A stretch of DNA of 64,000 bases, from the NCBI GenBank assembly GCA_016742215.1, contig JACVCC010000004.1, positions 124,001 to 188,000 of the forward strand. The letters are read 5' to 3'. A program made the translations under genes and the position numbers. The stretch is from Brevundimonas sp. Its GTDB lineage: Bacteria; Pseudomonadota; Alphaproteobacteria; Caulobacterales; Caulobacteraceae. This document shows, piece after piece, positions 1-64,000 of the stretch (within the stretch, counting starts at the first letter, position 1; every line of letters starts with the position of its first letter). The notes beneath the pieces are model-generated. The model made no database searches. It was not told the DNA's origin and saw nothing but the letters and a program-made list of their open reading frames with translations.

Positions 1-2537
1 TCGGCGGAATCCTTCGGCGCATAGAGAATGCGCAGGGCCGAGCAGCGCTGGCCGGCCGAACCGAAGGCCGACAGGATCACGTCGTCGATGACCTGTTCCT
101 TCAGCGCCGTGGTGTCCACGAACATGCCGTTCAGGCCGCCTGTCTCGGCGATGAAGGGAATGATCTGGCCCGGACGGGCGGCGATCGAGCGGTTGATCAT
201 CGAGGCGGTGTCGGTGCCGCCGGTGAAGGCGACGCCGTCGATGCCGGGATGCGAAACCAGAGCCGCGCCGACGGTCTCGCCACGGCCCGGGACGAGGGCC
301 AGCAGGTCGGGGTTCAGGCCGGCCTTGTGATACAGGCGCACGGCCTCGGCTGCGATCAGCGGGGTCTGCTCGGCGGGCTTGGCCAGCACGGCGTTGCCGG
401 CGGCCAGGGCCGCGGCGACCTGGCCGGTGAAGATGGCCAGCGGGAAGTTCCAAGGGCTGATGCAGGCGAAGACGCCACGGCCGTGCAGGACCAGCTGGTT
501 GATCTCGCCGACCGGTCCCTTCAGGTCCTCGCGGCCACCGAAGTCACGCTCGGCCAGCATCGCGTAGTAGCGGCAGAAGTCGGCGGCCTCGCGCACCTCG
601 GCGACGCCGTCGTTCAGGGTCTTGCCCGCCTCGCGCGACAGCAGGGCGACCAGACGGTCCATGTCGGCTTCCAGGGCATCGGCCATGGCGCGCAGGACCG
701 GAGCGCGGCCCGCGCCGCCCTTGCGGTCCCAGACGATCTGGGCGCGGGCGGCCGCGTCGGCGGCGGCGTCGATGTCGGCGGCCGTGGCTTCCGAGACGTG
801 GCCCAGAACCTGGGTGCGGTCGAACGGGTTGGTCACGTCCTGCGCATTGGTTCCGGCCTTCAGCTTGCCGCCGATCAGCGGACCGGCCGTCAGCTTCTCG
901 CTGTCGACCTTGGCCAGGGCGAGGGCGTGGCGTTCACGGTCGGCGGCCTGCGAATAGTCGCGGCCCAGCGAATTCTGGCGGTCCATGTACATGTCCTTGG
1001 GAACAGGAATTTTGGCGTGGCGGTCGGGGTGGGCCTCGACGGCGGAGATGGGGTCGGCGGCGACGGCGGAGGCCGGCACCCGCTCGTCCAGCAGGGCGTG
1101 GACGAAGGAGGAGTTGGCCCCGTTCTCGAGCAGGCGGCGCACCAGATAGGGCAGCAGGTCCTCATGCCCGCCCACGGGGGCGTAGGCGCGGACAGTGACC
1201 GGACCGAAAGCATCGCGCGCCGCGTCATAGAGCGCCTCGCCCATGCCGTGCAGGCGCTGGAACTCGATCTTCACCCCGCGGTCGCTGGCCATCTTGTGGA
1301 CGGCGGCCAGCGAGTGGGCGTTGTGGGTCGCGAACTGGCTGTACAGGTGCGGCGCGGCCTCGATCATCAGGCGGGCGCAGACAAGATAGTTGAGGTCCGT
1401 CGCGGCCTTGGTCGTGAAGACCGGATAGTCGGTGCGGCCGGCGACCTGGGCGCGTTTGATCTCGGTATCCCAGTAGGCGCCCTTCACGAGGCGGACCATC
1501 AAACGACGGCCGGAGGTCTTCGCCAGATCGGCGACGCGGCGGATCACCTCGGGACAGCGCTTCTGATAGGCCTGAACGGCGAGGCCGAGGCCCTTCCATT
1601 CGCCCAGCTCCGGCTCGTGAACCAGCCGGTCCAGCAGCTTCAGCGACAGAGCGAGGCGGTCGGCCTCCTCGGCGTCCATCGTGAAGTTGATGTCGTACTT
1701 CGCCGCGATCTTCGCGAGGCGCAGCACGCGGGGATAGAGCTCGTCCCAGACGCGGGTCTCGTGCGTGGCCTCGTAGCGGGGCGACAGGGCAGACAGCTTG
1801 ACCGAGACGCCGTGGCCGACCTCGGGGCCCTGCCCCCTGGCGGTCCTGCCCACGGCCTCGATGGCGTCGGCGTAGATCTTCTCGTAGCGCTCGGCGTCGT
1901 GGGCGGTGCGGGCGCCCTCTCCCAGCATGTCGAAGCTGCAGAGCCAGCCTTCCTTGTTCGACCGCTTCAGGGCGGCCTCGATGGTGCGGCCGACGACGAA
2001 CTGTTCGCCCATGATCCGGACCGCCGCCGCGACGGCCTCGCGGATGACGGGCTCGCCGAGGCGGCCGACGATGCGCTTCAGGAAGCCCGGCAGGTCGGTG
2101 CGTGCCTCGTCGTCGACGTCCACCAGCTTGCCGGTCAGCATCAGGCCCCAGGTCGAGGCGTTGACGAACAGGCTGTCGGATTGGCCCAGGTGCGACGCCC
2201 AGTCGGCCGCGCCGATCTTCTCGGCGATCAGCCGGTCGCGCGTATCCTCGTCGGGCGTCCGCAGCAGGGCCTCGGCCAGGCACATCAGAGCCAGACCCTC
2301 GCGGGTGCCCAGCGAGAACTCCTGCAGGAAGCTCTCGACCACGCCCTGCTTCTTCACGCTGCGACGGGCGCGCTCAACGAGGTCCGTGGCGGAGGCCAGA
2401 ACGCCGGCGCGTTCGGCCGCATCCAGCGGGGTCCGGTCCAGCAGGCCGCGGACGACGGCGGTCTCGTCAGCGAACTTGCCGTGGTCCAGCGTGTCCCAGC
2501 CGGCGACGCTCGAAGGGGAAAAGGCGGCGGTAGGCAT
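1..2537 (-). CDS. putA: Bifunctional proline dehydrogenase / L-glutamate-gamma-semialdehyde dehydrogenase (partial, C-terminus outside window)
   Basis: Oxidises proline to glutamate in two steps (FAD-dependent PRODH, then NAD-dependent aldehyde dehydrogenase). The frame opens with ATG at 2537 and stays open to the window edge (845 codons seen). The N-terminus is a short helical arm followed by the PutA-typical LGTREGLALM stretch, then the PRODH barrel and the aldehyde dehydrogenase domain. The catalytic cysteine lies in GQRCSALR at codon 832 (bases 42-44). There is no N-terminal ribbon-helix-helix domain as in the autoregulating enteric PutA, which fits the presence of a separate divergent Lrp-type regulator. 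No frameshift was seen; the protein is simply cut by the window, with perhaps 150-200 residues missing. Confidence 0.95.
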   Translation of the reverse strand, partial: MPTAAFSPSSVAGWDTLDHGKFADETAVVRGLLDRTPLDAAERAGVLASATDLVERARRSVKKQGVVESFLQEFSLGTREGLALMCLAEALLRTPDEDTRDRLIAEKIGAADWASHLGQSDSLFVNASTWGLMLTGKLVDVDDEARTDLPGFLKRIVGRLGEPVIREAVAAAVRIMGEQFVVGRTIEAALKRSNKEGWLCSFDMLGEGARTAHDAERYEKIYADAIEAVGRTARGQGPEVGHGVSVKLSALSPRYEATHETRVWDELYPRVLRLAKIAAKYDINFTMDAEEADRLALSLKLLDRLVHEPELGEWKGLGLAVQAYQKRCPEVIRRVADLAKTSGRRLMVRLVKGAYWDTEIKRAQVAGRTDYPVFTTKAATDLNYLVCARLMIEAAPHLYSQFATHNAHSLAAVHKMASDRGVKIEFQRLHGMGEALYDAARDAFGPVTVRAYAPVGGHEDLLPYLVRRLLENGANSSFVHALLDERVPASAVAADPISAVEAHPDRHAKIPVPKDMYMDRQNSLGRDYSQAADRERHALALAKVDSEKLTAGPLIGGKLKAGTNAQDVTNPFDRTQVLGHVSEATAADIDAAADAAARAQIVWDRKGGAGRAPVLRAMADALEADMDRLVALLSREAGKTLNDGVAEVREAADFCRYYAMLAERDFGGREDLKGPVGEINQLVLHGRGVFACISPWNFPLAIFTGQVAAALAAGNAVLAKPAEQTPLIAAEAVRLYHKAGLNPDLLALVPGRGETVGAALVSHPGIDGVAFTGGTDTASMINRSIAARPGQIIPFIAETGGLNGMFVDTTALKEQVIDDVILSAFGSAGQRCSALRILYAPKDSA

Positions 2538-2590
2538 GGGCGCTGATGATCCTGTTCGATCGGCCATATATGGCGGACATCTCCGAATGT

Positions 2591-2604
2591 GCATCGTATG
2601 ATGC
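2591..2604. promoter_or_regulatory. Candidate PutR operator in the putA-putR divergent promoter region
   Basis: The 110-bp gap between the divergent putA and putR starts holds the inverted repeat GCATC-GTAT-GATGC (5-bp arms, 4-bp spacer) in an otherwise A/T-richer stretch. Lrp/AsnC regulators bind imperfect palindromes of about this size, and alphaproteobacterial PutR acts on this kind of shared promoter. The assignment rests on position and symmetry only. Confidence 0.35.
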
Positions 2605-2647
2605 GCAGCACAGCCGAAGATCGTTCGGCCATCAGGGCTCCAAACCG

Positions 2648-3109
2648 ATGGAAAATCTCGACGCTGTGGATCGCCGCCTCCTCAAGGCGCTGCAGGAGGA
2701 TGGCCGGATCTCCAATGCGGAGCTGGCCCGGCGCTGCAACCTGTCGCCCGCCGCCTGCTTCGAGCGGGTCCGCCGGCTGCGCGAAAAGAAGGTCATCACC
2801 GGCTATGCCGCCCTGATCGATCCAGCCAAGGTTGGACGGGGACTGATGATCTTCGTCGAGGTCCTTCTGGACCGCACCACCGGGGACATGTTCGAGGCCT
2901 TCGCCGAGGCGGTGCGCCGCCAGCCCGAGGTTCTCGAGTGCCACATGGTCGCCGGCGGCTTCGACTATCTGATCAAGGCCCGCGTCGGCGACATGGACGC
3001 CTACCGCGCCTTCCTCGGCGATGTTCTGGTGAAGATGCCCGGCGTTCGCGAGACCCGGACCTATGCGGTGCTGGAGGAGGTCAAGGCAACGACCGCGTTA
3101 CCTCTGTAA
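2648..3109 (+). CDS. putR: Lrp/AsnC-family transcriptional regulator, probable proline-responsive activator PutR
   Basis: A 153-residue Lrp-type regulator. Residues about 5-60 form the winged HTH (DRRLLKALQEDGRISNAELA, then the NLSPAACFERVRRL recognition helix). Residues about 70-150 form the RAM ligand/oligomerisation domain with GGFDYLIKARV. The start was set at ATG 2648 because the homologous region begins at LDAVDRRLL; the frame is open 34 codons further upstream, but that part is not Lrp-like. It is divergent from putA, the standard arrangement for the proline-activated PutR of alphaproteobacteria. The family is certain; the proline specificity is inferred from the neighbour. Confidence 0.9.
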   Translation: MENLDAVDRRLLKALQEDGRISNAELARRCNLSPAACFERVRRLREKKVITGYAALIDPAKVGRGLMIFVEVLLDRTTGDMFEAFAEAVRRQPEVLECHMVAGGFDYLIKARVGDMDAYRAFLGDVLVKMPGVRETRTYAVLEEVKATTALPL

Positions 3110-3182
3110 CTGTCGTCTCGCCAACGTCATCGCGAAGCGCTAGACCGTTCCTCCGATCAACGGCGGGAGCCATTCGGCCCAT

Positions 3183-4268
3183 ATGCGCATCGTTCTGGCC
3201 ACCGACGCCTGGGAGCCCCAGGTCAACGGCGTCGTCCGCACCCTTTCCCGGATCACGGCGGAATGCCGTGCGATGGGTCACGAGGTGGAGGTGATCGAGC
3301 CGAGCCAGTTCAAGACCATCCCCTGCCCCACCTATCCGGAAATCCGGCTGGCGCTGGGCGCCGAGGAGGAGATCCGCGAACGGCTGCGCGCCTTCGAGCC
3401 GGAGGCGGTGCACATCGCCACCGAAGGCCCCATCGGCATCGCCACGCGCCGCATCTGCGTGGAGTGGAAGCTGCCCTTCACCACCAGCTACCACACCAAA
3501 TTCCCCGAGTATGTCTCGGCCCGGTTCCCGATCCCGGTTCAGGTCGGCTACGCCTACATGAAGTGGTTCCACAAGCCGTCGGGCCGGCTGATGGTGGCCA
3601 CCCCGACCCTGCGCGACGAACTGACGGCGCATGGCTTCCGCAACGTCTCGCCGTGGACGCGGGGCGTGGACACCGAGCAGTTCAACCCGGATCTGGCCCC
3701 GATCTATGAGGAGCTGGGCGGCAAGGACTGGCCGCGGCCGTTCTGGCTGAACGTCGGCCGGGTGGCGGTCGAGAAGAACATCGAGTCCTTCCTCGAACAG
3801 GACCTGCCGGGCACCAAGATCGTGGTCGGCGACGGGCCGGCGCGCGAGGAGCTGCAGGCCAAATACCCGGATGCGAAGTTCCTCGGCGCCCGGTTCGGCG
3901 AGGAGCTGGCGCGGTGCTTCCGCGACGCCGACGTCTTCGTCTTCCCCAGCTGGACCGACACCTTCGGACTGGTGATCCTGGAGGCCATGGCCACGGGCAC
4001 GCCGGTGGCCGCCTATCCGGCCCACGGCCCCATCGACATCATCCCGGGCTCGAACGCCGGGGCGATCGACAAGAACCTGCAGACTGCCTGCCTCGAGGCC
4101 CTGAAGTGCGACCGCAGCGCGGTGCGCGCCTATGCCGAGCAGTTCAGCTGGCGCGCCTCGGCCGAGGAGTTCGTGCGCAACCTTCAGCCCTATCCGGAAC
4201 CCGAGCGCGGCCGGTTCTGGCGTCGCCTGCGCCGGATCGCCCGCCTGCGTCGCAAGGCAGCGGCCTGA
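3183..4268 (+). CDS. Glycosyltransferase family 4 (GT-B fold), possible mannosyl/glycolipid transferase
   Basis: A 361-residue GT4-type enzyme. The N-terminal domain starts with RIVLATDAWEPQVNGVVRTL, the acceptor-side loop usual in GT4 enzymes. The C-terminal nucleotide-sugar domain carries LNVGRVAVEKNIE, VVGDGPAREEL and the DTFGLVILEAMATGTPV segment, which corresponds to the EX7E motif with Asp in the first position. Closest in style are enzymes that glycosylate diacylglycerol or phosphatidylinositol, so a membrane glycolipid acceptor is plausible but unproved. It is a lone gene, 73 bp after putR, and ends before a strong bidirectional terminator. Confidence 0.85.
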   Translation: MRIVLATDAWEPQVNGVVRTLSRITAECRAMGHEVEVIEPSQFKTIPCPTYPEIRLALGAEEEIRERLRAFEPEAVHIATEGPIGIATRRICVEWKLPFTTSYHTKFPEYVSARFPIPVQVGYAYMKWFHKPSGRLMVATPTLRDELTAHGFRNVSPWTRGVDTEQFNPDLAPIYEELGGKDWPRPFWLNVGRVAVEKNIESFLEQDLPGTKIVVGDGPAREELQAKYPDAKFLGARFGEELARCFRDADVFVFPSWTDTFGLVILEAMATGTPVAAYPAHGPIDIIPGSNAGAIDKNLQTACLEALKCDRSAVRAYAEQFSWRASAEEFVRNLQPYPEPERGRFWRRLRRIARLRRKAAA

Positions 4269-4413
4269 CCGGATTTCCGGACTCACTGGTCAAAATCGCC
4301 GCCGTTCGAAAAACGCGTGCGAGTCGTCCGGATATTCGTCTGTCTGATTGTCAAAGACCGATGCCGACAGCCTGACATCGCGATGCGTCAAATCCTGTCG
4401 TACCGACCATGAA

Positions 4414-4441
4414 AAAGGCCCCGGATCGCTCCGGGGCCTTT
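4414..4441. terminator. Bidirectional rho-independent terminator
   Basis: A perfect 12-bp stem (AAAGGCCCCGGA / TCCGGGGCCTTT) with a TCGC loop, and A/T runs on both sides. It sits between the convergent glycosyltransferase and phosphate-binding protein genes and can serve both. Confidence 0.88.
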
Positions 4442-4460
4442 GTCTTTTCGGGCCGTCCGA

Positions 4461-5528
4461 TCAGTTGGCCGGGGCGGTCATCGGGGTCAGTGCGGTGGCG
4501 ATGGCGCGCTGGGCGGTCAGCTCGTCGGCGGCCAGCGGGATCAGGCCGCGGTCCTGCAGATAGCCGCCGCGACCGGCCGAGCCTTCCGACATGAACTCCA
4601 GCACGAACTGCTCGAGGCCCGGCGTTACGCCGATGTGCTGCTTCTTCACATAGATGTAGAGGCTGCGGGCCAGCGGGTAGGAGCCGTCGGCGATGGTGTC
4701 CGCCGAGGGGGCGACGCCGTCGATGGTCTCGGCCTTCACCGTGTCCATGTTCTGCTCGAGGAACGAATAGCCGAACACGCCCAGCGAGCCCGGGGTGCGG
4801 GTCAGGGTCTGGACGATGGCGTTGTCGTTCTCGCCGGAGTCGATCCAGGCGTTGTCCTCGCGCACGGTGTGGGCGATGGCCTCGAAGCGATCCTCGTCAG
4901 CGTCAGCCAGGGCGGTCAGCGTCGGCAGCTTCTTCGCGCCCGGAGTCATGCCCAGTTCGAGGAAGGCGTCGCGGGTGCCCGAGGTCGGCGGCGGGCCATA
5001 GACCTGGATGCGCTGGGCCGGCAGGGCCGGGTTCACCTGGTTCCACATGGTCGCCGGGTTGGCGACGAACTGGCCCGAGGCGTTCGGGGTCTCCTTGGCC
5101 AGGCCGAGGTAGAGGTCTTCCAGACGCAGGTTGAAGCTGGCGCCGGTGCGGGCCGTGGCGATGACGATGCCGTCATAGCCGATCTTCAGCTCGACGATAT
5201 CGGTCACGCCGTTCTGACGGCACAGCTCGAACTCGGAGGCCTTCATCCGACGCGAGGCATTGGCGATGTCCGGGGTCGAGGGGCCGACGCCCTGGCAGAA
5301 GGCCTGGATGCCGCCGCCGGTGCCCAGGGCCTCGACGCGCGGCGCCGCGCCGCCGGCCGTGCGCGAGAAATTCTCGGCCACGCGGGTGGCGAAGGGGAAG
5401 ACCGTCGAGGAGCCCGCCGCCCAGATGCCGGCGCGCGTCGCCGACGCGCCGCCGCCGGCGTTGTCGCCACAGGCGCCGAGGGCGAGGAGCGCGACCGCCG
5501 AGGCGGCGGCGAGCAGGGTGCGGGTCAT
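4461..5528 (-). CDS. PstS-like phosphate-binding lipoprotein
   Basis: A 355-residue substrate-binding protein of the PstS type, with a signal peptide and a lipobox (ALGAC, Cys at about residue 20). The phosphate-loop signature appears as AAGSSTVFPF near the N-terminus, followed by GTGGGIQAFC, DIANASRRM and a second-lobe GPPPTSGTRDAF segment, all matching the PstS fold. No pstC, pstA, pstB or phoU lies beside it, so it is an orphan binding protein, perhaps feeding a Pst permease elsewhere or scavenging phosphate at the outer surface. A phytase-like lipoprotein about 13 kb away could supply phosphate, but no link is visible. Confidence 0.85.
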   Translation of the reverse strand: MTRTLLAAASAVALLALGACGDNAGGGASATRAGIWAAGSSTVFPFATRVAENFSRTAGGAAPRVEALGTGGGIQAFCQGVGPSTPDIANASRRMKASEFELCRQNGVTDIVELKIGYDGIVIATARTGASFNLRLEDLYLGLAKETPNASGQFVANPATMWNQVNPALPAQRIQVYGPPPTSGTRDAFLELGMTPGAKKLPTLTALADADEDRFEAIAHTVREDNAWIDSGENDNAIVQTLTRTPGSLGVFGYSFLEQNMDTVKAETIDGVAPSADTIADGSYPLARSLYIYVKKQHIGVTPGLEQFVLEFMSEGSAGRGGYLQDRGLIPLAADELTAQRAIATALTPMTAPAN

Positions 5529-5594
5529 CGTCAGTCTCCGGACTACGGCTGAATGTGCGCCGCTTAGACCAGAGGATTGTGACGGTCAGACGAA

Positions 5595-5623
5595 GGTCAG
5601 GCGCAGGTCAGGCGCAGGTCAGG
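5595..5623. repeat. 11-bp tandem repeat overlapping a stop codon
   Basis: GGTCAGGCGCA occurs twice in full and a third time in part. The third unit supplies the TGA stop codon (5619-5621) of the minus-strand lipoprotein gene. Confidence 0.85.
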
Positions 5624-6119
5624 TTCTGGGCATCGCGCGGGTGGGCGAGGTCGGGCCGGTCTGTTGGCCGCGGGCCAGTCGCCAGTCCGTGACCTGATAG
5701 CCGTCCTCGGCGAGACAGGTGGTCATGGCGTTGCGGATCTCGCGTTCCTTGTTGGCGCGCTGGACACGGGAGACGCCGTAGACGGCAAGGGGCGCGAACA
5801 CGACGGCGCTGATGGCGAGGATCGGTCCGGCGGCGGCGGCGCCGATCAGGCCCGTGCCCGCGACAGCCGAGCCTGTGGTGGCGACGGCCGCCGTCCCTCC
5901 GATGGCTCCGCCGACCAGCGCAGACCCGCCGCGCCCCGAACGGAAGCTCTCGCGGCGACCGTCGGCCACCTGCTGGCTGCAGACGTTGAAAGCCGCCTCG
6001 AACGCGGCCTGATCGGCCGGCGCCTGCGCCATAACGGGTGAGAAGCCGCGCGGATGGGACGCACAGCCGACCAGCACGGCGGCGATGGCGAGAATGGCAG
6101 CGGATGTACGGACGCGCAT
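5619..6119 (-). CDS. Small glycine/alanine-rich lipoprotein, function unknown
   Basis: A 166-residue predicted lipoprotein: basic N-terminus, hydrophobic core and lipobox VLVGC at about residue 18. The middle (about residues 65-110) is a Gly/Ala-rich hydrophobic stretch (ALVGGAIGGTAAVA and on) resembling glycine-zipper membrane segments, followed by a charged tail with a conserved-looking CLAEDGYQVTDW. ATG 6119 was chosen over GTG 6125 because the GAGGGAG ribosome site is correctly spaced only for the ATG. The glycine-zipper style recalls small outer-membrane lipoproteins, but no known function can be named. Confidence 0.7.
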   Translation of the reverse strand: MRVRTSAAILAIAAVLVGCASHPRGFSPVMAQAPADQAAFEAAFNVCSQQVADGRRESFRSGRGGSALVGGAIGGTAAVATTGSAVAGTGLIGAAAAGPILAISAVVFAPLAVYGVSRVQRANKEREIRNAMTTCLAEDGYQVTDWRLARGQQTGPTSPTRAMPRT

Positions 6120-6263
6120 GGGCACTCCCTCTGAAACGACAGGGGAAGGCTACATCGGGCCAACGCGCAGAGGCGTTTGCCCGCCGCAGCAAACGGGCGG
6201 TTGGTCGCAAAGATGTAATGCCGGGCGCGGGCAGACGGCTGCTGAGCGCTAACCCGAAACCCG

Positions 6264-6336
6264 ACCCTCACCCGTTCGCGCAAGGACGACGGCTCACGCC
6301 GTCGTGCGCGAACGTCCCCTGCCATCGGGAGAGGGT
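6264..6336. repeat. Intergenic nested palindrome (dispersed-repeat type)
   Basis: Nested inverted arms: ACCCTC/GAGGGT outside, GTTCGCGCA/TGCGCGAAC in the middle and CGACGGC/GCCGTCG inside, between lpdA and the lipoprotein gene. There is no T run, so it is not a typical terminator. It resembles the dispersed intergenic palindromes common in Caulobacterales. Confidence 0.7.
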
Positions 6337-6343
6337 GCAGGCG

Positions 6344-7741
6344 TCAGATGTGGATCGCGTGACCCAGCGCGCGCAGCGACGCCTCGTGGAAGGCCTCGCC
6401 CAGCGTCGGGTGGACGTGGATGGTGCCGGCGACGTCTTCCAGAACCGCGCCCATCTCCAGCATCTGGGCGAAGCTGTTGCTGAGTTCCGAAACGTGCTGG
6501 CCGACGGCCTGAACGCCCAGCAGGCGGTGGTCGGTCTTCGAGGCGATGACGCGGACGAAGCCGCCGTCCTCGCCCGCCTCGATGGCCAGGGCGCGGCCGA
6601 TGGCCATCAGCGGGAAGACCGACTGGATGACGTCGTCGCGGCCCTCGACGTCCAGCGGGCCGAGGCCGGCGGAGACGATCTCGGGCTCGGTGAAGCAGAC
6701 GGCGGCGATGGTGACGGGATCAAAGCGCTTGTCATGACCGGCGATGATCTCGGCGACGATCTCGCCTTGGGCCGAACCCTTGTGCGCCAGCATGGGTTCG
6801 CCGGTCAGGTCGCCGATGGCCCAGACGTTCTTCATCGAGGTCGCGCAGCGGTCGTCGATCTTCACGAACGGGCCGGCCATGGCCACGCCCATGTTCTCCA
6901 GACCCCAGCCGGCGGTGCGCGGACGGCGGCCGACGGTGACCAGCACCTTGTCGGCGGCCAGCTGGATCGCCTCGCCGTCCTTCGTCGTGACGTTCAGCTT
7001 GCCCTTCTCGAAGCCGCCGGCCTTCGCGCCCAGCAGCAGCTTCACGCCATGCTTCTCCAGCCACTTCGTGACCGGGTCCGTCAGGGCCTTGTCGTAGAGC
7101 GGCAGGATGCGCTCGGCCATTTCGACGACCGTGACCTCGGCGCCCAGCTTGCGGAAGGCGATGCCGAGCTCCAGCCCGATATAGCCGCCGCCGACGACGA
7201 CCAGTTTGTTCGGCACCTTGTCCAGCGACAGGGCCTCGGTCGAGGAGATGACGTCGCCGCCGAACTTCAGGAAGGGCAGTTCGACCGGCTCCGAGCCGGT
7301 GGCGAGGATGACGTGTTCGGCCGAGATGGTGATGTCGCCGTCATCGGTTTTGACGGTGCAGGTCTTGGCGTCGGAGAACTCCGCCCAGCCCTTGATGACC
7401 TTGACCCTGGCCTTCTTCAGCAGGGCCGCGACCCCGCCGTTCAGCTTCCTGACGATGCCGTTCTTCCACTCGACCGTCTTCGACAGATCGACGGCCGGCT
7501 TCGACGCCGTGATGCCCAGAGTGCCGCCGTCGGCGGCCTTGGCCACCGTCTCGAACTTGTTGGCCGCGTGGATGATGGCCTTGGACGGAATGCAGCCGAC
7601 ATTCAGGCAGGTCCCGCCCAGGCCGTCGCCGCCGTCGACCAGCACGGTGTCCAGGCCCAGCTGGCCGCAGCGGATGCCGGCGACATAGCCGCCGGTGCCG
7701 GCGCCGATGATGAGGACTTTGGTCTTGAGGGTCTGGGTCAT
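6344..7741 (-). CDS. lpdA: Dihydrolipoyl dehydrogenase (E3) of the branched-chain 2-oxoacid dehydrogenase complex
   Basis: A 465-residue FAD/NAD disulfide oxidoreductase that reoxidises the lipoyl arms of E2. Visible motifs are the FAD-binding IIGAGTGGYVAG, the redox-active disulfide GGTCLNVGCIPSKA (C45/C50), the NAD-binding VVVGGGYIGLELG, the second FAD motif AIGDLTGEPML and the C-terminal HVHPTLGEAFHE with the His-Glu pair. Last gene of the E1a-E1b-E2-unknown-E3 operon; its ATG overlaps the preceding stop by four bases (ATGA), so translation is coupled. Location in the operon ties it to branched-chain keto acids rather than pyruvate. Confidence 0.95.
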   Translation of the reverse strand: MTQTLKTKVLIIGAGTGGYVAGIRCGQLGLDTVLVDGGDGLGGTCLNVGCIPSKAIIHAANKFETVAKAADGGTLGITASKPAVDLSKTVEWKNGIVRKLNGGVAALLKKARVKVIKGWAEFSDAKTCTVKTDDGDITISAEHVILATGSEPVELPFLKFGGDVISSTEALSLDKVPNKLVVVGGGYIGLELGIAFRKLGAEVTVVEMAERILPLYDKALTDPVTKWLEKHGVKLLLGAKAGGFEKGKLNVTTKDGEAIQLAADKVLVTVGRRPRTAGWGLENMGVAMAGPFVKIDDRCATSMKNVWAIGDLTGEPMLAHKGSAQGEIVAEIIAGHDKRFDPVTIAAVCFTEPEIVSAGLGPLDVEGRDDVIQSVFPLMAIGRALAIEAGEDGGFVRVIASKTDHRLLGVQAVGQHVSELSNSFAQMLEMGAVLEDVAGTIHVHPTLGEAFHEASLRALGHAIHI

Positions 7742-8184
7742 TCGATATTCGCTCTTTGAAGGACGGGCTCCACCCGCCGTCGAAGGCTGGGGTGGAGGAC
7801 GCCCGAAACGTCGTAGTAACCGAGCAGCGTACCGACCTCACCGGGGGTGCGGGGTGCGTCTGCCGTACGCATCAGAAACACATGGACCTCACCGAGCGCC
7901 GGAACAGGCAGACAGGTAAGGGTAGCGATCGAAAAGTTCTCCGGGAGAACCCCCTCACGCGAAACCAGCTGCAGGGGCTCGTAGAAGGTGACGTTGTCGT
8001 CGGTGTCCTCCGACCAGCCGTGGCTGACGACCCGGGCGACGAAGATCAGGCTCGCTTCGCGAAGGTCGCGCCATTGCTCCCGTTGCAGTTCGGCCGGCCG
8101 GATCCGACCGATAGAACACGCCAGCGCCGGCGTTGAAACAGCGGCGGCCAGGGCGATGACGGCCATCAGGACCCTGATCTTCAT
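7738..8184 (-). CDS. Secreted protein of unknown function inside the branched-chain dehydrogenase operon
   Basis: 148 residues with a clear Sec signal peptide (MKIRVLMAVIALAAAVSTPALA, cleavage near residue 22) followed by a cysteine. The mature part contains QWRDLREASLIFVARVVS and a PLQLVSREGVLP segment, a beta-rich pattern somewhat like netrin/TIMP-type OB folds found in small secreted proteins; this is only an impression. A good ribosome site (GGGAGG) lies 7 bp before the ATG. It is placed between E2 and E3 and overlaps the lpdA start, an odd position for an exported protein among cytoplasmic enzyme subunits. Confidence 0.75.
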   Translation of the reverse strand: MKIRVLMAVIALAAAVSTPALACSIGRIRPAELQREQWRDLREASLIFVARVVSHGWSEDTDDNVTFYEPLQLVSREGVLPENFSIATLTCLPVPALGEVHVFLMRTADAPRTPGEVGTLLGYYDVSGVLHPSLRRRVEPVLQRANIE

Positions 8185-8238
8185 CGATAGCCTCCCTCTC
8201 TCCGCCCGTCCCCGTTCCGTCCGGACCGACGCCGGCGC

Positions 8239-9870
8239 CTACATCCACAACGTCGCGGGATGCTCCAGCAGGCCCTTGATCCGTTGCACGAAGACGGCCG
8301 CGTCGTGGCCGTCGACGATGCGGTGATCGAAGGACGAGGACAGGTTCATCATCTTGCGGACGACCATCTGGCCGTCCTTCACCACGACCCGCTCCTGGAT
8401 CTTGTTGGGGCCGACGATGGCGACCTCGGGGTGGTTGATGATCGGGGTGTGGGTGATGCCGCCCAGGGTCCCCAGCGAGGTAATGGTGATGGTCGAGCCC
8501 GAGAGTTCCTCGCGCTTTGCCGAACCGTCCTTGGCCGCGCCCGAGACGCGGGCGATTTCGGCCGCCGTATCGTAGGGATCGCGCGCCTCGGCATGGCGGA
8601 CCACCGGCACCATCAGGCCGTTCGGCGTCTGGGCGGCGATGCCCAGGTGCACGGCGGCATGCTGGGTCAGGACGCCGGCCTCGTCGTCATAGGTGGCGTT
8701 GATCTGCGGCTGGTCGCGCAGGGCGACCACGATGGCGCGGGCGATGAAGGGCAGGACGTTGAGCTTTCCTTTGCCCGTCTTCTTCGCCTCGGCGTTCAGA
8801 TGGGCGCGCAGCTCTTCCAGCGCCGTGACGTCGATCTCCTCGACGTAGGTGATGTGTGGAATGCGACGGACGCTCTCGGCCATCTTCTCCGCGATCTTGC
8901 GGCGCAGGCCGATGATGCGGACCTCGGTCACGCCCTCGGCCTTCGCATAGCCCGAGCCGGTGGAGGCGACGGGCGCGCCACGGCCGCCCGAGGCGACATA
9001 CGCATCCAGATCGCCGTGCTCGATGCGGCCGGCCGGGCCGGAGCCCGGGACGAACTGCAGCTCGACGCCCAGATCGCGGGCGCGGTTGCGGACGGCGGGC
9101 GAGGCGAGCGGGCGCTCGCCGGCGGCGCGGGTGGTGAAGGCCTCGGCCAGCGGCTTCGCGGCGGTCTTCGCCGGAGCCGGGGCGGCCTTGGCGGCCGGAG
9201 CCGGAGCGGCTTCAGCCTTGGGCGCGGGGGCGGCGGCCGGGGCGGCGCTGGCGGCGACATTGCCCTTGCCCTCGACCTGCAGGCTGACCAGCGGGCCGCC
9301 GACAGGGACCTGTTGGCCCGAGTCGCCGTGCAGGGCGACGACCGTGCCGGCGACCGGCGAGGTGATCTCCACCGTGGCCTTGTCGGTCATGATGTCGGCG
9401 AGGATCTGGTCCTCGGACACCGTGTCCCCGACCTTGACGTGCCAGCCGACCAGCTCGGCCTCGGCCGTGCCTTCGCCGACGTCGGGCAGTTTGAAGACGT
9501 AGTTGGCGCCGGCGGCCGGCTGGGCGGCGGCCGGAGCAGCGGCAGGCTTCGGAGCCTCGACGGGAGCCGGGGCGGCCTCGGCCTTGGGCGCGGGGGCCGG
9601 AGCGGGCGCATCGGACGCATTGCCCGCGCCCTCGACCTCGAACTCGACCAACGGGCCACGGACGGGGACCATCTGGCCGGGCTCGCCGTGGATGGCGATG
9701 ACCTTGCCCGAGACCGGGGCGGTGATCTCGACGGTGGCCTTGTCGGTCATGACGTCGGCGACGATCTGATCCTCGGCGACGACGTCGCCGACCTTGACGT
9801 GCCAGCCGACCAGCTCGGCCTCGGCGGTGCCTTCACCCACGTCGGGCAGCTTGAAGACGAAACGACCCAT
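8239..9870 (-). CDS. bkdB: Dihydrolipoamide acyltransferase (E2), branched-chain 2-oxoacid dehydrogenase complex
   Basis: The 543-residue core of the complex, transferring branched acyl groups from lipoyl-lysine to CoA. Two lipoyl domains are visible, each with the MTDKATVEI motif (modified lysines near residues 44 and 164), joined by Ala/Pro-rich linkers. A peripheral subunit-binding domain follows at about 255-295 (ASPAVRNRARDLGVELQFV). The catalytic acyltransferase domain ends with FDHRIVDGHDAA, whose His is the catalytic residue. Two lipoyl domains for a bkd-type E2 is more than the usual one; the two are nearly identical, suggesting a recent internal duplication. One base separates it from the E1 beta gene. 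Confidence 0.93.
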   Translation of the reverse strand: MGRFVFKLPDVGEGTAEAELVGWHVKVGDVVAEDQIVADVMTDKATVEITAPVSGKVIAIHGEPGQMVPVRGPLVEFEVEGAGNASDAPAPAPAPKAEAAPAPVEAPKPAAAPAAAQPAAGANYVFKLPDVGEGTAEAELVGWHVKVGDTVSEDQILADIMTDKATVEITSPVAGTVVALHGDSGQQVPVGGPLVSLQVEGKGNVAASAAPAAAPAPKAEAAPAPAAKAAPAPAKTAAKPLAEAFTTRAAGERPLASPAVRNRARDLGVELQFVPGSGPAGRIEHGDLDAYVASGGRGAPVASTGSGYAKAEGVTEVRIIGLRRKIAEKMAESVRRIPHITYVEEIDVTALEELRAHLNAEAKKTGKGKLNVLPFIARAIVVALRDQPQINATYDDEAGVLTQHAAVHLGIAAQTPNGLMVPVVRHAEARDPYDTAAEIARVSGAAKDGSAKREELSGSTITITSLGTLGGITHTPIINHPEVAIVGPNKIQERVVVKDGQMVVRKMMNLSSSFDHRIVDGHDAAVFVQRIKGLLEHPATLWM

Positions 9871-9871
9871 C

Positions 9872-10996
<1,125 letters not shown>

Positions 10997-10998
10997 GA

Positions 10999-12234
10999 TC
11001 AGACCCCCACTTCCCGACGCTGTTCGACCAGACGCCAGTCCTCGGTGGCGAAGACGTCCTCGAACATGGTCTTCACGCTGGCGCGCGACTGACCGAGCGT
11101 GCCGATGGCCTCGGATTCCTTGCCGGCGGCGCGGACCTGTTCGACGGCGTCGGCCTCGGCGGCCGTCTGCTGCTCGTCGGACCATTCGCCCAGGCCGATC
11201 AGGTGCTGCTTCAGGCGCTCGATCGGATCGCCCAGCGGCCATTTCTCGTGCTCGTCGCCCGGGCGGTAGCGGCTGGGGTCGTCCGACGTCGAGTGCGGAG
11301 CGCCGCGGTAGGTGAATAGCTCTATGACCGTCGCGCCCTGGTTGGTGCGGGCGCGCTCCTCGGCCCACTGGGTCGCGGCCCAGACGGCGAGGAAGTCGTT
11401 GCCGTCGACGCGCAGGGCCGGCAGGCCGTAGCCGATGGCCTTGGACGCGAAGGTGGTCTCCAGACCGCCGGCGATGCCCATGAAGGACGAGATGGCCCAC
11501 TGGTTGTTGACGACGTTCAGGATGACCGGCGCGCGATAGACGGCGGCGAAGGTCAGGGCGTTGTGGAAGTCACCCTCGGCCGTGGCGCCGTCGCCGATCC
11601 AGGCGATGGCGATCTTGTCATCGCCCTTGTAGGCGCTGGCCATGGCCCAGCCGACAGCCTGCGGCACCTGGGTGCCGAGATTGCCCGAGATGGTGAAGAA
11701 GCCGTACTCCTTCGACGAGTACATGATCGGCAGCTGACGCCCTTTGATGGGGTCCGAAGCGTTGGAGTAGATCTGGTTCATCATGTCGGCGAGCGGGTAG
11801 CCGCGCGAGATGAGAAGACCCTGCTGGCGGTAGGTGGGGAAGCCCATGTCCTCGCGGTTCAGGATCATGCCCTGGGCGACCGCGATGGCCTCCTCGCCGG
11901 TGCACTTCATGTAGAAGCTGGTCTTGCCCTGGCGGTGGGCGCGATGCATCCGGTCGTCGAACGCGCGCGTCAGGATCATGGCCTTGAGGCCCCGGCGCAT
12001 GGTCTCGGCGTCCAGTTTCGGGTTCCACGGACCGACGGCCTTGCCCTCGTCGTCCAGCACGCGGACCAGCTTGAAGGCGTGGTCGCGCATCTCGAACGGG
12101 GCGGTGGAGACCGAAGGCCGGTCCACGGCGCCGGCCGGGTCGAACTTCAGGTGGCTGAAATCAGGCGCGTCGCCCGGACGGCCCGAAGGCTCCGGCACGC
12201 GCAAGCTGAGCGGTTGCTTATTGGGCTTCTTCAT
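10999..12234 (-). CDS. bkdA1: 2-oxoisovalerate dehydrogenase E1 alpha subunit
   Basis: 411 residues, first gene of the operon. The TPP-binding motif is complete: GDGATAEGDFHNAL through VVNNQWAIS (GDG...NN spacing normal). The Ser-containing phosphorylation-type loop region (RGAPHSTSDDPSRYRP) is also as in branched-chain E1 alpha proteins. The N-terminal extension (VPEPSGRPGDAPDFSHL) is typical of the bkd rather than the pyruvate enzyme and supports the substrate assignment: the keto acids of valine, leucine and isoleucine. ATG 12234 follows an AGGA ribosome site. Confidence 0.95.
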   Translation of the reverse strand: MKKPNKQPLSLRVPEPSGRPGDAPDFSHLKFDPAGAVDRPSVSTAPFEMRDHAFKLVRVLDDEGKAVGPWNPKLDAETMRRGLKAMILTRAFDDRMHRAHRQGKTSFYMKCTGEEAIAVAQGMILNREDMGFPTYRQQGLLISRGYPLADMMNQIYSNASDPIKGRQLPIMYSSKEYGFFTISGNLGTQVPQAVGWAMASAYKGDDKIAIAWIGDGATAEGDFHNALTFAAVYRAPVILNVVNNQWAISSFMGIAGGLETTFASKAIGYGLPALRVDGNDFLAVWAATQWAEERARTNQGATVIELFTYRGAPHSTSDDPSRYRPGDEHEKWPLGDPIERLKQHLIGLGEWSDEQQTAAEADAVEQVRAAGKESEAIGTLGQSRASVKTMFEDVFATEDWRLVEQRREVGV

Positions 12235-12380
12235 TCCGTCCTGCCGTCCGGTTGATCCGACCGCGTTTCCTCGATGCTGCGTCTAGCACGACGCTGGCGC
12301 CAAGGCTTGCGCGTTTTTGACCTTGCACTCTGCCAATCGCGGGTATTTTATTGCGCGAAAGATGAGAGTGGAGAAACGCC
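12235..12380. promoter_or_regulatory. Divergent promoter region of the bkd operon and its Lrp-type regulator
   Basis: 146 bp between the divergent starts, with an A/T-rich patch (GGGTATTTTATTG) flanked by CGCG on each side just before the regulator. By analogy with BkdR systems it should hold the regulator's binding sites, but no single operator stands out. Confidence 0.4.
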
Positions 12381-12869
12381 TTGGCTGACGAGTTGGATCC
12401 CGTCGACGCCCGCATCCTGGACATCCTGCAACAGGACGCCGGCCTTTCGGTGGCCGAGGTCGCTGACCGGGTCGGCCTTTCAGCCTCTCCCTGCTGGCGC
12501 CGGATCAAGAGACTGGAGGACGCCGGCCTGATCCGCAAGCGGGTCACCCTGCTGGACGCCGCGAAACTGGGCCTGGACTTCGAGGTCTATGCCATCGTCA
12601 AGCTGAACCTGCCGTCCAGCGACAACCTCGACGCCTTCGAGCGGGCCGTGGCCGAATGGCCCGAAGTGGTCCAGTGCGCGACCATCACCGGCCGCGAGGA
12701 CTATGTGCTGCGGATCATCACCTCTGACATGCACGCCTTCGACCGTTTCCTGCGCGAGAAGCTGCTGAGCCTGGGCATCGTCTCGGACTGCGAGAGCCAC
12801 ATCGTCACGCGCGGCGTGAAGAATGTGACGTCCCTGCCGCTGGGCATCATCACCCCGCACGTGGGCTGA
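12381..12869 (+). CDS. bkdR: Lrp/AsnC-family regulator, probable BkdR
   Basis: 162 residues: HTH at about 5-60 (DARILDILQQDAGLSVAEVA, GLSASPCWRRIKRLEDAG) and RAM domain at about 70-155 (ITGREDYVLRIITSDM). The start is TTG 12381 with GGAG seven bases upstream; the downstream sequence begins the HTH immediately, so a later start would damage the domain. Divergent from the bkd operon, the position of BkdR, an Lrp-type activator that responds to branched-chain amino acids in other proteobacteria. Family certain, target inferred. Confidence 0.88.
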   Translation: MADELDPVDARILDILQQDAGLSVAEVADRVGLSASPCWRRIKRLEDAGLIRKRVTLLDAAKLGLDFEVYAIVKLNLPSSDNLDAFERAVAEWPEVVQCATITGREDYVLRIITSDMHAFDRFLREKLLSLGIVSDCESHIVTRGVKNVTSLPLGIITPHVG

Positions 12870-12873
12870 GCCG

Positions 12874-13845
12874 ATGGGCCGGATGCACACGGCCCTGATC
12901 GCGGGCGTGGGATGGGCCATTCTGGCCCTGCCCGCCGCCGCGCAGACACCGGAGGTGCTGGCGACTTCGCCGGCCGAACCCTTCCTGATTGAGAGCGTCG
13001 CGCGCGACCCGCACGGCGCTCTTGTTCTGTCCGCCATCCACGCCGGCGGCCTGTTCACGCCGGGAGAGACAGGACGGTTGATCCGCTGGGGCGAGCTGGG
13101 TCACCAGCCGGTCTTCGGTCTGGCGATAGATGCATCCCGCGGCATGCTCTGGGCCGCATCCGGCCCGGCCCATCCCGACGAGACGCCACTGAGGACCTCC
13201 GGCCTGCTGCAGATCGACGCCGACACGGGCGTGGTGGTCGCCAGCTGGGATGCGCCCGATGGCGTCATCGGCTTGGGCGACGTCGCGGTCGCGCCCGACG
13301 GTTCGGTCTTCGCCGCCGACGGCCGGGGCGGAAAGATCGTGGTCAAGCGCGAGACCGGCGACCACGTCGAACGCTTCCTCGATCTGCCGGAACGCGCCTC
13401 GCCGCAGGGGATGGTGGTGTCGCCGGATGGCCAGAAGCTGCTGTTCGCCAACTATGGCTCGGGCCTGCACGTCGTGGACGCGACGGCGCCGCACCGAACG
13501 CTGACGACGGAGACCTTCACGCCCCTGCCGGCGCCGGAAGGCGTGGAGATGCGCGGGATCGACGGGCTGATCCCTTGGGGCGATCGCATCATCGCCATCC
13601 AGAACGGCACGCGCACGCATCGGATCCTGCTGCTGACGCTGGATGCCGACTGGACGCGGGTCATCGCTCGCGAGGCCCTGCTGGAAGGCCCGCCGCTGGA
13701 GGAGCCAACGACCGGATTCGTCGAGGGAGACAGCCTGGTGCTGGTCGCCCGCAGCCAGTGGACCGACTTCGATGCGCAGGTGCAGCCGCGCAGCCCGACG
13801 CCGCAGCCGGCCGTCGTCATCCGCCTTCCGCTGAAAGTCGACTGA
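12874..13845 (+). CDS. Secreted beta-propeller protein (SMP-30/NHL-like)
   Basis: 323 residues with a signal peptide ending at about residue 23 (ALPAAAQ). The rest shows repeated blade patterns of the SMP-30/strictosidine synthase-like propellers: GDVAVAPDGSVFAADGRGGKI, MVVSPDGQKLLFANYGSGLHVVD, GIDGLIPWGDRIIAIQNG. Such proteins act as lactonases or as ligand-binding periplasmic proteins; the catalytic metal ligands were not confidently located. Only four bases separate it from bkdR, so they are probably cotranscribed. Confidence 0.75.
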   Translation: MGRMHTALIAGVGWAILALPAAAQTPEVLATSPAEPFLIESVARDPHGALVLSAIHAGGLFTPGETGRLIRWGELGHQPVFGLAIDASRGMLWAASGPAHPDETPLRTSGLLQIDADTGVVVASWDAPDGVIGLGDVAVAPDGSVFAADGRGGKIVVKRETGDHVERFLDLPERASPQGMVVSPDGQKLLFANYGSGLHVVDATAPHRTLTTETFTPLPAPEGVEMRGIDGLIPWGDRIIAIQNGTRTHRILLLTLDADWTRVIAREALLEGPPLEEPTTGFVEGDSLVLVARSQWTDFDAQVQPRSPTPQPAVVIRLPLKVD

Positions 13846-13914
13846 CCCGCGCATTGCCCCGAAGCGCCGGACCGGCGATGCTGCCGCCGGCTGTTCGAAT
13901 ATGAGGAGGGGCAG

Positions 13915-14847
13915 ATGATCGAGATGGTGATCGACGCGCGGCGGAAGGACCTTGGCGGGTTCGAGGTCGGGCGAGTGCTGCCCTTCCATTCGCGCCGCAT
14001 GGTCGGCCCCTTCATCTTCCTGGACCAGATGGGCCCCGCCGAGTTCGCGCCGGGCTCGGAGGCGATCAATGTGCGGCCTCACCCGCACATCGGCCTGTCG
14101 ACCCTGACCTATCTGTTCGAGGGCGAGATCATGCACCGGGACAACACCGGCGCGACCCAGGCCATCCGTCCGGGCGAGGTCAACTGGATGGTGGCCGGCA
14201 AGGGCATCGTCCATTCCGAACGCACCGACCCGCTGAAGAAGAGCCAGGGCGGCCCCATGCACGGGATGCAGGCCTGGATCGCCTCGCCGACCGAGCTGGA
14301 GGAGGTCGATCCGTCGTTCCATCACCACGGCGAGGACGGTCAGCCGGCCTATGAAAACGGCGGCCTGTTCGCCCGTCTGGTGGCGGGCGAGGCCTATGGC
14401 GCGAAAGCCGCCGCGCCGATCCAGTCGCCCCTGTTCTATGTCCACTGGGAGCTGGCCGAGGGCGTGCGCACCGCGCCGCCGCCGGGCAAGGGCGCCGGCG
14501 GCTATTCGGAACGCGCCCTGTACGTGGCCAAGGGCGAGATCGAGGTCGGCGACCGCACCTTCCACGAAGGCCAGATGATCGTGCTGGAGCCGGCCGCCGA
14601 CCCGACCGTGAAGGCCATCCGGCCGTCGTCGGTCATGGTGCTGGGCGGCGAGCCGGTCGGGCCGCGCGTGATCTGGTGGAATTTCGTCTCGTCGTCGCAG
14701 GAGCGGATCGATCAGGCCAAGGCCGACTGGAAGGCCGGCCGCATGTCGCTGCCGCACGAGGACGATCTGGAGTTCATCCCCCTGCCCGACGTCCCGGCCA
14801 CGCCCGAACCGGCCCCGGTCAAGCCGGAGCCGACGCACCCGGTGTGA
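13915..14847 (+). CDS. Pirin family protein (bicupin)
   Basis: 310 residues. The N-terminal cupin has the pirin signature RPHPHIGLSTLTYLFEGEI and GKGIVHSERT, which supply the two His, further His and Glu metal ligands; the C-terminal pirin domain follows (ALYVAKGEIEVGD). Bacterial pirins include quercetin dioxygenases and regulators of pyruvate metabolism; the substrate cannot be read from sequence. The ribosome site GAGGAGGGG is strong. The C-terminal tail after about residue 285 is Pro/Glu-rich and probably disordered. Confidence 0.9.
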   Translation: MIEMVIDARRKDLGGFEVGRVLPFHSRRMVGPFIFLDQMGPAEFAPGSEAINVRPHPHIGLSTLTYLFEGEIMHRDNTGATQAIRPGEVNWMVAGKGIVHSERTDPLKKSQGGPMHGMQAWIASPTELEEVDPSFHHHGEDGQPAYENGGLFARLVAGEAYGAKAAAPIQSPLFYVHWELAEGVRTAPPPGKGAGGYSERALYVAKGEIEVGDRTFHEGQMIVLEPAADPTVKAIRPSSVMVLGGEPVGPRVIWWNFVSSSQERIDQAKADWKAGRMSLPHEDDLEFIPLPDVPATPEPAPVKPEPTHPV

Positions 14848-14852
14848 CCCTG

Positions 14853-14988
14853 TTCCGCTCATCCCCGCGAAGGCGGGGACCCAGTGCGGTCGCGTGACCC
14901 TCGCACAAGCTATCCGAAGCACGCTGCGAAGCGCTTCTGCTGAACCTCTGCATGCACTGGATCCCCGCCTTCGCGGGGATGAGCGGAA
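14853..14988. repeat. MITE-like element: 35-bp terminal inverted repeats around 66 non-coding bases
   Basis: The arms 14853-14887 and 14954-14988 are inverted copies of each other with one mismatch. They begin TTCCGCTCATCCC and end GGGACCCAGTGC, and each arm contains its own small hairpin (CCCCGC-GAAG-GCGGGG). The interior has no reading frame. The arm sequence belongs to the same family as the ends of the GIY-YIG element at 47413-47817. It lies between two convergent genes, and no clear target duplication was seen. Confidence 0.85.
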
Positions 14989-15000
14989 GTATGTGGGCGT

Positions 15001-16353
15001 TTAGAGGTTCGACCGCGCCACGACCCACTCGACGACGGTCGAGATCGCCTCGGGATCGAGGGTCGTCTCGATCGTCCCGTACTCCTGCATGAGGCCGGTT
15101 TCGGCCGGCTGGAGCAGGTGGTTGAGGTTCGGCAGGACGACGATCTCGGCGTCCGGCTTGTAGGTCCGCAGCGGCGGGACGTTCTGGTCGGGCGAGACCT
15201 GAAGATCCTTGCCGCCGTACAGCGCCAGCATCGGCACATCGACCGCGCGCAGCGAGGCCGCCGGGTCATGGGCGACGCTCCAGCGATACCAGGGCGAGCT
15301 CATCTGGGCGCCGGCGCTCGCCGCCTGCGCCGGGGTCTGGCCGGCCTCGACCAGGATGGCGCTGACGGCGCTGGAGACGGCCGCGGGGTCGTCGGCGTTG
15401 TCGGCCACGGCCCGCATCAGACGGGCCTGAAGCGCACCCAGGGCCGCATCCTGCTCGGGCGTGGCGCCGGCCGCGACGCGGATCAGGTGGGCCTGTTCCT
15501 CGATGATGGCGCCGCCGGACACCGTCGGTCCGGCGAGGGTCACGATCCAGGCGACATCCCCGCCGTCCTGCGCCACCAGCGGCGCAATCGTCCCGCCCTC
15601 GCTGTGGCCGATCAGGCCGATGCGTTCACGATCGATGCCCGGCTGCTGGCCCAGCCAGTCCAGAGCCGCGCGCACGTCGGTGGCGAAGTCGGCCGAGGTG
15701 GCGGTCCCGAAATTGCCGGTCGAGGCGCCCACGCCGCGATCATCATAGCGAAGCACAGCGACGCCGCGGCGGGTCAGGGCGTCAGCCCAGACGGCGAAGG
15801 CCTTGTGGTCGAGAATGGTCTCGTCCCGATCCTGCGGCCCCGAGCCCGTGATCAGAATGGCGGCGGGGAATGGTCCCGCGCCCTCCGGCACGGTCAGGGT
15901 TCCGGCCAGTCGAACGCCGGGCGCGGCGGGATTGTCGAAGGCGACCTCGCGCGCCTCATAGGGGAAGGGCGGGCGGGGCGTCTGGGGCCGCGATGGGCCA
16001 GCGGCGACCTCGCCACGCTCCAGCACCATGGGCGCGGTCATGCCGCCCTGAACCAAGGCGCCGGTCAGGGTGCGACCGTCCTCGGACAGCACGCCCTCGA
16101 ACCGTCCGCTGATGGCGGTGACGGCGAAGGTCACATTGCGCCCCTCGACCGAGCCCTGCGCCGGGATGCCTCGCGCACCCTGATCGGGGCTGTCCATGGT
16201 CGTCGTCCCGTCGGGCGCGACGTTGAAGACGATACGGATCGACTGGCCGGCGACCGACAGCCGTCCCTCCCAGGCGCCGGCGATGTCCGGCGCGGCCTGC
16301 GCGGGGGCGACGACGGCGGCGACCGCAGCGATGCTCAGCGTGGAAATGATCAT
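15001..16353 (-). CDS. Secreted alpha/beta hydrolase (dipeptidyl-peptidase/esterase type)
   Basis: 450 residues. A signal peptide (MIISTLSIAAVAAVVAPAQA) is followed by an N-terminal beta-rich domain (GAWEGRLSVAGQSIRIVF), then an alpha/beta hydrolase domain from about residue 150. The domain shows ITGSGPQDRDE at the oxyanion region, nucleophile serine in LIGHSEGG, a probable acid in LYGGKDLQV and the histidine in LPNLNHLL. ATG 16353 was chosen over upstream in-frame starts because it follows AGGAGG and opens the signal peptide. Proteins of this layout are usually annotated as alpha/beta fold hydrolases or peptidases; the substrate is unknown. Confidence 0.85.
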   Translation of the reverse strand: MIISTLSIAAVAAVVAPAQAAPDIAGAWEGRLSVAGQSIRIVFNVAPDGTTTMDSPDQGARGIPAQGSVEGRNVTFAVTAISGRFEGVLSEDGRTLTGALVQGGMTAPMVLERGEVAAGPSRPQTPRPPFPYEAREVAFDNPAAPGVRLAGTLTVPEGAGPFPAAILITGSGPQDRDETILDHKAFAVWADALTRRGVAVLRYDDRGVGASTGNFGTATSADFATDVRAALDWLGQQPGIDRERIGLIGHSEGGTIAPLVAQDGGDVAWIVTLAGPTVSGGAIIEEQAHLIRVAAGATPEQDAALGALQARLMRAVADNADDPAAVSSAVSAILVEAGQTPAQAASAGAQMSSPWYRWSVAHDPAASLRAVDVPMLALYGGKDLQVSPDQNVPPLRTYKPDAEIVVLPNLNHLLQPAETGLMQEYGTIETTLDPEAISTVVEWVVARSNL

Positions 16354-16439
16354 GGGGCCCTCCTGTGTTTCCACCCTAGGGTGCGGAACTGTAACCGTCG
16401 AGGACTTGAACGGCGGCCGATCGACCCGATCTGTCCGCC

Positions 16440-17426
16440 ATGACCGCATTCTCCGTGCTCGACCTGTCGCCCATCGTGGAGGGCGGCGACCCCCGCCGCG
16501 CCCTGCTGGAAACCACCGAACTGGCCCGCGCGGCTGAGCGGCTCGGCTTCACCCGCTTCTGGCTGGCGGAGCACCACAACATGCCCGGCATCGCCAGTGC
16601 CGCGACCGCCGTGGCCCTGGCCCATGTGGCGGCGTCCACGCAGACGATCCGCGTCGGCTCGGGCGGGGTCATGCTGCCCAACCATGCGCCGATGGTCGTG
16701 GCCGAGCAGTTCGGCACACTGGAGGCCCTGCATCCCGGGCGGATCGATCTGGGCCTGGGCCGCGCGCCGGGCACCGACGGCGAGACCGCCCGCGCCCTGC
16801 GTCGCTATTTCGAGGCCGCCGACCAGTTCCCGCGCGACGTGATGGAGCTGCAGAACTTCCTCGGCGATCCGGTCGAGGGGCAGCGGGTCACGGCCTGGCC
16901 GGGCGCGGGATCGAAGGTGCCGATCTGGCTGCTGGGCTCCAGCCTGTTCAGCGCCGAACTGGCCGCCCATCTGGGCCTGCCCTTCGCCTTCGCCAGCCAT
17001 TTCGCGCCCGAGCTTCTGCTGCCGGCGCTGCGCACCTATCGCGAGGGTTTCCGACCGTCGAAGCAGCTGGCGACGCCCTATGCGATGGCCGCGATCAACG
17101 TCTTCGGCGCCGATACGGACGAGAAGGCGAAGCATGTCTCGACCGCGATGCAGCAGGCTTTCGCTGCGGTGGTGACGGGCAAGCCGGGCCGGCTGAAGCC
17201 GCCGGTGGACGACATCACTGCCGTGCTGGACGCCCGCCAGATCGCGGCGGTCGAGAGCCGCCTGACCTATGCCGCGATCGGCGGCGTGGCGACCGTGCGG
17301 ACGAAGCTGCAGGAGTTCATCGCCCTGACCGGGGTGGACGAGGTGATGGTGACCGGGATGATCTTCGACATCGAGGATCGGGTGAAGAGCCTTGAGGTGA
17401 CGGCCGAGGCGGTCGCGGGGCTCTGA
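16440..17426 (+). CDS. Luciferase-like (LLM) flavin-dependent oxidoreductase
   Basis: 328 residues of the bacterial-luciferase fold. [22 protein letters not shown] and [26 protein letters not shown] are the hallmark segments of the subgroup that includes E. coli Yhb[18 protein letters not shown] completes the FMN region. It probably uses FMNH2 and oxygen as a monooxygenase on an unknown substrate. It ends one base before the stop of a convergent epoxide hydrolase-like gene. Confidence 0.9.
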
Positions 17427-18389
17427 TCAGACCCCCCGCAAGAACTCCAGCAGCAGCCCGTTCACCTCCTCCGGCCGTTCCTGCTGGATCCAGTGGCCCG
17501 CGCCCTCGACCACCATCTGCAGGCGCAGGTCGTCGATCCAGTCCTTCAGCCCCGCCTCCTGCGGTCCTGAGTAGTGCCGCACCGGATCGCGGTCGCCAAC
17601 GACGAAGGCGGCCGGCACGCGGATGCGGGCGTCCTGCAGCCACGGCGTCAGCGCCCAGTTGCGATCCACGTTGCGGTACCAGTCAAACGGCGCACGGAAG
17701 CCCCCGGCGGTGAAGGCGTCGACGTATTCCCGGAAATGGGCCTCGCTCATCCACGGTGGCAGGGGCGCATCATCCGGCAGGGTCGACAGGAAGGTCTCGC
17801 CCTCGGGGATGAAGCCGGTCGACTGGCGCCCGGGCGGCGTCGCGCCGTCGTAGGCCCAGAAGCCCTTGCGCAGCCCGGCCTCCACATCGGCGTCGAAGAT
17901 GGCGTGGGCGTCGTCGGCCTGGAACTGGTTGATGTAGAGCTCGCCCAGCCCGCCGCGCTTCGCCAGCACGGCCATGGCGGCGGTCGGCGGGCCCTTGGGC
18001 CGGCGCGGCTGGAAAGGGACCGACAGGGCGAAGACGGCGCGGAACAGATCGGGCCGCATCAGGGCGCAGTGCCAGGCGACCGGCGCGCCCCAGTCGTGGC
18101 CGACGACGACGCATCGGTCATGGCCCAGCGCCCGCACCAGATCGACCATGTCGCCGACAAGATCGAGGATGGAATAGGCGTCCCGCGCCTCCGGCCTGTC
18201 CGTGCCGCCATAGCCGCGCATGTCCGGAGCGACGGCGTGGAAGCCGGCCTCGCCCAGCGCCTCGACCTGCGCCCGCCAGCTGACGCCCAGCTCGGGAAAG
18301 CCGTGGATGAACAGCACCAGCGGTCCGGAGCCGTGCTCAAGGATCTGCTGGCTCAGGCCATCGGTCTGGATCAGGCGGAATGTCGTCAT
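17427..18389 (-). CDS. Alpha/beta hydrolase, epoxide hydrolase-like
   Basis: 320 residues. HGFPELGVSWR gives the oxyanion-hole motif, VVGHDWGA carries an aspartate nucleophile (as in epoxide hydrolases and haloalkane dehalogenases), VVGDRDPV the acid and GAGHWIQQE the base. A cap domain with tyrosines (GELYINQFQ, DWYRNVDRNW) fits epoxide hydrolases, in which two cap tyrosines activate the epoxide. ATG 18389 begins right at the domain; in-frame codons further upstream translate to low-complexity sequence and were rejected. Confidence 0.88.
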   Translation of the reverse strand: MTTFRLIQTDGLSQQILEHGSGPLVLFIHGFPELGVSWRAQVEALGEAGFHAVAPDMRGYGGTDRPEARDAYSILDLVGDMVDLVRALGHDRCVVVGHDWGAPVAWHCALMRPDLFRAVFALSVPFQPRRPKGPPTAAMAVLAKRGGLGELYINQFQADDAHAIFDADVEAGLRKGFWAYDGATPPGRQSTGFIPEGETFLSTLPDDAPLPPWMSEAHFREYVDAFTAGGFRAPFDWYRNVDRNWALTPWLQDARIRVPAAFVVGDRDPVRHYSGPQEAGLKDWIDDLRLQMVVEGAGHWIQQERPEEVNGLLLEFLRGV

Positions 18390-18498
18390 GCCCGTATGGA
18401 GGCGCCCTCCGGCGCTTACCGCAAGCCCGCGGCGATCTCGACCGCATGGGTTGTGCCTGCGCGTGAACTCCGGTTGAGTGCCGCCGAAGGAGAATGCC

Positions 18499-19527
18499 AT
18501 GAGACCTCTGCTCGTCGGATGCGCCATCAGCGTGCTCCTCTCCGCGTGCGCGCCCCTGCCCGCGCCAAAGACTGTGCTGGCGAGCGCCGAGTCCGCGCCC
18601 GCACCGGAACGTGAGGTCCGGGCCGGCTCGGTGTCTTTATGGGTCGGCGGATCCAACCGACTTCCCGACGGCCTGACCCGCTCGGGCTTCGTGGCCGCAA
18701 CGAACCGGTCGGGCGGCATCGCCGTGTACGATCTGGAGGGTCGCCAGCGGCACGCCGTCGCCGGCCCCCGACTGGTCGAACTGGACACCGCCGCCCTGCC
18801 CCTGGCCGACGCCTATGCGGCTCTGATCGGAGGGGTCTACCGGTCCGGGCGTCAGACCCGGCTGAGCTTTTACCGGGCCGATCACGGGCAGGATCAGATT
18901 CGACACTGGGGCGAGGTCGCGGTGGATCTGGCCGAGCCGCTCGGCTTCTGCATGAGGCAGGTCGAGACCAGGGTTCAGGCCGTCGTGTTCGACCGCCGGG
19001 GCGAAGTCCGGATCATCGAGATCTCGGAAGGACCGGACGGCGCGGTGCAGTCCGCCGAGCGGGGGCGGTTCAGGATCGACAATCCCGGCCCCGGCTGCGC
19101 GATCGACACCATGCTGCGGCAGGTCTGGTTCAGCGGGCGGCGCGGCGGGTTTGTGCGGGCGTCGCTGACGCAGGATCCTGCGCCGGTCACGGTCGAGGTT
19201 TCGGCGCCTCACCGGCTGCCGCGGAGCGTGGGCGTGTCCTATCTCAACAGCGGCCGGGACCGTTTCCTGACGGCAGTCGACGAGGATCGGACCGCCTTCT
19301 CGGTCTGGCGACTGGAGCGCAGCGGCGTGGTCTGGGTCGGCCGGTTCGCCGTGCGTCAAGACCCGGACGGACGGCCGGCGCGAAGCATCGGCGGCATCGA
19401 GTCCTACGGCAGTGCGATCGCGGGCTTCGAGGACGGCGTGGTGATTGTGCAGGACGAGGCGGACGCGGGCGGCCCGAACCTGAAGTTCGTCCGCTGGGCG
19501 GATGTACGGGTCGCGATCGGCTTCTAG
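18499..19527 (+). CDS. Lipoprotein with beta-propeller phytase-like fold
   Basis: 342 residues. Signal with lipobox VLLSACAPL (Cys at about 18). The body resembles beta-propeller phytases: [20 protein letters not shown], followed by repeated blades and a late [23 protein letters not shown] segment, as in the acidic calcium-binding end of these enzymes. Expected role is release of phosphate from phytate at the cell surface; whether all calcium ligands are present was not established. ATG 18499 follows AAGGAGA. The last four bases overlap the engB stop on the other strand. Confidence 0.65.
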
Positions 19528-20165
19528 AGAGTCACGCCCGTCGTGCGCATGATCTCGGCGCGCAGCTCGGGGATGCCGATGCCCTTCTCCGACGAAGTCA
19601 GGGCCACCGCCGGGAAGGCGGCGGGGCGTTTGGCGATGGCCTTGAGCGTGGCGGCGACCATCTTCTCGCCCTCGCCCTTCTTCAGCTTGTCGGCCTTGGT
19701 CAGGACGATCTGGTAGCTGACCGCGGCGAGGTCGAGCGCGTCGAGGGCCTCGTCGTCGACCTTCTTCAGGCCGTGGCGGGCGTCGATCAGCAAATAGACC
19801 CGCTTCAGCGTGACCCGGCCGCGCAGATAGTCCCGGCCGAGGTCCTGGAACTTCTTCACGGTGGATTTGGACGCCTTGGCCCAGCCGTAGCCGGGCAGGT
19901 CGACCAGCCGCATCTTGCCGTCGAGGTCGAAGAAATTGACCTCGCGCGTGCGGCCCGGCTCGTTCGAGGCGCGGGCCAGCTTGTGCATGCCGACCAGCCC
20001 GTTGATCAGGCTGGACTTGCCGACGTTGGACCGCCCGGCGAAGGCGATCTCGGGCAGGTCCGGATCGGGCAGCTGGTCGATCTTCGCGCAGCCCAGGACG
20101 AAGGTCGCGGGACGCGCGAAGAGGACGCGGGCCTCTTCCAGCTCTTCTGGCGTGAACTCGTCCAC
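19524..20165 (-). CDS. engB: Ribosome biogenesis GTP-binding protein EngB/YsxC/YihA
   Basis: 213 residues. G1 [14 protein letters not shown]2/Switch I threonine in [12 protein letters not shown]3 [11 protein letters not shown]4 TKADK; all match this small essential GTPase of large-subunit assembly. The start is GTG at 20165, immediately following the yidC stop with no gap, so translational coupling is likely. In Caulobacter-type genomes argB usually follows; here the downstream neighbour is convergent. Confidence 0.95.
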
Positions 20166-21953
20166 CTAGGCCTTCTTGAACCGGGCGAGGAAGGTGTCGA
20201 TCGGGTTCTCGGCCTTGAAGCGGTGCATGATGATGTACTGCTGGAAGATGGTCAGCACGTTCGACCACGCCCAGTAGATCAGCAGGCCGGCCGGGAAGGT
20301 CGCCATGATGAAGGTGAAGGCGATCGGCATCAGCTGGAAGATGCGGCGCTGCATCGGATCCGGCGCCTGCGGGCTCATGGCCATCTGCAGCCACATGGTC
20401 AGGCCATAGACGATCGCCAGGATGCTGAGCGAGAAGGTGCCGGTCAGGTGCGGCCCGAGGAAGGGCACCGTCGACGGATCCCACGGGATCAGGCCCCACA
20501 GGTTCCAGATGGTCGTCGGATCCTTGGCCGAGAGGTCGCGGATCCAGCCGAAGAAGGGCTGGTGACGCATCTCGATGGTCACGAACAGCATCTTGTACAC
20601 GGCGTAGAAGACCGGGATCTGGAGCAGCAGCGGGAGGCAGCCGGCCAGCGGGTTGATCTTCTCCTTCTGGTACAGCGCCATCAGCTCCTGCTGCTGCTTG
20701 GGCGCGTCGTCCGGGTACTTCTTCTTGATCTCCTCCATTTTCGGCTGGAGGTTCCGCATCTTCGACATGCTCTCGTAGCTCTTGTTCGCGAGCGGGAACA
20801 TGACGAGGCGGACGGTCAGGGTCAGGGCCAGGATGGCCAGGCCGAAGTTGCCCAGCACGCCGTAGAAGAACTCGACCAGGATAAAGATCGGGCGGGTCAG
20901 GAAGAACAGGAAGCCCCAGTCGATCGCATAGACGAAGCGCGGCAGGCCGAGGCTCTGCTCGTAGCCCGACAAGATCTCGTTGCGCTTGGCGCCGGCGAAC
21001 AGACGGGTGGTCTCGGTGATCTGGCGGCCGGGCTGGATGGTGCGCTCGGCTCCGGCCATCGTCACGGCGTGGGTGTCGTAGGTCTGTGCGTCCGTGACGC
21101 GGAAGACCGCCTCGACCTGTTCGTTCTGGGTCGGGATGATGGCGGCGAGCCAGTATTTGTCGGTGATGCCCATCCACCCGCCGGTGGAGGTGAAGCTCTG
21201 TTCCGGCTTCTTGGCCCAGGCCTTGTACTTGAGCTGCTCGGTCGTATAGCGGCCCTCGCTGCCGAAGGTGCCGATGCCGCCTTCATGCAGGATCTGGTTC
21301 CGACCCAGATCATCCGGCACGCCCTGGCGCTCGACGCGGGCGCCCGGGCGGATGGTGATGGCCTGGGTCGTGAAGTTGGCGACCGTGTCGGCGATGGTGA
21401 AGACGTACTGGTCGTCGACCGAGATGCGGCGCGTGAAGCGCAGGCCCGCGCCATTGTCCCAGGTCAGGGTGACCGGGGTGGTCGGGGTCAGGGCCGACCC
21501 TTCGGTCAGACGCCACGGCGTGTTGGCGCCCGGGACGCCGCCGGCGACATTGGGGCCGCTCCAGCCGAACTGGGCGAAGAAGGCGTGGCGCATGCCCTGC
21601 GGGCGGAACAGCTCCACCGCCGGCGAGTCCTTGTCGATGGTCTCGCGGTAGCGGGTCAGGAACAGGTCGTCGATGCGGGCGCCCGTCAGCGACAGCGAAC
21701 CGGTGAGGTTCGGCGTCTGGATCGCGACGCGCGGGCCGGCCCCTAGGGCGGCGGTGCGGTCGGTCGTGAAGACAGCGGCGCTGGGCGACGGCGAGGTGAT
21801 CGGCGCATCGGCCGTCTGCTCGGCGGCGGCCTGCTGTGCGGCCCGGCGCTTCTCGGCCTGGGGCTGCATCACGAAGACGCTGTAGGTGACCAGCATGATC
21901 GCCGCGATCACGAGGAAGAGGGTCGTGTTACGGCTGTTGTCGTGAGGGGGCAT
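20166..21953 (-). CDS. yidC: Membrane protein insertase YidC
   Basis: 595 residues. An N-terminal transmembrane anchor ([20 protein letters not shown]) is followed by a large periplasmic domain (about 60-360) and the conserved insertase core with the typical [36 protein letters not shown] and ANPIDTF-like terminal segments. It inserts inner-membrane proteins with or without SecYEG. The operon order rpmH-rnpA-yidC-engB is standard, but no yidD frame was found between rnpA and yidC (only 5 bp). Confidence 0.96.
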
Positions 21954-21958
21954 GGAGA

Positions 21959-22360
21959 TCAGGAATCCTGGCCGGCTGGCGCGGGCGTCGAGGGCGCAGA
22001 CTTGGGCGCCGACCGCGGGGTCGCGAGCCTTGTAAGCGCCGATTTCACATCGTCAAGCAAACGGTCCCAGTCACGGTCCGCCGTGCCCATGCGGGCAATG
22101 AACACATAGTCGCTCCCGGCCACGCCCAGATGCGGCGCAAGCGCGCGGGCGGCTTCGCGAAGGCGGCGTTTGGCGCGGTTGCGAATAACGGCCCCGCCGA
22201 CCTTGCGGGTGGCGGTGAAGCCGAGGCGAACCGTCGCGTTTCCGTCCTGCCGGTCCAGTCGCTGGACGACCACGGCGCCGCGAGCCTCAGAAACGCCTTT
22301 CGCGGCCGCCAGAAACTGGGGCCGCGATGTCAGGCGTTCGATTTTGAACGGGTCGCTCAC
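21959..22360 (-). CDS. rnpA: Ribonuclease P protein component
   Basis: 133 residues. The signature [13 protein letters not shown] (RNR motif that binds RNase P RNA) is complete, preceded by [18 protein letters not shown] Ser/Pro/Ala-rich tail of about 20 residues extends beyond the usual end. Lies 16 bp after rpmH, the normal arrangement. Confidence 0.95.
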
Positions 22361-22376
22361 GCAGAGCGCCGACGAC

Positions 22377-22511
22377 TTAGGCCGTCAGGCGCTTGCGGCC
22401 CTTGGCGCGGCGGCGCTGAACGATCTTCTGACCGTTCTTGGTGGCCATCCGCGAACGGAAGCCGTGACGGCGCTTGCGCACGAGTCGCGACGGCTGATAG
22501 GTCCGCTTCAC
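22377..22511 (-). CDS. rpmH: 50S ribosomal protein L34
   Basis: 44 codons beginning GTG-AAG-CGG-ACC (M-K-R-T-Y-Q-P-S) and ending GRKRLTA-stop, the full, usual length of L34. AAGGAG lies six bases upstream of the GTG start. First gene of the rpmH-rnpA-yidC-engB operon. Confidence 0.97.
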
Positions 22512-22639
22512 GGTCGGCTCCTTGATAAATACTGGTGGACGACGGAACGCGTCCGCCGCAGGAAGGGCGGGCGTATAAGGGGGTCAGCGCGTTGAGTCAA
22601 CGCCGCCAACGCCCGATACACGTCCTGTTTGGAGACCCG

Positions 22640-23365
22640 ATGGACCGCGTGAAGCGTTTTCTGCCCCTGATCGTGCTGGCGGCCGTCATCGCCGTCATCT
22701 TCGGCATGGGCTGGAACCGTTATCTGTCGCTGGACACCATCCGCGACCACGGGGCGGAGTTCGGGGCTTTCACCGCCGACAACTATCTGATCAGCCTGCT
22801 GATCCTGATGGCCCTGTTCGCCATCCTGACGGCCAGCGTCGTGCCCGGCGTCTTCTTCGTGACCATCACGGCCGGTTATCTGTTCGGCCCGTGGGTCGGC
22901 GGCGTGGCCACCTCGATCGCGGCGACGCTCGGCGCCCTCATCGTCTATGGCGTGGCGCGGACCGCCCTGGGCGCCTCCCTGCGTGAGAAGGCCGAACGGG
23001 ACGCCGGCCTGATGCAGAAGGTCTGCGCGGCCATCGACAAGGATACATTCTGGTACGTGCTGGCCTCGCGACTGGCCGTCGTCGTGCCCTTCCACATGAT
23101 CAATATCGCCGCGGGCGTCATGGCGGTGCGGCTGGTCCCCTACACCATCGCCACGGTGATCGGCCTGCTGCCGGCCCACATCATCTACTGCTGGATCGGC
23201 GCACGGCTGAACACCCTGTTGGCCAATGACCCGAACCCGGACTTCCAGGCGCTCTTCGGCCAGTTCTGGGCTCCCATGCTGGGCGTCTTCGTGCTCGCCG
23301 TCGTCCTGCCCTTCGCCCTGAAGGGACTGCAGGCGCTGCTCGGCAGGAGGGCGAATCCGGCATGA
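22640..23365 (+). CDS. TVP38/TMEM64-family (DedA-like) membrane protein
   Basis: 241 residues with about six hydrophobic segments. SVVPGVFFVTITAGYLFGPWVGG and the FHMINIAAGVMAVRLVPYTIATVIG segment are typical of the VTT/SNARE-associated domain, thought to move lipids between membrane leaflets. ATG 22640 with GGAG five bases upstream. Its stop overlaps the start of a sensor kinase by four bases, so the two are coupled. Confidence 0.88.
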   Translation: MDRVKRFLPLIVLAAVIAVIFGMGWNRYLSLDTIRDHGAEFGAFTADNYLISLLILMALFAILTASVVPGVFFVTITAGYLFGPWVGGVATSIAATLGALIVYGVARTALGASLREKAERDAGLMQKVCAAIDKDTFWYVLASRLAVVVPFHMINIAAGVMAVRLVPYTIATVIGLLPAHIIYCWIGARLNTLLANDPNPDFQALFGQFWAPMLGVFVLAVVLPFALKGLQALLGRRANPA

Positions 23366-24822
23366 GTCAGGTCCGCGCCCTGCTGACGACGATCCGCAAG
23401 GCCCTGCGCGTGCCCGGCGACTGGCGCGAGTGGGTGAAGATTCATGCGCCCGACGCCCTGGCGGGAAGACTGCTGCTGCTGACCTTCGTCTTCGCCGCCG
23501 CCGTCGAGGTGATGATCGTGGCCCCCAGCGCGGCGAGCTTCCACGAGCGCTGGCTTCTGGACCGGCTGCAGTCGGCCGAGCTGGCCTCCGTCGGCGTCGA
23601 GGCCCTGCCCTATTCCGCCGTCGAGGACGATACGGCCGAACAGTTGCTGGCCATCGGCGGCGTGCAGGCGGTGGTCGTCGGCGATCAGGGCGTGCGTCGT
23701 CTGCTGCTGCAAGCCCCGAACCTGCCCCGGACCCCGGACCTGATCGACCTTCGCCAGCGCCGGCCGCTGGCCCGTCTGATGGACCCGTGGAAGACCCTGT
23801 TCGGGCACCCGGACCGCTCCATCCGCGTGCAAGCCCGGCCGCGCTATCGCTCGGGCGACTTCATCGAAATCCTGGCCCCGGCCCAGCCCTTGAAGGCCGA
23901 GCTCAAGACCTTCCTGCTGAACAGCCTGATCACGTCGCTGTTCGTGTCGCTGGTGGCCGGGGGACTACTGTACGCCGGTCTGGCCTTCCTGGTGCTGCAA
24001 CCGCTGCGGCGGGTGACGCGCTCGATCGAGAATTTCGCCGAGGACCCGGAGCGCGAGGGCGATCCGCCCAGCGATCGCCACGACGAGATCGGCCGGGTCG
24101 AGCGCGAACTGGCCCGGATGCAGGACGAGGTCCGACAGTCGCTGCGCTCGCGCGCCCGTCTGGTGGCGCTGGGCGAGGCGGTGGCCAAGATCAATCACGA
24201 CCTGCGCAACATGCTGACCTCGGCCCAGATCGCGTCCGAGCGGCTGGCCGATTCGCCCGACCCGACCGTGGCCAAGGCCCTGCCCCGGCTGGAGCGCGCC
24301 CTGGGCCGCGCCGCCGCCCTGTCGCGCAATGTGCTGGAGTACGGCCGCAGCGAGGAGCCCGCGCCGCAGAAGGCGCGGCTGCAACTGGCTGCGGCCGTCG
24401 TCACGGCGGCCGAGGACGCCGGCCTGTCCCCCGACGGGGTCAAGCTGATCAAGAGCATCCCCGCCCGGTTCAGCGTTCTGGCCGATCCGGACCAGCTCCA
24501 CCGCGTGCTGGTCAATCTGATGCGCAACGCCCGGCAGGCGATCGAGGCGGACGCGACGCGAGCCGACCGCAGGGGGCACGTCCGTGTCAGCGCCGCGCAC
24601 GATGGCGGAGACTGCGTGATCCAGGTTGAGGACGACGGCCCCGGCATTCCGCCGCGGATTTCCGAGCGCCTGTTCGAGGCCTTCGTCAGCGGCAAGGCCT
24701 CGGGCGGCACCGGACTGGGCCTCACCATCTCGCGCGAACTGGCCGAGAACGGGGGCGGATCGCTGAGCCTGATCGAGACCGGCCCCACCGGAACCCTGTT
24801 CGAGCTGCGGATTCCCAACTGA
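23362..24822 (+). CDS. Sensor histidine kinase (orphan, no adjacent response regulator)
   Basis: 486 residues. Two transmembrane segments (about 36-55 and 192-215) border a periplasmic sensor region, followed by a HAMP-like linker (LQPLRRVTRSIENF), an atypical H-box INHDLRNMLTSAQ (His 279), N-box NLMRNARQAIE and G-boxes DDGPGIPP and GGTGLGLTISRELAENGGG. The HDLRN form of the H-box is that of the HPK4/NtrY-like group rather than the classical SHELRTPL. Cotranscribed with the TVP38-type protein; the signal is unknown. Confidence 0.9.
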   Translation: MSQVRALLTTIRKALRVPGDWREWVKIHAPDALAGRLLLLTFVFAAAVEVMIVAPSAASFHERWLLDRLQSAELASVGVEALPYSAVEDDTAEQLLAIGGVQAVVVGDQGVRRLLLQAPNLPRTPDLIDLRQRRPLARLMDPWKTLFGHPDRSIRVQARPRYRSGDFIEILAPAQPLKAELKTFLLNSLITSLFVSLVAGGLLYAGLAFLVLQPLRRVTRSIENFAEDPEREGDPPSDRHDEIGRVERELARMQDEVRQSLRSRARLVALGEAVAKINHDLRNMLTSAQIASERLADSPDPTVAKALPRLERALGRAAALSRNVLEYGRSEEPAPQKARLQLAAAVVTAAEDAGLSPDGVKLIKSIPARFSVLADPDQLHRVLVNLMRNARQAIEADATRADRRGHVRVSAAHDGGDCVIQVEDDGPGIPPRISERLFEAFVSGKASGGTGLGLTISRELAENGGGSLSLIETGPTGTLFELRIPN

Positions 24823-24912
24823 GACCAAATCGCCCGAACGGCGTTTGGACTCGCGAAACGGTCTGAAACGGTCCAGCTTGGGGCCGACGCCGTTCGCCTT
24901 GAGGAGCCCGCC

Positions 24913-25395
24913 ATGACCCGCCTTACCTTCGCCTGCGCCGCTGCGCTGACGCTGGCCGCAGCGCCTGTCCTGGCGCAACAGGCCAAGACCGTCGCGCCCG
25001 TCGCCGTCCCGCAGCAGGCCCAGCCTGCAGTCGGCTCCGAAGAGTGGCTGCGGCAGCGCGGCGAGAGCTACAGCGCCGCGCCGGATTCGGAGCAGGACCC
25101 GGCAGAGGTCGAGACCACGACCAAGCTGAACACCGGCATCGCGGCCGAGGCTGCGGCCGCGGAACGGGCGGACGCCCAGGCCCGCGCCGACTTCGAGGCC
25201 GAGAACCAGCGCTGGCGCGAGGAGCAGGCCCGTTCCAGCACCGCTCGCGCCCAGTGGGAGGCCGATGTGGCCGCCGCCGATTCCGCCCGCGCCCGCTGGG
25301 AGCGCGAGCGCGCGCAATGGGAGGCCGACGTCGCCGCCTGCCGCGCCAGCAACCGCGTCTGCATCGTCCCGGAGCCGCCGGCTGCGCCGAAGTAA
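24913..25395 (+). CDS. Secreted coiled-coil protein, function unknown
   Basis: 160 residues. Signal peptide cleaved near residue 22 (APVLAQQ), then a Pro/Gln-rich stretch and from about residue 75 a long Ala/Glu/Arg helix with repeated Trp (NQRWREEQARS, AQWEADVAA, ARWERERAQWEADVAAC). The repeat QWEADVAA occurs twice, 26 residues apart. Two Cys near the end could form a disulfide. No family recognised; probably periplasmic. Confidence 0.7.
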   Translation: MTRLTFACAAALTLAAAPVLAQQAKTVAPVAVPQQAQPAVGSEEWLRQRGESYSAAPDSEQDPAEVETTTKLNTGIAAEAAAAERADAQARADFEAENQRWREEQARSSTARAQWEADVAAADSARARWERERAQWEADVAACRASNRVCIVPEPPAAPK

Positions 25396-25404
25396 GGCCG
25401 GGCC

Positions 25405-26955
25405 GTGGGCGGGGGGGCGCTGACAAGACGCGGCTTCGTCGCCGCCGGAAGCGGGCTGGCGATCGCCGCACCGCTGACGTCCGTGGCGCCTCCGGTCGTG
25501 ACGACCGGGTCGGGACGGGTCCGCACCCATCGCGAGGGCGAGGTGCTGTCGGCGAAGGGGCTGCCCTATGGCCGGGCCGATCGGTTCAGGCCGCCGACGG
25601 CGCCCACGCCATGGGCCGATGTTCGCGACGCCCGTCGGTTCGGGCCGGCGTCTCCGCAGCGCGGATCGGAGCCGGATCAGGACGAGGACTGCCTGCGCCT
25701 GAACGTCTGGACGCCGGGGGTGCGCGGACGACGACCGGTGATCGTCTATATCCACGGAGGGGCCTATTCGACAGGCTCGGGCTCGGCGGCGGTCACCAAT
25801 GGCGCGCGCCTGTCGAAGCGTGGCGATGTCGTGGTGGTGACGGTGAACCACCGGCTGGGACCGCTGGGCTATGCCTCGCTGGCGCGACTGGCGCCCGGCT
25901 TCGAGGACAGCGGCAATCTGGGGCAATTGGATCTGGTGCAGGCCCTGCGCTGGGTGCGGGACGAAATCGCGCGCTTCGGCGGGGACCCGGGCTGCGTGAC
26001 CCTCGTCGGCCAGTCCGGCGGCGGGGCCAAGATCGCCACCCTGATGGCCATGCCTGCGGCGACCGGCCTGTTCCACCGCGCGGTGACCATGAGCGGCCAG
26101 CAGGTGACAGCGTCCGGACCGCTGAACGCGACGCGCCGGGCCGGGATCTGGCTGGAGGCGCTGGGCCTCGCTCCCGACCGGGTCGAGGAGGTCCGCACCC
26201 TGCCTGTCGAGCGGCTTATCGAGGCGGCGGGCGCGACGGATCCGATCCTCGGCGGCTCTCTGTATTTCGGGCCGGTGCTGGATGGCCGCAGCCTGACCCG
26301 GCACCCGTTCTGGCCCGACGCTCCCTCGCAGTCCGCGAAGATCCCGATGATGATCGGCAATACGCGGGAGGAGACGCTGGCCTTCCTCGGCAATGATCCG
26401 GCCAATGCGGGCCTGACGTGGGACGCCCTGCCGGCGCGGCTGACGCCGGCCCAGATGCGGATCGACATCGCCTCGGAGGAGGTCGTGGCCTGGTACCGGC
26501 AGGCGCATCCGCAGATGACGCCGGACGAGGTGCTGATACGCGCCACCACCGCCGCCCGGTCATGGCGCGCCGCGGTCATCGAGGCGGAGGCCAGAGCCGC
26601 GCAGGGCTCGCCGGCCTTCGTCTATCAGCTGGACTGGCCCGGGCGGTTGCCGAACGGGCGGACCGGAGCCTTCCACACTTCGGACATCCCGCTGATGCTG
26701 GACAATGTCGCGGTCGCGGACTCGGCCGCCGGGAACGCCCTGACGCCGATGATGGCGGACATCATGAGCGAGGCCCTCATCGCCTTCGCGCGCACCGGCG
26801 ATCCGAACCATGCCGGCATGCCCCGCTGGACGCCCTATTCGCTGCAGCGGCGCGAGACGATGATCATGACGATGACGCCGCGCATGGAAGACGACCCGCG
26901 CGGGGACGAGCGCCGGTTCTTCGGACGGATTCCCTACATCCAGCCGGGGACCTGA
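25405..26955 (+). CDS. Type-B carboxylesterase/lipase, Tat-exported
   Basis: 516 residues. The N-terminus LTRRGFVAAGSGLAIAAPL is a twin-arginine signal. The body is a COesterase: EDCLRLNVWTP, YIHGGAYSTGSGS (oxyanion hole), nucleophile in GQSGGGAKIA (Ser 204; the usual GESAG has become GQSGG), and a likely catalytic His in GAFHTSDIPLML. GTG 25405 is used because the Tat motif begins directly after it and no ATG precedes it. Substrates would be carboxylic esters; no specificity visible. Confidence 0.87.
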   Translation: MGGGALTRRGFVAAGSGLAIAAPLTSVAPPVVTTGSGRVRTHREGEVLSAKGLPYGRADRFRPPTAPTPWADVRDARRFGPASPQRGSEPDQDEDCLRLNVWTPGVRGRRPVIVYIHGGAYSTGSGSAAVTNGARLSKRGDVVVVTVNHRLGPLGYASLARLAPGFEDSGNLGQLDLVQALRWVRDEIARFGGDPGCVTLVGQSGGGAKIATLMAMPAATGLFHRAVTMSGQQVTASGPLNATRRAGIWLEALGLAPDRVEEVRTLPVERLIEAAGATDPILGGSLYFGPVLDGRSLTRHPFWPDAPSQSAKIPMMIGNTREETLAFLGNDPANAGLTWDALPARLTPAQMRIDIASEEVVAWYRQAHPQMTPDEVLIRATTAARSWRAAVIEAEARAAQGSPAFVYQLDWPGRLPNGRTGAFHTSDIPLMLDNVAVADSAAGNALTPMMADIMSEALIAFARTGDPNHAGMPRWTPYSLQRRETMIMTMTPRMEDDPRGDERRFFGRIPYIQPGT

Positions 26956-26970
26956 AACGGCAATCAAATT

Positions 26971-26995
26971 ACCCTTCAGAAAGAGGGGTTTTTTA
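26971..26995 (+). terminator. Rho-independent terminator after the carboxylesterase
   Basis: Stem ACCCTTC / GAGGGGT (one G-T pair), loop AGAAA, followed by a T run. It ends the esterase transcript before the hybrid kinase gene. Confidence 0.75.
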
Positions 26996-27043
26996 AAATC
27001 TCCCTGCGATTGTCAGCACCTGTACGCCGGAGTTGAGAGCGGA

Positions 27044-29152
27044 ATGGGTCAGGTCTGGCGACTTTATCGCCCGGAGCGCCGCGCGGAGACGCGGACGGAC
27101 TTTGTCGTCCTGCTCGTCGGCTATTTCCTTGTCATGTTCGCGGGGGTCTTCGCCGCCCGCACGCCCGGCGACCATACGGTCTTCTGGGCCGCCAACGGCG
27201 TGTTGGTGGCCGGCCTGCTGGTGCTGCGACCCCGCTGGCGGCTGATCTTCATGGCGGTCTGCTGCGCCGCCAATCTGGGCATGAACGCCTGGCAGGGCCT
27301 GACCCCGGCGCTGAACCTCACCTATGTCATTCCCAACATCGCGGCTGCAGTACTGGCAGCCTTCGGAGCCCGGCGCTTCTGCGGCGCGGCGCTGGACCTG
27401 TCGCGGCCCAAGCGGCTGGCCCGGTTCACGGTCGTCTCCGCGATCAGCATGGCGGCCGTCGTGCTCGGCGGCGGCTGGACGCTGAACACCTTCTTCCACC
27501 CCTGGGATGCGGCGGTCGACGGTCCGATCTGGTTCATCGGCGACTTCCTCGGCCTGATGCTGAGCGCGCCGGCGATGCTGATGCTGATGCAGCGGAGGCG
27601 GCTGAAGGCCGCGGCCAACCTTCGGGAACGCAGCGCCATTCTGGCGCTGATCGTCGGGGCAACGGCGCTGGGCTGCGTGAGGGCAGACGTGCCGCTGCTC
27701 TATCTCGTCTATCCCGTGCTGCTGCTGGCGGCGTTCCGGCTCGGCGCTGCCTGGATCTATCTGGCGGTCTATCTCTCGGCCTCGGTCGCGACCTTCATGA
27801 CGGTGCACGGCTATGGTCCGCTGGCCGCGATCGATCCGGTGATCCAGGACACCAATCTGAGGCCGATCCAGCTGTTCGCCGCCAGCCTGCTGCTGGCCGC
27901 CGTGCCCGCCGCGAGCGCCCTGGCCGAGCGGGAACGCAACGCGCGTCGGCTGGCCCGCCGCGAGGCCGCCGCCCGCGCCGCCCACCGCCGCGCCGAGGCC
28001 GCCATCGCTTCCAAGGCCAGCTTCCTGGCCATGATGAGCCACGAGATCCGCACGCCCCTGAACGCCGTCATCGGCTTCAGCCAGATCCTGAATGAGCAGG
28101 ACGACCTGACCGAGGAGACCCGCCGCAAGGTGGGGCTGATCGGACGCTCCAGCCGGGTGCTGAAGGACCTCGTCAACGACTTGCTGGACTTCTCCAAGAT
28201 GGACGCCGGCAAGTTCGATCTGAGCCCGGTGCCGGATCGCCTGCAGGTGACGCTGGAGGATGCGGTCGCGATTGTCCGCGACGGTGCCGAGGACAAGGGC
28301 CTGGTCGTCCGGCTGGAGAGCGACGCCTCGCCCGACGCCGGCCACGTCTTCGACGGCGCCCGCCTGCGGCAGGTGCTGCTGAACCTGCTCAGCAACGCGA
28401 TCAAGTTCACCGCGCGGGGCGAGGTGGTCCTGTCCTGCGAGGTCACGCCCGGCGAGACGGCTGACGTCGTCGAGGTTGCCGTGCGCGACACGGGTATGGG
28501 CATCCCCGAGGACAAGCTGCCGCTGCTGTTCCAGGCCTTCACCCAGGTCGACGCCTCGATCGGTCGTCAGCATGGCGGGACCGGCCTGGGCCTCGCCATC
28601 TCGCAGTCGCTGGTCCAGCTGATGGGCGGGAAGATCACGGTCGAGAGCAGCCCGGCCGGCTCGACCTTCCGCTTCACCCTGCAGCTGGAGCGGGCCGATG
28701 TGGTCGAGGACAACGCCTGCGTGGCCGATATCGAACGCGGCGCCTGGCGGGTGCTGGTCGTCGACGACCACCCGGTCAATCGCGAGATCGCCTGCCTGAT
28801 GCTGCGCACAGCCGGCCATGAGCCCGAGGCGGTCGAGGATGGCCCGTCGGCAATCGAGGCGGTCCAGACCGGCGACTACGACATCGTCCTTCTGGATATC
28901 CGCATGCCGGGCATGGACGGCTTCCAGGTCGCCCGCGCCATCCGCGCCCTGCCGGACCGCAGAGCCATGACGCCGATCCTCGCAGTCAGCGCCGACACGG
29001 TCGCGGACCAGATGGCGAACTATGTCGCCGCCGGGATGAACGGACACGTTTCCAAGCCCATCAACCAGATGAGCCTGCTGGAGACGATCGACGCGACGCT
29101 GAACGTCCGGCCGGAGCCGAACTTCGAGGCCGATGAGGCGCTCAGGGCCTGA
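27044..29152 (+). CDS. MASE1-domain hybrid histidine kinase / response regulator
   Basis: 702 residues. Residues about 15-300 form a MASE1-type membrane sensor with about eight hydrophobic helices (FWAANGVLVAGLLVL; ARRFCGAALDL). Then a coiled linker, HisKA with MMSHEIRTPLNAVIGF (His 333), HATPase with NLLSNAIKFTARGE, DTGMGIPE and GGTGLGLAISQ, and a C-terminal receiver (LVVDDHPVNREIA, phospho-acceptor Asp 618 in LLDIRMPGMDG, Lys in HVSKPI). No output domain, so the phosphate must pass to an Hpt protein elsewhere. It is a paralogue of the kinase at 31094-33232. Confidence 0.92.
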   Translation: MGQVWRLYRPERRAETRTDFVVLLVGYFLVMFAGVFAARTPGDHTVFWAANGVLVAGLLVLRPRWRLIFMAVCCAANLGMNAWQGLTPALNLTYVIPNIAAAVLAAFGARRFCGAALDLSRPKRLARFTVVSAISMAAVVLGGGWTLNTFFHPWDAAVDGPIWFIGDFLGLMLSAPAMLMLMQRRRLKAAANLRERSAILALIVGATALGCVRADVPLLYLVYPVLLLAAFRLGAAWIYLAVYLSASVATFMTVHGYGPLAAIDPVIQDTNLRPIQLFAASLLLAAVPAASALAERERNARRLARREAAARAAHRRAEAAIASKASFLAMMSHEIRTPLNAVIGFSQILNEQDDLTEETRRKVGLIGRSSRVLKDLVNDLLDFSKMDAGKFDLSPVPDRLQVTLEDAVAIVRDGAEDKGLVVRLESDASPDAGHVFDGARLRQVLLNLLSNAIKFTARGEVVLSCEVTPGETADVVEVAVRDTGMGIPEDKLPLLFQAFTQVDASIGRQHGGTGLGLAISQSLVQLMGGKITVESSPAGSTFRFTLQLERADVVEDNACVADIERGAWRVLVVDDHPVNREIACLMLRTAGHEPEAVEDGPSAIEAVQTGDYDIVLLDIRMPGMDGFQVARAIRALPDRRAMTPILAVSADTVADQMANYVAAGMNGHVSKPINQMSLLETIDATLNVRPEPNFEADEALRA

Positions 29153-30202
29153 TCAGGCCTCCGAGCTCTCTTCCTGGCGCTTCTTCATCAGGGCGTCGAA
29201 CGAGTCCCACACGCCGTCGGCGCCGTGCCACGCGCCCTTGGTCGCGGCCTTGGAATATTCGGTCGCGCGCGCCTCGAAGAAGTTGGCGTGCTCGACGCCC
29301 GACAGCAGGGCCTGCAGCCATGGCAGCGGGTTTTCGGTGATGCCGTACAGCTCCGGCAACTGCAGCTGGCGCAGGCGCCAGTCGGCGATGAAGCGGATGT
29401 ACTGCTTGATGTCGTCCGGGACCATTCCGTTCACCGGCCCCATCTCGAAGGCCAGATCGATGAACTTGTCTTCCATGTTCACGACGGTCCGGCAGCATTC
29501 GACAATGTCGTCCGCCACGGCCTTGGTGACCACGCCCGTTTCCTTGTTGAAGGCGTGGTACAGCTTGATGATGCCCTCGCAGTGCAGGCTCTCGTCCCGC
29601 ACCGACCAGGACACGATCTGGCCCATGCCCTTCATCTTGTTCTGGCGCGGGAAGTTCATCAGCATCGCGAACGAGGCGAACAGCTGCAGCCCCTCGGCGA
29701 AGCCGCCGAACATGGCCAGCGTCCGGGCGATGTCGGCGTCGGTCTCGACGCCGAACTGGCCCATGTAGTCGTGCTTGTCCCTCATGGCCTCGTATTCCAT
29801 GAAGGCGCCGAACTCGGCCTCGGGCATGCCGATGGTCTCGAGCAGCAGGGCGTAGGCCGCGATGTGGATGGTCTCCATGTTGGCGAAGCTCGCCAACATC
29901 ATCTTGACCTCGGTCGGTTTGAACACCCGACCGTAGCGTTCCATGTAGTTGTCCTGGACCTCGATGTCCGCCTGGGTGAAGAAGCGGAAGATCTGGGTCA
30001 GCAGGTTGCGCTCGCCGTCGTTCAGATTGGCGGCCCAGTCCTTCACATCCTCGCCGAGCGGCACCTCCTCCGGCATCCAGTGGACCTGCTGCTGCTTCTT
30101 CCACATGTCGAAGGCCCACGGGTACCGGAACGGCTTGTAGGCGGCCGACGGGGTCAGCAGGCCGGGCAGGATAAGGCCATTGGGCAAGACGTGCGCGTTC
30201 AT
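29153..30202 (-). CDS. nrdB: Class I ribonucleotide reductase beta subunit
   Basis: 349 residues. The di-iron ligands are visible: Asp 79, Glu 110 and His 113 (NMETIHIAAY), later Glu/His in SVRDESLHCEG. Tyr 117, four residues after the His, corresponds to the radical tyrosine of E. coli NrdB, so this is a tyrosyl-radical (not Mn/Fe Tyr-less) enzyme. It makes deoxyribonucleotides with NrdA, whose gene is about 6 kb away at 36388 instead of next door. Its stop directly abuts the convergent hybrid kinase gene. Confidence 0.96.
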   Translation of the reverse strand: MNAHVLPNGLILPGLLTPSAAYKPFRYPWAFDMWKKQQQVHWMPEEVPLGEDVKDWAANLNDGERNLLTQIFRFFTQADIEVQDNYMERYGRVFKPTEVKMMLASFANMETIHIAAYALLLETIGMPEAEFGAFMEYEAMRDKHDYMGQFGVETDADIARTLAMFGGFAEGLQLFASFAMLMNFPRQNKMKGMGQIVSWSVRDESLHCEGIIKLYHAFNKETGVVTKAVADDIVECCRTVVNMEDKFIDLAFEMGPVNGMVPDDIKQYIRFIADWRLRQLQLPELYGITENPLPWLQALLSGVEHANFFEARATEYSKAATKGAWHGADGVWDSFDALMKKRQEESSEA

Positions 30203-30285
30203 CGGGAGTCCTGAAAACTCGTTCGGCGAATCCGTTTGGAGTGGTTTTCACCATGCGGGCGAGCGCGCCTCGCGACAAGGCGAAT

Positions 30286-30332
30286 TGCGGCTATTTAGCG
30301 ATCACATTTTTCAGACCCCCTACATCTTGTAG
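30286..30332 (-). promoter_or_regulatory. Pair of NrdR-box-like sites upstream of nrdB
   Basis: The distal site CCCCTACATCTTGTAG (30317-30332) and a weaker proximal site around GCTATTTAGC (30286-30301) have centres 31 bp apart, three helical turns, as is usual for paired NrdR boxes. The distal site matches the site before nrdA at 12 of 16 positions. They lie about 85-130 bp before the nrdB start. NrdR itself is not in the window. Confidence 0.6.
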
Positions 30333-30458
30333 CTGAGCCATACCCGTCAGGGGACGGTTCTGGGGACAGTCCCAAGCTCGCCTTATGCCCGTCGCTCAAG
30401 GACTTGCGTGCGGAGCCATCCCTGCCGGCGCATCGTTCAGGCACGGAAGGAGAGGCTG

Positions 30459-31115
30459 ATGACCTATACCGTCTATGGCGCCGCCGGCTCTGGCTCGGTC
30501 CCCGTCGAGGCCGCCCTGACCCTGATCGGCGCCCCCTACACCGTCGTCGAGGCGGTCACCTGGGAAGGGGATAACGAGCGGGACAAGGTCGCGCCGGTCA
30601 ATCCGATGCGGCAGGTCCCCGCCCTGATCACGCCCGAGGGCGAGACGATCACCGAGAGCGCGGCCATCCTGATCTGGTTGGCGGAACAGCATCCCGAGGC
30701 GGCGCTGGCGCCCGAGGCCTGTGACCCGCGCCGGGCACAGTTCCTGCGCTGGATGACCTTCGTGCCCGCCTCCATCTATTCGATGTTCTGGGTCCGCGAC
30801 GTGCCCTCCCGGCTGGTGGGCGACGATGCCGACGCCCAGGCGCAGATCGAGGCGCGAACCCTCGACCGGATCGCCGAATGCTGGGGCATGATGGAGCAAC
30901 AGATCGAGCCGGGCCGCTATCTGCTGGGCGACGACCTGACGGTGCTGGACCTCTATGTCGCCACGGTCAGCCGATGGCGGCCGCGCCGCGCGCGCTTCGC
31001 CGAGGTGGCGCCCCGAATGCACAGGGTGGTGCAGAGGGTCGATGGGCTACCGGAGCTCCGGACCTTCTGGGCCGATCGTTTTCCGTTCGAGGATCAGGCC
31101 GCCGCGGCGACCTGA
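30459..31115 (+). CDS. Glutathione S-transferase family protein
   Basis: 218 residues. N-terminal thioredoxin-like domain (YTVYGAAGSGSVPVEAALTL; the catalytic position is Ser/Gly rich) with PALITPEGETITESAAILIWL, the cis-Pro and glutathione-binding ESAA motif. C-terminal helical domain with LLGDDLTVLDLYVATVSRW. ATG 30459 follows GGAAGGAGAGG. Enzymatic substrate unknown; possibly a beta-class-like enzyme. Its 3' end overlaps the convergent hybrid kinase gene by 22 bp. Confidence 0.88.
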   Translation: MTYTVYGAAGSGSVPVEAALTLIGAPYTVVEAVTWEGDNERDKVAPVNPMRQVPALITPEGETITESAAILIWLAEQHPEAALAPEACDPRRAQFLRWMTFVPASIYSMFWVRDVPSRLVGDDADAQAQIEARTLDRIAECWGMMEQQIEPGRYLLGDDLTVLDLYVATVSRWRPRRARFAEVAPRMHRVVQRVDGLPELRTFWADRFPFEDQAAAAT

Positions 31116-33232
31116 GCGGGCGGCAGTTCGCCGGAAAGGGCGCGCGAAACCGCCTCATGCAGCCCGACCTGGCTGATCGGCTTGGCCATGTGGGCATTCA
31201 TGCCGGCGGCGAGACAGTTGGCCACGTCCTCCGGCATCGCGTCGGCCGTCATGGCGATGATGGCCTGGGCCCCAAAATCTCCGGGCAGGGCTCGAATGCA
31301 GCGGGTCGCCTCCAGACCATCCATCCGCGGCATACGCACATCCATCAGGACGAGGTCGAAGATGGCGCTGCTCGCGACCTCTACAGCGTCGACGCCGTCG
31401 CAAACCTCGACGACTTCACAGCCCAGCGCCTCCAGCATGATGCGGGCGACTTCACGGTTCACCGGATGGTCGTCGACGACAAGCACGCGAGGAGGACGTC
31501 CCTCATCGACCGTTTCATGAGCCGGAGCCTCTTCGACAGCCGGCGCAATCTCCGCGTCGGGCAACCGGACAAGAGGAAGGTGAAGGGTGAAGACCGATCC
31601 TTCATCCAGCTGGCTTTCAACCTCGATCCGCCCCCCGAGCCGGCGGGCATGTCGGGCGGCGAGGGCCAGACCCAGCCCTGCTCCCGAATGGTTCCGGCGA
31701 ATGGAGGCGTCGCCCTGGGAGAAGACCTCGAACAGACCGGGCAGGGCCGCGGCGGGAATGCCCGAGCCCGTATCGATGACACGGATGGCCACGCCGTCCG
31801 CCGCGCGGTCCAGACGGACCACCACGCTTCCCTTTGCGGTGAACTTGACCGCGTTGGCGATCAGGGGATGCAGCGCCTGGCGCAGCGCGCGACGATCCGC
31901 GGAGAAGCGCGCGGCCTCCGGCAGGCGGGAATCGATCCGCAGTTCGACGCCGTGCGCTTCCGCCGCCATCCGGCTGGGCGTCGCCGCTTCGCGCGCGACG
32001 GACGCAAGGTCCAGCGGTTCAGGCGCGACCGCATCGTCGCCGCGAGCGAAGTCCAGAATGTCCTCGACCAGCATCAGCAGGCCGTCGCTGGATTCCCGGA
32101 TCTTGCGCGCCTGACGCACGGCATCGGGATCGAGGCCCTCACGAGCCGCCAGAAGATCCGCAAAGCCCGCCACGCCATTGAGGGGCGTCCGCATCTCGTG
32201 GCTCATCATCGCCAGGAAGCGGGCCCGGGCGGCGCCGGCGTCCTCGGCGCGCCGCCTCGCCTCCTGCGCCGCGAGGGTCCGGGCGCGAAGGCGGGCCTCC
32301 AGACGGCGGCGTTCGCTCATCACCGTGCAGAGCGGCAGGACGGTCACGATCACGGTCAGCAGGAACAGATTGTACAGGCCCAGGCGCCGCAGCATCGGCG
32401 GGATGCCCTCGGCTCCGCCGAGCTCCCCCAGACGCGCCAACTGGATCGGCCCGTGTCCGGTGAGGGTCGCCACCCCGCTGACGGTCGCCAGAATGATCAG
32501 GGCGGTCGCCGTCATGGTCGGCGACAGGCGCAGGGCGATGATCAGGATCGGCGGGAACACAAGGAACAGAAGCGGACTGCTCTCCTGCCAGAACACCAGG
32601 GCCGTGACGCCGGTCATCAAGGCCAGCAGGGCGATCTTCTCGACCGGGCCGGCGCGGGTCAGGCCGCGGAAACGATGACTGCGCGCGAAGAACAGAAGCA
32701 CAGGCGTGACCAGCAACAGGCCCACCAGTTCGACGACGCAGAAGTTCTGGAATTTGAACAGCCACACCGACAGCGGCGCCGGCCGCACCAGCGCAGCGAT
32801 GCTGAAGCCGGCTGCAGCGATGATGGCGATCCCGAGCGCCGCGATCAGCGTGAAGCGGAACAGACGCTGAGGTCGGCGCATATCGAGGGCCGCGCCGCAG
32901 AACCGACGCGCCAGCAGGGCGACCAGCACCGCCTCGCCGAGGTTCATCGTGGCGTTCAGCCACAGGAAGATCCCCGGGTCGCCGCGAATGATGTTCCAGA
33001 ACAGGTTCAGCGTGTAGCAGGCCGTCATGACCATCACCGCCGGACGGCGATGCAGCTGCAGCAGGGCGGCGGCCAGAATTCCGTTGGATAGCCAGACCGT
33101 GACGGCGCCGAAGGTGTTGACGCTCCAGAAGCCGATCAGCTGGGACAGGGCGAAGAGCAGGACATAGGCCCAGGGCGGCGGGCCTGCCTCGAGCCCCGCT
33201 TCATGCCTGAACAACCGCCAACGTCCGATCAA
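31094..33232 (-). CDS. MASE1-domain hybrid histidine kinase / response regulator (second copy)
   Basis: 712 residues with the same domain order as the kinase at 27044-29152: MASE1-like membrane region (about 20-310, including ARRFCGAALDM, nearly the same as in its paralogue), HisKA MMSHEMRTPLNGVAGF (His 345), HATPase (DTGSGIPA, SGAGLGLALA) and receiver (LVVDDHPVNREVA, Asp 631 in LMDVRMPRMDG, AKPISQ). The start used is TTG 33232 with GGGGGGA upstream; no in-frame ATG occurs before the first transmembrane helix. No output domain. Confidence 0.9.
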   Translation of the reverse strand: MIGRWRLFRHEAGLEAGPPPWAYVLLFALSQLIGFWSVNTFGAVTVWLSNGILAAALLQLHRRPAVMVMTACYTLNLFWNIIRGDPGIFLWLNATMNLGEAVLVALLARRFCGAALDMRRPQRLFRFTLIAALGIAIIAAAGFSIAALVRPAPLSVWLFKFQNFCVVELVGLLLVTPVLLFFARSHRFRGLTRAGPVEKIALLALMTGVTALVFWQESSPLLFLVFPPILIIALRLSPTMTATALIILATVSGVATLTGHGPIQLARLGELGGAEGIPPMLRRLGLYNLFLLTVIVTVLPLCTVMSERRRLEARLRARTLAAQEARRRAEDAGAARARFLAMMSHEMRTPLNGVAGFADLLAAREGLDPDAVRQARKIRESSDGLLMLVEDILDFARGDDAVAPEPLDLASVAREAATPSRMAAEAHGVELRIDSRLPEAARFSADRRALRQALHPLIANAVKFTAKGSVVVRLDRAADGVAIRVIDTGSGIPAAALPGLFEVFSQGDASIRRNHSGAGLGLALAARHARRLGGRIEVESQLDEGSVFTLHLPLVRLPDAEIAPAVEEAPAHETVDEGRPPRVLVVDDHPVNREVARIMLEALGCEVVEVCDGVDAVEVASSAIFDLVLMDVRMPRMDGLEATRCIRALPGDFGAQAIIAMTADAMPEDVANCLAAGMNAHMAKPISQVGLHEAVSRALSGELPPAQVAAAA

Positions 33233-33409
33233 CCGGAAATCCCCCCGGCCTTAAACCTGACATTCTCGATACAGTTGATCCGTAAACAAATTGCCCGCGT
33301 CCTGAAATGAACGCGACACACCCTGCGCGAGCGGCAACGAAGGAACCTCGCCCCGACCGGAGCCGTTTTCGGACCCGCGCCGCCTCCTTCCGCGTCGCGG
33401 AGGAGCTTC

Positions 33410-34189
33410 ATGTCCGACACCGTTCTGGATCCGTCCTTTCACCCACCGGCAGATGCGGTCGCCTTCTATGAGGAGAGCCTGCGCCTGCTGAAGGAAAGCG
33501 GCATCCCCTTCCTGCTGTCAGGCACCTATGCGGTGACGGCCTATACGGGCATCACCCGGCCGACCAAGGATCTGGATGTCTTCTGCAAGCCCGGCGACTA
33601 CCCGCGCATCCTGTCCTACTTCCAGGCCCGTGGATTTCGCACGGACGTCGAGGACGAGCGCTGGATCGCCAAGGTCTGGAAGGACGAAAAGCATTTCTTC
33701 GACGTGATCTTCGCCATGTCGAACGGCACCATCGCCGTAAACGACAGCTGGTTCGGACCCGATACGATCGAGGTCTATGGCCACGAGGTCTCGATTACCC
33801 CGCCCACGGCCCTGATCCTGTCCAAGGTCTTCATCCAGGATCGTTATCGCTATGACGGCGCGGACGTGAACCACGTCATCCTGAAGCAGGCGGATGCGAT
33901 CGACTGGAAAAGCCTGCTGGACCAGATGGACCTCTACTGGGAGGTGCTGATGTCCCACCTGCTGAACTTCCGGTTCGCCTATCCGACCGAGCGGGACAAG
34001 GTTCCGGCCTGGGTGATGACCGAGCTGACCGAACGGCTGCAGGCCCAGGTCGATCTGCCGGCGCCGCGCGTGAAGGTCTGCCGCGGCCGCCTGTTCAGCC
34101 CACGCGACTACATCGCCGACATTTCCGAATGGGGCTTCGGCGATGTTGTCGGCAAGGGCCTTGAGGAGCGTCATGACCCCATCCCCTGA
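33410..34189 (+). CDS. Nucleotidyltransferase-fold protein
   Basis: 259 residues. GIPFLLSGTYAVTAYTG followed by TRPTKDLDVFCK is the hG[GS]...DxD pattern of the nucleotidyltransferase superfamily (AbiEii/MNT-like), with the two metal-binding aspartates in DLDVF. The rest (KHFFDVIFAMSNG, LILSKVFIQDRYRYDGADVNHVI) is typical of stand-alone NTases of unknown substrate. The stop lies 17 bp inside the following phosphoesterase gene. No toxin-antitoxin partner of the MNT/HEPN kind was found. Confidence 0.8.
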   Translation: MSDTVLDPSFHPPADAVAFYEESLRLLKESGIPFLLSGTYAVTAYTGITRPTKDLDVFCKPGDYPRILSYFQARGFRTDVEDERWIAKVWKDEKHFFDVIFAMSNGTIAVNDSWFGPDTIEVYGHEVSITPPTALILSKVFIQDRYRYDGADVNHVILKQADAIDWKSLLDQMDLYWEVLMSHLLNFRFAYPTERDKVPAWVMTELTERLQAQVDLPAPRVKVCRGRLFSPRDYIADISEWGFGDVVGKGLEERHDPIP

Positions 34190-34952
34190 CACCACCGACC
34201 CGCAGACCCAACAGCCCGGTCTGGAGCCGGGCCCGGCGAAGAAGCTGCGCGTGGCGGCGGTGGGCGACTTGCATGTGGGCGAAAACCACGAACGGCCCCA
34301 CCGCGAGCTGTTCGAGCGCGTGGCGGACGATGCCGACGTGCTGTGCCTGTGCGGAGACCTGGTCAACTTCGGCAAGACGCGCGAGGTCGAGATCCTTCTG
34401 GAGGACATCCGGGCCTGCAAGATCCCCATGGTCGGTGTGCTGGGCAATCACGAGCACGAGTGCGGCCAGCCCGAGCACGTCACGAAGATGCTGTGCGACG
34501 CCGGCGTGCAGATGCTGACCGGGCAGGCCTACGAGATCGAGGGTGTCGGCTTCGCCGGCGGCAAGGGTTTCGTCGGCGGCTTCGGCCGCTACATGCTCAG
34601 CCCCTTCGGCGAGGCGACCATCAAGGCCTTCGTGCAGGAGGCCGTCGAGGACGCCAATCAGATCGAGAACTCGATCCGGATGTTGCGGACCGAGCGGTCG
34701 GTGGTGCTGCTGCACTATTCGCCGGTGGCGGACACCGTCATCGGCGAGCCGCCGGAGATCCACGCCTTCCTCGGCTCATCGCGCTTGGGCGAAACCATCG
34801 ATCGCTATGACAATGTCAGCCTGGTCGTGCACGGGCACGCGCATCGCGGCGCACCGGAGGGCAGGACCCACAAGGGCGTGCCCGTCTACAACGTCGCCCT
34901 GCCCGTGCTGCGGACGCTGGGCGACCAGCCCTATCGCGTGTTCGAGGTCTGA
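34173..34952 (+). CDS. Calcineurin-like metallophosphoesterase
   Basis: 259 residues with all five metal-binding motifs: VGDLHVGE, CGDLVNFG, GNHEHE, the LLHYSP His and GHAHRG. Family members hydrolyse phosphomono- or diesters, including cyclic and modified nucleotides. ATG 34173 follows GAGGAG and sits inside the end of the nucleotidyltransferase gene, so both are translated together. A first region of about 25 Pro/Gln/Thr-rich residues precedes the domain. Confidence 0.88.
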   Translation: MTPSPDTTDPQTQQPGLEPGPAKKLRVAAVGDLHVGENHERPHRELFERVADDADVLCLCGDLVNFGKTREVEILLEDIRACKIPMVGVLGNHEHECGQPEHVTKMLCDAGVQMLTGQAYEIEGVGFAGGKGFVGGFGRYMLSPFGEATIKAFVQEAVEDANQIENSIRMLRTERSVVLLHYSPVADTVIGEPPEIHAFLGSSRLGETIDRYDNVSLVVHGHAHRGAPEGRTHKGVPVYNVALPVLRTLGDQPYRVFEV

Positions 34953-35299
34953 AACGCCTCGCGCGGCCGGAAGCCTCGCCAGACGGCCCAGATCAGGAGT
35001 GCGGCCGCGATGCCGAGCGCATCCGCCAGCAGATCCCCCCAGTCGGCGTCGCGGCCGACGAAGCCCTGGATCACCTCGACCGCAGCGCCCGAGGCCAGCA
35101 CCAGAGCCGCTGCCCAGAGGCGAGGCAGGCGACGGAAGAGGACCCCGACGCTCCACAGGATCAGTCCGAAGGCGATGAAGTGGGCCGCCTTGTCCCAGAC
35201 GAGGCTCGCCTCCTCGACCCCGCCGAACGGTCCCAGCATCAGGGTGAAAAGCACCAGCGGCATGACGACCGCGGCGACGCGCATCAGAAGCTTGATCAA
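34931..35299 (-). CDS. VanZ-like small membrane protein
   Basis: 122 residues with four hydrophobic helices and the VanZ pattern KAAHFIAFGLILWS, EVIQGFVGRDADWGDLLADALG. Function of such proteins outside teicoplanin resistance is unclear. TTG 35299 gives the full first helix; ATG 35284 is the alternative. Tail overlaps the phosphoesterase gene on the other strand by 22 bp. Confidence 0.75.
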   Translation of the reverse strand: MIKLLMRVAAVVMPLVLFTLMLGPFGGVEEASLVWDKAAHFIAFGLILWSVGVLFRRLPRLWAAALVLASGAAVEVIQGFVGRDADWGDLLADALGIAAALLIWAVWRGFRPREAFQTSNTR

Positions 35300-35380
35300 G
35301 ACAGTCCGCCTTCGGGGGTGAGATGGCCCTTGAAGCAGACCGATCGTTAGCAGGGGGCTGATGACGCCTGATTGTGACGA

Positions 35381-36118
35381 TCAATCGGCGGGATCGTCCT
35401 GCAGTCGTGCATGGACTGCGGCCTGATGCCGCTCGACGGCATAGGCGACCAGCCACAGGGTCATGGCCCAGGCCGCGCCGACGCTCCAGCCGGCCAGCAC
35501 ATCCGACGCCCAGTGGGCGCCGAGGTAGACCCGGGTCAGACCCACCAGCAGGGCGATGAGCATGGCGCAGACCAGGACGAAGGCCTTGAACCGCTTCTGG
35601 GTGAAGGCGCGCGTCAGCATGACCCCGAGCGTCAGATAGAAGACGGTCGAGAGCAGGGTATGGCCGGAAGGGAAGCTGGCGTTGAGAGTCTCGACCGCCT
35701 GGTAGGCCGCCGGCGGACGGGCCCGGTCAAAGAGCGCCTTGAGGCCCTCGCTCAGGGCGACCCCGCCCACGAGGCCGAGGACCAGCAGGACCGCCGACAG
35801 TCGCTTGCGCTGGATCAGCAGGAAGACGAAGGCGATCAGGGCGAACAGGGTCAGCACCGAAATGCCGCCCAGCGAGGTGAGATCCGCCGCCGCCTCGTGC
35901 ATCCACCATGGTCCGCGCGTCTCGCCCGGCGTCGGCTGCATCCAGTGCAGCACCATCCAGTCGAAGGCCTGACCGTCGGCCTCGGTCATGTCGTCGGCGA
36001 TCTCGACGAATGTCATCACCCCGAACGCGACGACCAGCAGCGCCGTCAGGGCGGCGATCTCGGAGCGCGCCACGCGCAGGGCGCGACGCCAGAAAACCAG
36101 GTGTTGTTCCCCCGTCAT
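35381..36118 (-). CDS. PAP2-family lipid phosphatase
   Basis: 245 residues, about six transmembrane segments. The three phosphatase motifs are present: KALFDRARPP, PSGHT and TRVYLGAHWASD (Arg, then His and Asp). Probably dephosphorylates undecaprenyl diphosphate or phosphatidate in the inner membrane. ATG 36118 chosen; a TTG 12 codons upstream is possible. Confidence 0.87.
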   Translation of the reverse strand: MTGEQHLVFWRRALRVARSEIAALTALLVVAFGVMTFVEIADDMTEADGQAFDWMVLHWMQPTPGETRGPWWMHEAAADLTSLGGISVLTLFALIAFVFLLIQRKRLSAVLLVLGLVGGVALSEGLKALFDRARPPAAYQAVETLNASFPSGHTLLSTVFYLTLGVMLTRAFTQKRFKAFVLVCAMLIALLVGLTRVYLGAHWASDVLAGWSVGAAWAMTLWLVAYAVERHQAAVHARLQDDPAD

Positions 36119-36322
36119 GGCCAAGCTAACGGTCCCATCAGCGGGACGTTCCAATCACGCGTTCGTGATCGAAAACCGGACCTCGCCGTCATGCCCGCGT
36201 TACGGCCTGTCCACAGGCTCATCCCCCGGTTCCGTCGCGATTCGCCCAGAAAGTGATCGTCAAGCCCGTTGACGGTTGGTTAGCCATCTGCGCCCCATAT
36301 GTTGGCTCGGGGAGCGCTTCAG

Positions 36323-36338
36323 CCACTAGGTCTTGTGG
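36323..36338 (+). promoter_or_regulatory. NrdR-box-like site upstream of nrdA
   Basis: CCACTAGGTCTTGTGG, 50 bp before the nrdA ATG, is an imperfect palindrome close to the NrdR consensus and matches the nrdB distal site at 12 of 16 positions. A possible second site (ACACGATTTTTGTTCA, 36359-36374) is 36 bp away, which does not fit the usual 31-32 bp spacing. Confidence 0.5.
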
Positions 36339-36387
36339 TTCGGGGCGCAGAGACACCAACACGATTTTTGTTCAGGGCGGCGATCAA

Positions 36388-38271
36388 ATGGCTGGCGGCG
36401 AAGCGTTGAAGTCGGTTGAATTCGAAGCGGTTGCGGGCGCTGATGCGACCCTGCGACCCCACCTTTCCGTGGTGCCTTCCATCCAGATCGACCGATCCCG
36501 CGACGCCCTTCTGACGGACTTCGGCAAGAAGACGCTGGAGGACCGCTATCTGCTGCCCGGCGAGAGCTACCAGGACATGTTCGCCCGGGTTTCGACGGCC
36601 TTCTCGGACAACGCCGAGCACGCCCAGCGCGTCTACGACTATATGTCGAAACTGTGGTTCATGCCGGCGACCCCGGTGCTGTCGAACGGCGGCGCGGATC
36701 GCGGCCTGCCGATCAGCTGCTTCCTGAACGCGGTCGGCGACAGCCTCGACGGTATCCAGAATGTCTGGAACGAGAACGTCGCCCTGGCTTCCAACGGCGG
36801 CGGCATCGGCACCTACTGGGGCGGCGTCCGCTCCATCGGTGAGAAGGTCAAGGGCGCCGGCCAGACCTCCGGCATCATCCCCTTCATCCGCGTGATGGAC
36901 TCGCTGACCCTGGCGATCTCGCAGGGCTCGCTGCGTCGCGGCTCGGCCGCTGTCTATCTGGACATCCACCACCCGGAGATCGAGGAGTTCCTCGAGATCC
37001 GCAAACCGTCGGGCGACTTCAACCGCAAGTCCCTGAACCTGCACCACGGCATCTCGATCACCGACGAGTTCATGGAGGCGGTCCGCGACGGCAAGCCGTT
37101 CGCCCTGAAGTCGCCGAAGAACGGCGAGGTCCTGAAGACCGTCGACGCCCGCACCCTGTGGCAGAAGATCCTCGAGATCCGCCTGCAGACCGGCGAGCCC
37201 TACCTGATCTTCTCGGACACGGTGAACCGGCAGATGCCGCAGCACCAGAAGGACCTGGGTCTGAAGGTCAAACAGTCCAACCTGTGCGCCGAGATCATGT
37301 TGCACACCGGCCGGGACCATCTGGGCGTCGATCGCACCGCAGTCTGCTGCCTGTCGTCGGTCAATGCCGAGACCTTCCTGGAGTGGCGTGAGGAGCCGCA
37401 GTTCATCGAGGACGTGATGCGCTTCCTCGACAACGTGCTGGAAGACTTCATCCGTCGCGCCCCGCCGGCCATGGCCGCCGCTGTCTATTCGGCCAAGCGC
37501 GAACGTTCGGTGGGTCTGGGCCTGATGGGCTTCCACTCCTTCCTGCAGTCGCAGGGCGTGGCCTTCGAGAGCGCCATGGCCAAGTCGTGGAACATGCGCC
37601 TGTTCAAGCACCTGCGTCGCGAGGCCGACAAGGCCAGCCGCCTGCTGGCCGAAGAGAAGGGCCCGTGCGAGGACGCCGCCGAGCGTGGCGTGATGGAGCG
37701 TTTCAGCCACAAGATGGCGATCGCGCCGACCGCCTCGATCTCGATCATCTGCGGCGGCACCTCGGCCGGCATCGAGCCGATCCCGGCCAACATCTATACG
37801 CACAAGACCCTGTCGGGCTCGTTCGCAGTCAAGAACCCCTACCTGCAGAAGCTGCTGGGCGAGAAGGGCATCGACACCGAGGCCGTCTGGAACTCGATCC
37901 TCGAGAACGAGGGTTCGGTCCAGCACCTGAACCAGCTGAACGACGACGAGAAGGCGATCTACAAGACCGCCTTCGAGCTGGACCAACGCTGGGTCGTGGA
38001 ACTGTCGGCCGACCGGGCTCCGGAAATCTGCCAGGCCCAGTCGATCAACCTCTTCATCCCGGGCGACGTCGACAAGTGGGACCTGCACATGCTGCACTGG
38101 CGCGCCTGGGAGACCGGCGTGAAGTCGCTCTACTACCTGCGCTCCAAGTCGGTGCAGCGCGCCGCCTTCGCCGGCGCAGAGGACAAGGCGGAAGCCGAGG
38201 TCGACCCGAACCAGCCGGACCTCTTCTCGGCCGCCCGGACCGACTACGACGAGTGCCTCGCCTGCCAGTAA
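36388..38271 (+). CDS. nrdA: Class I ribonucleotide reductase alpha subunit
   Basis: 627 residues, the short form of NrdA without an N-terminal ATP-cone before about residue 40, so overall allosteric control by dATP through that domain would be missing. Catalytic features: SCFLNAVGDSLDG, QSNLCAEIML (Asn, Cys, Glu of the active site), GVDRTAVCCLSSVN, IAPTASISIICGGTSAGIEP, and radical-transfer tyrosines in KSLYYLRSKSVQ. It ends with the CLACQ redox pair. ATG 36388 is preceded by only a weak ribosome site (CAGGGCGG). It partners nrdB at 29153. Confidence 0.95.
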   Translation: MAGGEALKSVEFEAVAGADATLRPHLSVVPSIQIDRSRDALLTDFGKKTLEDRYLLPGESYQDMFARVSTAFSDNAEHAQRVYDYMSKLWFMPATPVLSNGGADRGLPISCFLNAVGDSLDGIQNVWNENVALASNGGGIGTYWGGVRSIGEKVKGAGQTSGIIPFIRVMDSLTLAISQGSLRRGSAAVYLDIHHPEIEEFLEIRKPSGDFNRKSLNLHHGISITDEFMEAVRDGKPFALKSPKNGEVLKTVDARTLWQKILEIRLQTGEPYLIFSDTVNRQMPQHQKDLGLKVKQSNLCAEIMLHTGRDHLGVDRTAVCCLSSVNAETFLEWREEPQFIEDVMRFLDNVLEDFIRRAPPAMAAAVYSAKRERSVGLGLMGFHSFLQSQGVAFESAMAKSWNMRLFKHLRREADKASRLLAEEKGPCEDAAERGVMERFSHKMAIAPTASISIICGGTSAGIEPIPANIYTHKTLSGSFAVKNPYLQKLLGEKGIDTEAVWNSILENEGSVQHLNQLNDDEKAIYKTAFELDQRWVVELSADRAPEICQAQSINLFIPGDVDKWDLHMLHWRAWETGVKSLYYLRSKSVQRAAFAGAEDKAEAEVDPNQPDLFSAARTDYDECLACQ

Positions 38272-38295
38272 GGCCAGCGATAGCCTGATCGATCC

Positions 38296-38327
38296 GAAGC
38301 CCGCCCGGCCCCGCCGCGGCGGGCTTC
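38296..38327 (+). terminator. Rho-independent terminator after nrdA
   Basis: Stem GAAGCCCGCC / GGCGGGCTTC with a 12-nt GC-rich loop, followed by TTCGTT. It ends 56 bp past the nrdA stop. Confidence 0.75.
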
Positions 38328-38468
38328 TTCGTTCCGCGCCGGGACGAAATCCGGAACCGCGCCATACACAGGGCGTTCGGGCGTCAGGAACAAGTCGTTA
38401 AAATGTCTGTTGGCGTGACGACCCTGTTGGTGCAGGGTCGATCCATTGGCGGACTGAGGGGACCGTTG

Positions 38469-39329
38469 ATGCGTGAGGTGGTGACCGCCGCCGGAGTTCT
38501 GATCGCCTGCACGGCCTGCCTGGCCGCCGGCGACGCCATGGCGAAACAGGTCGCGCTGACCGACCCCTTCGCCGCGCCGACGCGCCCGACCAACGTTTCC
38601 GACCTTCTGACCCGCCTGAACCGCGATGCCGATTTCGCCGAGATCGACGGCCGGGACTACGACGTCTCCGAGACCTGGCGCGTCAGCAGCGCTGACGGCG
38701 CGCCGCTTGCGGTGTCGAACCGCGACCTGTGGTTCCGCGACGGCGACTTCAACGACCGTATGCGCCTGCGCACCGAAGGACGCATCCGTCGGGCCGACGG
38801 CGGCCCCCTGCCGCCCGGACCGCTGGACCCGGCGGCCTTCGACGCCGAGCACTACAATCTCAGCTATGTCCGTGGCTGGACGGAAACCCTGGGGCAGACC
38901 GGATCTGGCCTCGACGTCACCCTGACGCCGCACGTCGGGGTGGGCGTGGGCAGCCGGGGCAGCTCGACGGAGGCGGGCGCCACCCTGCGCGTCGGCCGCG
39001 ACCTGGACCGCCTGGTGCCGGAGGGCTCGGACGCCTTCGGCGAGCGTCCGCGGTGGTATCTGTACGCCGCCGGCTCCGGTCGCGCGGTGGGCTATAATTT
39101 CGCACGCAACCGCGACGGCGATTATGCGCGTTCGGGCGTCAGCCACGACTCCGGCAACTTCTTGGGCGACGCCTCGATCGGCGTGGCCATGCGCCGCGGC
39201 GCCATGCAAAGCTCGATCGGCCTTGTCTATCGCGAAATCGAGACCGAGGGTCTCCGCGCCGGGCACGGCGTCGATACGGATGTCTCGGAGGGCCTGATCG
39301 CCTTCCAGCTCAGCATCAAGCCGGAATAG
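38469..39329 (+). CDS. Outer-membrane protein, possibly LpxR/DUF2219-like
   Basis: 286 residues. Signal-like N-terminus (REVVTAAGVLIACTACLAAGDAMA) from ATG 38469, which follows GAGGGG; an ATG 22 codons upstream gives no better signal. Alternating hydrophobic strands in the second half (WYLYAAGSGRAVGYNF, SIGVAMRRGAMQSSIGLVY) suggest a beta-barrel. The strand and RAV pattern recalls the lipid A deacylase LpxR family, but the catalytic His/Asp were not securely located, so that identification is tentative. Confidence 0.6.
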   Translation: MREVVTAAGVLIACTACLAAGDAMAKQVALTDPFAAPTRPTNVSDLLTRLNRDADFAEIDGRDYDVSETWRVSSADGAPLAVSNRDLWFRDGDFNDRMRLRTEGRIRRADGGPLPPGPLDPAAFDAEHYNLSYVRGWTETLGQTGSGLDVTLTPHVGVGVGSRGSSTEAGATLRVGRDLDRLVPEGSDAFGERPRWYLYAAGSGRAVGYNFARNRDGDYARSGVSHDSGNFLGDASIGVAMRRGAMQSSIGLVYREIETEGLRAGHGVDTDVSEGLIAFQLSIKPE

Positions 39330-39331
39330 AT

Positions 39332-41089
39332 CTAGCGGGTTCTCGCCACTCCCTCGCGCCGGTCGTCGGCGGCGCCGTCCCAGCCCCACTGACCGTCCGC
39401 GCCCCGCCGCCAGACTCCGCCGTGCAGGCCGGAGTTCTCGCTCGCGTTCGGTCGCAGGGCGATGCCGTTGGCCGCCAATCCTTCCCGTAGCGCCTCCGAA
39501 AAGCGGTCGGTGTCCGCGCCAAAGCCGTCGCCGCGTGCGACAAGGTTCGGCAGGGCGAAGGCCTCGCCCACCGGCATTCCCCAGTCGAGCACTGCGATCA
39601 GCGCCTTGGCGTTGTAGGCGAGGATGGACGGTCCGCCGGGCGACCCCATCGCTCCGACCAGCCGCCCCTCGCGATCGAAGATCAGGGCCGGCGACATCGA
39701 GGAGCGCGGCCGCTTGGCGGCGGCGACGGCGTTGGCGACGGGCGCGCCATCCTCGCGCGTCGGATTGAAGGAGAAGTCGGTCAGCTGGTTGTTCAGGAAG
39801 AAGCCGGCCGCCATTCGCCCGGAGCCGAACACGCTCTCGACCGTCGTGGTCATGCTGACCGCATTGCCCTCGGCATCCACCACGACGAAATGCGACGTGC
39901 CGGCCGGTTCATTGGTCGCGTCTGCGCCGCGGAACGCCCCGCCGGGAGGCGTCCCCGGTTCCGCCGCACCGGTCAGGCCGGGCGCGAGCGCCGCCCGCGA
40001 CGCCACATAGTCCGCGTCCAGCAGACCCTGAACGGGAACGCCCACGAATCCCGGATCGCCGACATAACGATCGCGATCGGCGTACATCAGGCGCTGAAGC
40101 TGTGCGAAGGCGGTCCAGGCGGCGACGCTGTCGGGACCGCCATGAATGTCAGGCGTCTGTTCGGCCATGGCCAGCAATTGCAGGACAGCGACCCCGCTGG
40201 AGGGCGGCGGCGGAACGCAGACAACATAGATCCGGTAGGGACGGCACAGGGCGCCCCGCTCGATCGGCCGGTAGGCGGCGATGTCGGCGGTGGTCAGCGC
40301 GCCCGGGCGCGGCTGCTCGGCCACGGTCGCAGCGATCTCGTTCGCGATCCTGCCCGTATAGAAGGCCTGCGCGCCTCCGGCAGCCAGTTCGGCGACCGTG
40401 TCGGCATAGGCCGGGTTCCTGAGGGTGTCGCCGGCGACGTACCGGTTGCCGTCCGGCTTGGTGAAATAGTCATTGGCCCAGGGAGAGCGGGCCTGGCCAC
40501 GGGAGATGGCGATCATCCCCGCCAGGCGCGGGCTGACGACGAAACCATCGCGCGCCAGCCGCTCCGCGTCGCTGAAGAGCGCGCTCCACGGCAGTTTGCC
40601 GTGCTCGGCCTGGGCCATGCCCAACAGGGCGACCGCACCCGGCACGCCGGTCGAGCGACCGCTCAGAACCGCATCCATGAACGGCAGCGGTCGGCCATTC
40701 TCGTAGAACAGGTCCGGCGTGACGGCGGACGGCGCAGTCTCGCGGCCATCGTAGCTGGTGACCTCTCCCGAGGCGGCGTCGAACACCACCATGAAGGCGC
40801 CTCCGCCGAGCCCGGAGGATTGCGGCTCGACCAGCCCCAGCACGGCCTGGATCGCCACTGCGGCGTCGACTGCGGAGCCGCCGTCGCGCAGAACCCGCAT
40901 CCCGGCCTCGACAGCATGAGGGTTGGCGGCCGAAACGAAAGGTCCCCGCGCAAGCGGCGCGCGCTCCGTCGCGACCTCGGCGATCGGCGCCCGATCTGCA
41001 ACGCCCTGCGCACACCCTGACAGAACGAGGCCGCCAAACGCGGCGAGCGTGATCATCAGAGCGTAGCGGCGAGGCTTCGGTGCAGTCAT
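39332..41089 (-). CDS. ggt: Gamma-glutamyltransferase lipoprotein
   Basis: 585 residues. Lipobox LSGC (Cys near 26). GGT fold: ANPHAVEAGMRVLRDGGSAVDAA, GLGGGAFMVV, DGRETAP, and the autoprocessing/nucleophile threonine in AGTSHFVVVDAEGNAVSMT (about residue 398), where the precursor cleaves itself into two subunits. The C-terminal substrate loop shows SSMSPALIF and GSPGGPSI. Cleaves glutathione and other gamma-glutamyl compounds in the periplasm. Confidence 0.93.
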   Translation of the reverse strand: MTAPKPRRYALMITLAAFGGLVLSGCAQGVADRAPIAEVATERAPLARGPFVSAANPHAVEAGMRVLRDGGSAVDAAVAIQAVLGLVEPQSSGLGGGAFMVVFDAASGEVTSYDGRETAPSAVTPDLFYENGRPLPFMDAVLSGRSTGVPGAVALLGMAQAEHGKLPWSALFSDAERLARDGFVVSPRLAGMIAISRGQARSPWANDYFTKPDGNRYVAGDTLRNPAYADTVAELAAGGAQAFYTGRIANEIAATVAEQPRPGALTTADIAAYRPIERGALCRPYRIYVVCVPPPPSSGVAVLQLLAMAEQTPDIHGGPDSVAAWTAFAQLQRLMYADRDRYVGDPGFVGVPVQGLLDADYVASRAALAPGLTGAAEPGTPPGGAFRGADATNEPAGTSHFVVVDAEGNAVSMTTTVESVFGSGRMAAGFFLNNQLTDFSFNPTREDGAPVANAVAAAKRPRSSMSPALIFDREGRLVGAMGSPGGPSILAYNAKALIAVLDWGMPVGEAFALPNLVARGDGFGADTDRFSEALREGLAANGIALRPNASENSGLHGGVWRRGADGQWGWDGAADDRREGVARTR

Positions 41090-41320
41090 CAGGGTCTCCG
41101 GCGAGAGAGTCCTATCTGGACCGTACCGAAGCCGGGCGAAAGGCTCGGCGCGCTCAAACAGGTCTGTCGAAACGGATTTCCGCGTTCAAACCGCCTTGCC
41201 GCCGGGTCAGCAAAGGCAATGAACGGCGATTTCAGAATAAGAACGCAAAAGCGCCCGAACGGGGCTTGCTCCCCCGCAAACCGTCCGCTAAAGACCCGCC
41301 CTCGCCGTTCGCGGCCGTGC

Positions 41321-41397
41321 GCACCCGTAGCTCAGCTGGATAGAGCACCAGACTACGAATCTGGGGGTCAGGAGTTCGAATCTCTTCGGGTGCGCCA
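41321..41397 (+). tRNA. tRNA-Arg (anticodon ACG)
   Basis: 77 nt. Acceptor stem GCACCCG/CGGGTGC, D-arm TAGCTCAGCTGGATAGAGCA, anticodon loop CTACGAA within CAGA...TCTG, T-arm GAGTTCGAATCTC (with the usual TTCGAAT) and an encoded CCA end. Anticodon ACG reads CGN arginine codons. Confidence 0.97.
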
Positions 41398-41548
41398 CTT
41401 TTCCTCCCGCGCAATCAGGCGAATTTCGTTTGTTTGGTGCAGGTTGAGCGAAGAACTGTCTTCACGCTGTCGTGATTTTGGGTCAGTATAGGCGCAACCT
41501 CGGCGCGCTCTGCGGGTTGAGGTTCTTGCCTAAACCCGGGAGACTACA

Positions 41549-41776
41549 ATGAAGAAAGCTATCGCAGCTGTCGCCGCTGGCGTCATGCTGGTTGCTTCGC
41601 AGGCCGCTGTCGCTGCCTCGAGCAACACTGCTGTCCGCGTGGGTGACCGCGTCGGCGCTACCTCGGCTGACTCGAGCGAGTTCGCCGCGATCCCGCTGCC
41701 GGTCCTGCTGATCGGCGCTGCCGTGCTCGTCGGCGCCGTCGTCGTCGCTTCGGACGACGACTCGGAAAGCGACTAA
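41549..41776 (+). CDS. Small exported membrane-associated protein, function unknown
   Basis: 75 residues: signal peptide (MKKAIAAVAAGVMLVASQA, cleaved near VAA), a short polar Ser/Asp region, a second hydrophobic segment (IPLPVLLIGAAVLVGAVVVA) and an acidic tail DDDSESD. GGGAG lies just before the ATG, and a strong terminator follows 12 bp after the stop, so it is a single-gene unit. Similar small proteins seem common in this family of bacteria but have no assigned role. Confidence 0.8.
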   Translation: MKKAIAAVAAGVMLVASQAAVAASSNTAVRVGDRVGATSADSSEFAAIPLPVLLIGAAVLVGAVVVASDDDSESD

Positions 41777-41787
41777 TACGCCTACCG

Positions 41788-41816
41788 GATCCCGCCCGCC
41801 TCGCGCGGGCGGGATC
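41788..41816 (+). terminator. Rho-independent terminator after the 75-residue exported protein
   Basis: Perfect 12-bp stem GATCCCGCCCGC / GCGGGCGGGATC with loop CTCGC, followed by a short TTCC tail. Confidence 0.82.
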
Positions 41817-41911
41817 TTCCGGCCGCCGGATGCGGCCGATGGACTTGAGCGCCGACTGGCCTCAGCCTGCGGGAATGGACGAATCGTCGCCCGCCTCTCT
41901 CGACACCCGAC

Positions 41912-43048
41912 ATGCCTGAGGTCCTCGAATTCTTCGCGGGCGGCGGGATGCTGCGCGCCGGACTCGGCGAGGCCTGGCGCTGCGCCCTGGCCAATGACTT
42001 CGATCCGCGGAAGGCGGCGGCCTATCGCGAGAACTGGGGCGATGAAGAGCTGATCGAGGGCGACATCCGGGCATTGACGGCCGCGGACCTGCCCGGCGAG
42101 GCCGACCTGATGTGGGGCTCATTCCCCTGCCAGGACCTGTCGCTGGCCGGCGCAGGCAGGGGCCTGGGCGGCGAGCGGTCCGGCACCTTTCATACTTTCT
42201 GGGGACTGGCGCAGCAGTTGCTCGATGAGGGCCGCGGCCCGCGCATCGTGGCGATCGAGAACGTCTGCGGCGCGATGACCGCGCGCGGAGGGCGGGACTT
42301 CGAGACATTGTGCAGGACATGGGCCGATGCTGGCTATGCCTTCGGCGCCCTGGTCATCAACGCGGATCGCTTCCTGCCCCAGTCCCGTCCGCGCCTGTTC
42401 GTCATCGGCGCGCGCGGGGATGTGGCGATCGACCCCCGGCTGGTCAGCGACGGCCCCGTCGAGCCCTTTCACCCTGTGGCCCTGAGACGCGCGGCGGCCG
42501 GCCTCCCCGCGGCGCTGCGGGACCGGATGGTCTGGTGGCGGCTGCCGGACGCCGGCCGCGCACCGGTTTCACTGGCCGCGGTGACGGAAGCCGACGGCGA
42601 TGTCCCTCGCTGGCATTCATCCGCCCAGACCGACCGCCTGCTCGGCCTGATGTCTCCCCTGAACCGGGCGAAAATCGATGCCGTCCGACGCGGCGGCGGC
42701 CGACATGTCGGCGCCCTGTTCCGGCGCACCCGCACGGAGGAAGGCCGCAAGGTGCAGCGGGCCGAGGTCCGGTTCGACCGGGCCGGTTGCCTGCGGACGC
42801 CGGGCGGTGGCTCGAGCCGTCAGGTGCTGGTGATCGTCGATGGCGGGCAGGTGCGTACGCGTCTGATGACGGCGCGGGAAACCGCACGCCTGATGGGGCT
42901 GCCTGACAGCTACAGGCTGCCCCGATCGTACAGCGCCGCCTGTCACCTGACGGGCGACGGGGTCGCAGTTCCTGTGGTCGAACACCTGGCCCGCCACCTC
43001 TTCGAGCCCCTGCTTGCGGGTGGAGAAGCGGCCCGCCGCGCGGCCTGA
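41912..43048 (+). CDS. DNA (cytosine-5) methyltransferase, orphan
   Basis: 378 residues with the ordered motifs of C5 methyltransferases: I FFAGGGMLRAGLG (SAM binding), IV FPCQDLSLAG (catalytic Cys 73), VI ENVCG, VIII QSRPR (157-161), target-recognition region about 200-300, IX RETARLMGLPDSY and X GDGVAVPVV. No restriction enzyme, Vsr nuclease or phage gene lies beside it, so it is an orphan that may act in gene regulation or protection. It stands about 500 bp after tRNA-Arg. Specificity cannot be read from sequence. Confidence 0.92.
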   Translation: MPEVLEFFAGGGMLRAGLGEAWRCALANDFDPRKAAAYRENWGDEELIEGDIRALTAADLPGEADLMWGSFPCQDLSLAGAGRGLGGERSGTFHTFWGLAQQLLDEGRGPRIVAIENVCGAMTARGGRDFETLCRTWADAGYAFGALVINADRFLPQSRPRLFVIGARGDVAIDPRLVSDGPVEPFHPVALRRAAAGLPAALRDRMVWWRLPDAGRAPVSLAAVTEADGDVPRWHSSAQTDRLLGLMSPLNRAKIDAVRRGGGRHVGALFRRTRTEEGRKVQRAEVRFDRAGCLRTPGGGSSRQVLVIVDGGQVRTRLMTARETARLMGLPDSYRLPRSYSAACHLTGDGVAVPVVEHLARHLFEPLLAGGEAARRAA

Positions 43049-43120
43049 TCCGCGCCCAGACATCTTGCCAAACGAGGCTGGCGGCGCATCATGGCCGGCA
43101 TCGATCTGGGAGGGTCATCG

Positions 43121-43558
43121 ATGAAGCGTGCTGTACTTGTGAGCCTGATCGCGCTGGGAGCTGTCGCGACACCCGCCATGGCGGAGGACTGGCACATCTA
43201 TTCGCGAAGCCAGACCAGTATCTTCATGGCCGAGGTCGACAGCATCAGGACGGCGGGCGATGTGACGTCGATGCTGGTCGGACGGGCGCCGCGGCAGGGG
43301 GATGCCGGCGATTACAGCCATACGACCGAGATGTACGAGTTCCGTTGCACGCCGAAGCAATGGCGGACGGCCGGGCAGGTCGAGTACGGACCGGACGGCG
43401 CCGAGCTGGATCGCTATCCGGAAGAGGGCGCGGCGTGGGAGCCGTCGCGGGCCAACAGCATTCCCGACCAGCTGCGCGAGATCGCCTGCGAAGGCGCCCG
43501 GGCCAATCCGCCGAGCTGGCCCAACGTCAAGGCCTGGGTGGACGCCGGGCGGCCCTGA
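43121..43558 (+). CDS. Periplasmic protein of unknown function
   Basis: 145 residues. Signal peptide MKRAVLVSLIALGAVATPAMA from ATG 43121 (GGGAGGG six bases upstream). The mature part begins EDWHIYSRSQTSIFMAEVDSI and has MYEFRC...REIAC cysteines, resembling the surface-adhesin E-like/DUF domain in which short strands end with a conserved Cys pair. No firm family. Convergent with gyrB, 20 bp apart. Confidence 0.7.
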   Translation: MKRAVLVSLIALGAVATPAMAEDWHIYSRSQTSIFMAEVDSIRTAGDVTSMLVGRAPRQGDAGDYSHTTEMYEFRCTPKQWRTAGQVEYGPDGAELDRYPEEGAAWEPSRANSIPDQLREIACEGARANPPSWPNVKAWVDAGRP

Positions 43559-43578
43559 GGCCGCCCGACTGATCCTGT

Positions 43579-46101
<2,523 letters not shown>

Positions 46102-46150
46102 TTATGACGGGAATTGCGAGTTTTCCGGGGCCTCCTCGTGGAGAGTGGAA

Positions 46151-46271
46151 ACCCCTCCACCCCCGGCTTCGCCGCCGGTCCCCCTCCCCGCTACGCGGAG
46201 AGGTGAACGGCACGCGCTCACCTCTCCAGCGAAGCTGGGGAGGGGGACCATGCGGAGCATGGTGGAGGGGT
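46151..46271. repeat. Long nested palindrome, family A, between gyrB and recF
   Basis: Three nested inverted arm pairs: ACCCCTCCAC(C) / GGTGGAGGGGT outside (46151 and 46261), GGTCCCCCTCCCC / GGGGAGGGGGACC (46177, 46237) and GAGAGGTGA / TCACCTCTC inside (46198, 46218). The outer arm ends at the recF stop codon. A second copy with diverged arms is at 55967-56094. Confidence 0.88.
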
Positions 46272-47395
46272 CACCCGAACCCGCCGGCTTCCACCTTCAC
46301 GAACTGCGCCCGCCCCTGCAGGGGCGCGAACAGGTCGGCTTCGGTGCCGGTCATGAAGGCCTGCAGGCCCAGGGCCTCGATCTCGTCGAACAGGGCGGCG
46401 CGGCGGGCAGTGTCGAGGTGGGCGGGGGCCTCATCGAGGAGGAGGATCGGAGCCGCGCTCTGGCCCGAAAGGCGGGTGATCTGGGCGAGGATCAGGTTCA
46501 GGACCAGGGCCTTCTGCTCGCCGGAGGAGCCTTCGGCGGCCGGGCGGTTCTTCTCGCGATGCAGGGCGGTCAGGTCCGAGCGGTGCGGCCCGAACAGGGA
46601 CCGGCCGGCAGCGGCGTCGCGCGGGCGGGATCGGGCCATGCCTTCGCGGATCGCCTGCGCGATACCGTCGGCCGCGGCGCCGTCCGCCGCCATGGCCTCG
46701 GCCTCGCCGGTCAGGCCGAGATCGGCCTGGGGGAAGGGGCGGTCGTTGCGGGCGTCGATGGCCGACTGGAGCGTCTTCAGGGCGGCGGCGCGGGCCATCG
46801 CCGCGGCGGCGCCGGCCTCGCCCAACCGGACCTCGAGCGCGTCCAGCCAGATCGGATCGGCCTCTCGCCCCTCCGCGCCGTCGACCAGCAGACGCAGGCG
46901 TTCACGCAGGGCTTTCTCATAGGCCGAGACCGCGGCCGCATGGTCGGGATCGGCGGCGAAGACCAGACGGTCGAAGAATTTCAGCCGCTCGGCGCGGGCA
47001 TCGGAGAACAGGCGATCCTGCTCGGGCGTGGCCCAGACGGGGCGCAGATGGTCCAGCAGACGGCCGGGCTGGGCGGTTTCGCCGTCGATGCGGACGATGC
47101 GGCGCGCGGCGCCGGGGGTCTGCACGCCCGTACCCAGCCGGACCTCGTCGCCGTCTCCGGTCAGGACCGCCGCGACGGCCCAGGCGCGACCGCCGCTCTC
47201 GCCCGGTTCGCGCCGACCCATCTCGGGCGCCGAGGCGCCGCGCAGGCCCTTGCCGGGCGTGAACAGGCTGAGCGCCTCCAGCAGATTGGTCTTCCCCGCC
47301 CCGTTCGGCCCGTGCAGCACCACCGACCCCGCCTCGATCGGCAGGGTCGCGCTCGCATAAGAGCGGAAGTCGGTGAGGGTGAGGGTGGTGATCAA
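46271..47395 (-). CDS. recF: DNA replication and repair protein RecF
   Basis: 374 residues. Walker [14 protein letters not shown], start motif [16 protein letters not shown]-type signature [13 protein letters not shown] and Walker [14 protein letters not shown] near the C-terminus, all as in RecF. It loads RecA at single-strand gaps with RecOR. In the usual minus-strand order dnaA-dnaN-recF-gyrB, but separated from dnaN by an inserted GIY-YIG element. Confidence 0.94.
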
Positions 47396-47412
47396 GAGAT
47401 TGGAACTACACC

Positions 47413-47817
47413 AATTCCGCTCTTCCCGGCGAAAGCCGGGACCCAGTTCTTTTGAGCGGACTCAGACGGCGCGCCCGAAGCTCTCGAAGAGATCAAGCCA
47501 ACCGGGGTTGGACTTCTCGATGAGTTCCAGTTTCCAGACGCGCTTCCATTCCTTGATCTGGCGCTCGCGAACGAAGGCCGCATGCCGTGTTGGATGCGTT
47601 TCGTACCAGACCAGACGCGCGACCCCGTATCTTGCGGTGAAGCCATCTCTCGTCTTCGCGCGATGCTGAATGACGCGGTCAATCAGGTTGTCCGTCGAGC
47701 CAGTGTAGAGCGTGCCGTTCCGCCCACTGGCGACGATGTAGGTGAAGAACGCCAACTCAAACCTCCGCGTCATAACGAAAGTACTGGGTCCCGGCTTTCG
47801 CCGGGATGAGCGGAATT
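47413..47817. mobile_element. Inverted-repeat-bounded GIY-YIG nuclease element
   Basis: Arms 47413-47452 and 47778-47817 are 40-bp inverted copies with two mismatches. Each starts AATTCCGCTC and contains a hairpin with a GAAA loop (CCCGGC-GAAA-GCCGGG) and GGGACCCAGT. They enclose one GIY-YIG gene on the minus strand that fills almost the whole interior. It is inserted between dnaN and recF. The arms are the same family as those of the empty element at 14853-14988. No flanking direct repeat is obvious. Confidence 0.8.
47462..47773 (-). CDS. GIY-YIG nuclease-domain protein
   Basis: 103 residues, a single GIY-YIG domain (COG2827/UPF0213 type). The motif pair is FTYIVAS (Y12-I-V) and LYTGSTD (Y23-T-G), followed by the catalytic-type Arg 33 (LIDRVIQHR), His 37 and Glu 70 in FVRERQIKEWKR, so the nuclease residues appear intact. 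Too short for UvrC and without any other domain. The ATG is only four bases from the right inverted-repeat arm and has no clear ribosome site. Cleaves DNA in related proteins; here it may act on the hairpins of the flanking repeats, an inference. Confidence 0.88.
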   Translation of the reverse strand: MTRRFELAFFTYIVASGRNGTLYTGSTDNLIDRVIQHRAKTRDGFTARYGVARLVWYETHPTRHAAFVRERQIKEWKRVWKLELIEKSNPGWLDLFESFGRAV

Positions 47818-47830
47818 CAAAGCCCCGGCA

Positions 47831-48949
47831 TCACACCCGCAGCGGCATCAGCACGTACTGGACGCCCGGGTCGCCCGGATCGAGGACCAAGGTCGGCGAC
47901 GCCGGGTCGGCGAATTTGAAGCTGGCGGTCTCGCCGGTGATCTGGCCGGCGACGTCCAGCAGGTAGCGGGCATTGAAGCCGATCTCGAAGGGCTCTTCCG
48001 AATAGCCGATCTCGACTTCCTCGACGCCCTGCCCGGCTTCCATGTTGCGGACGGTCAGGGTCACGCGGTCCAGTTCGAAGGCCAGTTTCACCGAGCGGCT
48101 CTTCTCGGCCGAGATGGTGGCGACGCGGTCGACGGCCGAGGCGAAGACGGTGTTGTCGATGTCGGCCTGCTTGTCGTTCCCCTTCGGGATGACGCGCATG
48201 TAGTCCGGGAAGGCGCCGTCGATGACCTTGGAGGTCAGGCTGGCCTGACCGAACTCGAAGCGGATCTTCTGCGGCGAGACCATGACCTCGACCATGCCGG
48301 CGCCGTCGTCGAGCAGGCGGCGGACCTGATCAACGGTCTTGCGCGGCACGATGACGCCCGGGCCGCCGGCGGCGCCCTCGGGAGCCGGGGTCTCGGCGAG
48401 GGCCAGACGGTGACCGTCGGTGGCTACGGCGCGCAGCAGCGGAATGCCGGCCTCGGCCACCGTGTGCAGGTACAGGCCGTTCAGATAGTAGCGGGTCTCT
48501 TCGGTCGAGACGGCGAACCGGGTCTTGTCGATCAGACGGGCCAGGTCTTCCTTGGCCAGGGTGAAACGGGCGCCCGAGGTGTCAGTCGACATGACCGGGA
48601 AGTCGCCGGCCGGCAGGACCGGCAGGTTGAACTTCGACCGACCGGCCTGGACCAGCAGGCGGGGATCGTCGCCCGAATAGCTGAGCGAGACCTCGGCACC
48701 GTCCGGCAGCTTGCGCACGATCTCATACAGGGTGTGGGCCGGGGCGGTGATCTGGCCCTCGACGTTCACCGTGGCCTCGGCCTCGTCGACCATCTCCATG
48801 TCGAGGTCGGTGGCGGCGAAGCTCAGGCGGTCGCGGCCCGCCGACAGCAGGACGTTGGACAGGATCGGAATGGTGTTCCGCCGCTCGACGACGCTCTGGA
48901 CGTGCCCGAGGGCCTTCAGAAGCGCGGATCGTTCGATGGTCAGTTGCAT
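47831..48949 (-). CDS. dnaN: DNA polymerase III beta subunit (sliding clamp)
   Basis: 372 residues, the usual length. It opens MQLTIERSALLKALGHVQSV, has VVERRNTIPILSNVLL, and three repeated clamp domains; it ends QYVLMPLRV, the conserved clamp C-terminus. Ring-shaped processivity factor. Follows dnaA on the same strand with a 233-bp gap that holds a heptamer-arm repeat. Confidence 0.97.
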   Translation of the reverse strand: MQLTIERSALLKALGHVQSVVERRNTIPILSNVLLSAGRDRLSFAATDLDMEMVDEAEATVNVEGQITAPAHTLYEIVRKLPDGAEVSLSYSGDDPRLLVQAGRSKFNLPVLPAGDFPVMSTDTSGARFTLAKEDLARLIDKTRFAVSTEETRYYLNGLYLHTVAEAGIPLLRAVATDGHRLALAETPAPEGAAGGPGVIVPRKTVDQVRRLLDDGAGMVEVMVSPQKIRFEFGQASLTSKVIDGAFPDYMRVIPKGNDKQADIDNTVFASAVDRVATISAEKSRSVKLAFELDRVTLTVRNMEAGQGVEEVEIGYSEEPFEIGFNARYLLDVAGQITGETASFKFADPASPTLVLDPGDPGVQYVLMPLRV

Positions 48950-49053
48950 GTCGTCTCGCCCCGCGGCGACTCACCGAGCCGCCGGTAAACTATGGGCTAC
49001 GGACACTAGCGGATTGGGGGACAGGAGCAACGGGGGGCGGCCGCAGCGCGGGA

Positions 49054-49169
49054 AGTGATTAGTGGATAGTGATTAGTGGATGGCCGGGATAACCGCCGAC
49101 GGACGCCCGATCAGGCTCCGGAGTCCGCCACAGCGATCCACTGACCACCAATCACTCACCACTAACCAC
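49054..49169. repeat. Inverted heptamer-array element between dnaA and dnaN
   Basis: Left arm (49054-49081): four 7-bp units AGTGATT / AGTGGAT alternating. Right arm (about 49136-49169): five units which, read on the minus strand, are AGTGGTG, AGTGATT, GGTGGTC, AGTGGAT type. About 54 bp separate the arms, so a long hairpin can form. Same architecture as the element at 57948-58098 but with a different heptamer. Confidence 0.8.
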
Positions 49170-49182
49170 GCGGCGCGGCCGC

Positions 49183-50610
49183 CTAGCCGCGCAGCTTGCG
49201 GGTCAGGGCCTCGACGTCGCGGGCGATCTGCTCGTCCTGGGCGATCAGTTCCTCGATCTTGCGCACGCCGTGCAGGACCGTCGTGTGATCGCGGCCGCCG
49301 AAGCGACGGCCGATGTCCGGGTAGGACCGCGTCGTGTGCTGCTTGCACAGATACATGGCGATCTGGCGCGGGCGAGCGACCGAACGGGTGCGGCGCTCCG
49401 ACAGCAGGTCCGCCTGCTTGAGGGTGAAGTGTTCGGCGACGGTCTTCTGGATCTCGTCGACGGTGATGCGACGCTCCGGACCACCGCGCAGGGCGGCGCC
49501 CAGCAACCCTTGCGCCTCGTCGACGGTCAGGGCCGACAGGCGGGTGGCGGCGACGGCGGCCAGGGTGTTCACGGCGCCTTCCAGCTCGCGCATCGAACCG
49601 GGGGTGCGGTCGACCAGATGCTCCAGCACCTCGGGGCGGACCTCGCCGGAGACGACGCCCAGCTTCGACAGGGCCTCGATGCGGTTGCGGGCGACGGCCA
49701 GCTTCAGCGAGCGGTCGGCCGGTTCGACCGGGCAGGTCAGGCCCGAGGCCAGGTGGCTGCGCAGGCGCGGCTCGATCTCGGTCAGGGCCATCGGCGCGCG
49801 ATCGGCCGACAGGACGATCTTCTTGCCGTCCTCGATCAGGGCGGTCAGCGTCGACAGCAGCTCTTCCTGGGTGCCAGCCTTGCCGCCGACGAACTGGACG
49901 TCGTCGATCAGCAGCATGTCGGCGCTGCGCAGGCTTTCCTTGAAGGCGGCGGTCGAGCGGTCCTGCATGGCGCGCACGAAGGTCGACAGGAAGCGCTCGG
50001 CGGTCAGATAGACCACCTTGGCGTCCGGACGCAGGCGCTGGGCCTCCCAGGCGATGGCGTTCAGCAGGTGCGTCTTGCCGTAGCCGTAGGGGCCGCAGAA
50101 GAAGATCGGGTTGAAGTGGCCGTCGGCCCAGGCGGCGGCCTGACGGGCGATGGCCAGGGCGAAGGCGTTGCCCTGCCCTTCGACGAAGCTGTCGAAGGTC
50201 AGGCGCTCCTGCAGGCCGGCGGCGCGAACGGCGCGGGCGCCGTCAGCGCTGGGGGCCACGGTGGCCGAGGGCATGGCGACGACGTTGGACGGGGCAGCGA
50301 CCGGGGCGGCGCGGCCGGCGGCGACCTGCGAGGCCGGCGGGGTCGAGCCCATCTCGGCGCGGCAGCGGACGTCCAGACGGCGGTTCAGGCCGTCGATGCC
50401 CAGCCACAGTTCATTCATGCGACGCAGGGCGTTCTTGCGCACCCAGTCGCGGGCATAGGCGGTCGGGGTGACGAGGATCAGCTGGCCCGAGCCGTCGACG
50501 CGCACGGCCGACGGGGCGATGTAGGAGCTGAAGGCGCCTTCGCCGATCTCGCCGCGCAGGCGACCCGCCGCCTCGGTCCAGATACGATCCGGATCCGTCA
50601 TGCCCGCCAT
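49183..50610 (-). CDS. dnaA: Chromosomal replication initiator protein DnaA
   Basis: 475 residues. Domain I at the start (DRIWTEAAGRLRGEIGEGAFSSY form), an Ala/Pro-rich domain II linker, AAA+ domain III with Walker A GPYGYGKTH, Walker B LLIDDVQFV and DnaA-box-binding domain IV with the signature RRFGGRDHTTVLHGVRKI. ATG 50610 was chosen because GGGGAG lies about eight bases before it; ATG 50601 is the alternative. Caulobacter-like throughout. The upstream region carries a GANTC cluster. Confidence 0.97.
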   Translation of the reverse strand: MAGMTDPDRIWTEAAGRLRGEIGEGAFSSYIAPSAVRVDGSGQLILVTPTAYARDWVRKNALRRMNELWLGIDGLNRRLDVRCRAEMGSTPPASQVAAGRAAPVAAPSNVVAMPSATVAPSADGARAVRAAGLQERLTFDSFVEGQGNAFALAIARQAAAWADGHFNPIFFCGPYGYGKTHLLNAIAWEAQRLRPDAKVVYLTAERFLSTFVRAMQDRSTAAFKESLRSADMLLIDDVQFVGGKAGTQEELLSTLTALIEDGKKIVLSADRAPMALTEIEPRLRSHLASGLTCPVEPADRSLKLAVARNRIEALSKLGVVSGEVRPEVLEHLVDRTPGSMRELEGAVNTLAAVAATRLSALTVDEAQGLLGAALRGGPERRITVDEIQKTVAEHFTLKQADLLSERRTRSVARPRQIAMYLCKQHTTRSYPDIGRRFGGRDHTTVLHGVRKIEELIAQDEQIARDVEALTRKLRG

Positions 50611-50858
50611 CCCCGCACTCCCCATCATCGGTCAGCCACCCGCCTTGAAGTTCCATCACCTGACGCACTTCCGGAGGGTCTGGAGCGGGGACGACTTCTC
50701 CTGTCCGGTGCAGCTGGTCGCCGCCCGGGTGGGGTCGTTCTCTCACTCAGACATTCCGCGTCGACGCGACACCAGGGCCCCGCGCCGTCTTCATCCGTGT
50801 GGGGATGGAAGTGCGTTAGAGGCCCAAACTTACGCCCGGCGACCCGGCCGTCAACGCT

Positions 50859-50895
50859 GATTCGAGAGTCGATTCGAAGTTAAAAATGTTGACTC
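50859..50895. promoter_or_regulatory. Four GANTC methylation sites in 37 bp before dnaA
   Basis: GATTC (50859), GAGTC (50866), GATTC (50871) and GACTC (50891) surround the A/T-rich GTTAAAAATGTT. GANTC is the CcrM target, and in Caulobacter methylation of the dnaA promoter affects its transcription. Chance alone predicts about one site per 256 bp. Confidence 0.8.
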
Positions 50896-50985
50896 CGCTA
50901 AAGGCAGTCGCCGCCTCGGAAAATCCTCATTTCGCCACTGGCGCGAGCGCTAATTCCCGTCAGGGCAGTTAGCAGCGCACGCGCA

Positions 50986-51017
50986 AACGGCGAGGGAGCC
51001 TGCGCGCCCTCGCCGTT
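50986..51017 (-). terminator. Terminator of rpsT
   Basis: 11-bp perfect stem AACGGCGAGGG / CCCTCGCCGTT with a 10-nt loop, 57 bp past the rpsT stop on the minus strand; only a short T run follows. Confidence 0.7.
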
Positions 51018-51073
51018 GGAATCGTTCAAATTTACCATGACAGGCCCGCAAAAGGCCGTCCGGTCGCCGAATG

Positions 51074-51343
51074 TCAGGCGGCCGACATTTTCTTCAGCTG
51101 GGCGGCCAGGCGCGAGACCTTGCGCGAGCCGGTGTTCTTGTGAACCACGCCCTTCGACACGGCGCGCATCAGCTCCGACTGAGCCTCGACGAAGGCTGTC
51201 TTGGCGGCGCCGGCGTCACCACCCGTGACCGCTTCCTGGAACTTGCGCAGGAAGGTGCGGACGCGCGTGCGGCGCGCCTTGTTCACTTCGGTGCGGGCAG
51301 CGATCTTGCGGATTGCTTTCTTGGCGCCGGCATTGTTGGCCAT
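51074..51343 (-). CDS. rpsT: 30S ribosomal protein S20
   Basis: 89 residues, highly basic: [21 protein letters not shown], the S20 N-terminus, and the helical body to the end [14 protein letters not shown]. Directly upstream of dnaA on the same strand, the standard alphaproteobacterial order. Confidence 0.96.
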
Positions 51344-51540
51344 CGGGTAAAACCTATCGAACGGAAAGCGCCGCGGAACACCGTCCCACGGCGCGGAAAT
51401 CTCAAGAGCGCGCGGCTATAGCGGAAAGCCTCAGGCGGTTCAACCCGACTCTGACTCGTTTTGAGAGACGACGGACGCGCTCCTCGCCGCTTCTATAGAG
51501 TGAGGCTTGCGGCGCCAAGCGACAGTTGACGCCTGTCGGT

Positions 51541-51550
51541 TACAGTTGTA
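51541..51550. promoter_or_regulatory. BlaI/MecI-type operator
   Basis: TACAGTTGTA is a perfect TACA-N2-TGTA palindrome, the core recognised by BlaI/MecI repressors, 35 bp upstream of the blaI start. Confidence 0.6.
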
Positions 51551-51584
51551 GCGTACTTATGACATTGATCGCGAGGACTGTTCG

Positions 51585-51971
51585 ATGACCGAGCCCGTGG
51601 CCCCGACCGACGCCGAGATGGACCTGCTGAAATGCTTCTGGCGCGACGGCGACCTGAGCGCCCGCGAGGTGCAGGCGCGCATCGCTGACGGTCTGGGCTG
51701 GACCTCGTCCACCACGCGAACCGTGCTGGAGCGGATGCGGGGCAAGGGCCTGCTGGCGCGCAAGGAGGTGCACGGCATCGCCGTCTATTCCGCGACCCAG
51801 CCCAAGGTGGCGGTCATTGGCGGCATGATGAAGCGCCTGTCCGCGATGCTGGAGATGGACGGCCCGCTGCCGGCCTCCGCCTTCTCGGGCAGTTCCCTGC
51901 TGTCGGCCGAGGATATCCGGGCGCTGGAGAAGGCGCTGGAGGCTGACGCCGGCGAGGAGAAGGCAAAATGA
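51585..51971 (+). CDS. BlaI/MecI/CopY-family repressor
   Basis: 128 residues. Winged HTH: APTDAEMDLLKCFWRDGDLSAREVQAR, then WTSSTTRTVLERMRGKGLLARKE, the BlaI DNA-binding signature, and a helical C-terminal dimerisation part. Its last four bases overlap the start of the M56 peptidase gene, the usual blaI-blaR1-like pair. It probably binds the TACA/TGTA palindrome in its own promoter. Target genes other than itself are not visible; no beta-lactamase lies nearby. Confidence 0.92.
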   Translation: MTEPVAPTDAEMDLLKCFWRDGDLSAREVQARIADGLGWTSSTTRTVLERMRGKGLLARKEVHGIAVYSATQPKVAVIGGMMKRLSAMLEMDGPLPASAFSGSSLLSAEDIRALEKALEADAGEEKAK

Positions 51972-53998
51972 TCGGGCCGGTCGAACTGTTGGCCCTGTCG
52001 ATGGGCCTGTCCATCGCCGTGTCGGCGCTCGCCCTCGTAGCGGGCGCGGTGATCGAGGCCCGGAGCAACGATCCGGTGCTGAGGGACCGGATCTGGGGCG
52101 CCGCCCTGATCCTCAGCCTGACGCCTGTGCTGGCTGCCGCCATTGTGTCCCTGACGCCTGCGCCTGTTCTCGAAGTGGTGACGCCGGGGCTTGCCCCGGC
52201 AGCCCCTGCCGCAACCATTCAGGCGCCCCCTGTCGCGGCTTCGCGACCCGGCTTCGCGCCCGACCCGGGCCTGCTGGCCCTGGCCCTTGTTGGCGCGGCG
52301 GGGGCGCTGGCCGCGCTGCGGGCCGCCGGGCTGGCAGTTCGCTCGGCACGGCTGGCGCACGTCCTTCGCTGGGCCGCGCCGGCGGACGCCGCCATCGGGC
52401 AGCAGGTGGCGCGCGTCGCCGGAAGACTGGGCGTCGCCGCACCGACGACACTCATCAGCGCGCAAACGACTGAAGCCCTGCTTTGCGGACTGTGCCGCAC
52501 GCGGCTGATCCTGCCGGATAACCTCGCGCCCGAGTCCGCCGAAGCCGTCGTCGCTCACGAACTCGCGCACCTGAAGCGCCGCGATCACCGGATGCTGTGG
52601 CTGGAGGAGGCCGCGGCGGTGCTGCTGGCGTTCAACCCGCTGGTTCCACTGATCCGCTCGAAGCGGGACGGGGCGCGGGAGGAGGCCTGCGACGCGATCG
52701 CCCTGGCCGACGCCTCGGCCGAAACCCGGCAAGCCTATGCCCGGACCCTGATCGAGGCCCTGCGAAACCGCGCCGGTTCGCCGGTCCCCGCCCTGACCTT
52801 CACCGGCGCAAGGAGGACCAATGCCATGCGTCGCCTGAAAGCTGTCACGTCTCCGGCCGCTCCGGCCGGCCGCCGCACCCGCCTGATCGCCGGCGCCGCG
52901 GGCCTTGCCTTGCTGTCCACCATCGGCGGCGCGACGGGCGCCCTGGCCCTTCAACGGGAACCGGAGGTTCGACTGATCGCCTCGGCCAGGCCGCAGGAAC
53001 CGCGCCGGGTCGATGCGAGCGGTCATCGCCAGCTGCTGAACGGTCAACCCCTGCCAGCCAGCCTGCCCGTCTGGGCCCTGAACCCGGAACGGGTCGACAT
53101 CCGAAGCTCCGCCGATGGGGGCGGTGTGGTGGATTTCATCCTGCCGTTCACGGGCACGACGGCGGTCAGCGTCAACGGACAGCGTCTGCCGGACGGATTC
53201 CCGTTCAGCGGCATCAATCCGGAAGCCGTCGCCGACCTTCAACGGGACGGGGAACACATGAAGTTCACGCTCAAGCCGGAGGCTGAGGTTCGCAGGCAGC
53301 AACCCGCCGACGACGTCGCCGCGGCACAGGAGCGTGTGGATACGCGCGTCGCCACGGCTGCCCGCTTCCGCCGCGCTTCCGCCAGCGACTACCAGCGGTA
53401 CTGCGCCTCCGGCGAGCCGGGCGAGAACGGCTTCTGTATGGGTGTGATGCTGGGCCATCTCGGCCGCGCCGAAACGATCGGCCTGTGCCTTCCGGACAAT
53501 CTGCGCCTCGGAGGTGATGACGAGGCCGCGGTCAATGCCTACCTGGCGCGCGGCAGGGCCGAGGTCGCACGGCAGACCCCGCGCAACGACGAAGGCGCCT
53601 ATGAGTTCTCGCAGCGCGCCCTGCATGCCGCCTATCCGTGCGCGACGCCGCGGCCGGCGCCGGTGGCTCTGCGCCTGAGCCTCCCGGAACCGGCGACAGC
53701 GCCCGCGCCGGCTCCAGCGGCATTGACGATAGCGATGGCCGCGCCGGTGGCGATGCCTGCATTGGCCGGACTATCGGCGGCGCCCGAGGCGACCGCCGCT
53801 CCGCAGGCCGCGCCCGCCACGGCGCCTCGTTCGCCCCAGGCGGAAAGCGACTTCCTGCGTCGCCAGCGTGAGGCCCGCAACGCGGCGCGCGTGGACACCT
53901 CGGAACGAGGGCTGCGTTTGCCCGGCTGGCCGCGGCCGGAACATCCGGCCCGCAGGGCTCCGTTCTCCAACGAGCGCCGCGCAGCGCAGCCCCAGTAG
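51968..53998 (+). CDS. M56 (BlaR1-like) membrane metallopeptidase with unusual C-terminal region
   Basis: 676 residues. N-terminal membrane helices, the zinc motif VVAHELAHLKRRDH (HExxH) and later EEACDAIA giving the further ligand, as in M56 peptidases that cleave a BlaI partner. The penicillin-binding sensor of BlaR1 is absent. Instead, after a transmembrane helix near 320, there is a periplasmic part with short repeats (NGQPLPASLPVWALNPE, NGQRLPDGFPFSGINPE) and then a Cys-containing block (YCASGEPGENGFCMGVMLGHL...GLCLPDNL...YPC) resembling Rap1a/Tai immunity domains. The end is Ala/Pro-rich. Confidence 0.85.
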   Translation: MIGPVELLALSMGLSIAVSALALVAGAVIEARSNDPVLRDRIWGAALILSLTPVLAAAIVSLTPAPVLEVVTPGLAPAAPAATIQAPPVAASRPGFAPDPGLLALALVGAAGALAALRAAGLAVRSARLAHVLRWAAPADAAIGQQVARVAGRLGVAAPTTLISAQTTEALLCGLCRTRLILPDNLAPESAEAVVAHELAHLKRRDHRMLWLEEAAAVLLAFNPLVPLIRSKRDGAREEACDAIALADASAETRQAYARTLIEALRNRAGSPVPALTFTGARRTNAMRRLKAVTSPAAPAGRRTRLIAGAAGLALLSTIGGATGALALQREPEVRLIASARPQEPRRVDASGHRQLLNGQPLPASLPVWALNPERVDIRSSADGGGVVDFILPFTGTTAVSVNGQRLPDGFPFSGINPEAVADLQRDGEHMKFTLKPEAEVRRQQPADDVAAAQERVDTRVATAARFRRASASDYQRYCASGEPGENGFCMGVMLGHLGRAETIGLCLPDNLRLGGDDEAAVNAYLARGRAEVARQTPRNDEGAYEFSQRALHAAYPCATPRPAPVALRLSLPEPATAPAPAPAALTIAMAAPVAMPALAGLSAAPEATAAPQAAPATAPRSPQAESDFLRRQREARNAARVDTSERGLRLPGWPRPEHPARRAPFSNERRAAQPQ

Positions 53999-54010
53999 GG
54001 ACCGCAGCCC

Positions 54011-55915
54011 CTACCCCGCCCGCCACCTCTGCAGGTGTTCCAGCACGTCCTCAACCAGCTGGTCCTTCGTGAAGCCGGTGACGTCCCTCGCGCGGCGGGC
54101 GTCGTCGGAGCGGGCGGAGAGGCGCCATTCCATGGTGCGGCGGCGTTCGGGGGCCTCCATGGCCGTCAGCGCCGGGCGGGGACGCTCGTGGGCGGCCAGA
54201 CGGTAGTGGAAGTCCGAAGCGTGCAGGCTGGGCGCCGTCAGGGTCAGGCCGCCGGGGTCGCGGGCGACCTGGGCAACCAGGCCCTCGGCCTCCAGCGCGG
54301 CGCGGACGGTCTCCAGCGCGGGGACGCCCGAGCGTTCGATCTGGCGATCGATCTCGCGGCGACTGGCGGGCGACAGGATCCGCTTGAGCTGTTCGCCCAG
54401 GGGCGGAGCCTCGGTCTCCAGCGTCTTGCCAGACAGGTCGGCGTTCATCTGGCGCACGAGACCGGCCGAAATCAGGATCATGATGACGGTGAACGGCAGG
54501 GCGGCCACAAGGGTGGCGGCCTGCAGCGCGCCCAGGCCGCCGGCCAGCAGCAGCAGGGCGGCGACGGCGCCCAGCAGCAGGCACCAGTAAAGACGCTGCC
54601 AGCGCGGCGTGTCGTCGGCGCCGTTCGAGGCGATGGTGTCGATGACGAGCGCGCCGGAGTCGGCCGAGGTGATGAAGAAGACGGCGACCAGAAGAATGGC
54701 CAGACCCGAGGTGAAGGCGGCGCCCGGCAGCTGTTCGAGGAAGTGGAACAGGGCGGTCGACAGGTCGGCGCTGACCGCCTGCGAGATGGCGCCAGCGGCC
54801 GTGGTCATGTCCAGGGTGATGGCCGTGTTCCCGAAAACCGTCATCCAGAGGAAGGTGAAGCCCGCCGGAACCAGCAGGACATTCAGGATGAACTCGCGCA
54901 CCGTGCGGCCGCGCGAGATGCGGGCGATGAACATACCCACGAAGGGCGACCACGCGATCCACCACGCCCAGTAGAAGAGCGTCCAGTCGGCCATCCAGGC
55001 GCGGGGCTCATAGGCGTAGAGAGTGAAGCTGCGCTCGAAGAAGTGGTCGAGGTAGAAGCCGAAATTCTGGACCAGCGCCTTGAACAGGAAGTTGGTCGGA
55101 CCGACGACGAGGACGAAGAGCAGAAGCAGGACCGCCAGCGTCAGGTTCAGCTCGGACAGGCGACGCACGCCCTTGCCGACGCCGGTCGTCACCGAAACGG
55201 TGGCTGCCGCCATGACCACGGCGATCAGGCCGACCTGGACCCAGGCGTTGTTGGGAATGCCCAGAAGGTAGGACAGGCCGCTGTTCATCTGCGACACGCC
55301 GAACCCCAGCGAGGTCGCGATGCCGAAGGCCGTGCCCCAGATGGCGAAGATGTCGACGGCGTCGCCCAGAGGGCCGTTGGTGCGCTTGCCCAGCAGGGGC
55401 GACAGGCCCGAGCGCAGGGTCAGGGGCAGGCCCTTGCGGTGGGCGAAGAAGGCCAGGCTGAGCCCCACCAGCGCATAGATGGCCCAAGCGTGGACGCCAT
55501 AGTGGAAGAAGGTGATGCCCATGGCCTGACGCGCGGCGGCGAAGGTGCCGCCCTCGCCTTCGGGCGGGCTGATGTAGTGCTGGATGGGCTCGGCGACGCC
55601 GAAATACATCAGGCCAATGCCCATGCCCGCCGCGAACAGCATGGCGATCCACGACAGGTAGGGGAAATCGGGCTCGGCATCGTCGGCGCCCAGTTTCAGG
55701 GCGCCGGTCGGGCCGACGGCGAGGATCAGGATCAGGCCCAGGAAGCCGGCGACAGCGGCGATGTAGAACCAGCCGAAGGTATCGATCACCCAGCCCTGGG
55801 CCGTCTGGAAAATGCGGTCGGAAAGGCCGGGAGCCGCGATGGCGGCGACGAGAAGGAGCCCGATGATCAGGCTCGCGCCCCAGAAGACCCGGGGGTTCAT
55901 CTTTGTGGTCAGCAT
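54011..55915 (-). CDS. BCCT-family betaine/choline/carnitine transporter
   Basis: 634 residues with 12 transmembrane segments. The family signature WTLFYWAWWIAWSPFVGMFIARISRGRTVREF region is complete, with the tryptophan box that forms the quaternary-amine cage. A cytoplasmic C-terminal tail of about 130 residues is present. Imports glycine betaine, choline or similar osmolytes. ATG 55915 used; TTG 55924 is possible. Closest to BetT-like proteins, but the substrate is not decided. Confidence 0.92.
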   Translation of the reverse strand: MLTTKMNPRVFWGASLIIGLLLVAAIAAPGLSDRIFQTAQGWVIDTFGWFYIAAVAGFLGLILILAVGPTGALKLGADDAEPDFPYLSWIAMLFAAGMGIGLMYFGVAEPIQHYISPPEGEGGTFAAARQAMGITFFHYGVHAWAIYALVGLSLAFFAHRKGLPLTLRSGLSPLLGKRTNGPLGDAVDIFAIWGTAFGIATSLGFGVSQMNSGLSYLLGIPNNAWVQVGLIAVVMAAATVSVTTGVGKGVRRLSELNLTLAVLLLLFVLVVGPTNFLFKALVQNFGFYLDHFFERSFTLYAYEPRAWMADWTLFYWAWWIAWSPFVGMFIARISRGRTVREFILNVLLVPAGFTFLWMTVFGNTAITLDMTTAAGAISQAVSADLSTALFHFLEQLPGAAFTSGLAILLVAVFFITSADSGALVIDTIASNGADDTPRWQRLYWCLLLGAVAALLLLAGGLGALQAATLVAALPFTVIMILISAGLVRQMNADLSGKTLETEAPPLGEQLKRILSPASRREIDRQIERSGVPALETVRAALEAEGLVAQVARDPGGLTLTAPSLHASDFHYRLAAHERPRPALTAMEAPERRRTMEWRLSARSDDARRARDVTGFTKDQLVEDVLEHLQRWRAG

Positions 55916-55966
55916 GGGGCGCAAGCGTTGCTGTGACCCTTGGGTTCCGAGAAAGTTTTGGAAACT

Positions 55967-56094
55967 ACCCCTCCATCACCGGCTGCGCCGGCGGCCCCCC
56001 TCCCCGCTACGCAGAGAGGTGAAGAGCTGCGTTCACCTCTCCACCGAAGGTGGGGAGGTGGCTCGACGGCGACCAGCCGGCGAGACGGAGGGGT
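55967..56094. repeat. Long nested palindrome, family A (second copy)
   Basis: ACCCCTCC / GGAGGGGT outside (55967, 56087), then CCCCCCTCCCCGCTACG and GAGAGGTGA / TCACCTCTC-like inner arms. Same inner core as 46151-46271. It ends just before the enoyl-CoA hydratase stop codon. Confidence 0.85.
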
Positions 56095-56096
56095 TG

Positions 56097-56885
<789 letters not shown>

Positions 56886-56913
56886 GAGGGGCTCCATCTG
56901 TGTCGGAGCGGGT

Positions 56914-57396
56914 TTAGCGGCGTCGGCGGACCAGCAAAAGGGTCACGACCGCGCGGACGCCCTCCGTCAGGATCAGAAGCGCCAGAACAGCATGGGCGAG
57001 AAGCAGCGGCAGTCGGGGCTGGACTGTGACGCCGACCGAGTACTGATCGTGGCCCCATTCCATGGATGCCGCGACGAGGAACAGGCCGATCAGCATCAGG
57101 ACCGCGCCGGCGATCAGAACCAGAAAGGCGATCTGTCCCGCGACAAGTCCGGCCTCGGTCAGGGCGAGATCCTGCGCAGGACGATGGCGCCGCCGGAACC
57201 AGGCGACGAACCCGGCCAGGCCCGCCTCGACCACCACGAAAGCGATGACGGCGGCGAGGAAGCCCAGTCCGACCGTTCGCACCGGGTGGAGAGTATCGGG
57301 CGCCAACAGGACCGGCGTCGCCCAGAAGGCGTAGGCGCCCCAGACGACAAGGCCCGCGATCAGGCTGGCCCACAGTTCTTTCTCGCGCAGGCTCAA
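56914..57396 (-). CDS. Small four-helix membrane protein, function unknown
   Basis: 160 residues with four hydrophobic segments (about 10-28, 42-66, 85-107, 130-150) and a basic C-terminus (RRRR). The start is TTG 57396, overlapping the DUF1697 stop (TTGA), with GGGAG seven bases before it. No family recognised. Confidence 0.65.
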   Translation of the reverse strand: MSLREKELWASLIAGLVVWGAYAFWATPVLLAPDTLHPVRTVGLGFLAAVIAFVVVEAGLAGFVAWFRRRHRPAQDLALTEAGLVAGQIAFLVLIAGAVLMLIGLFLVAASMEWGHDQYSVGVTVQPRLPLLLAHAVLALLILTEGVRAVVTLLLVRRRR

Positions 57397-57947
57397 GTCT
57401 TCGCTCCCGCCATGTCGGCCAGCTTCAAGACGGTGTTCCAGTTGCGGCCTGTGCCCATGCCCAGCATGCGCGGCGTCGCCTTCCTGAAGATGCCGGACTC
57501 GCCCTGGCCGTTGGGGAACCAGAAATACAGAACGTCGTCGATGGCCTCGACCGCCTCGCCGCCCTCGGCCAGGGCGCGGCAGGCCTCCACGGCGCCGGGC
57601 TTGATCCCGTCCTTCATCACCATGGCCAGGACCTTGGCGGGGTGGGCCTTTGCGTGGTCGGCGAAGGGGTTGGCGGCGACCAGTTTCGACCACTGCTCTG
57701 GGGTGCGAGCCATGGCCGCGATGGTCAGGCCGAAACGGTCCTGCATGGCCTTCTCAATCGCCGTCTCGAGCTGGTCGGTCGCCATGCCGCTCTCGACCAC
57801 CAGATTGCCGCTGGCCTGCAAGGTGCGCGGGTTCTTCAGCCCCATGGCCTCGGCCATCTCGCGCTGTTCGCCGACGGGCGCGCGAACGCCGCCGGTGTTC
57901 ATGCCGCGGAAGAGGATGATGCGGTGCAGGGGAGGAGCTGGGGCCAA
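57393..57947 (-). CDS. DUF1697 family protein
   Basis: 184 residues. DUF1697 proteins open with a variant of LLRGINVGG; here it is ILFRGMNTGG. Further family marks are TLQASGNLVVES and the C-terminal RNWNTVLKLADM. Role unknown. The start is TTG 57947, a few bases from the edge of the heptamer array; the ATG in RGMNTGG would remove the conserved start. The 5' leader would consist of the GGGATTA repeats. Confidence 0.8.
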   Translation of the reverse strand: MAPAPPLHRIILFRGMNTGGVRAPVGEQREMAEAMGLKNPRTLQASGNLVVESGMATDQLETAIEKAMQDRFGLTIAAMARTPEQWSKLVAANPFADHAKAHPAKVLAMVMKDGIKPGAVEACRALAEGGEAVEAIDDVLYFWFPNGQGESGIFRKATPRMLGMGTGRNWNTVLKLADMAGAKT

Positions 57948-58098
57948 GGGACTAGGGATTAGGGACTAGGGATTAGGGATTAGGGATTAGGGATTAGGGA
58001 TTAGAAGGATGGCAGTTGCGTCGAGGCAAGAGTGAGGGTCCGGGCGCAAGGACTTCCCGCGCCTAATCCCTAATCTCTAATCCCTAATCCCTAGCCCC
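57948..58098. repeat. Inverted GGGATTA/TAATCCC heptamer arrays
   Basis: Left arm: eight 7-bp units from 57948 to 58003, mostly GGGATTA with two GGGACTA. Right arm: five units 58064-58098, TAATCCC type (one TAATCTC, one TAGCCCC). The 60 bp between them have no frame. The arms can pair as a long hairpin. The right end reaches the mutM stop codon. Confidence 0.92.
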
Positions 58099-58961
58099 TA
58101 CTTCTTCTGGCAGCTCGGGCAATAGAACGTCGACCGGCCACCCTGGACGATGCGTTTGACGACGCCTGTGCAGCCTTCGCCGCGGCAGGGGTCGCCCTCG
58201 CGGCCATAGACGTCGAAGCGATGCTGGAAGTAGCCCTGCCCGCCCTCGGCGTTGGCGAAGTCGCGCAGGGTGGACCCGCCGGCCTCAATGGCGTCGTCCA
58301 GGACGTCGCGGATGTTTGTCGCCAGCCGCTCGAGACGGGGCTTCGAGACCTTGCCGGCAGCCAGCGTCGGCGAGATGCGGGCGCGGTAGAGGGCCTCGCA
58401 CACATAGATATTGCCCAGGCCGGCGACGATGCGCTGGTCCAGCAGGGTGACCTTGATGTTCTGCTTCTTGCCGGCCAGCACCTCGGCCAGATGGGCGCCG
58501 GAGAAGGCGTTGCCGAGCGGCTCGGGGCCCATGCCGGCGAACCACGGATGCATCTCGACCTGATCGGTGGGGATCAGGCCCATGAAGCCGAAGCGGCGGG
58601 CGTCGGCGAAGCCCACGCGGTGGGTGGCGCCGTCGAGGGTGGCGCAGAAGCTCATGTGCTCGTGCTTGCCGGCTATGGGGGCCGGCTCCTCGAACTCGCC
58701 CAGCTGACGGCCGTCCAGGGTGAAGCGGCCGGTCATGCCGAGGTGGGTGACCCAGGTCTCGCCGGTATCGAGAGCGAACAGTAGGTACTTCGCCCGACGG
58801 TCGAGACGCTGGACGATCGCGCCGTTCAGACGGTCGGGGAAATGATCTGGGAAAGGGAAGCGCAGGTCCGGACGGTTCTGGCGGACGCGGGACAGGGTGG
58901 CGCCGTGAAGGACGGGCTCCAGCCCCCGGCGGACGGTCTCGACCTCGGGCAGCTCAGGCAT
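58098..58961 (-). CDS. mutM: Formamidopyrimidine-DNA glycosylase
   Basis: 287 residues. MPELPEVETVRRGL gives the catalytic Pro 2 and Glu 3; LDRRAKYLL the helix-two-turn lysine; the C-terminal zinc finger has the GGRSTFYCPSC part. Its first Cys pair is C-x4-C (PCRGEGC), longer than the common C-x2-C. Removes 8-oxoguanine from DNA. Overlaps the DUF2461 gene by eight bases. Confidence 0.95.
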   Translation of the reverse strand: MPELPEVETVRRGLEPVLHGATLSRVRQNRPDLRFPFPDHFPDRLNGAIVQRLDRRAKYLLFALDTGETWVTHLGMTGRFTLDGRQLGEFEEPAPIAGKHEHMSFCATLDGATHRVGFADARRFGFMGLIPTDQVEMHPWFAGMGPEPLGNAFSGAHLAEVLAGKKQNIKVTLLDQRIVAGLGNIYVCEALYRARISPTLAAGKVSKPRLERLATNIRDVLDDAIEAGGSTLRDFANAEGGQGYFQHRFDVYGREGDPCRGEGCTGVVKRIVQGGRSTFYCPSCQKK

Positions 58962-59754
58962 CGGCGCGCCCCAGGGCTTTCCAGCCGAAATCGAGCAGCG
59001 GACGGGCGGCGACGGCCAAGTCGGCGAGGCGGTCGGGCAGGTCCGGCGAGGCGATGTCGGCGCCGGTCAGGCGGCGGATGACGAGCCAGCGGGTGCGCTT
59101 GAGCGTGGTCTCCAGCGGGCCGCCGGCGTGAGCCTCGAAATCCTTGGGCATGCGCTTGACCGGGTCGCCGGGGCGCAGGGCCAGGCCGGCGCGGTCCAGC
59201 GCAGCCTCGACGGCCTCCCAGCCGGCCGGGTTGGCGACGATGGCGCGACGCATGGCGTCGATCTCGGGACGCTCTGACAGATAGAAGCCGATGGCGGCGA
59301 AGGGGCCGTCGCCGAACAGGACCTCGCCCTCGTTGGCGGCCGGGGCGGCGGCGGACGGGTGGGTCGAGGGATCCAGCGGGTCGATGCTGTCCGGATCGAA
59401 GCGGGGGCGGCTGCCGCCGTCGGGCTCGATGTGCACGTACATCATGCCCGGCGACATCTTCGCACCGTCGCGGGTCAGGGTGGCCGAAACGTGGGTCTTG
59501 TAGGGTCGTTTGTCCTTTGAGAAGCGGACATCGCGATGGATGCGGAAGACGCTCTTCTTCCCGTCGCCGGACAGGGGCACGCCGCGGGCGGCGCAGGCCG
59601 CCGAGGTCGCCTCGATCAGGGCGGCCAGCGCGGGCTTGAGGCCATTGTCGTAGGCGGCGCGGTTGGCGGTGAACCAGTCGCGGTCGTTGTTGGCGGCGAG
59701 ACCCGTCAGGAAGGCGAGATCGTCGGCGGCGAAGCCGGTGAAGGAGGCGGTCAT
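58954..59754 (-). CDS. DUF2461 family protein
   Basis: 266 residues. The family start FTGFAADDLAFLTGLAANNDRDWFTANRAAYD and FRIHRDVRFSKDKRPYKTHVSA are clear, and GGGSRP-like MMYVHIEPDGG follows. Function of the family is unknown. Translationally coupled with mutM. Confidence 0.88.
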   Translation of the reverse strand: MTASFTGFAADDLAFLTGLAANNDRDWFTANRAAYDNGLKPALAALIEATSAACAARGVPLSGDGKKSVFRIHRDVRFSKDKRPYKTHVSATLTRDGAKMSPGMMYVHIEPDGGSRPRFDPDSIDPLDPSTHPSAAAPAANEGEVLFGDGPFAAIGFYLSERPEIDAMRRAIVANPAGWEAVEAALDRAGLALRPGDPVKRMPKDFEAHAGGPLETTLKRTRWLVIRRLTGADIASPDLPDRLADLAVAARPLLDFGWKALGRADA

Positions 59755-59863
59755 GGGCGCCAGCCTGACCCCGGAACCGGCGACGGCGCAAGGCTGATGC
59801 TCAAACCGCTGGTCAGCCGCACGATCTTGGGCTTAGGTCCCGCCCAGGGAGAGGACATTCACC

Positions 59864-61930
59864 ATGACCGATACATCCGCGAGCCCGCCCGCAAGCGGCG
59901 GCAAGCGTATCGAACTGACGCTTCGCGCGCTGGTTCTGGGCTGCGTTCTGGCCGTGATCTTCACGGCCGCCAACACCTATCTGGGCCTGCGCGTGGGCCT
60001 GACCTTCGCCTCGGCGATCCCCGCGGCGGTGATCGCCATGGCGGTGATGCGGACGTTCCGCACCTCGACGATCTGGGAGAACATGACGGTCCAGACCGTC
60101 GCCTCGGTCGGCGGGGCGATGAGCGCCATCATCTTCGTGCTGCCGGGCCTGGTCATGGTCGGGGCATGGCGCGAGTTCCCGATCTGGGAGTCGATCGCCA
60201 TCTGCGCCCTGGGCGGCGTGCTGGGCGTGACCTTCTCGATCCCGCTGCGCCGGGCGCTGGTCGTCAACGGCGGCCTGCCCTACCCCGAAGGCGTCGCGGC
60301 GGCCGAGGTGCTGAAGGTCGGCTCGCGCGGGGCGGACCAGAGCGAGAGCGCGGTTCGCGAGAACAAGATCGGCCTGTGGGTCGTGGTCTGGTCGGCCGTC
60401 GCGTCGGCCGGCTTCGCCTTCCTGCAGGCGGCGCGGGCGTTCGCCGCTGAAGCCGCCGCCTTCTTCAAGATGCCCGCGGCCCTCGGCGGCGGAGCCACCG
60501 GTCTGGGCGCCGGGATGCAGTTCGCCCTGCTGGGCGCCGGTCACCTGATCGGCCTGACCGTGGGTCTGGCCCAGCTGTTCGGCCTGCTGGTCGCCTGGTT
60601 CATCATCGTGCCGATCATGACCTCGCCTGACTATGTGGCGTGGACCGCCAGCATGGGTCTGGATTCGCTGGCCGCGACCATCGCGCCGGGTGCTCCGGCG
60701 GCCGAGTTGGCCACCACGGTGTGGCGCAATGAGGTGCGCTTCATGGGCGCCGGCGTCATCGGCGTGGCCGCCATCTGGACCCTGATCAAGCTGGCCGGCC
60801 CGCTGGTCGGCGGCCTGACCTCGGCCCTGGCCGCGCAGGCGAAGCGCAAGGGCGGCGAGGTTCTCGACCGCACCGAACAGGACATCCCGATCAGCTGGGT
60901 CGGCAGCCTGTCGGTCGCCTGCCTTATCGGCATCGCGGCCCTGCTGGTCTATGTGGCCCAGGCCGAACCGGCGCTGGCGGGTTCGACCGCCATGCTGGTG
61001 GCCGGCGGCGTCGTGTACGTCGTCCTGATCGGCTTCTGCGTCGCGGCCATCTGCGGCTACATGGCCGGTCTGATCGGCTCGTCGAACAGCCCGGTGTCGG
61101 GCGTCGGCATTCTGGCGATCATCGTCTCCTCGCTGATGATGCTGGCCATCATCGCCGCGGCGGGCGTGCCGGCCGATCCGGCCTTCATCGCCTATGCCCT
61201 GATCGTCACGGCCATCGTCTTCGCGGTGGCGGTCATCGCCAACGACAACCTGCAGGACCTGAAGACCGGTCAGCTGGTCGCCGCCACGCCGTGGCGTCAG
61301 CAGACGGCCCTGATCGTCGGCGTCGCCGCCGGCGCCGTGGTCATTCCGTTCGTGCTGAACGCCCTGAACCGCGCCTTCGGCTTCGAGGGCGGACCGGCCG
61401 GCATCGCCTCGGAGCCGCTGGCGGCGCCGCAGGCGACCCTGATCTCGGCCTTGGCCCGCGGCGTCATCGGCGGTGACCTGCGCTGGGACCTGATCGGCGT
61501 CGGCGCCCTGATCGGCGTGGCGGTGATCGTGCTGGACGCGGTGCTGAACAAGTCGTCGAAGGGCAAGATCAAGCTGCCCCCGCTGGCGGTGGGCATCGGC
61601 TTCTACCTGCCGGCGGCCGTGACCGTGATGCTGGTCATCGGCGCGGTCTGCGGCTGGCTCTACGAGCGGACGCTGAAGGGCAAATCGTTCGAGGAGGTCG
61701 GCAAGCGGATGGGCGTGCTGATGGCCTCGGGCCTGATCGTGGGCGAAAGCTTGTTCGGCGTGCTGAACGCCGGCGTGATCGGCAGCACCGAGAACGAGGC
61801 CCCGTTCGCCGTGTTCGGCATTGCCGAAACCTGGCCCGAAGGCGGCGGCATGTTGAGCGGGATCATCGTCTTCGGCCTGATCGTGTTCGCCCTGTACAAC
61901 TGGATCCGCGGCCAGTCGGCCAAGGTCTAG
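59864..61930 (+). CDS. OPT-family oligopeptide/metal-chelate transporter
   Basis: 688 residues, about 16 transmembrane segments. NTYLGLRVGLTFASAIPAAVIA, GLPYPEGVAAAEVLKVG and ICGYMAGLIGSSNSPVSGVGIL are the hallmark OPT motifs of bacterial members. Proton-driven import of peptides or siderophore-like compounds. Stand-alone gene with a terminator enclosed in an inverted-repeat unit downstream. Confidence 0.93.
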   Translation: MTDTSASPPASGGKRIELTLRALVLGCVLAVIFTAANTYLGLRVGLTFASAIPAAVIAMAVMRTFRTSTIWENMTVQTVASVGGAMSAIIFVLPGLVMVGAWREFPIWESIAICALGGVLGVTFSIPLRRALVVNGGLPYPEGVAAAEVLKVGSRGADQSESAVRENKIGLWVVVWSAVASAGFAFLQAARAFAAEAAAFFKMPAALGGGATGLGAGMQFALLGAGHLIGLTVGLAQLFGLLVAWFIIVPIMTSPDYVAWTASMGLDSLAATIAPGAPAAELATTVWRNEVRFMGAGVIGVAAIWTLIKLAGPLVGGLTSALAAQAKRKGGEVLDRTEQDIPISWVGSLSVACLIGIAALLVYVAQAEPALAGSTAMLVAGGVVYVVLIGFCVAAICGYMAGLIGSSNSPVSGVGILAIIVSSLMMLAIIAAAGVPADPAFIAYALIVTAIVFAVAVIANDNLQDLKTGQLVAATPWRQQTALIVGVAAGAVVIPFVLNALNRAFGFEGGPAGIASEPLAAPQATLISALARGVIGGDLRWDLIGVGALIGVAVIVLDAVLNKSSKGKIKLPPLAVGIGFYLPAAVTVMLVIGAVCGWLYERTLKGKSFEEVGKRMGVLMASGLIVGESLFGVLNAGVIGSTENEAPFAVFGIAETWPEGGGMLSGIIVFGLIVFALYNWIRGQSAKV

Positions 61931-61939
61931 GAATCGCGT

Positions 61940-62136
61940 TGTCATCCCGGACGCCGCTCAGCGGCGATCCGGGACGGCAGATGCAGAACTCCCACTCCCG
62001 GTCAGCCGAAAGGGTGAACCGGGAGCCGGTCGAAAAGTCAGAGATCATCCTGAGATGGGCCCGGTTCAGGACCGGGCCCATTATCTTTTTCGCGGCACGC
62101 GTCCCGGATCGCCGCGGTGCGGCGTCCGGGATGACA
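61940..62136. repeat. Inverted-repeat unit after the OPT gene, 36-bp arms
   Basis: The arms 61940-61975 and 62101-62136 are inverted copies with two mismatches (TGTCATCCCGGACGCCGC on), and each arm is itself a hairpin (GCCGC/GCGGC). Between them is the OPT terminator. The gene-free stretch 61931-62266 holds only this unit and about 130 bp before typA in which nothing else was recognised. Confidence 0.88.
62055..62089 (+). terminator. Rho-independent terminator of the OPT gene
   Basis: Perfect 11-bp stem ATGGGCCCGGT / ACCGGGCCCAT, loop TCAGG, then TATCTTTTT. Confidence 0.92.
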
Positions 62137-62266
62137 AGGACGGCCCGGCCGTCCCCCGCTGGCGTTCTGGCGCGCTTGCCTGTATGAGGCGCCCACCTTC
62201 CCGCAATCACGCCCTTTTCAGCGGCGCGGACACTCCGCGACCGAACACAGTCCGCCCGAGCCCGAA

Positions 62267-64000
62267 ATGAATCTGCGCAACGTCGCCATCATCGCCCACG
62301 TTGACCACGGCAAGACGACCCTGGTCGACCAACTCCTGGCCCAGTCGGGCGTGTTCCGGGCCAACGAGGCCACGACCGAACGCGCCATGGACTCCAACGA
62401 CCAGGAGCGCGAGCGCGGGATCACCATCCTGGCGAAGGCGACCTCGGTGCTGTGGAACGGCAAGGCCGGCGAGACCCGCATCAACATCATCGACACCCCC
62501 GGCCACGCCGACTTCGGCGGCGAGGTCGAGCGGATCCTGGGCATGGTGGACGGCTGCGTCATCCTGGTGGACGCCGAAGAAGGCGTCATGCCCCAGACCA
62601 AGTTCGTGCTGACCAAGGCGCTGAAGATGGGCCTGCGTCCCATCCTCTGCATCAACAAGGTCGACCGCGCCCACGCCGATCCCGACCGCGTGCACCTGGA
62701 GACCATCGACCTGTTCTCGGCCATCGGCGCAACGGACGAGCAGCTGGACTTCCCGCACATCTACGCCTCGGGCCGCAACGGCTGGGCGACGCTGGACCTG
62801 AACCAGCCGTCGGATAACCTGGCGCCGTTGTTCGACCTGATCGTCGACCACGTTCCGCCGCCGAAGGTCGCCGAGAACGTCGACAAGCCGTTCCGCATCC
62901 TGAACGTGCTGATCGAGAGCGATCCCTTCCTGGGCCGCATCCTCACCGGCCGTATCGAGAGCGGCAAGGCCGTCCCGGGCATGGCCATCAAGGCGATGGA
63001 CCGCAACGGCAAGACCATCGAACAGGGCCGCATCACCAAGGTGCTGGCCTTCCGCGGCCTGAAGCGCCAGCCGCTGGACGAAGGTTCGGAAGCGGGCGAC
63101 ATCGTCGCCATCGCCGGCATGTCCAAGGCCACCGTGGCCGACACCCTGTGCGCGCTGGAAGTGACCGAGCCGCTGGACGCCCAGCCGATCGATCCGCCGA
63201 CCATCTCCATGACCGTGGGTGTGAACGACAGCCCGCTGGCCGGCCGCGAAGGCGACAAGGTCCAGTCGCGCGTCATTCGCGATCGCCTGCTGAAGGAAGC
63301 CGAGGCCAACGTCGCCATCCGCGTGACCGAAACCCCGGGCGCCGACGCCTACGAAGTCGCCGGCCGTGGCGAACTGCAGCTGGGCGTTCTGGTCGAGAAC
63401 ATGCGCCGCGAAGGCTTCGAACTGTCGATCTCGCGTCCGCGCGTGGTCTATCAGACCGGCGAGAACGGCGAGCGTCTGGAGCCGATCGAGGACGTGGTCA
63501 TCGACGTGGACGACGAGTTCACCGGCGTCGTCATCGAGAAGCTGTCGGCCCGCAAGGCCGAGTTGAAGGACATGGGCCCGTCGGGCGCCGGCAAGACCCG
63601 CATCCAGCTGGCCTGCCCGTCGCGCTCGCTGATCGGCTACCAGGGCGAGTTCCTGACCGACACCCGCGGTTCGGGCGTGCTGAACCGCGTGTTCAGCCAC
63701 TACGAGCCGCACAAGGGTCCGATCGAGGGCCGTCTGAAGGGCGTGCTGATCTCGAACTCGGACGGCGACACCGCCGCCTTCGCCCTGTGGAACCTCGAGG
63801 ACCGCGGCGTGATGTTCGTCGGCGCCGGCGAGAAGACCTATCAGGGCATGATCATCGGCGAGAACAGCCGCGCCGACGACCTGGACGTCAACCCGATCAA
63901 GGGCAAGCAGCTGACCAACGTCCGCGCCGCCGGCAAGGACGAGGCCGTGCGCCTGACCCCGCCGCGTCGTCCGTCGCTGGAACAGGCCATCGCCTACATC
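62267..64000 (+). CDS. typA: Ribosome-associated GTPase TypA/BipA (partial, C-terminus outside window)
   Basis: 578 codons to the window edge, out of about 610 for the family. GTPase motifs: HVDHGKTTLVD, ERGITI, DTPGHADFGGEVER, NKVDR; then the beta-barrel domain, VAGRGELQLGVLVENMRREGFE and the TypA-specific PSRSLIGYQGEFLTDTRGSG and GENSRADDLDVNPIKGKQLTN. Involved in ribosome assembly and stress adaptation at low temperature. ATG 62267 opens the conserved MNLRNVAIIAHVDHG. Confidence 0.97.
   Translation, partial: MNLRNVAIIAHVDHGKTTLVDQLLAQSGVFRANEATTERAMDSNDQERERGITILAKATSVLWNGKAGETRINIIDTPGHADFGGEVERILGMVDGCVILVDAEEGVMPQTKFVLTKALKMGLRPILCINKVDRAHADPDRVHLETIDLFSAIGATDEQLDFPHIYASGRNGWATLDLNQPSDNLAPLFDLIVDHVPPPKVAENVDKPFRILNVLIESDPFLGRILTGRIESGKAVPGMAIKAMDRNGKTIEQGRITKVLAFRGLKRQPLDEGSEAGDIVAIAGMSKATVADTLCALEVTEPLDAQPIDPPTISMTVGVNDSPLAGREGDKVQSRVIRDRLLKEAEANVAIRVTETPGADAYEVAGRGELQLGVLVENMRREGFELSISRPRVVYQTGENGERLEPIEDVVIDVDDEFTGVVIEKLSARKAELKDMGPSGAGKTRIQLACPSRSLIGYQGEFLTDTRGSGVLNRVFSHYEPHKGPIEGRLKGVLISNSDGDTAAFALWNLEDRGVMFVGAGEKTYQGMIIGENSRADDLDVNPIKGKQLTNVRAAGKDEAVRLTPPRRPSLEQAIAYI

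Follow-up and report, generated by a model that had tools for sequence, protein, structure and literature searches.

The DNA analysed here, referred to as the window, is a stretch of 64,000 nucleotides from Brevundimonas sp. Between recF and dnaN, both named from their translations, it carries a small gene for a GIY-YIG nuclease that is closed on either side by inverted arms. The features considered below are:

46271–47395, minus strand: recF, frame intact, neighbour downstream in transcription order
47413–47452, plus strand: arm 1, a CGTC-type REP unit plus subterminal GTTCTTT, on the 3' (downstream) side of the GIY-YIG gene
47419–47445: REP unit in arm 1, GCTCTTCCCGGCGAAAGCCGGGACCCA
47462–47773, minus strand: GIY-YIG nuclease gene P0001, 103 codons, open reading frame with a PF01541 match
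47778–47817, minus strand: arm 2, a CGTC-type REP unit plus subterminal GTACTTT, on the 5' (upstream) side of the GIY-YIG gene
47785–47811: REP unit in arm 2, GCTCATCCCGGCGAAAGCCGGGACCCA
47831–48949, minus strand: dnaN, frame intact, neighbour upstream in transcription order
14857–14984, no strand assigned: gene-less, MITE-like HH dimer from the REP family of the arms (stem of CCCCGC type, spacer of 74 nt; G000:C7:138859-138982)

A first-pass annotation made from the letters of the window had described two inverted 40-bp arms around an intact GIY-YIG gene, a GAAA-loop hairpin in each arm, a start codon four bases off one of them, and an insertion that separates dnaN and recF with neither being broken. 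This description was borne out throughout. The arms are 40 nt each, complementary at 38 of 40 positions (95%, two mismatches), and 325 nt lie between them. The ATG of the minus-strand frame is at 47773, and both neighbouring frames are intact. Folded as single-stranded DNA, each arm gave a 7-bp stem with a GAAA loop (-9.0 and -9.3 kcal/mol; z of -2.4 and -3.9). A search for CCCGGCGAAAGCCGGG with up to two mismatches allowed gave two matches in the window, both exact, where 0.32 were expected; 2 of 100 shuffles reached two.

The protein matches the Pfam GIY-YIG family PF01541 over residues 9–80 (E 2e-13, 50.9 bits versus a cut-off of 22.6), while an NCBIfam search with P0001 assigned no family. 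The core of GIY-YIG enzymes is built around two tyrosines, an arginine and a glutamate. Among 22 aligned sequences G25, R33 and E70 were invariant and Y12 and Y23 nearly so, such that P0001 has the two-tyrosine core with the conserved arginine and glutamate of the superfamily, both in sequence and in its predicted fold (mean pLDDT 88.5). The best fold matches were Slx1 (Z 7.0) and UPF0213 (6.5), which are tied, followed by I-TevI (5.4) and UvrC (5.3), all below 8 and hence modest. UPF0213 entries also provided the sole sequence matches of known structure (BH0048 and EF2693, E 1.7e-6 and 0.0021). Slx1 is a eukaryotic nuclease that works with Slx4. Judged from this model, P0001 might cut hairpins or branches in a structure-specific manner. 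Purifying selection acts on the gene: for its homologues in the genus the median dN/dS was 0.20 (351 of 561 pairs from 34 loci, which include probable duplicates).

The assembly (2.0 Mb, 70% complete) holds two small GIY-YIG genes and one of UvrC length. The second small gene lies upstream of a gene that, from its translation, we take to be rsmE, and is likewise bounded by inverted arms of the same kind. Aligned with each other, the two copies show 70.8% identity along 411 nt; the alignment begins 3 nt outside the outer edge of one REP unit and ends 10 nt beyond that of the other. The nearest named copies at the dnaN-recF site were found in B. intermedia, B. albigilva and another Brevundimonas.

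The arms and the GIY-YIG clade that accompanies them

CGTC-tagged REPs were defined by their tag, an 8-bp stem starting with AT, a 4-base loop and a CCA tail, and occur predominantly as HH dimers with the tag outside (Di Nocera, De Gregorio and Rocco 2013, PMC3733652). They are widespread short repeats of five phyla, and their families CGTC-1 to -4 include dRS3 of Neisseria as well as RPE-4 and RPE-6 of Rickettsia. Table 1 of that paper enters a minus under 'association to TPAse genes', and the sections of it used here report no dedicated enzyme. By sequence, the window arms are REPs of this already described superfamily: they share its tag, AT-start stem, loop, tail and occurrence as HH dimers. 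In particular, the arms carry an unpaired end tag (CGTC, or TGTC/CCTC), a stem of 8–9 bp with AT in the first two positions, a loop of 4–5 bases and the CCA tail. In the genus the tag is mostly GCTC, a further variant, and the outermost pair of the arms is often A-C; elsewhere CGTC or TGTC prevail as tags. For 32 distinct arms, chosen by a finder that itself requires pairing, the consensus was CGTCATnCCGGCGAAAGCCGGnATCCA, with 96.9% of the stem cells paired, changes on both sides at 6 of 8 pairs and none of 500 shuffles equalling this. The arms are also repeated in the genomes, mainly as HH dimers. One arm pattern gave 9 matches in the genome of the window (reversed control 0) and matches in 87 of 131 genomes of the genus (control 0 in all 131). 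The background of the REP finder was 4 matches per 1.04 Mb of shuffled sequence at a score of 13 and none at scores of at least 14.

The first-pass annotation knew of no established description of the arrangement and did not recognise the arms as members of this known family; what differs from the published account, as far as the sections used here go, is the enzyme partner, which is new to that family. In searches of the open-licence PMC literature, none of the titles listed joined GIY-YIG to REPs or dRS3.

The check that had been proposed was a count of how often arm-like repeats accompany GIY-YIG genes. Such a link is present, strong and specific to one clade, termed A1. CGTC REPs were found within 250 bp of the gene at 84 of 127 A1 loci, at none of 28 loci of a second clade (A2, see below) and at none of 24 other GIY-YIG loci, many of them presumably UPF0213-like; Fisher tests on the cross table of clade (A1, A2, other) and repeat gave p of 9e-12 and 3e-20. 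Within the genus, REPs flanked 47 of 58 A1 loci on both sides and 7 on a single side; the remaining 4 had none. Two of these four have divergent inverted repeats (L017, L022) and two are cut by the contig end on one side (L023, L026). The 58 loci include the window itself (L131), one locus present twice on the same contig (L004 = L122) and two probable duplicates (L005/L124, L006/L121), which also enter the dN/dS set. For the phylum we used 69 A1 loci, the 29 best and 40 picked for spread over families, of which 21 had a REP on both sides, 9 on one side and 39 none; several of these 39 show other palindromes and some nothing. An inverted-repeat test that is blind to sequence was positive at 49 of the 69 loci versus 4 of 30 other GIY-YIG loci. 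Beside these 30 loci we found no CGTC REP. That GIY-YIG genes in general are associated with CGTC REPs is ruled out by the comparison sets (0/30, 0/28 and 0/24). We regard it as practically certain that CGTC REPs are strongly associated with this GIY-YIG clade.

REPs are common in intergenic DNA and adjoin many genes there, such that the GIY-YIG gene might merely be one of them. Several results make this coincidence extremely improbable. Across the 58 loci REPs were 123 times as dense in the 250 bp next to the gene as at distances of more than 500 bp, the units being mostly inverted with the tag outside, and none of 52 comparison GIY-YIG loci had a CGTC REP. Furthermore, among the matches listed for genomes G001–G024, the three HH pairs (up to 1 kb) with arms 338–361 nt apart all hold the gene, as read by eye; one pair with arms 240 nt apart holds nested palindromes instead. 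Chance as the source of the arms or of the association is rejected by the window shuffles, the finder background and the local enrichment.

The second clade was found from the four inverted-repeat positives among the 30 other GIY-YIG loci. Clade A2 (GYT..RRPV..ERRLKGWSRAKKEALI; L222, L230, L235, L236, L246, L248, L270-L293) is flanked by another palindrome family, TCCTGAG..TCGAAGGA, called type 2 here. This repeat was near the gene at 22 of 28 A2 loci, 1 of 127 A1 loci and 1 of 24 other GIY-YIG loci. The 28 loci contain five discovery cases, so named because the motif was first spotted there by eye (L222, L235, L236, L248, L270), and omit L230 and L246 (same genome as L270) and the weaker matches L294-L299. 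In a separate count over 25 A2 loci, which includes L294 and one discovery case, L270, the motif lay within 300 bp on at least one side in 20 and on both sides in 11, and the inverted-repeat test was positive in 15.

The arrangement of gene and repeats is not uniform. At some loci (L033, L037, L069, L071, L096, L098, and in Azospirillum) the REPs are one-sided, or HH dimers adjoin the gene on one or both sides in place of a single pair around it. From 35 records of plasmid matches, four named loci were used. In Azospirillum lipoferum (L351, AZO_p3 254806-256493) sufB and sufC are separated by the GIY-YIG gene, which has one HH dimer to its left and another to its right; one unit of the former was read by eye. 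On pSymB of Sinorhizobium meliloti, the GIY-YIG gene has arms of a CGTCATCCTCGGGCTTGACCCGAGGATCCA type. In Neisseria gonorrhoeae (L350, NZ_CP119140.1 1881587-1883244) the gene lies amid a cluster of 13 CGTC units of dRS3 type, of which the nearest are reversed, with the tag towards the gene. This last record of 2.17 Mb is classed as a plasmid yet is chromosome-sized, and its GIY-YIG gene is unannotated in that collection. The Planktothrix plasmid locus showed only a weak inverted repeat of another type.

The arm-to-arm unit and its sites

Two-armed loci were compared in 498 pairs spanning the gene, 349 of which have unrelated flanks. In the latter the arms are where the similarity breaks off, at their edge or within them (95th percentiles of +9 and +12 nt beyond the unit edge; pairs in which it continued for over 60 nt beyond an arm do not enter these offsets). 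In 118 of the 349 the two ends lay between -30 and +25 nt from the unit edge. Terminal inverted repeats thus bound the homology at unrelated sites. Since the similarity stops at the arms, the arm-to-arm unit of about 410 bp looks like what moves, and very probably it moves as one. The two arms of an element are also matched to each other: left and right stem-loops were identical in 28 of 58 elements, compared to a mean of 3.0 and a maximum of 10 for shuffled partners (2000 shuffles). Arm and protein distances were correlated (Mantel r 0.63, p 2e-4), for which common descent is a confounder that could explain it.

The dnaN-recF gap was surveyed in 90 of 122 matched genomes (the 30 best and 60 picked), where arms were recognised by a fuzzy match to one arm sequence. 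It ranged from 14 to more than 2000 nt in length and appeared in full, remnant, arm-only and empty states; it is a general insertion spot. The first-pass annotation had suggested looking for empty sites in relatives and had named, as the finding that would speak against it, a gene present between dnaN and recF in all relatives with no repeats. The survey gave a different picture. Only 12 gaps hold the gene, all with at least two arm matches (7 on both sides, 5 on one side), and most gaps (78) have no gene, 75 of them no arm either. The one-sided loci are L033, L037, L071, L096 and L098. In L033 the other arm is present but interrupted, as judged by eye; its left arm has about 25 extra nt in the hairpin loop. 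The three gene-free gaps with an arm, also read by eye, comprise one arm beside a decayed gene end, one gene-less pair and one single long palindrome. The last (L079, gap positions 1-91) reads CCGCTCATCCCGGCGAAAGCCGGGATGAGCAG, like two outer arm halves joined, and from its sequence looks like an excision or deletion scar, possibly formed through the shared GCCGGG. The gaps of other relatives (e.g. L035, L057, L059, L101, L110) are often filled by an inverted repeat of another kind, CGAGTGGCGAGTGACGAG.. / ..CTCGCCACTCGCCACT, or by other sequence.

At the rsmE site 30 loci were read. The copy in the genome of the window is full, while L325 and L329 have an empty gap of 16 nt after the same upstream gene, and the unit of L326 has lost most of the gene from between its arms. 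Beside the REP units of the full copy 17 and 18 nt are left, compared to the 16 nt of the empty gap; a target-site duplication is not clear by eye. In L330, L335 and L338 a more distant GIY-YIG match (49-59% identity) lies upstream of rsmE in opposite orientation, with no arm detected by the finder. Palindromes of GATCCTCGGGTCAAGCCCGAGGATGAC or CCGGGATGAC type adjoin this match, as seen by eye. Here the gap may have been taken by another subtype.

These sites bear on the possibility that the gene is a free-standing homing endonuclease, which would cut CGTC REPs or adjoining sites and be copied in by allelic repair, the REPs being targets and not co-travellers. GIY-YIG homing endonucleases such as I-TevI and its free-standing phage relatives have the same catalytic fold, to which P0001 is related, and are likewise selfish-looking genes in short intergenic gaps. 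The same gaps, between dnaN and recF and upstream of rsmE, are occupied repeatedly in several species (coordinates compared by eye), and at some loci the gene stands beside or between ready-made REP dimers. Unlike such enzymes, the window gene has no visible intron and is closed by REP hairpins, and its 103 residues leave little room for a separate DNA-binding domain. Homing is further opposed by homology that can run from arm to arm between unrelated sites with the arms included, by the matching of left and right arms within an element, and by the two clean empty rsmE sites, which carry no REP. Taken together we consider homing improbable.

Short gene-less copies with the same ends exist in related genomes as well, namely the HH dimers and L326. 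The 17 HH dimers that we read have spacers of 69-75 nt. Most of them have the arm and the subterminal GTnCTTT(C/G)G in common with gene-bearing units, while the spacers otherwise differ; the two HH dimers in the genome of the window have diverged from this motif. Ten of 34 dimer ends resembled the subterminal sequence of a gene-bearing unit better than all 100 shuffles did, and 24 did not. On this resemblance the HH dimers can be seen as MITE-like short forms of the gene-bearing unit.

Which enzyme may move the repeats

In a sample of 349 genomes of the phylum, at least two arm matches were found in 43 of 87 genomes with a strong A1 gene (E below 1e-15, a cut set by the analyst) versus 31 of 262 without (p 2.5e-12, kinship ignored). 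In the genus, 20 of 131 genomes are without the gene, two of them having only a weak match; arm matches were absent in 12 of these 20 compared to 32 of 111 gene-bearing genomes (p 0.0098, kinship ignored). The converse also occurs: 38 of the 87 gene-bearing phylum genomes gave no match to the single arm pattern searched for, in part owing to the existence of further arm flavours. Furthermore, 11 of the 34 phylum-sample genomes with at least 10 arm matches lack a strong A1 gene. Seven of these 11 have only GIY-YIG matches of UvrC length, one has none and three have a small GIY-YIG match. G166, which is 99% complete, has 160 arm matches and just one GIY-YIG match, of UvrC length. REP families may outlive their enzyme. 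Four genomes (G166, G182, G284, G293) with 48 to 160 CGTC arm matches and only UvrC-length GIY-YIG matches would represent either orphan REP families or the work of another mobiliser. In the arm-rich genome G156 (1.5 Mb) a 195-kb sample contained 39 REP units, and neither a GIY-YIG gene nor a +/- pair with 130-1500 bp between its units; one GIY-YIG gene lies elsewhere in that genome.

One may therefore ask whether the GIY-YIG gene is cargo, carried along between CGTC REPs that owe their movement to another enzyme such as a RAYT or another IS200-type transposase. The arm-rich genomes that lack a GIY-YIG clade gene agree with this, and so does the precedent of the GTAG REPs, which are held to be moved by RAYTs (PMC3733652, in the sections used here). 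The RAYT domain Y1_Tnp (PF01797) was found in only 4 of 131 genus genomes, arm matches in 87 and the GIY-YIG clade in 111 (113 at E of at most 0.001, two of them weak); in the genome of the window, at its 70% completeness, the search for PF01797 gave no match. A RAYT is therefore unlikely as the mobiliser in this genus, and we reject it as the general one there today; a lost or unrelated mobiliser would still be compatible with these counts. A passenger would also not be expected to come in two clades that each keep their own repeat, nor does purifying selection on the gene favour this role. Overall we think it unlikely that the gene is cargo.

Alternatively, the nuclease could serve the host, by processing or clearing REP hairpins or cruciforms or by being regulated through flanking RNA hairpins, and move nothing. 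This would suit a Slx1-like fold, which fits branch processing, the purifying selection on the gene, and the statement that REPs are often transcribed and adjoin genes (PMC3733652, sections used here). Patchy presence, varying sites and up to nine matches in one genome (G387) look mobile, though, as do the matched arms and the MITE-like dimers, and CGTC REPs are not clustered beside other GIY-YIG genes. We consider a host-serving role of this kind improbable.

A proposed GIY-YIG counterpart of REP/RAYT systems

The reading that we favour, and hold to be reasonably likely, is a GIY-YIG counterpart of REP/RAYT: a mobile unit of about 410 bp whose nuclease would be the enzyme dedicated to CGTC REPs. 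The first-pass annotation had proposed such a counterpart. Its genomic side is well supported by the clade-specific association, while binding, cutting or moving of the arms by the nuclease is what we infer from it. The likeness to the GTAG REP/RAYT systems (REPtrons, REPINs) lies in inverted REP hairpins on either side of a small gene that encodes a DNA-cutting enzyme, in the many gene-less HH dimers of the same REP and in a REP family matched to an enzyme clade. The window element differs in that its enzyme is a GIY-YIG nuclease, whereas a RAYT is a Y1 HUH transposase, and in that its REPs are CGTC-tagged and not GTAG; it is hence not a Y1 HUH transposase gene with GTAG REPs, as a RAYT/REPtron would be.

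In the mechanism we propose, the mobile unit would consist of the small GIY-YIG gene and, at either end, a CGTC-tagged REP, the two REPs being inverted and pointing their tags outwards. In cruciform DNA, or in DNA that is single-stranded as on the lagging strand, the REPs would form protruding hairpins, and the GIY-YIG protein would cut these; Slx1, a structure-specific nuclease, is among the best fold matches of this protein. That the nuclease acts on the arms, by binding and cutting them, seems likely to us. GIY-YIG enzymes hydrolyse DNA with no covalent intermediate and cannot rejoin ends. Host functions would therefore be needed, and movement would proceed via hairpin cutting and copying by host repair: repair or template switching with another REP-ended copy could duplicate the unit, with or without its gene, into small intergenic gaps. 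Gene-less HH dimers would be short forms carried along in trans. Spread by cutting and host repair is the least certain part of the proposal, and we give it an even chance.

More broadly, and more tentatively, the two clades could belong to a class of bacterial mobile DNA that has not been described before, with palindromic repeats spread by GIY-YIG nucleases and not by enzymes of the DDE, HUH, tyrosine or serine type. It would comprise at least two clades, each tied to its own repeat superfamily (CGTC REPs; TCCTGAG..TCGAAGGA). Together these clades could account for a large share of the palindromic repeats interspersed in the DNA of Pseudomonadota, dRS3 of Neisseria among them. We regard this as possible but lean slightly against it.

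The mover of CGTC REPs was left open by the paper that defined them, as far as its sections used here go (PMC3733652). From the comparisons above, this GIY-YIG family is a candidate for the enzyme that spreads them, and a clade-specific nuclease partner is a direct, testable answer. If this is true, REP systems would have arisen with two unrelated nuclease folds, and a candidate substrate would be available for many 'GIY-YIG nuclease family proteins' that are as yet uncharacterised.
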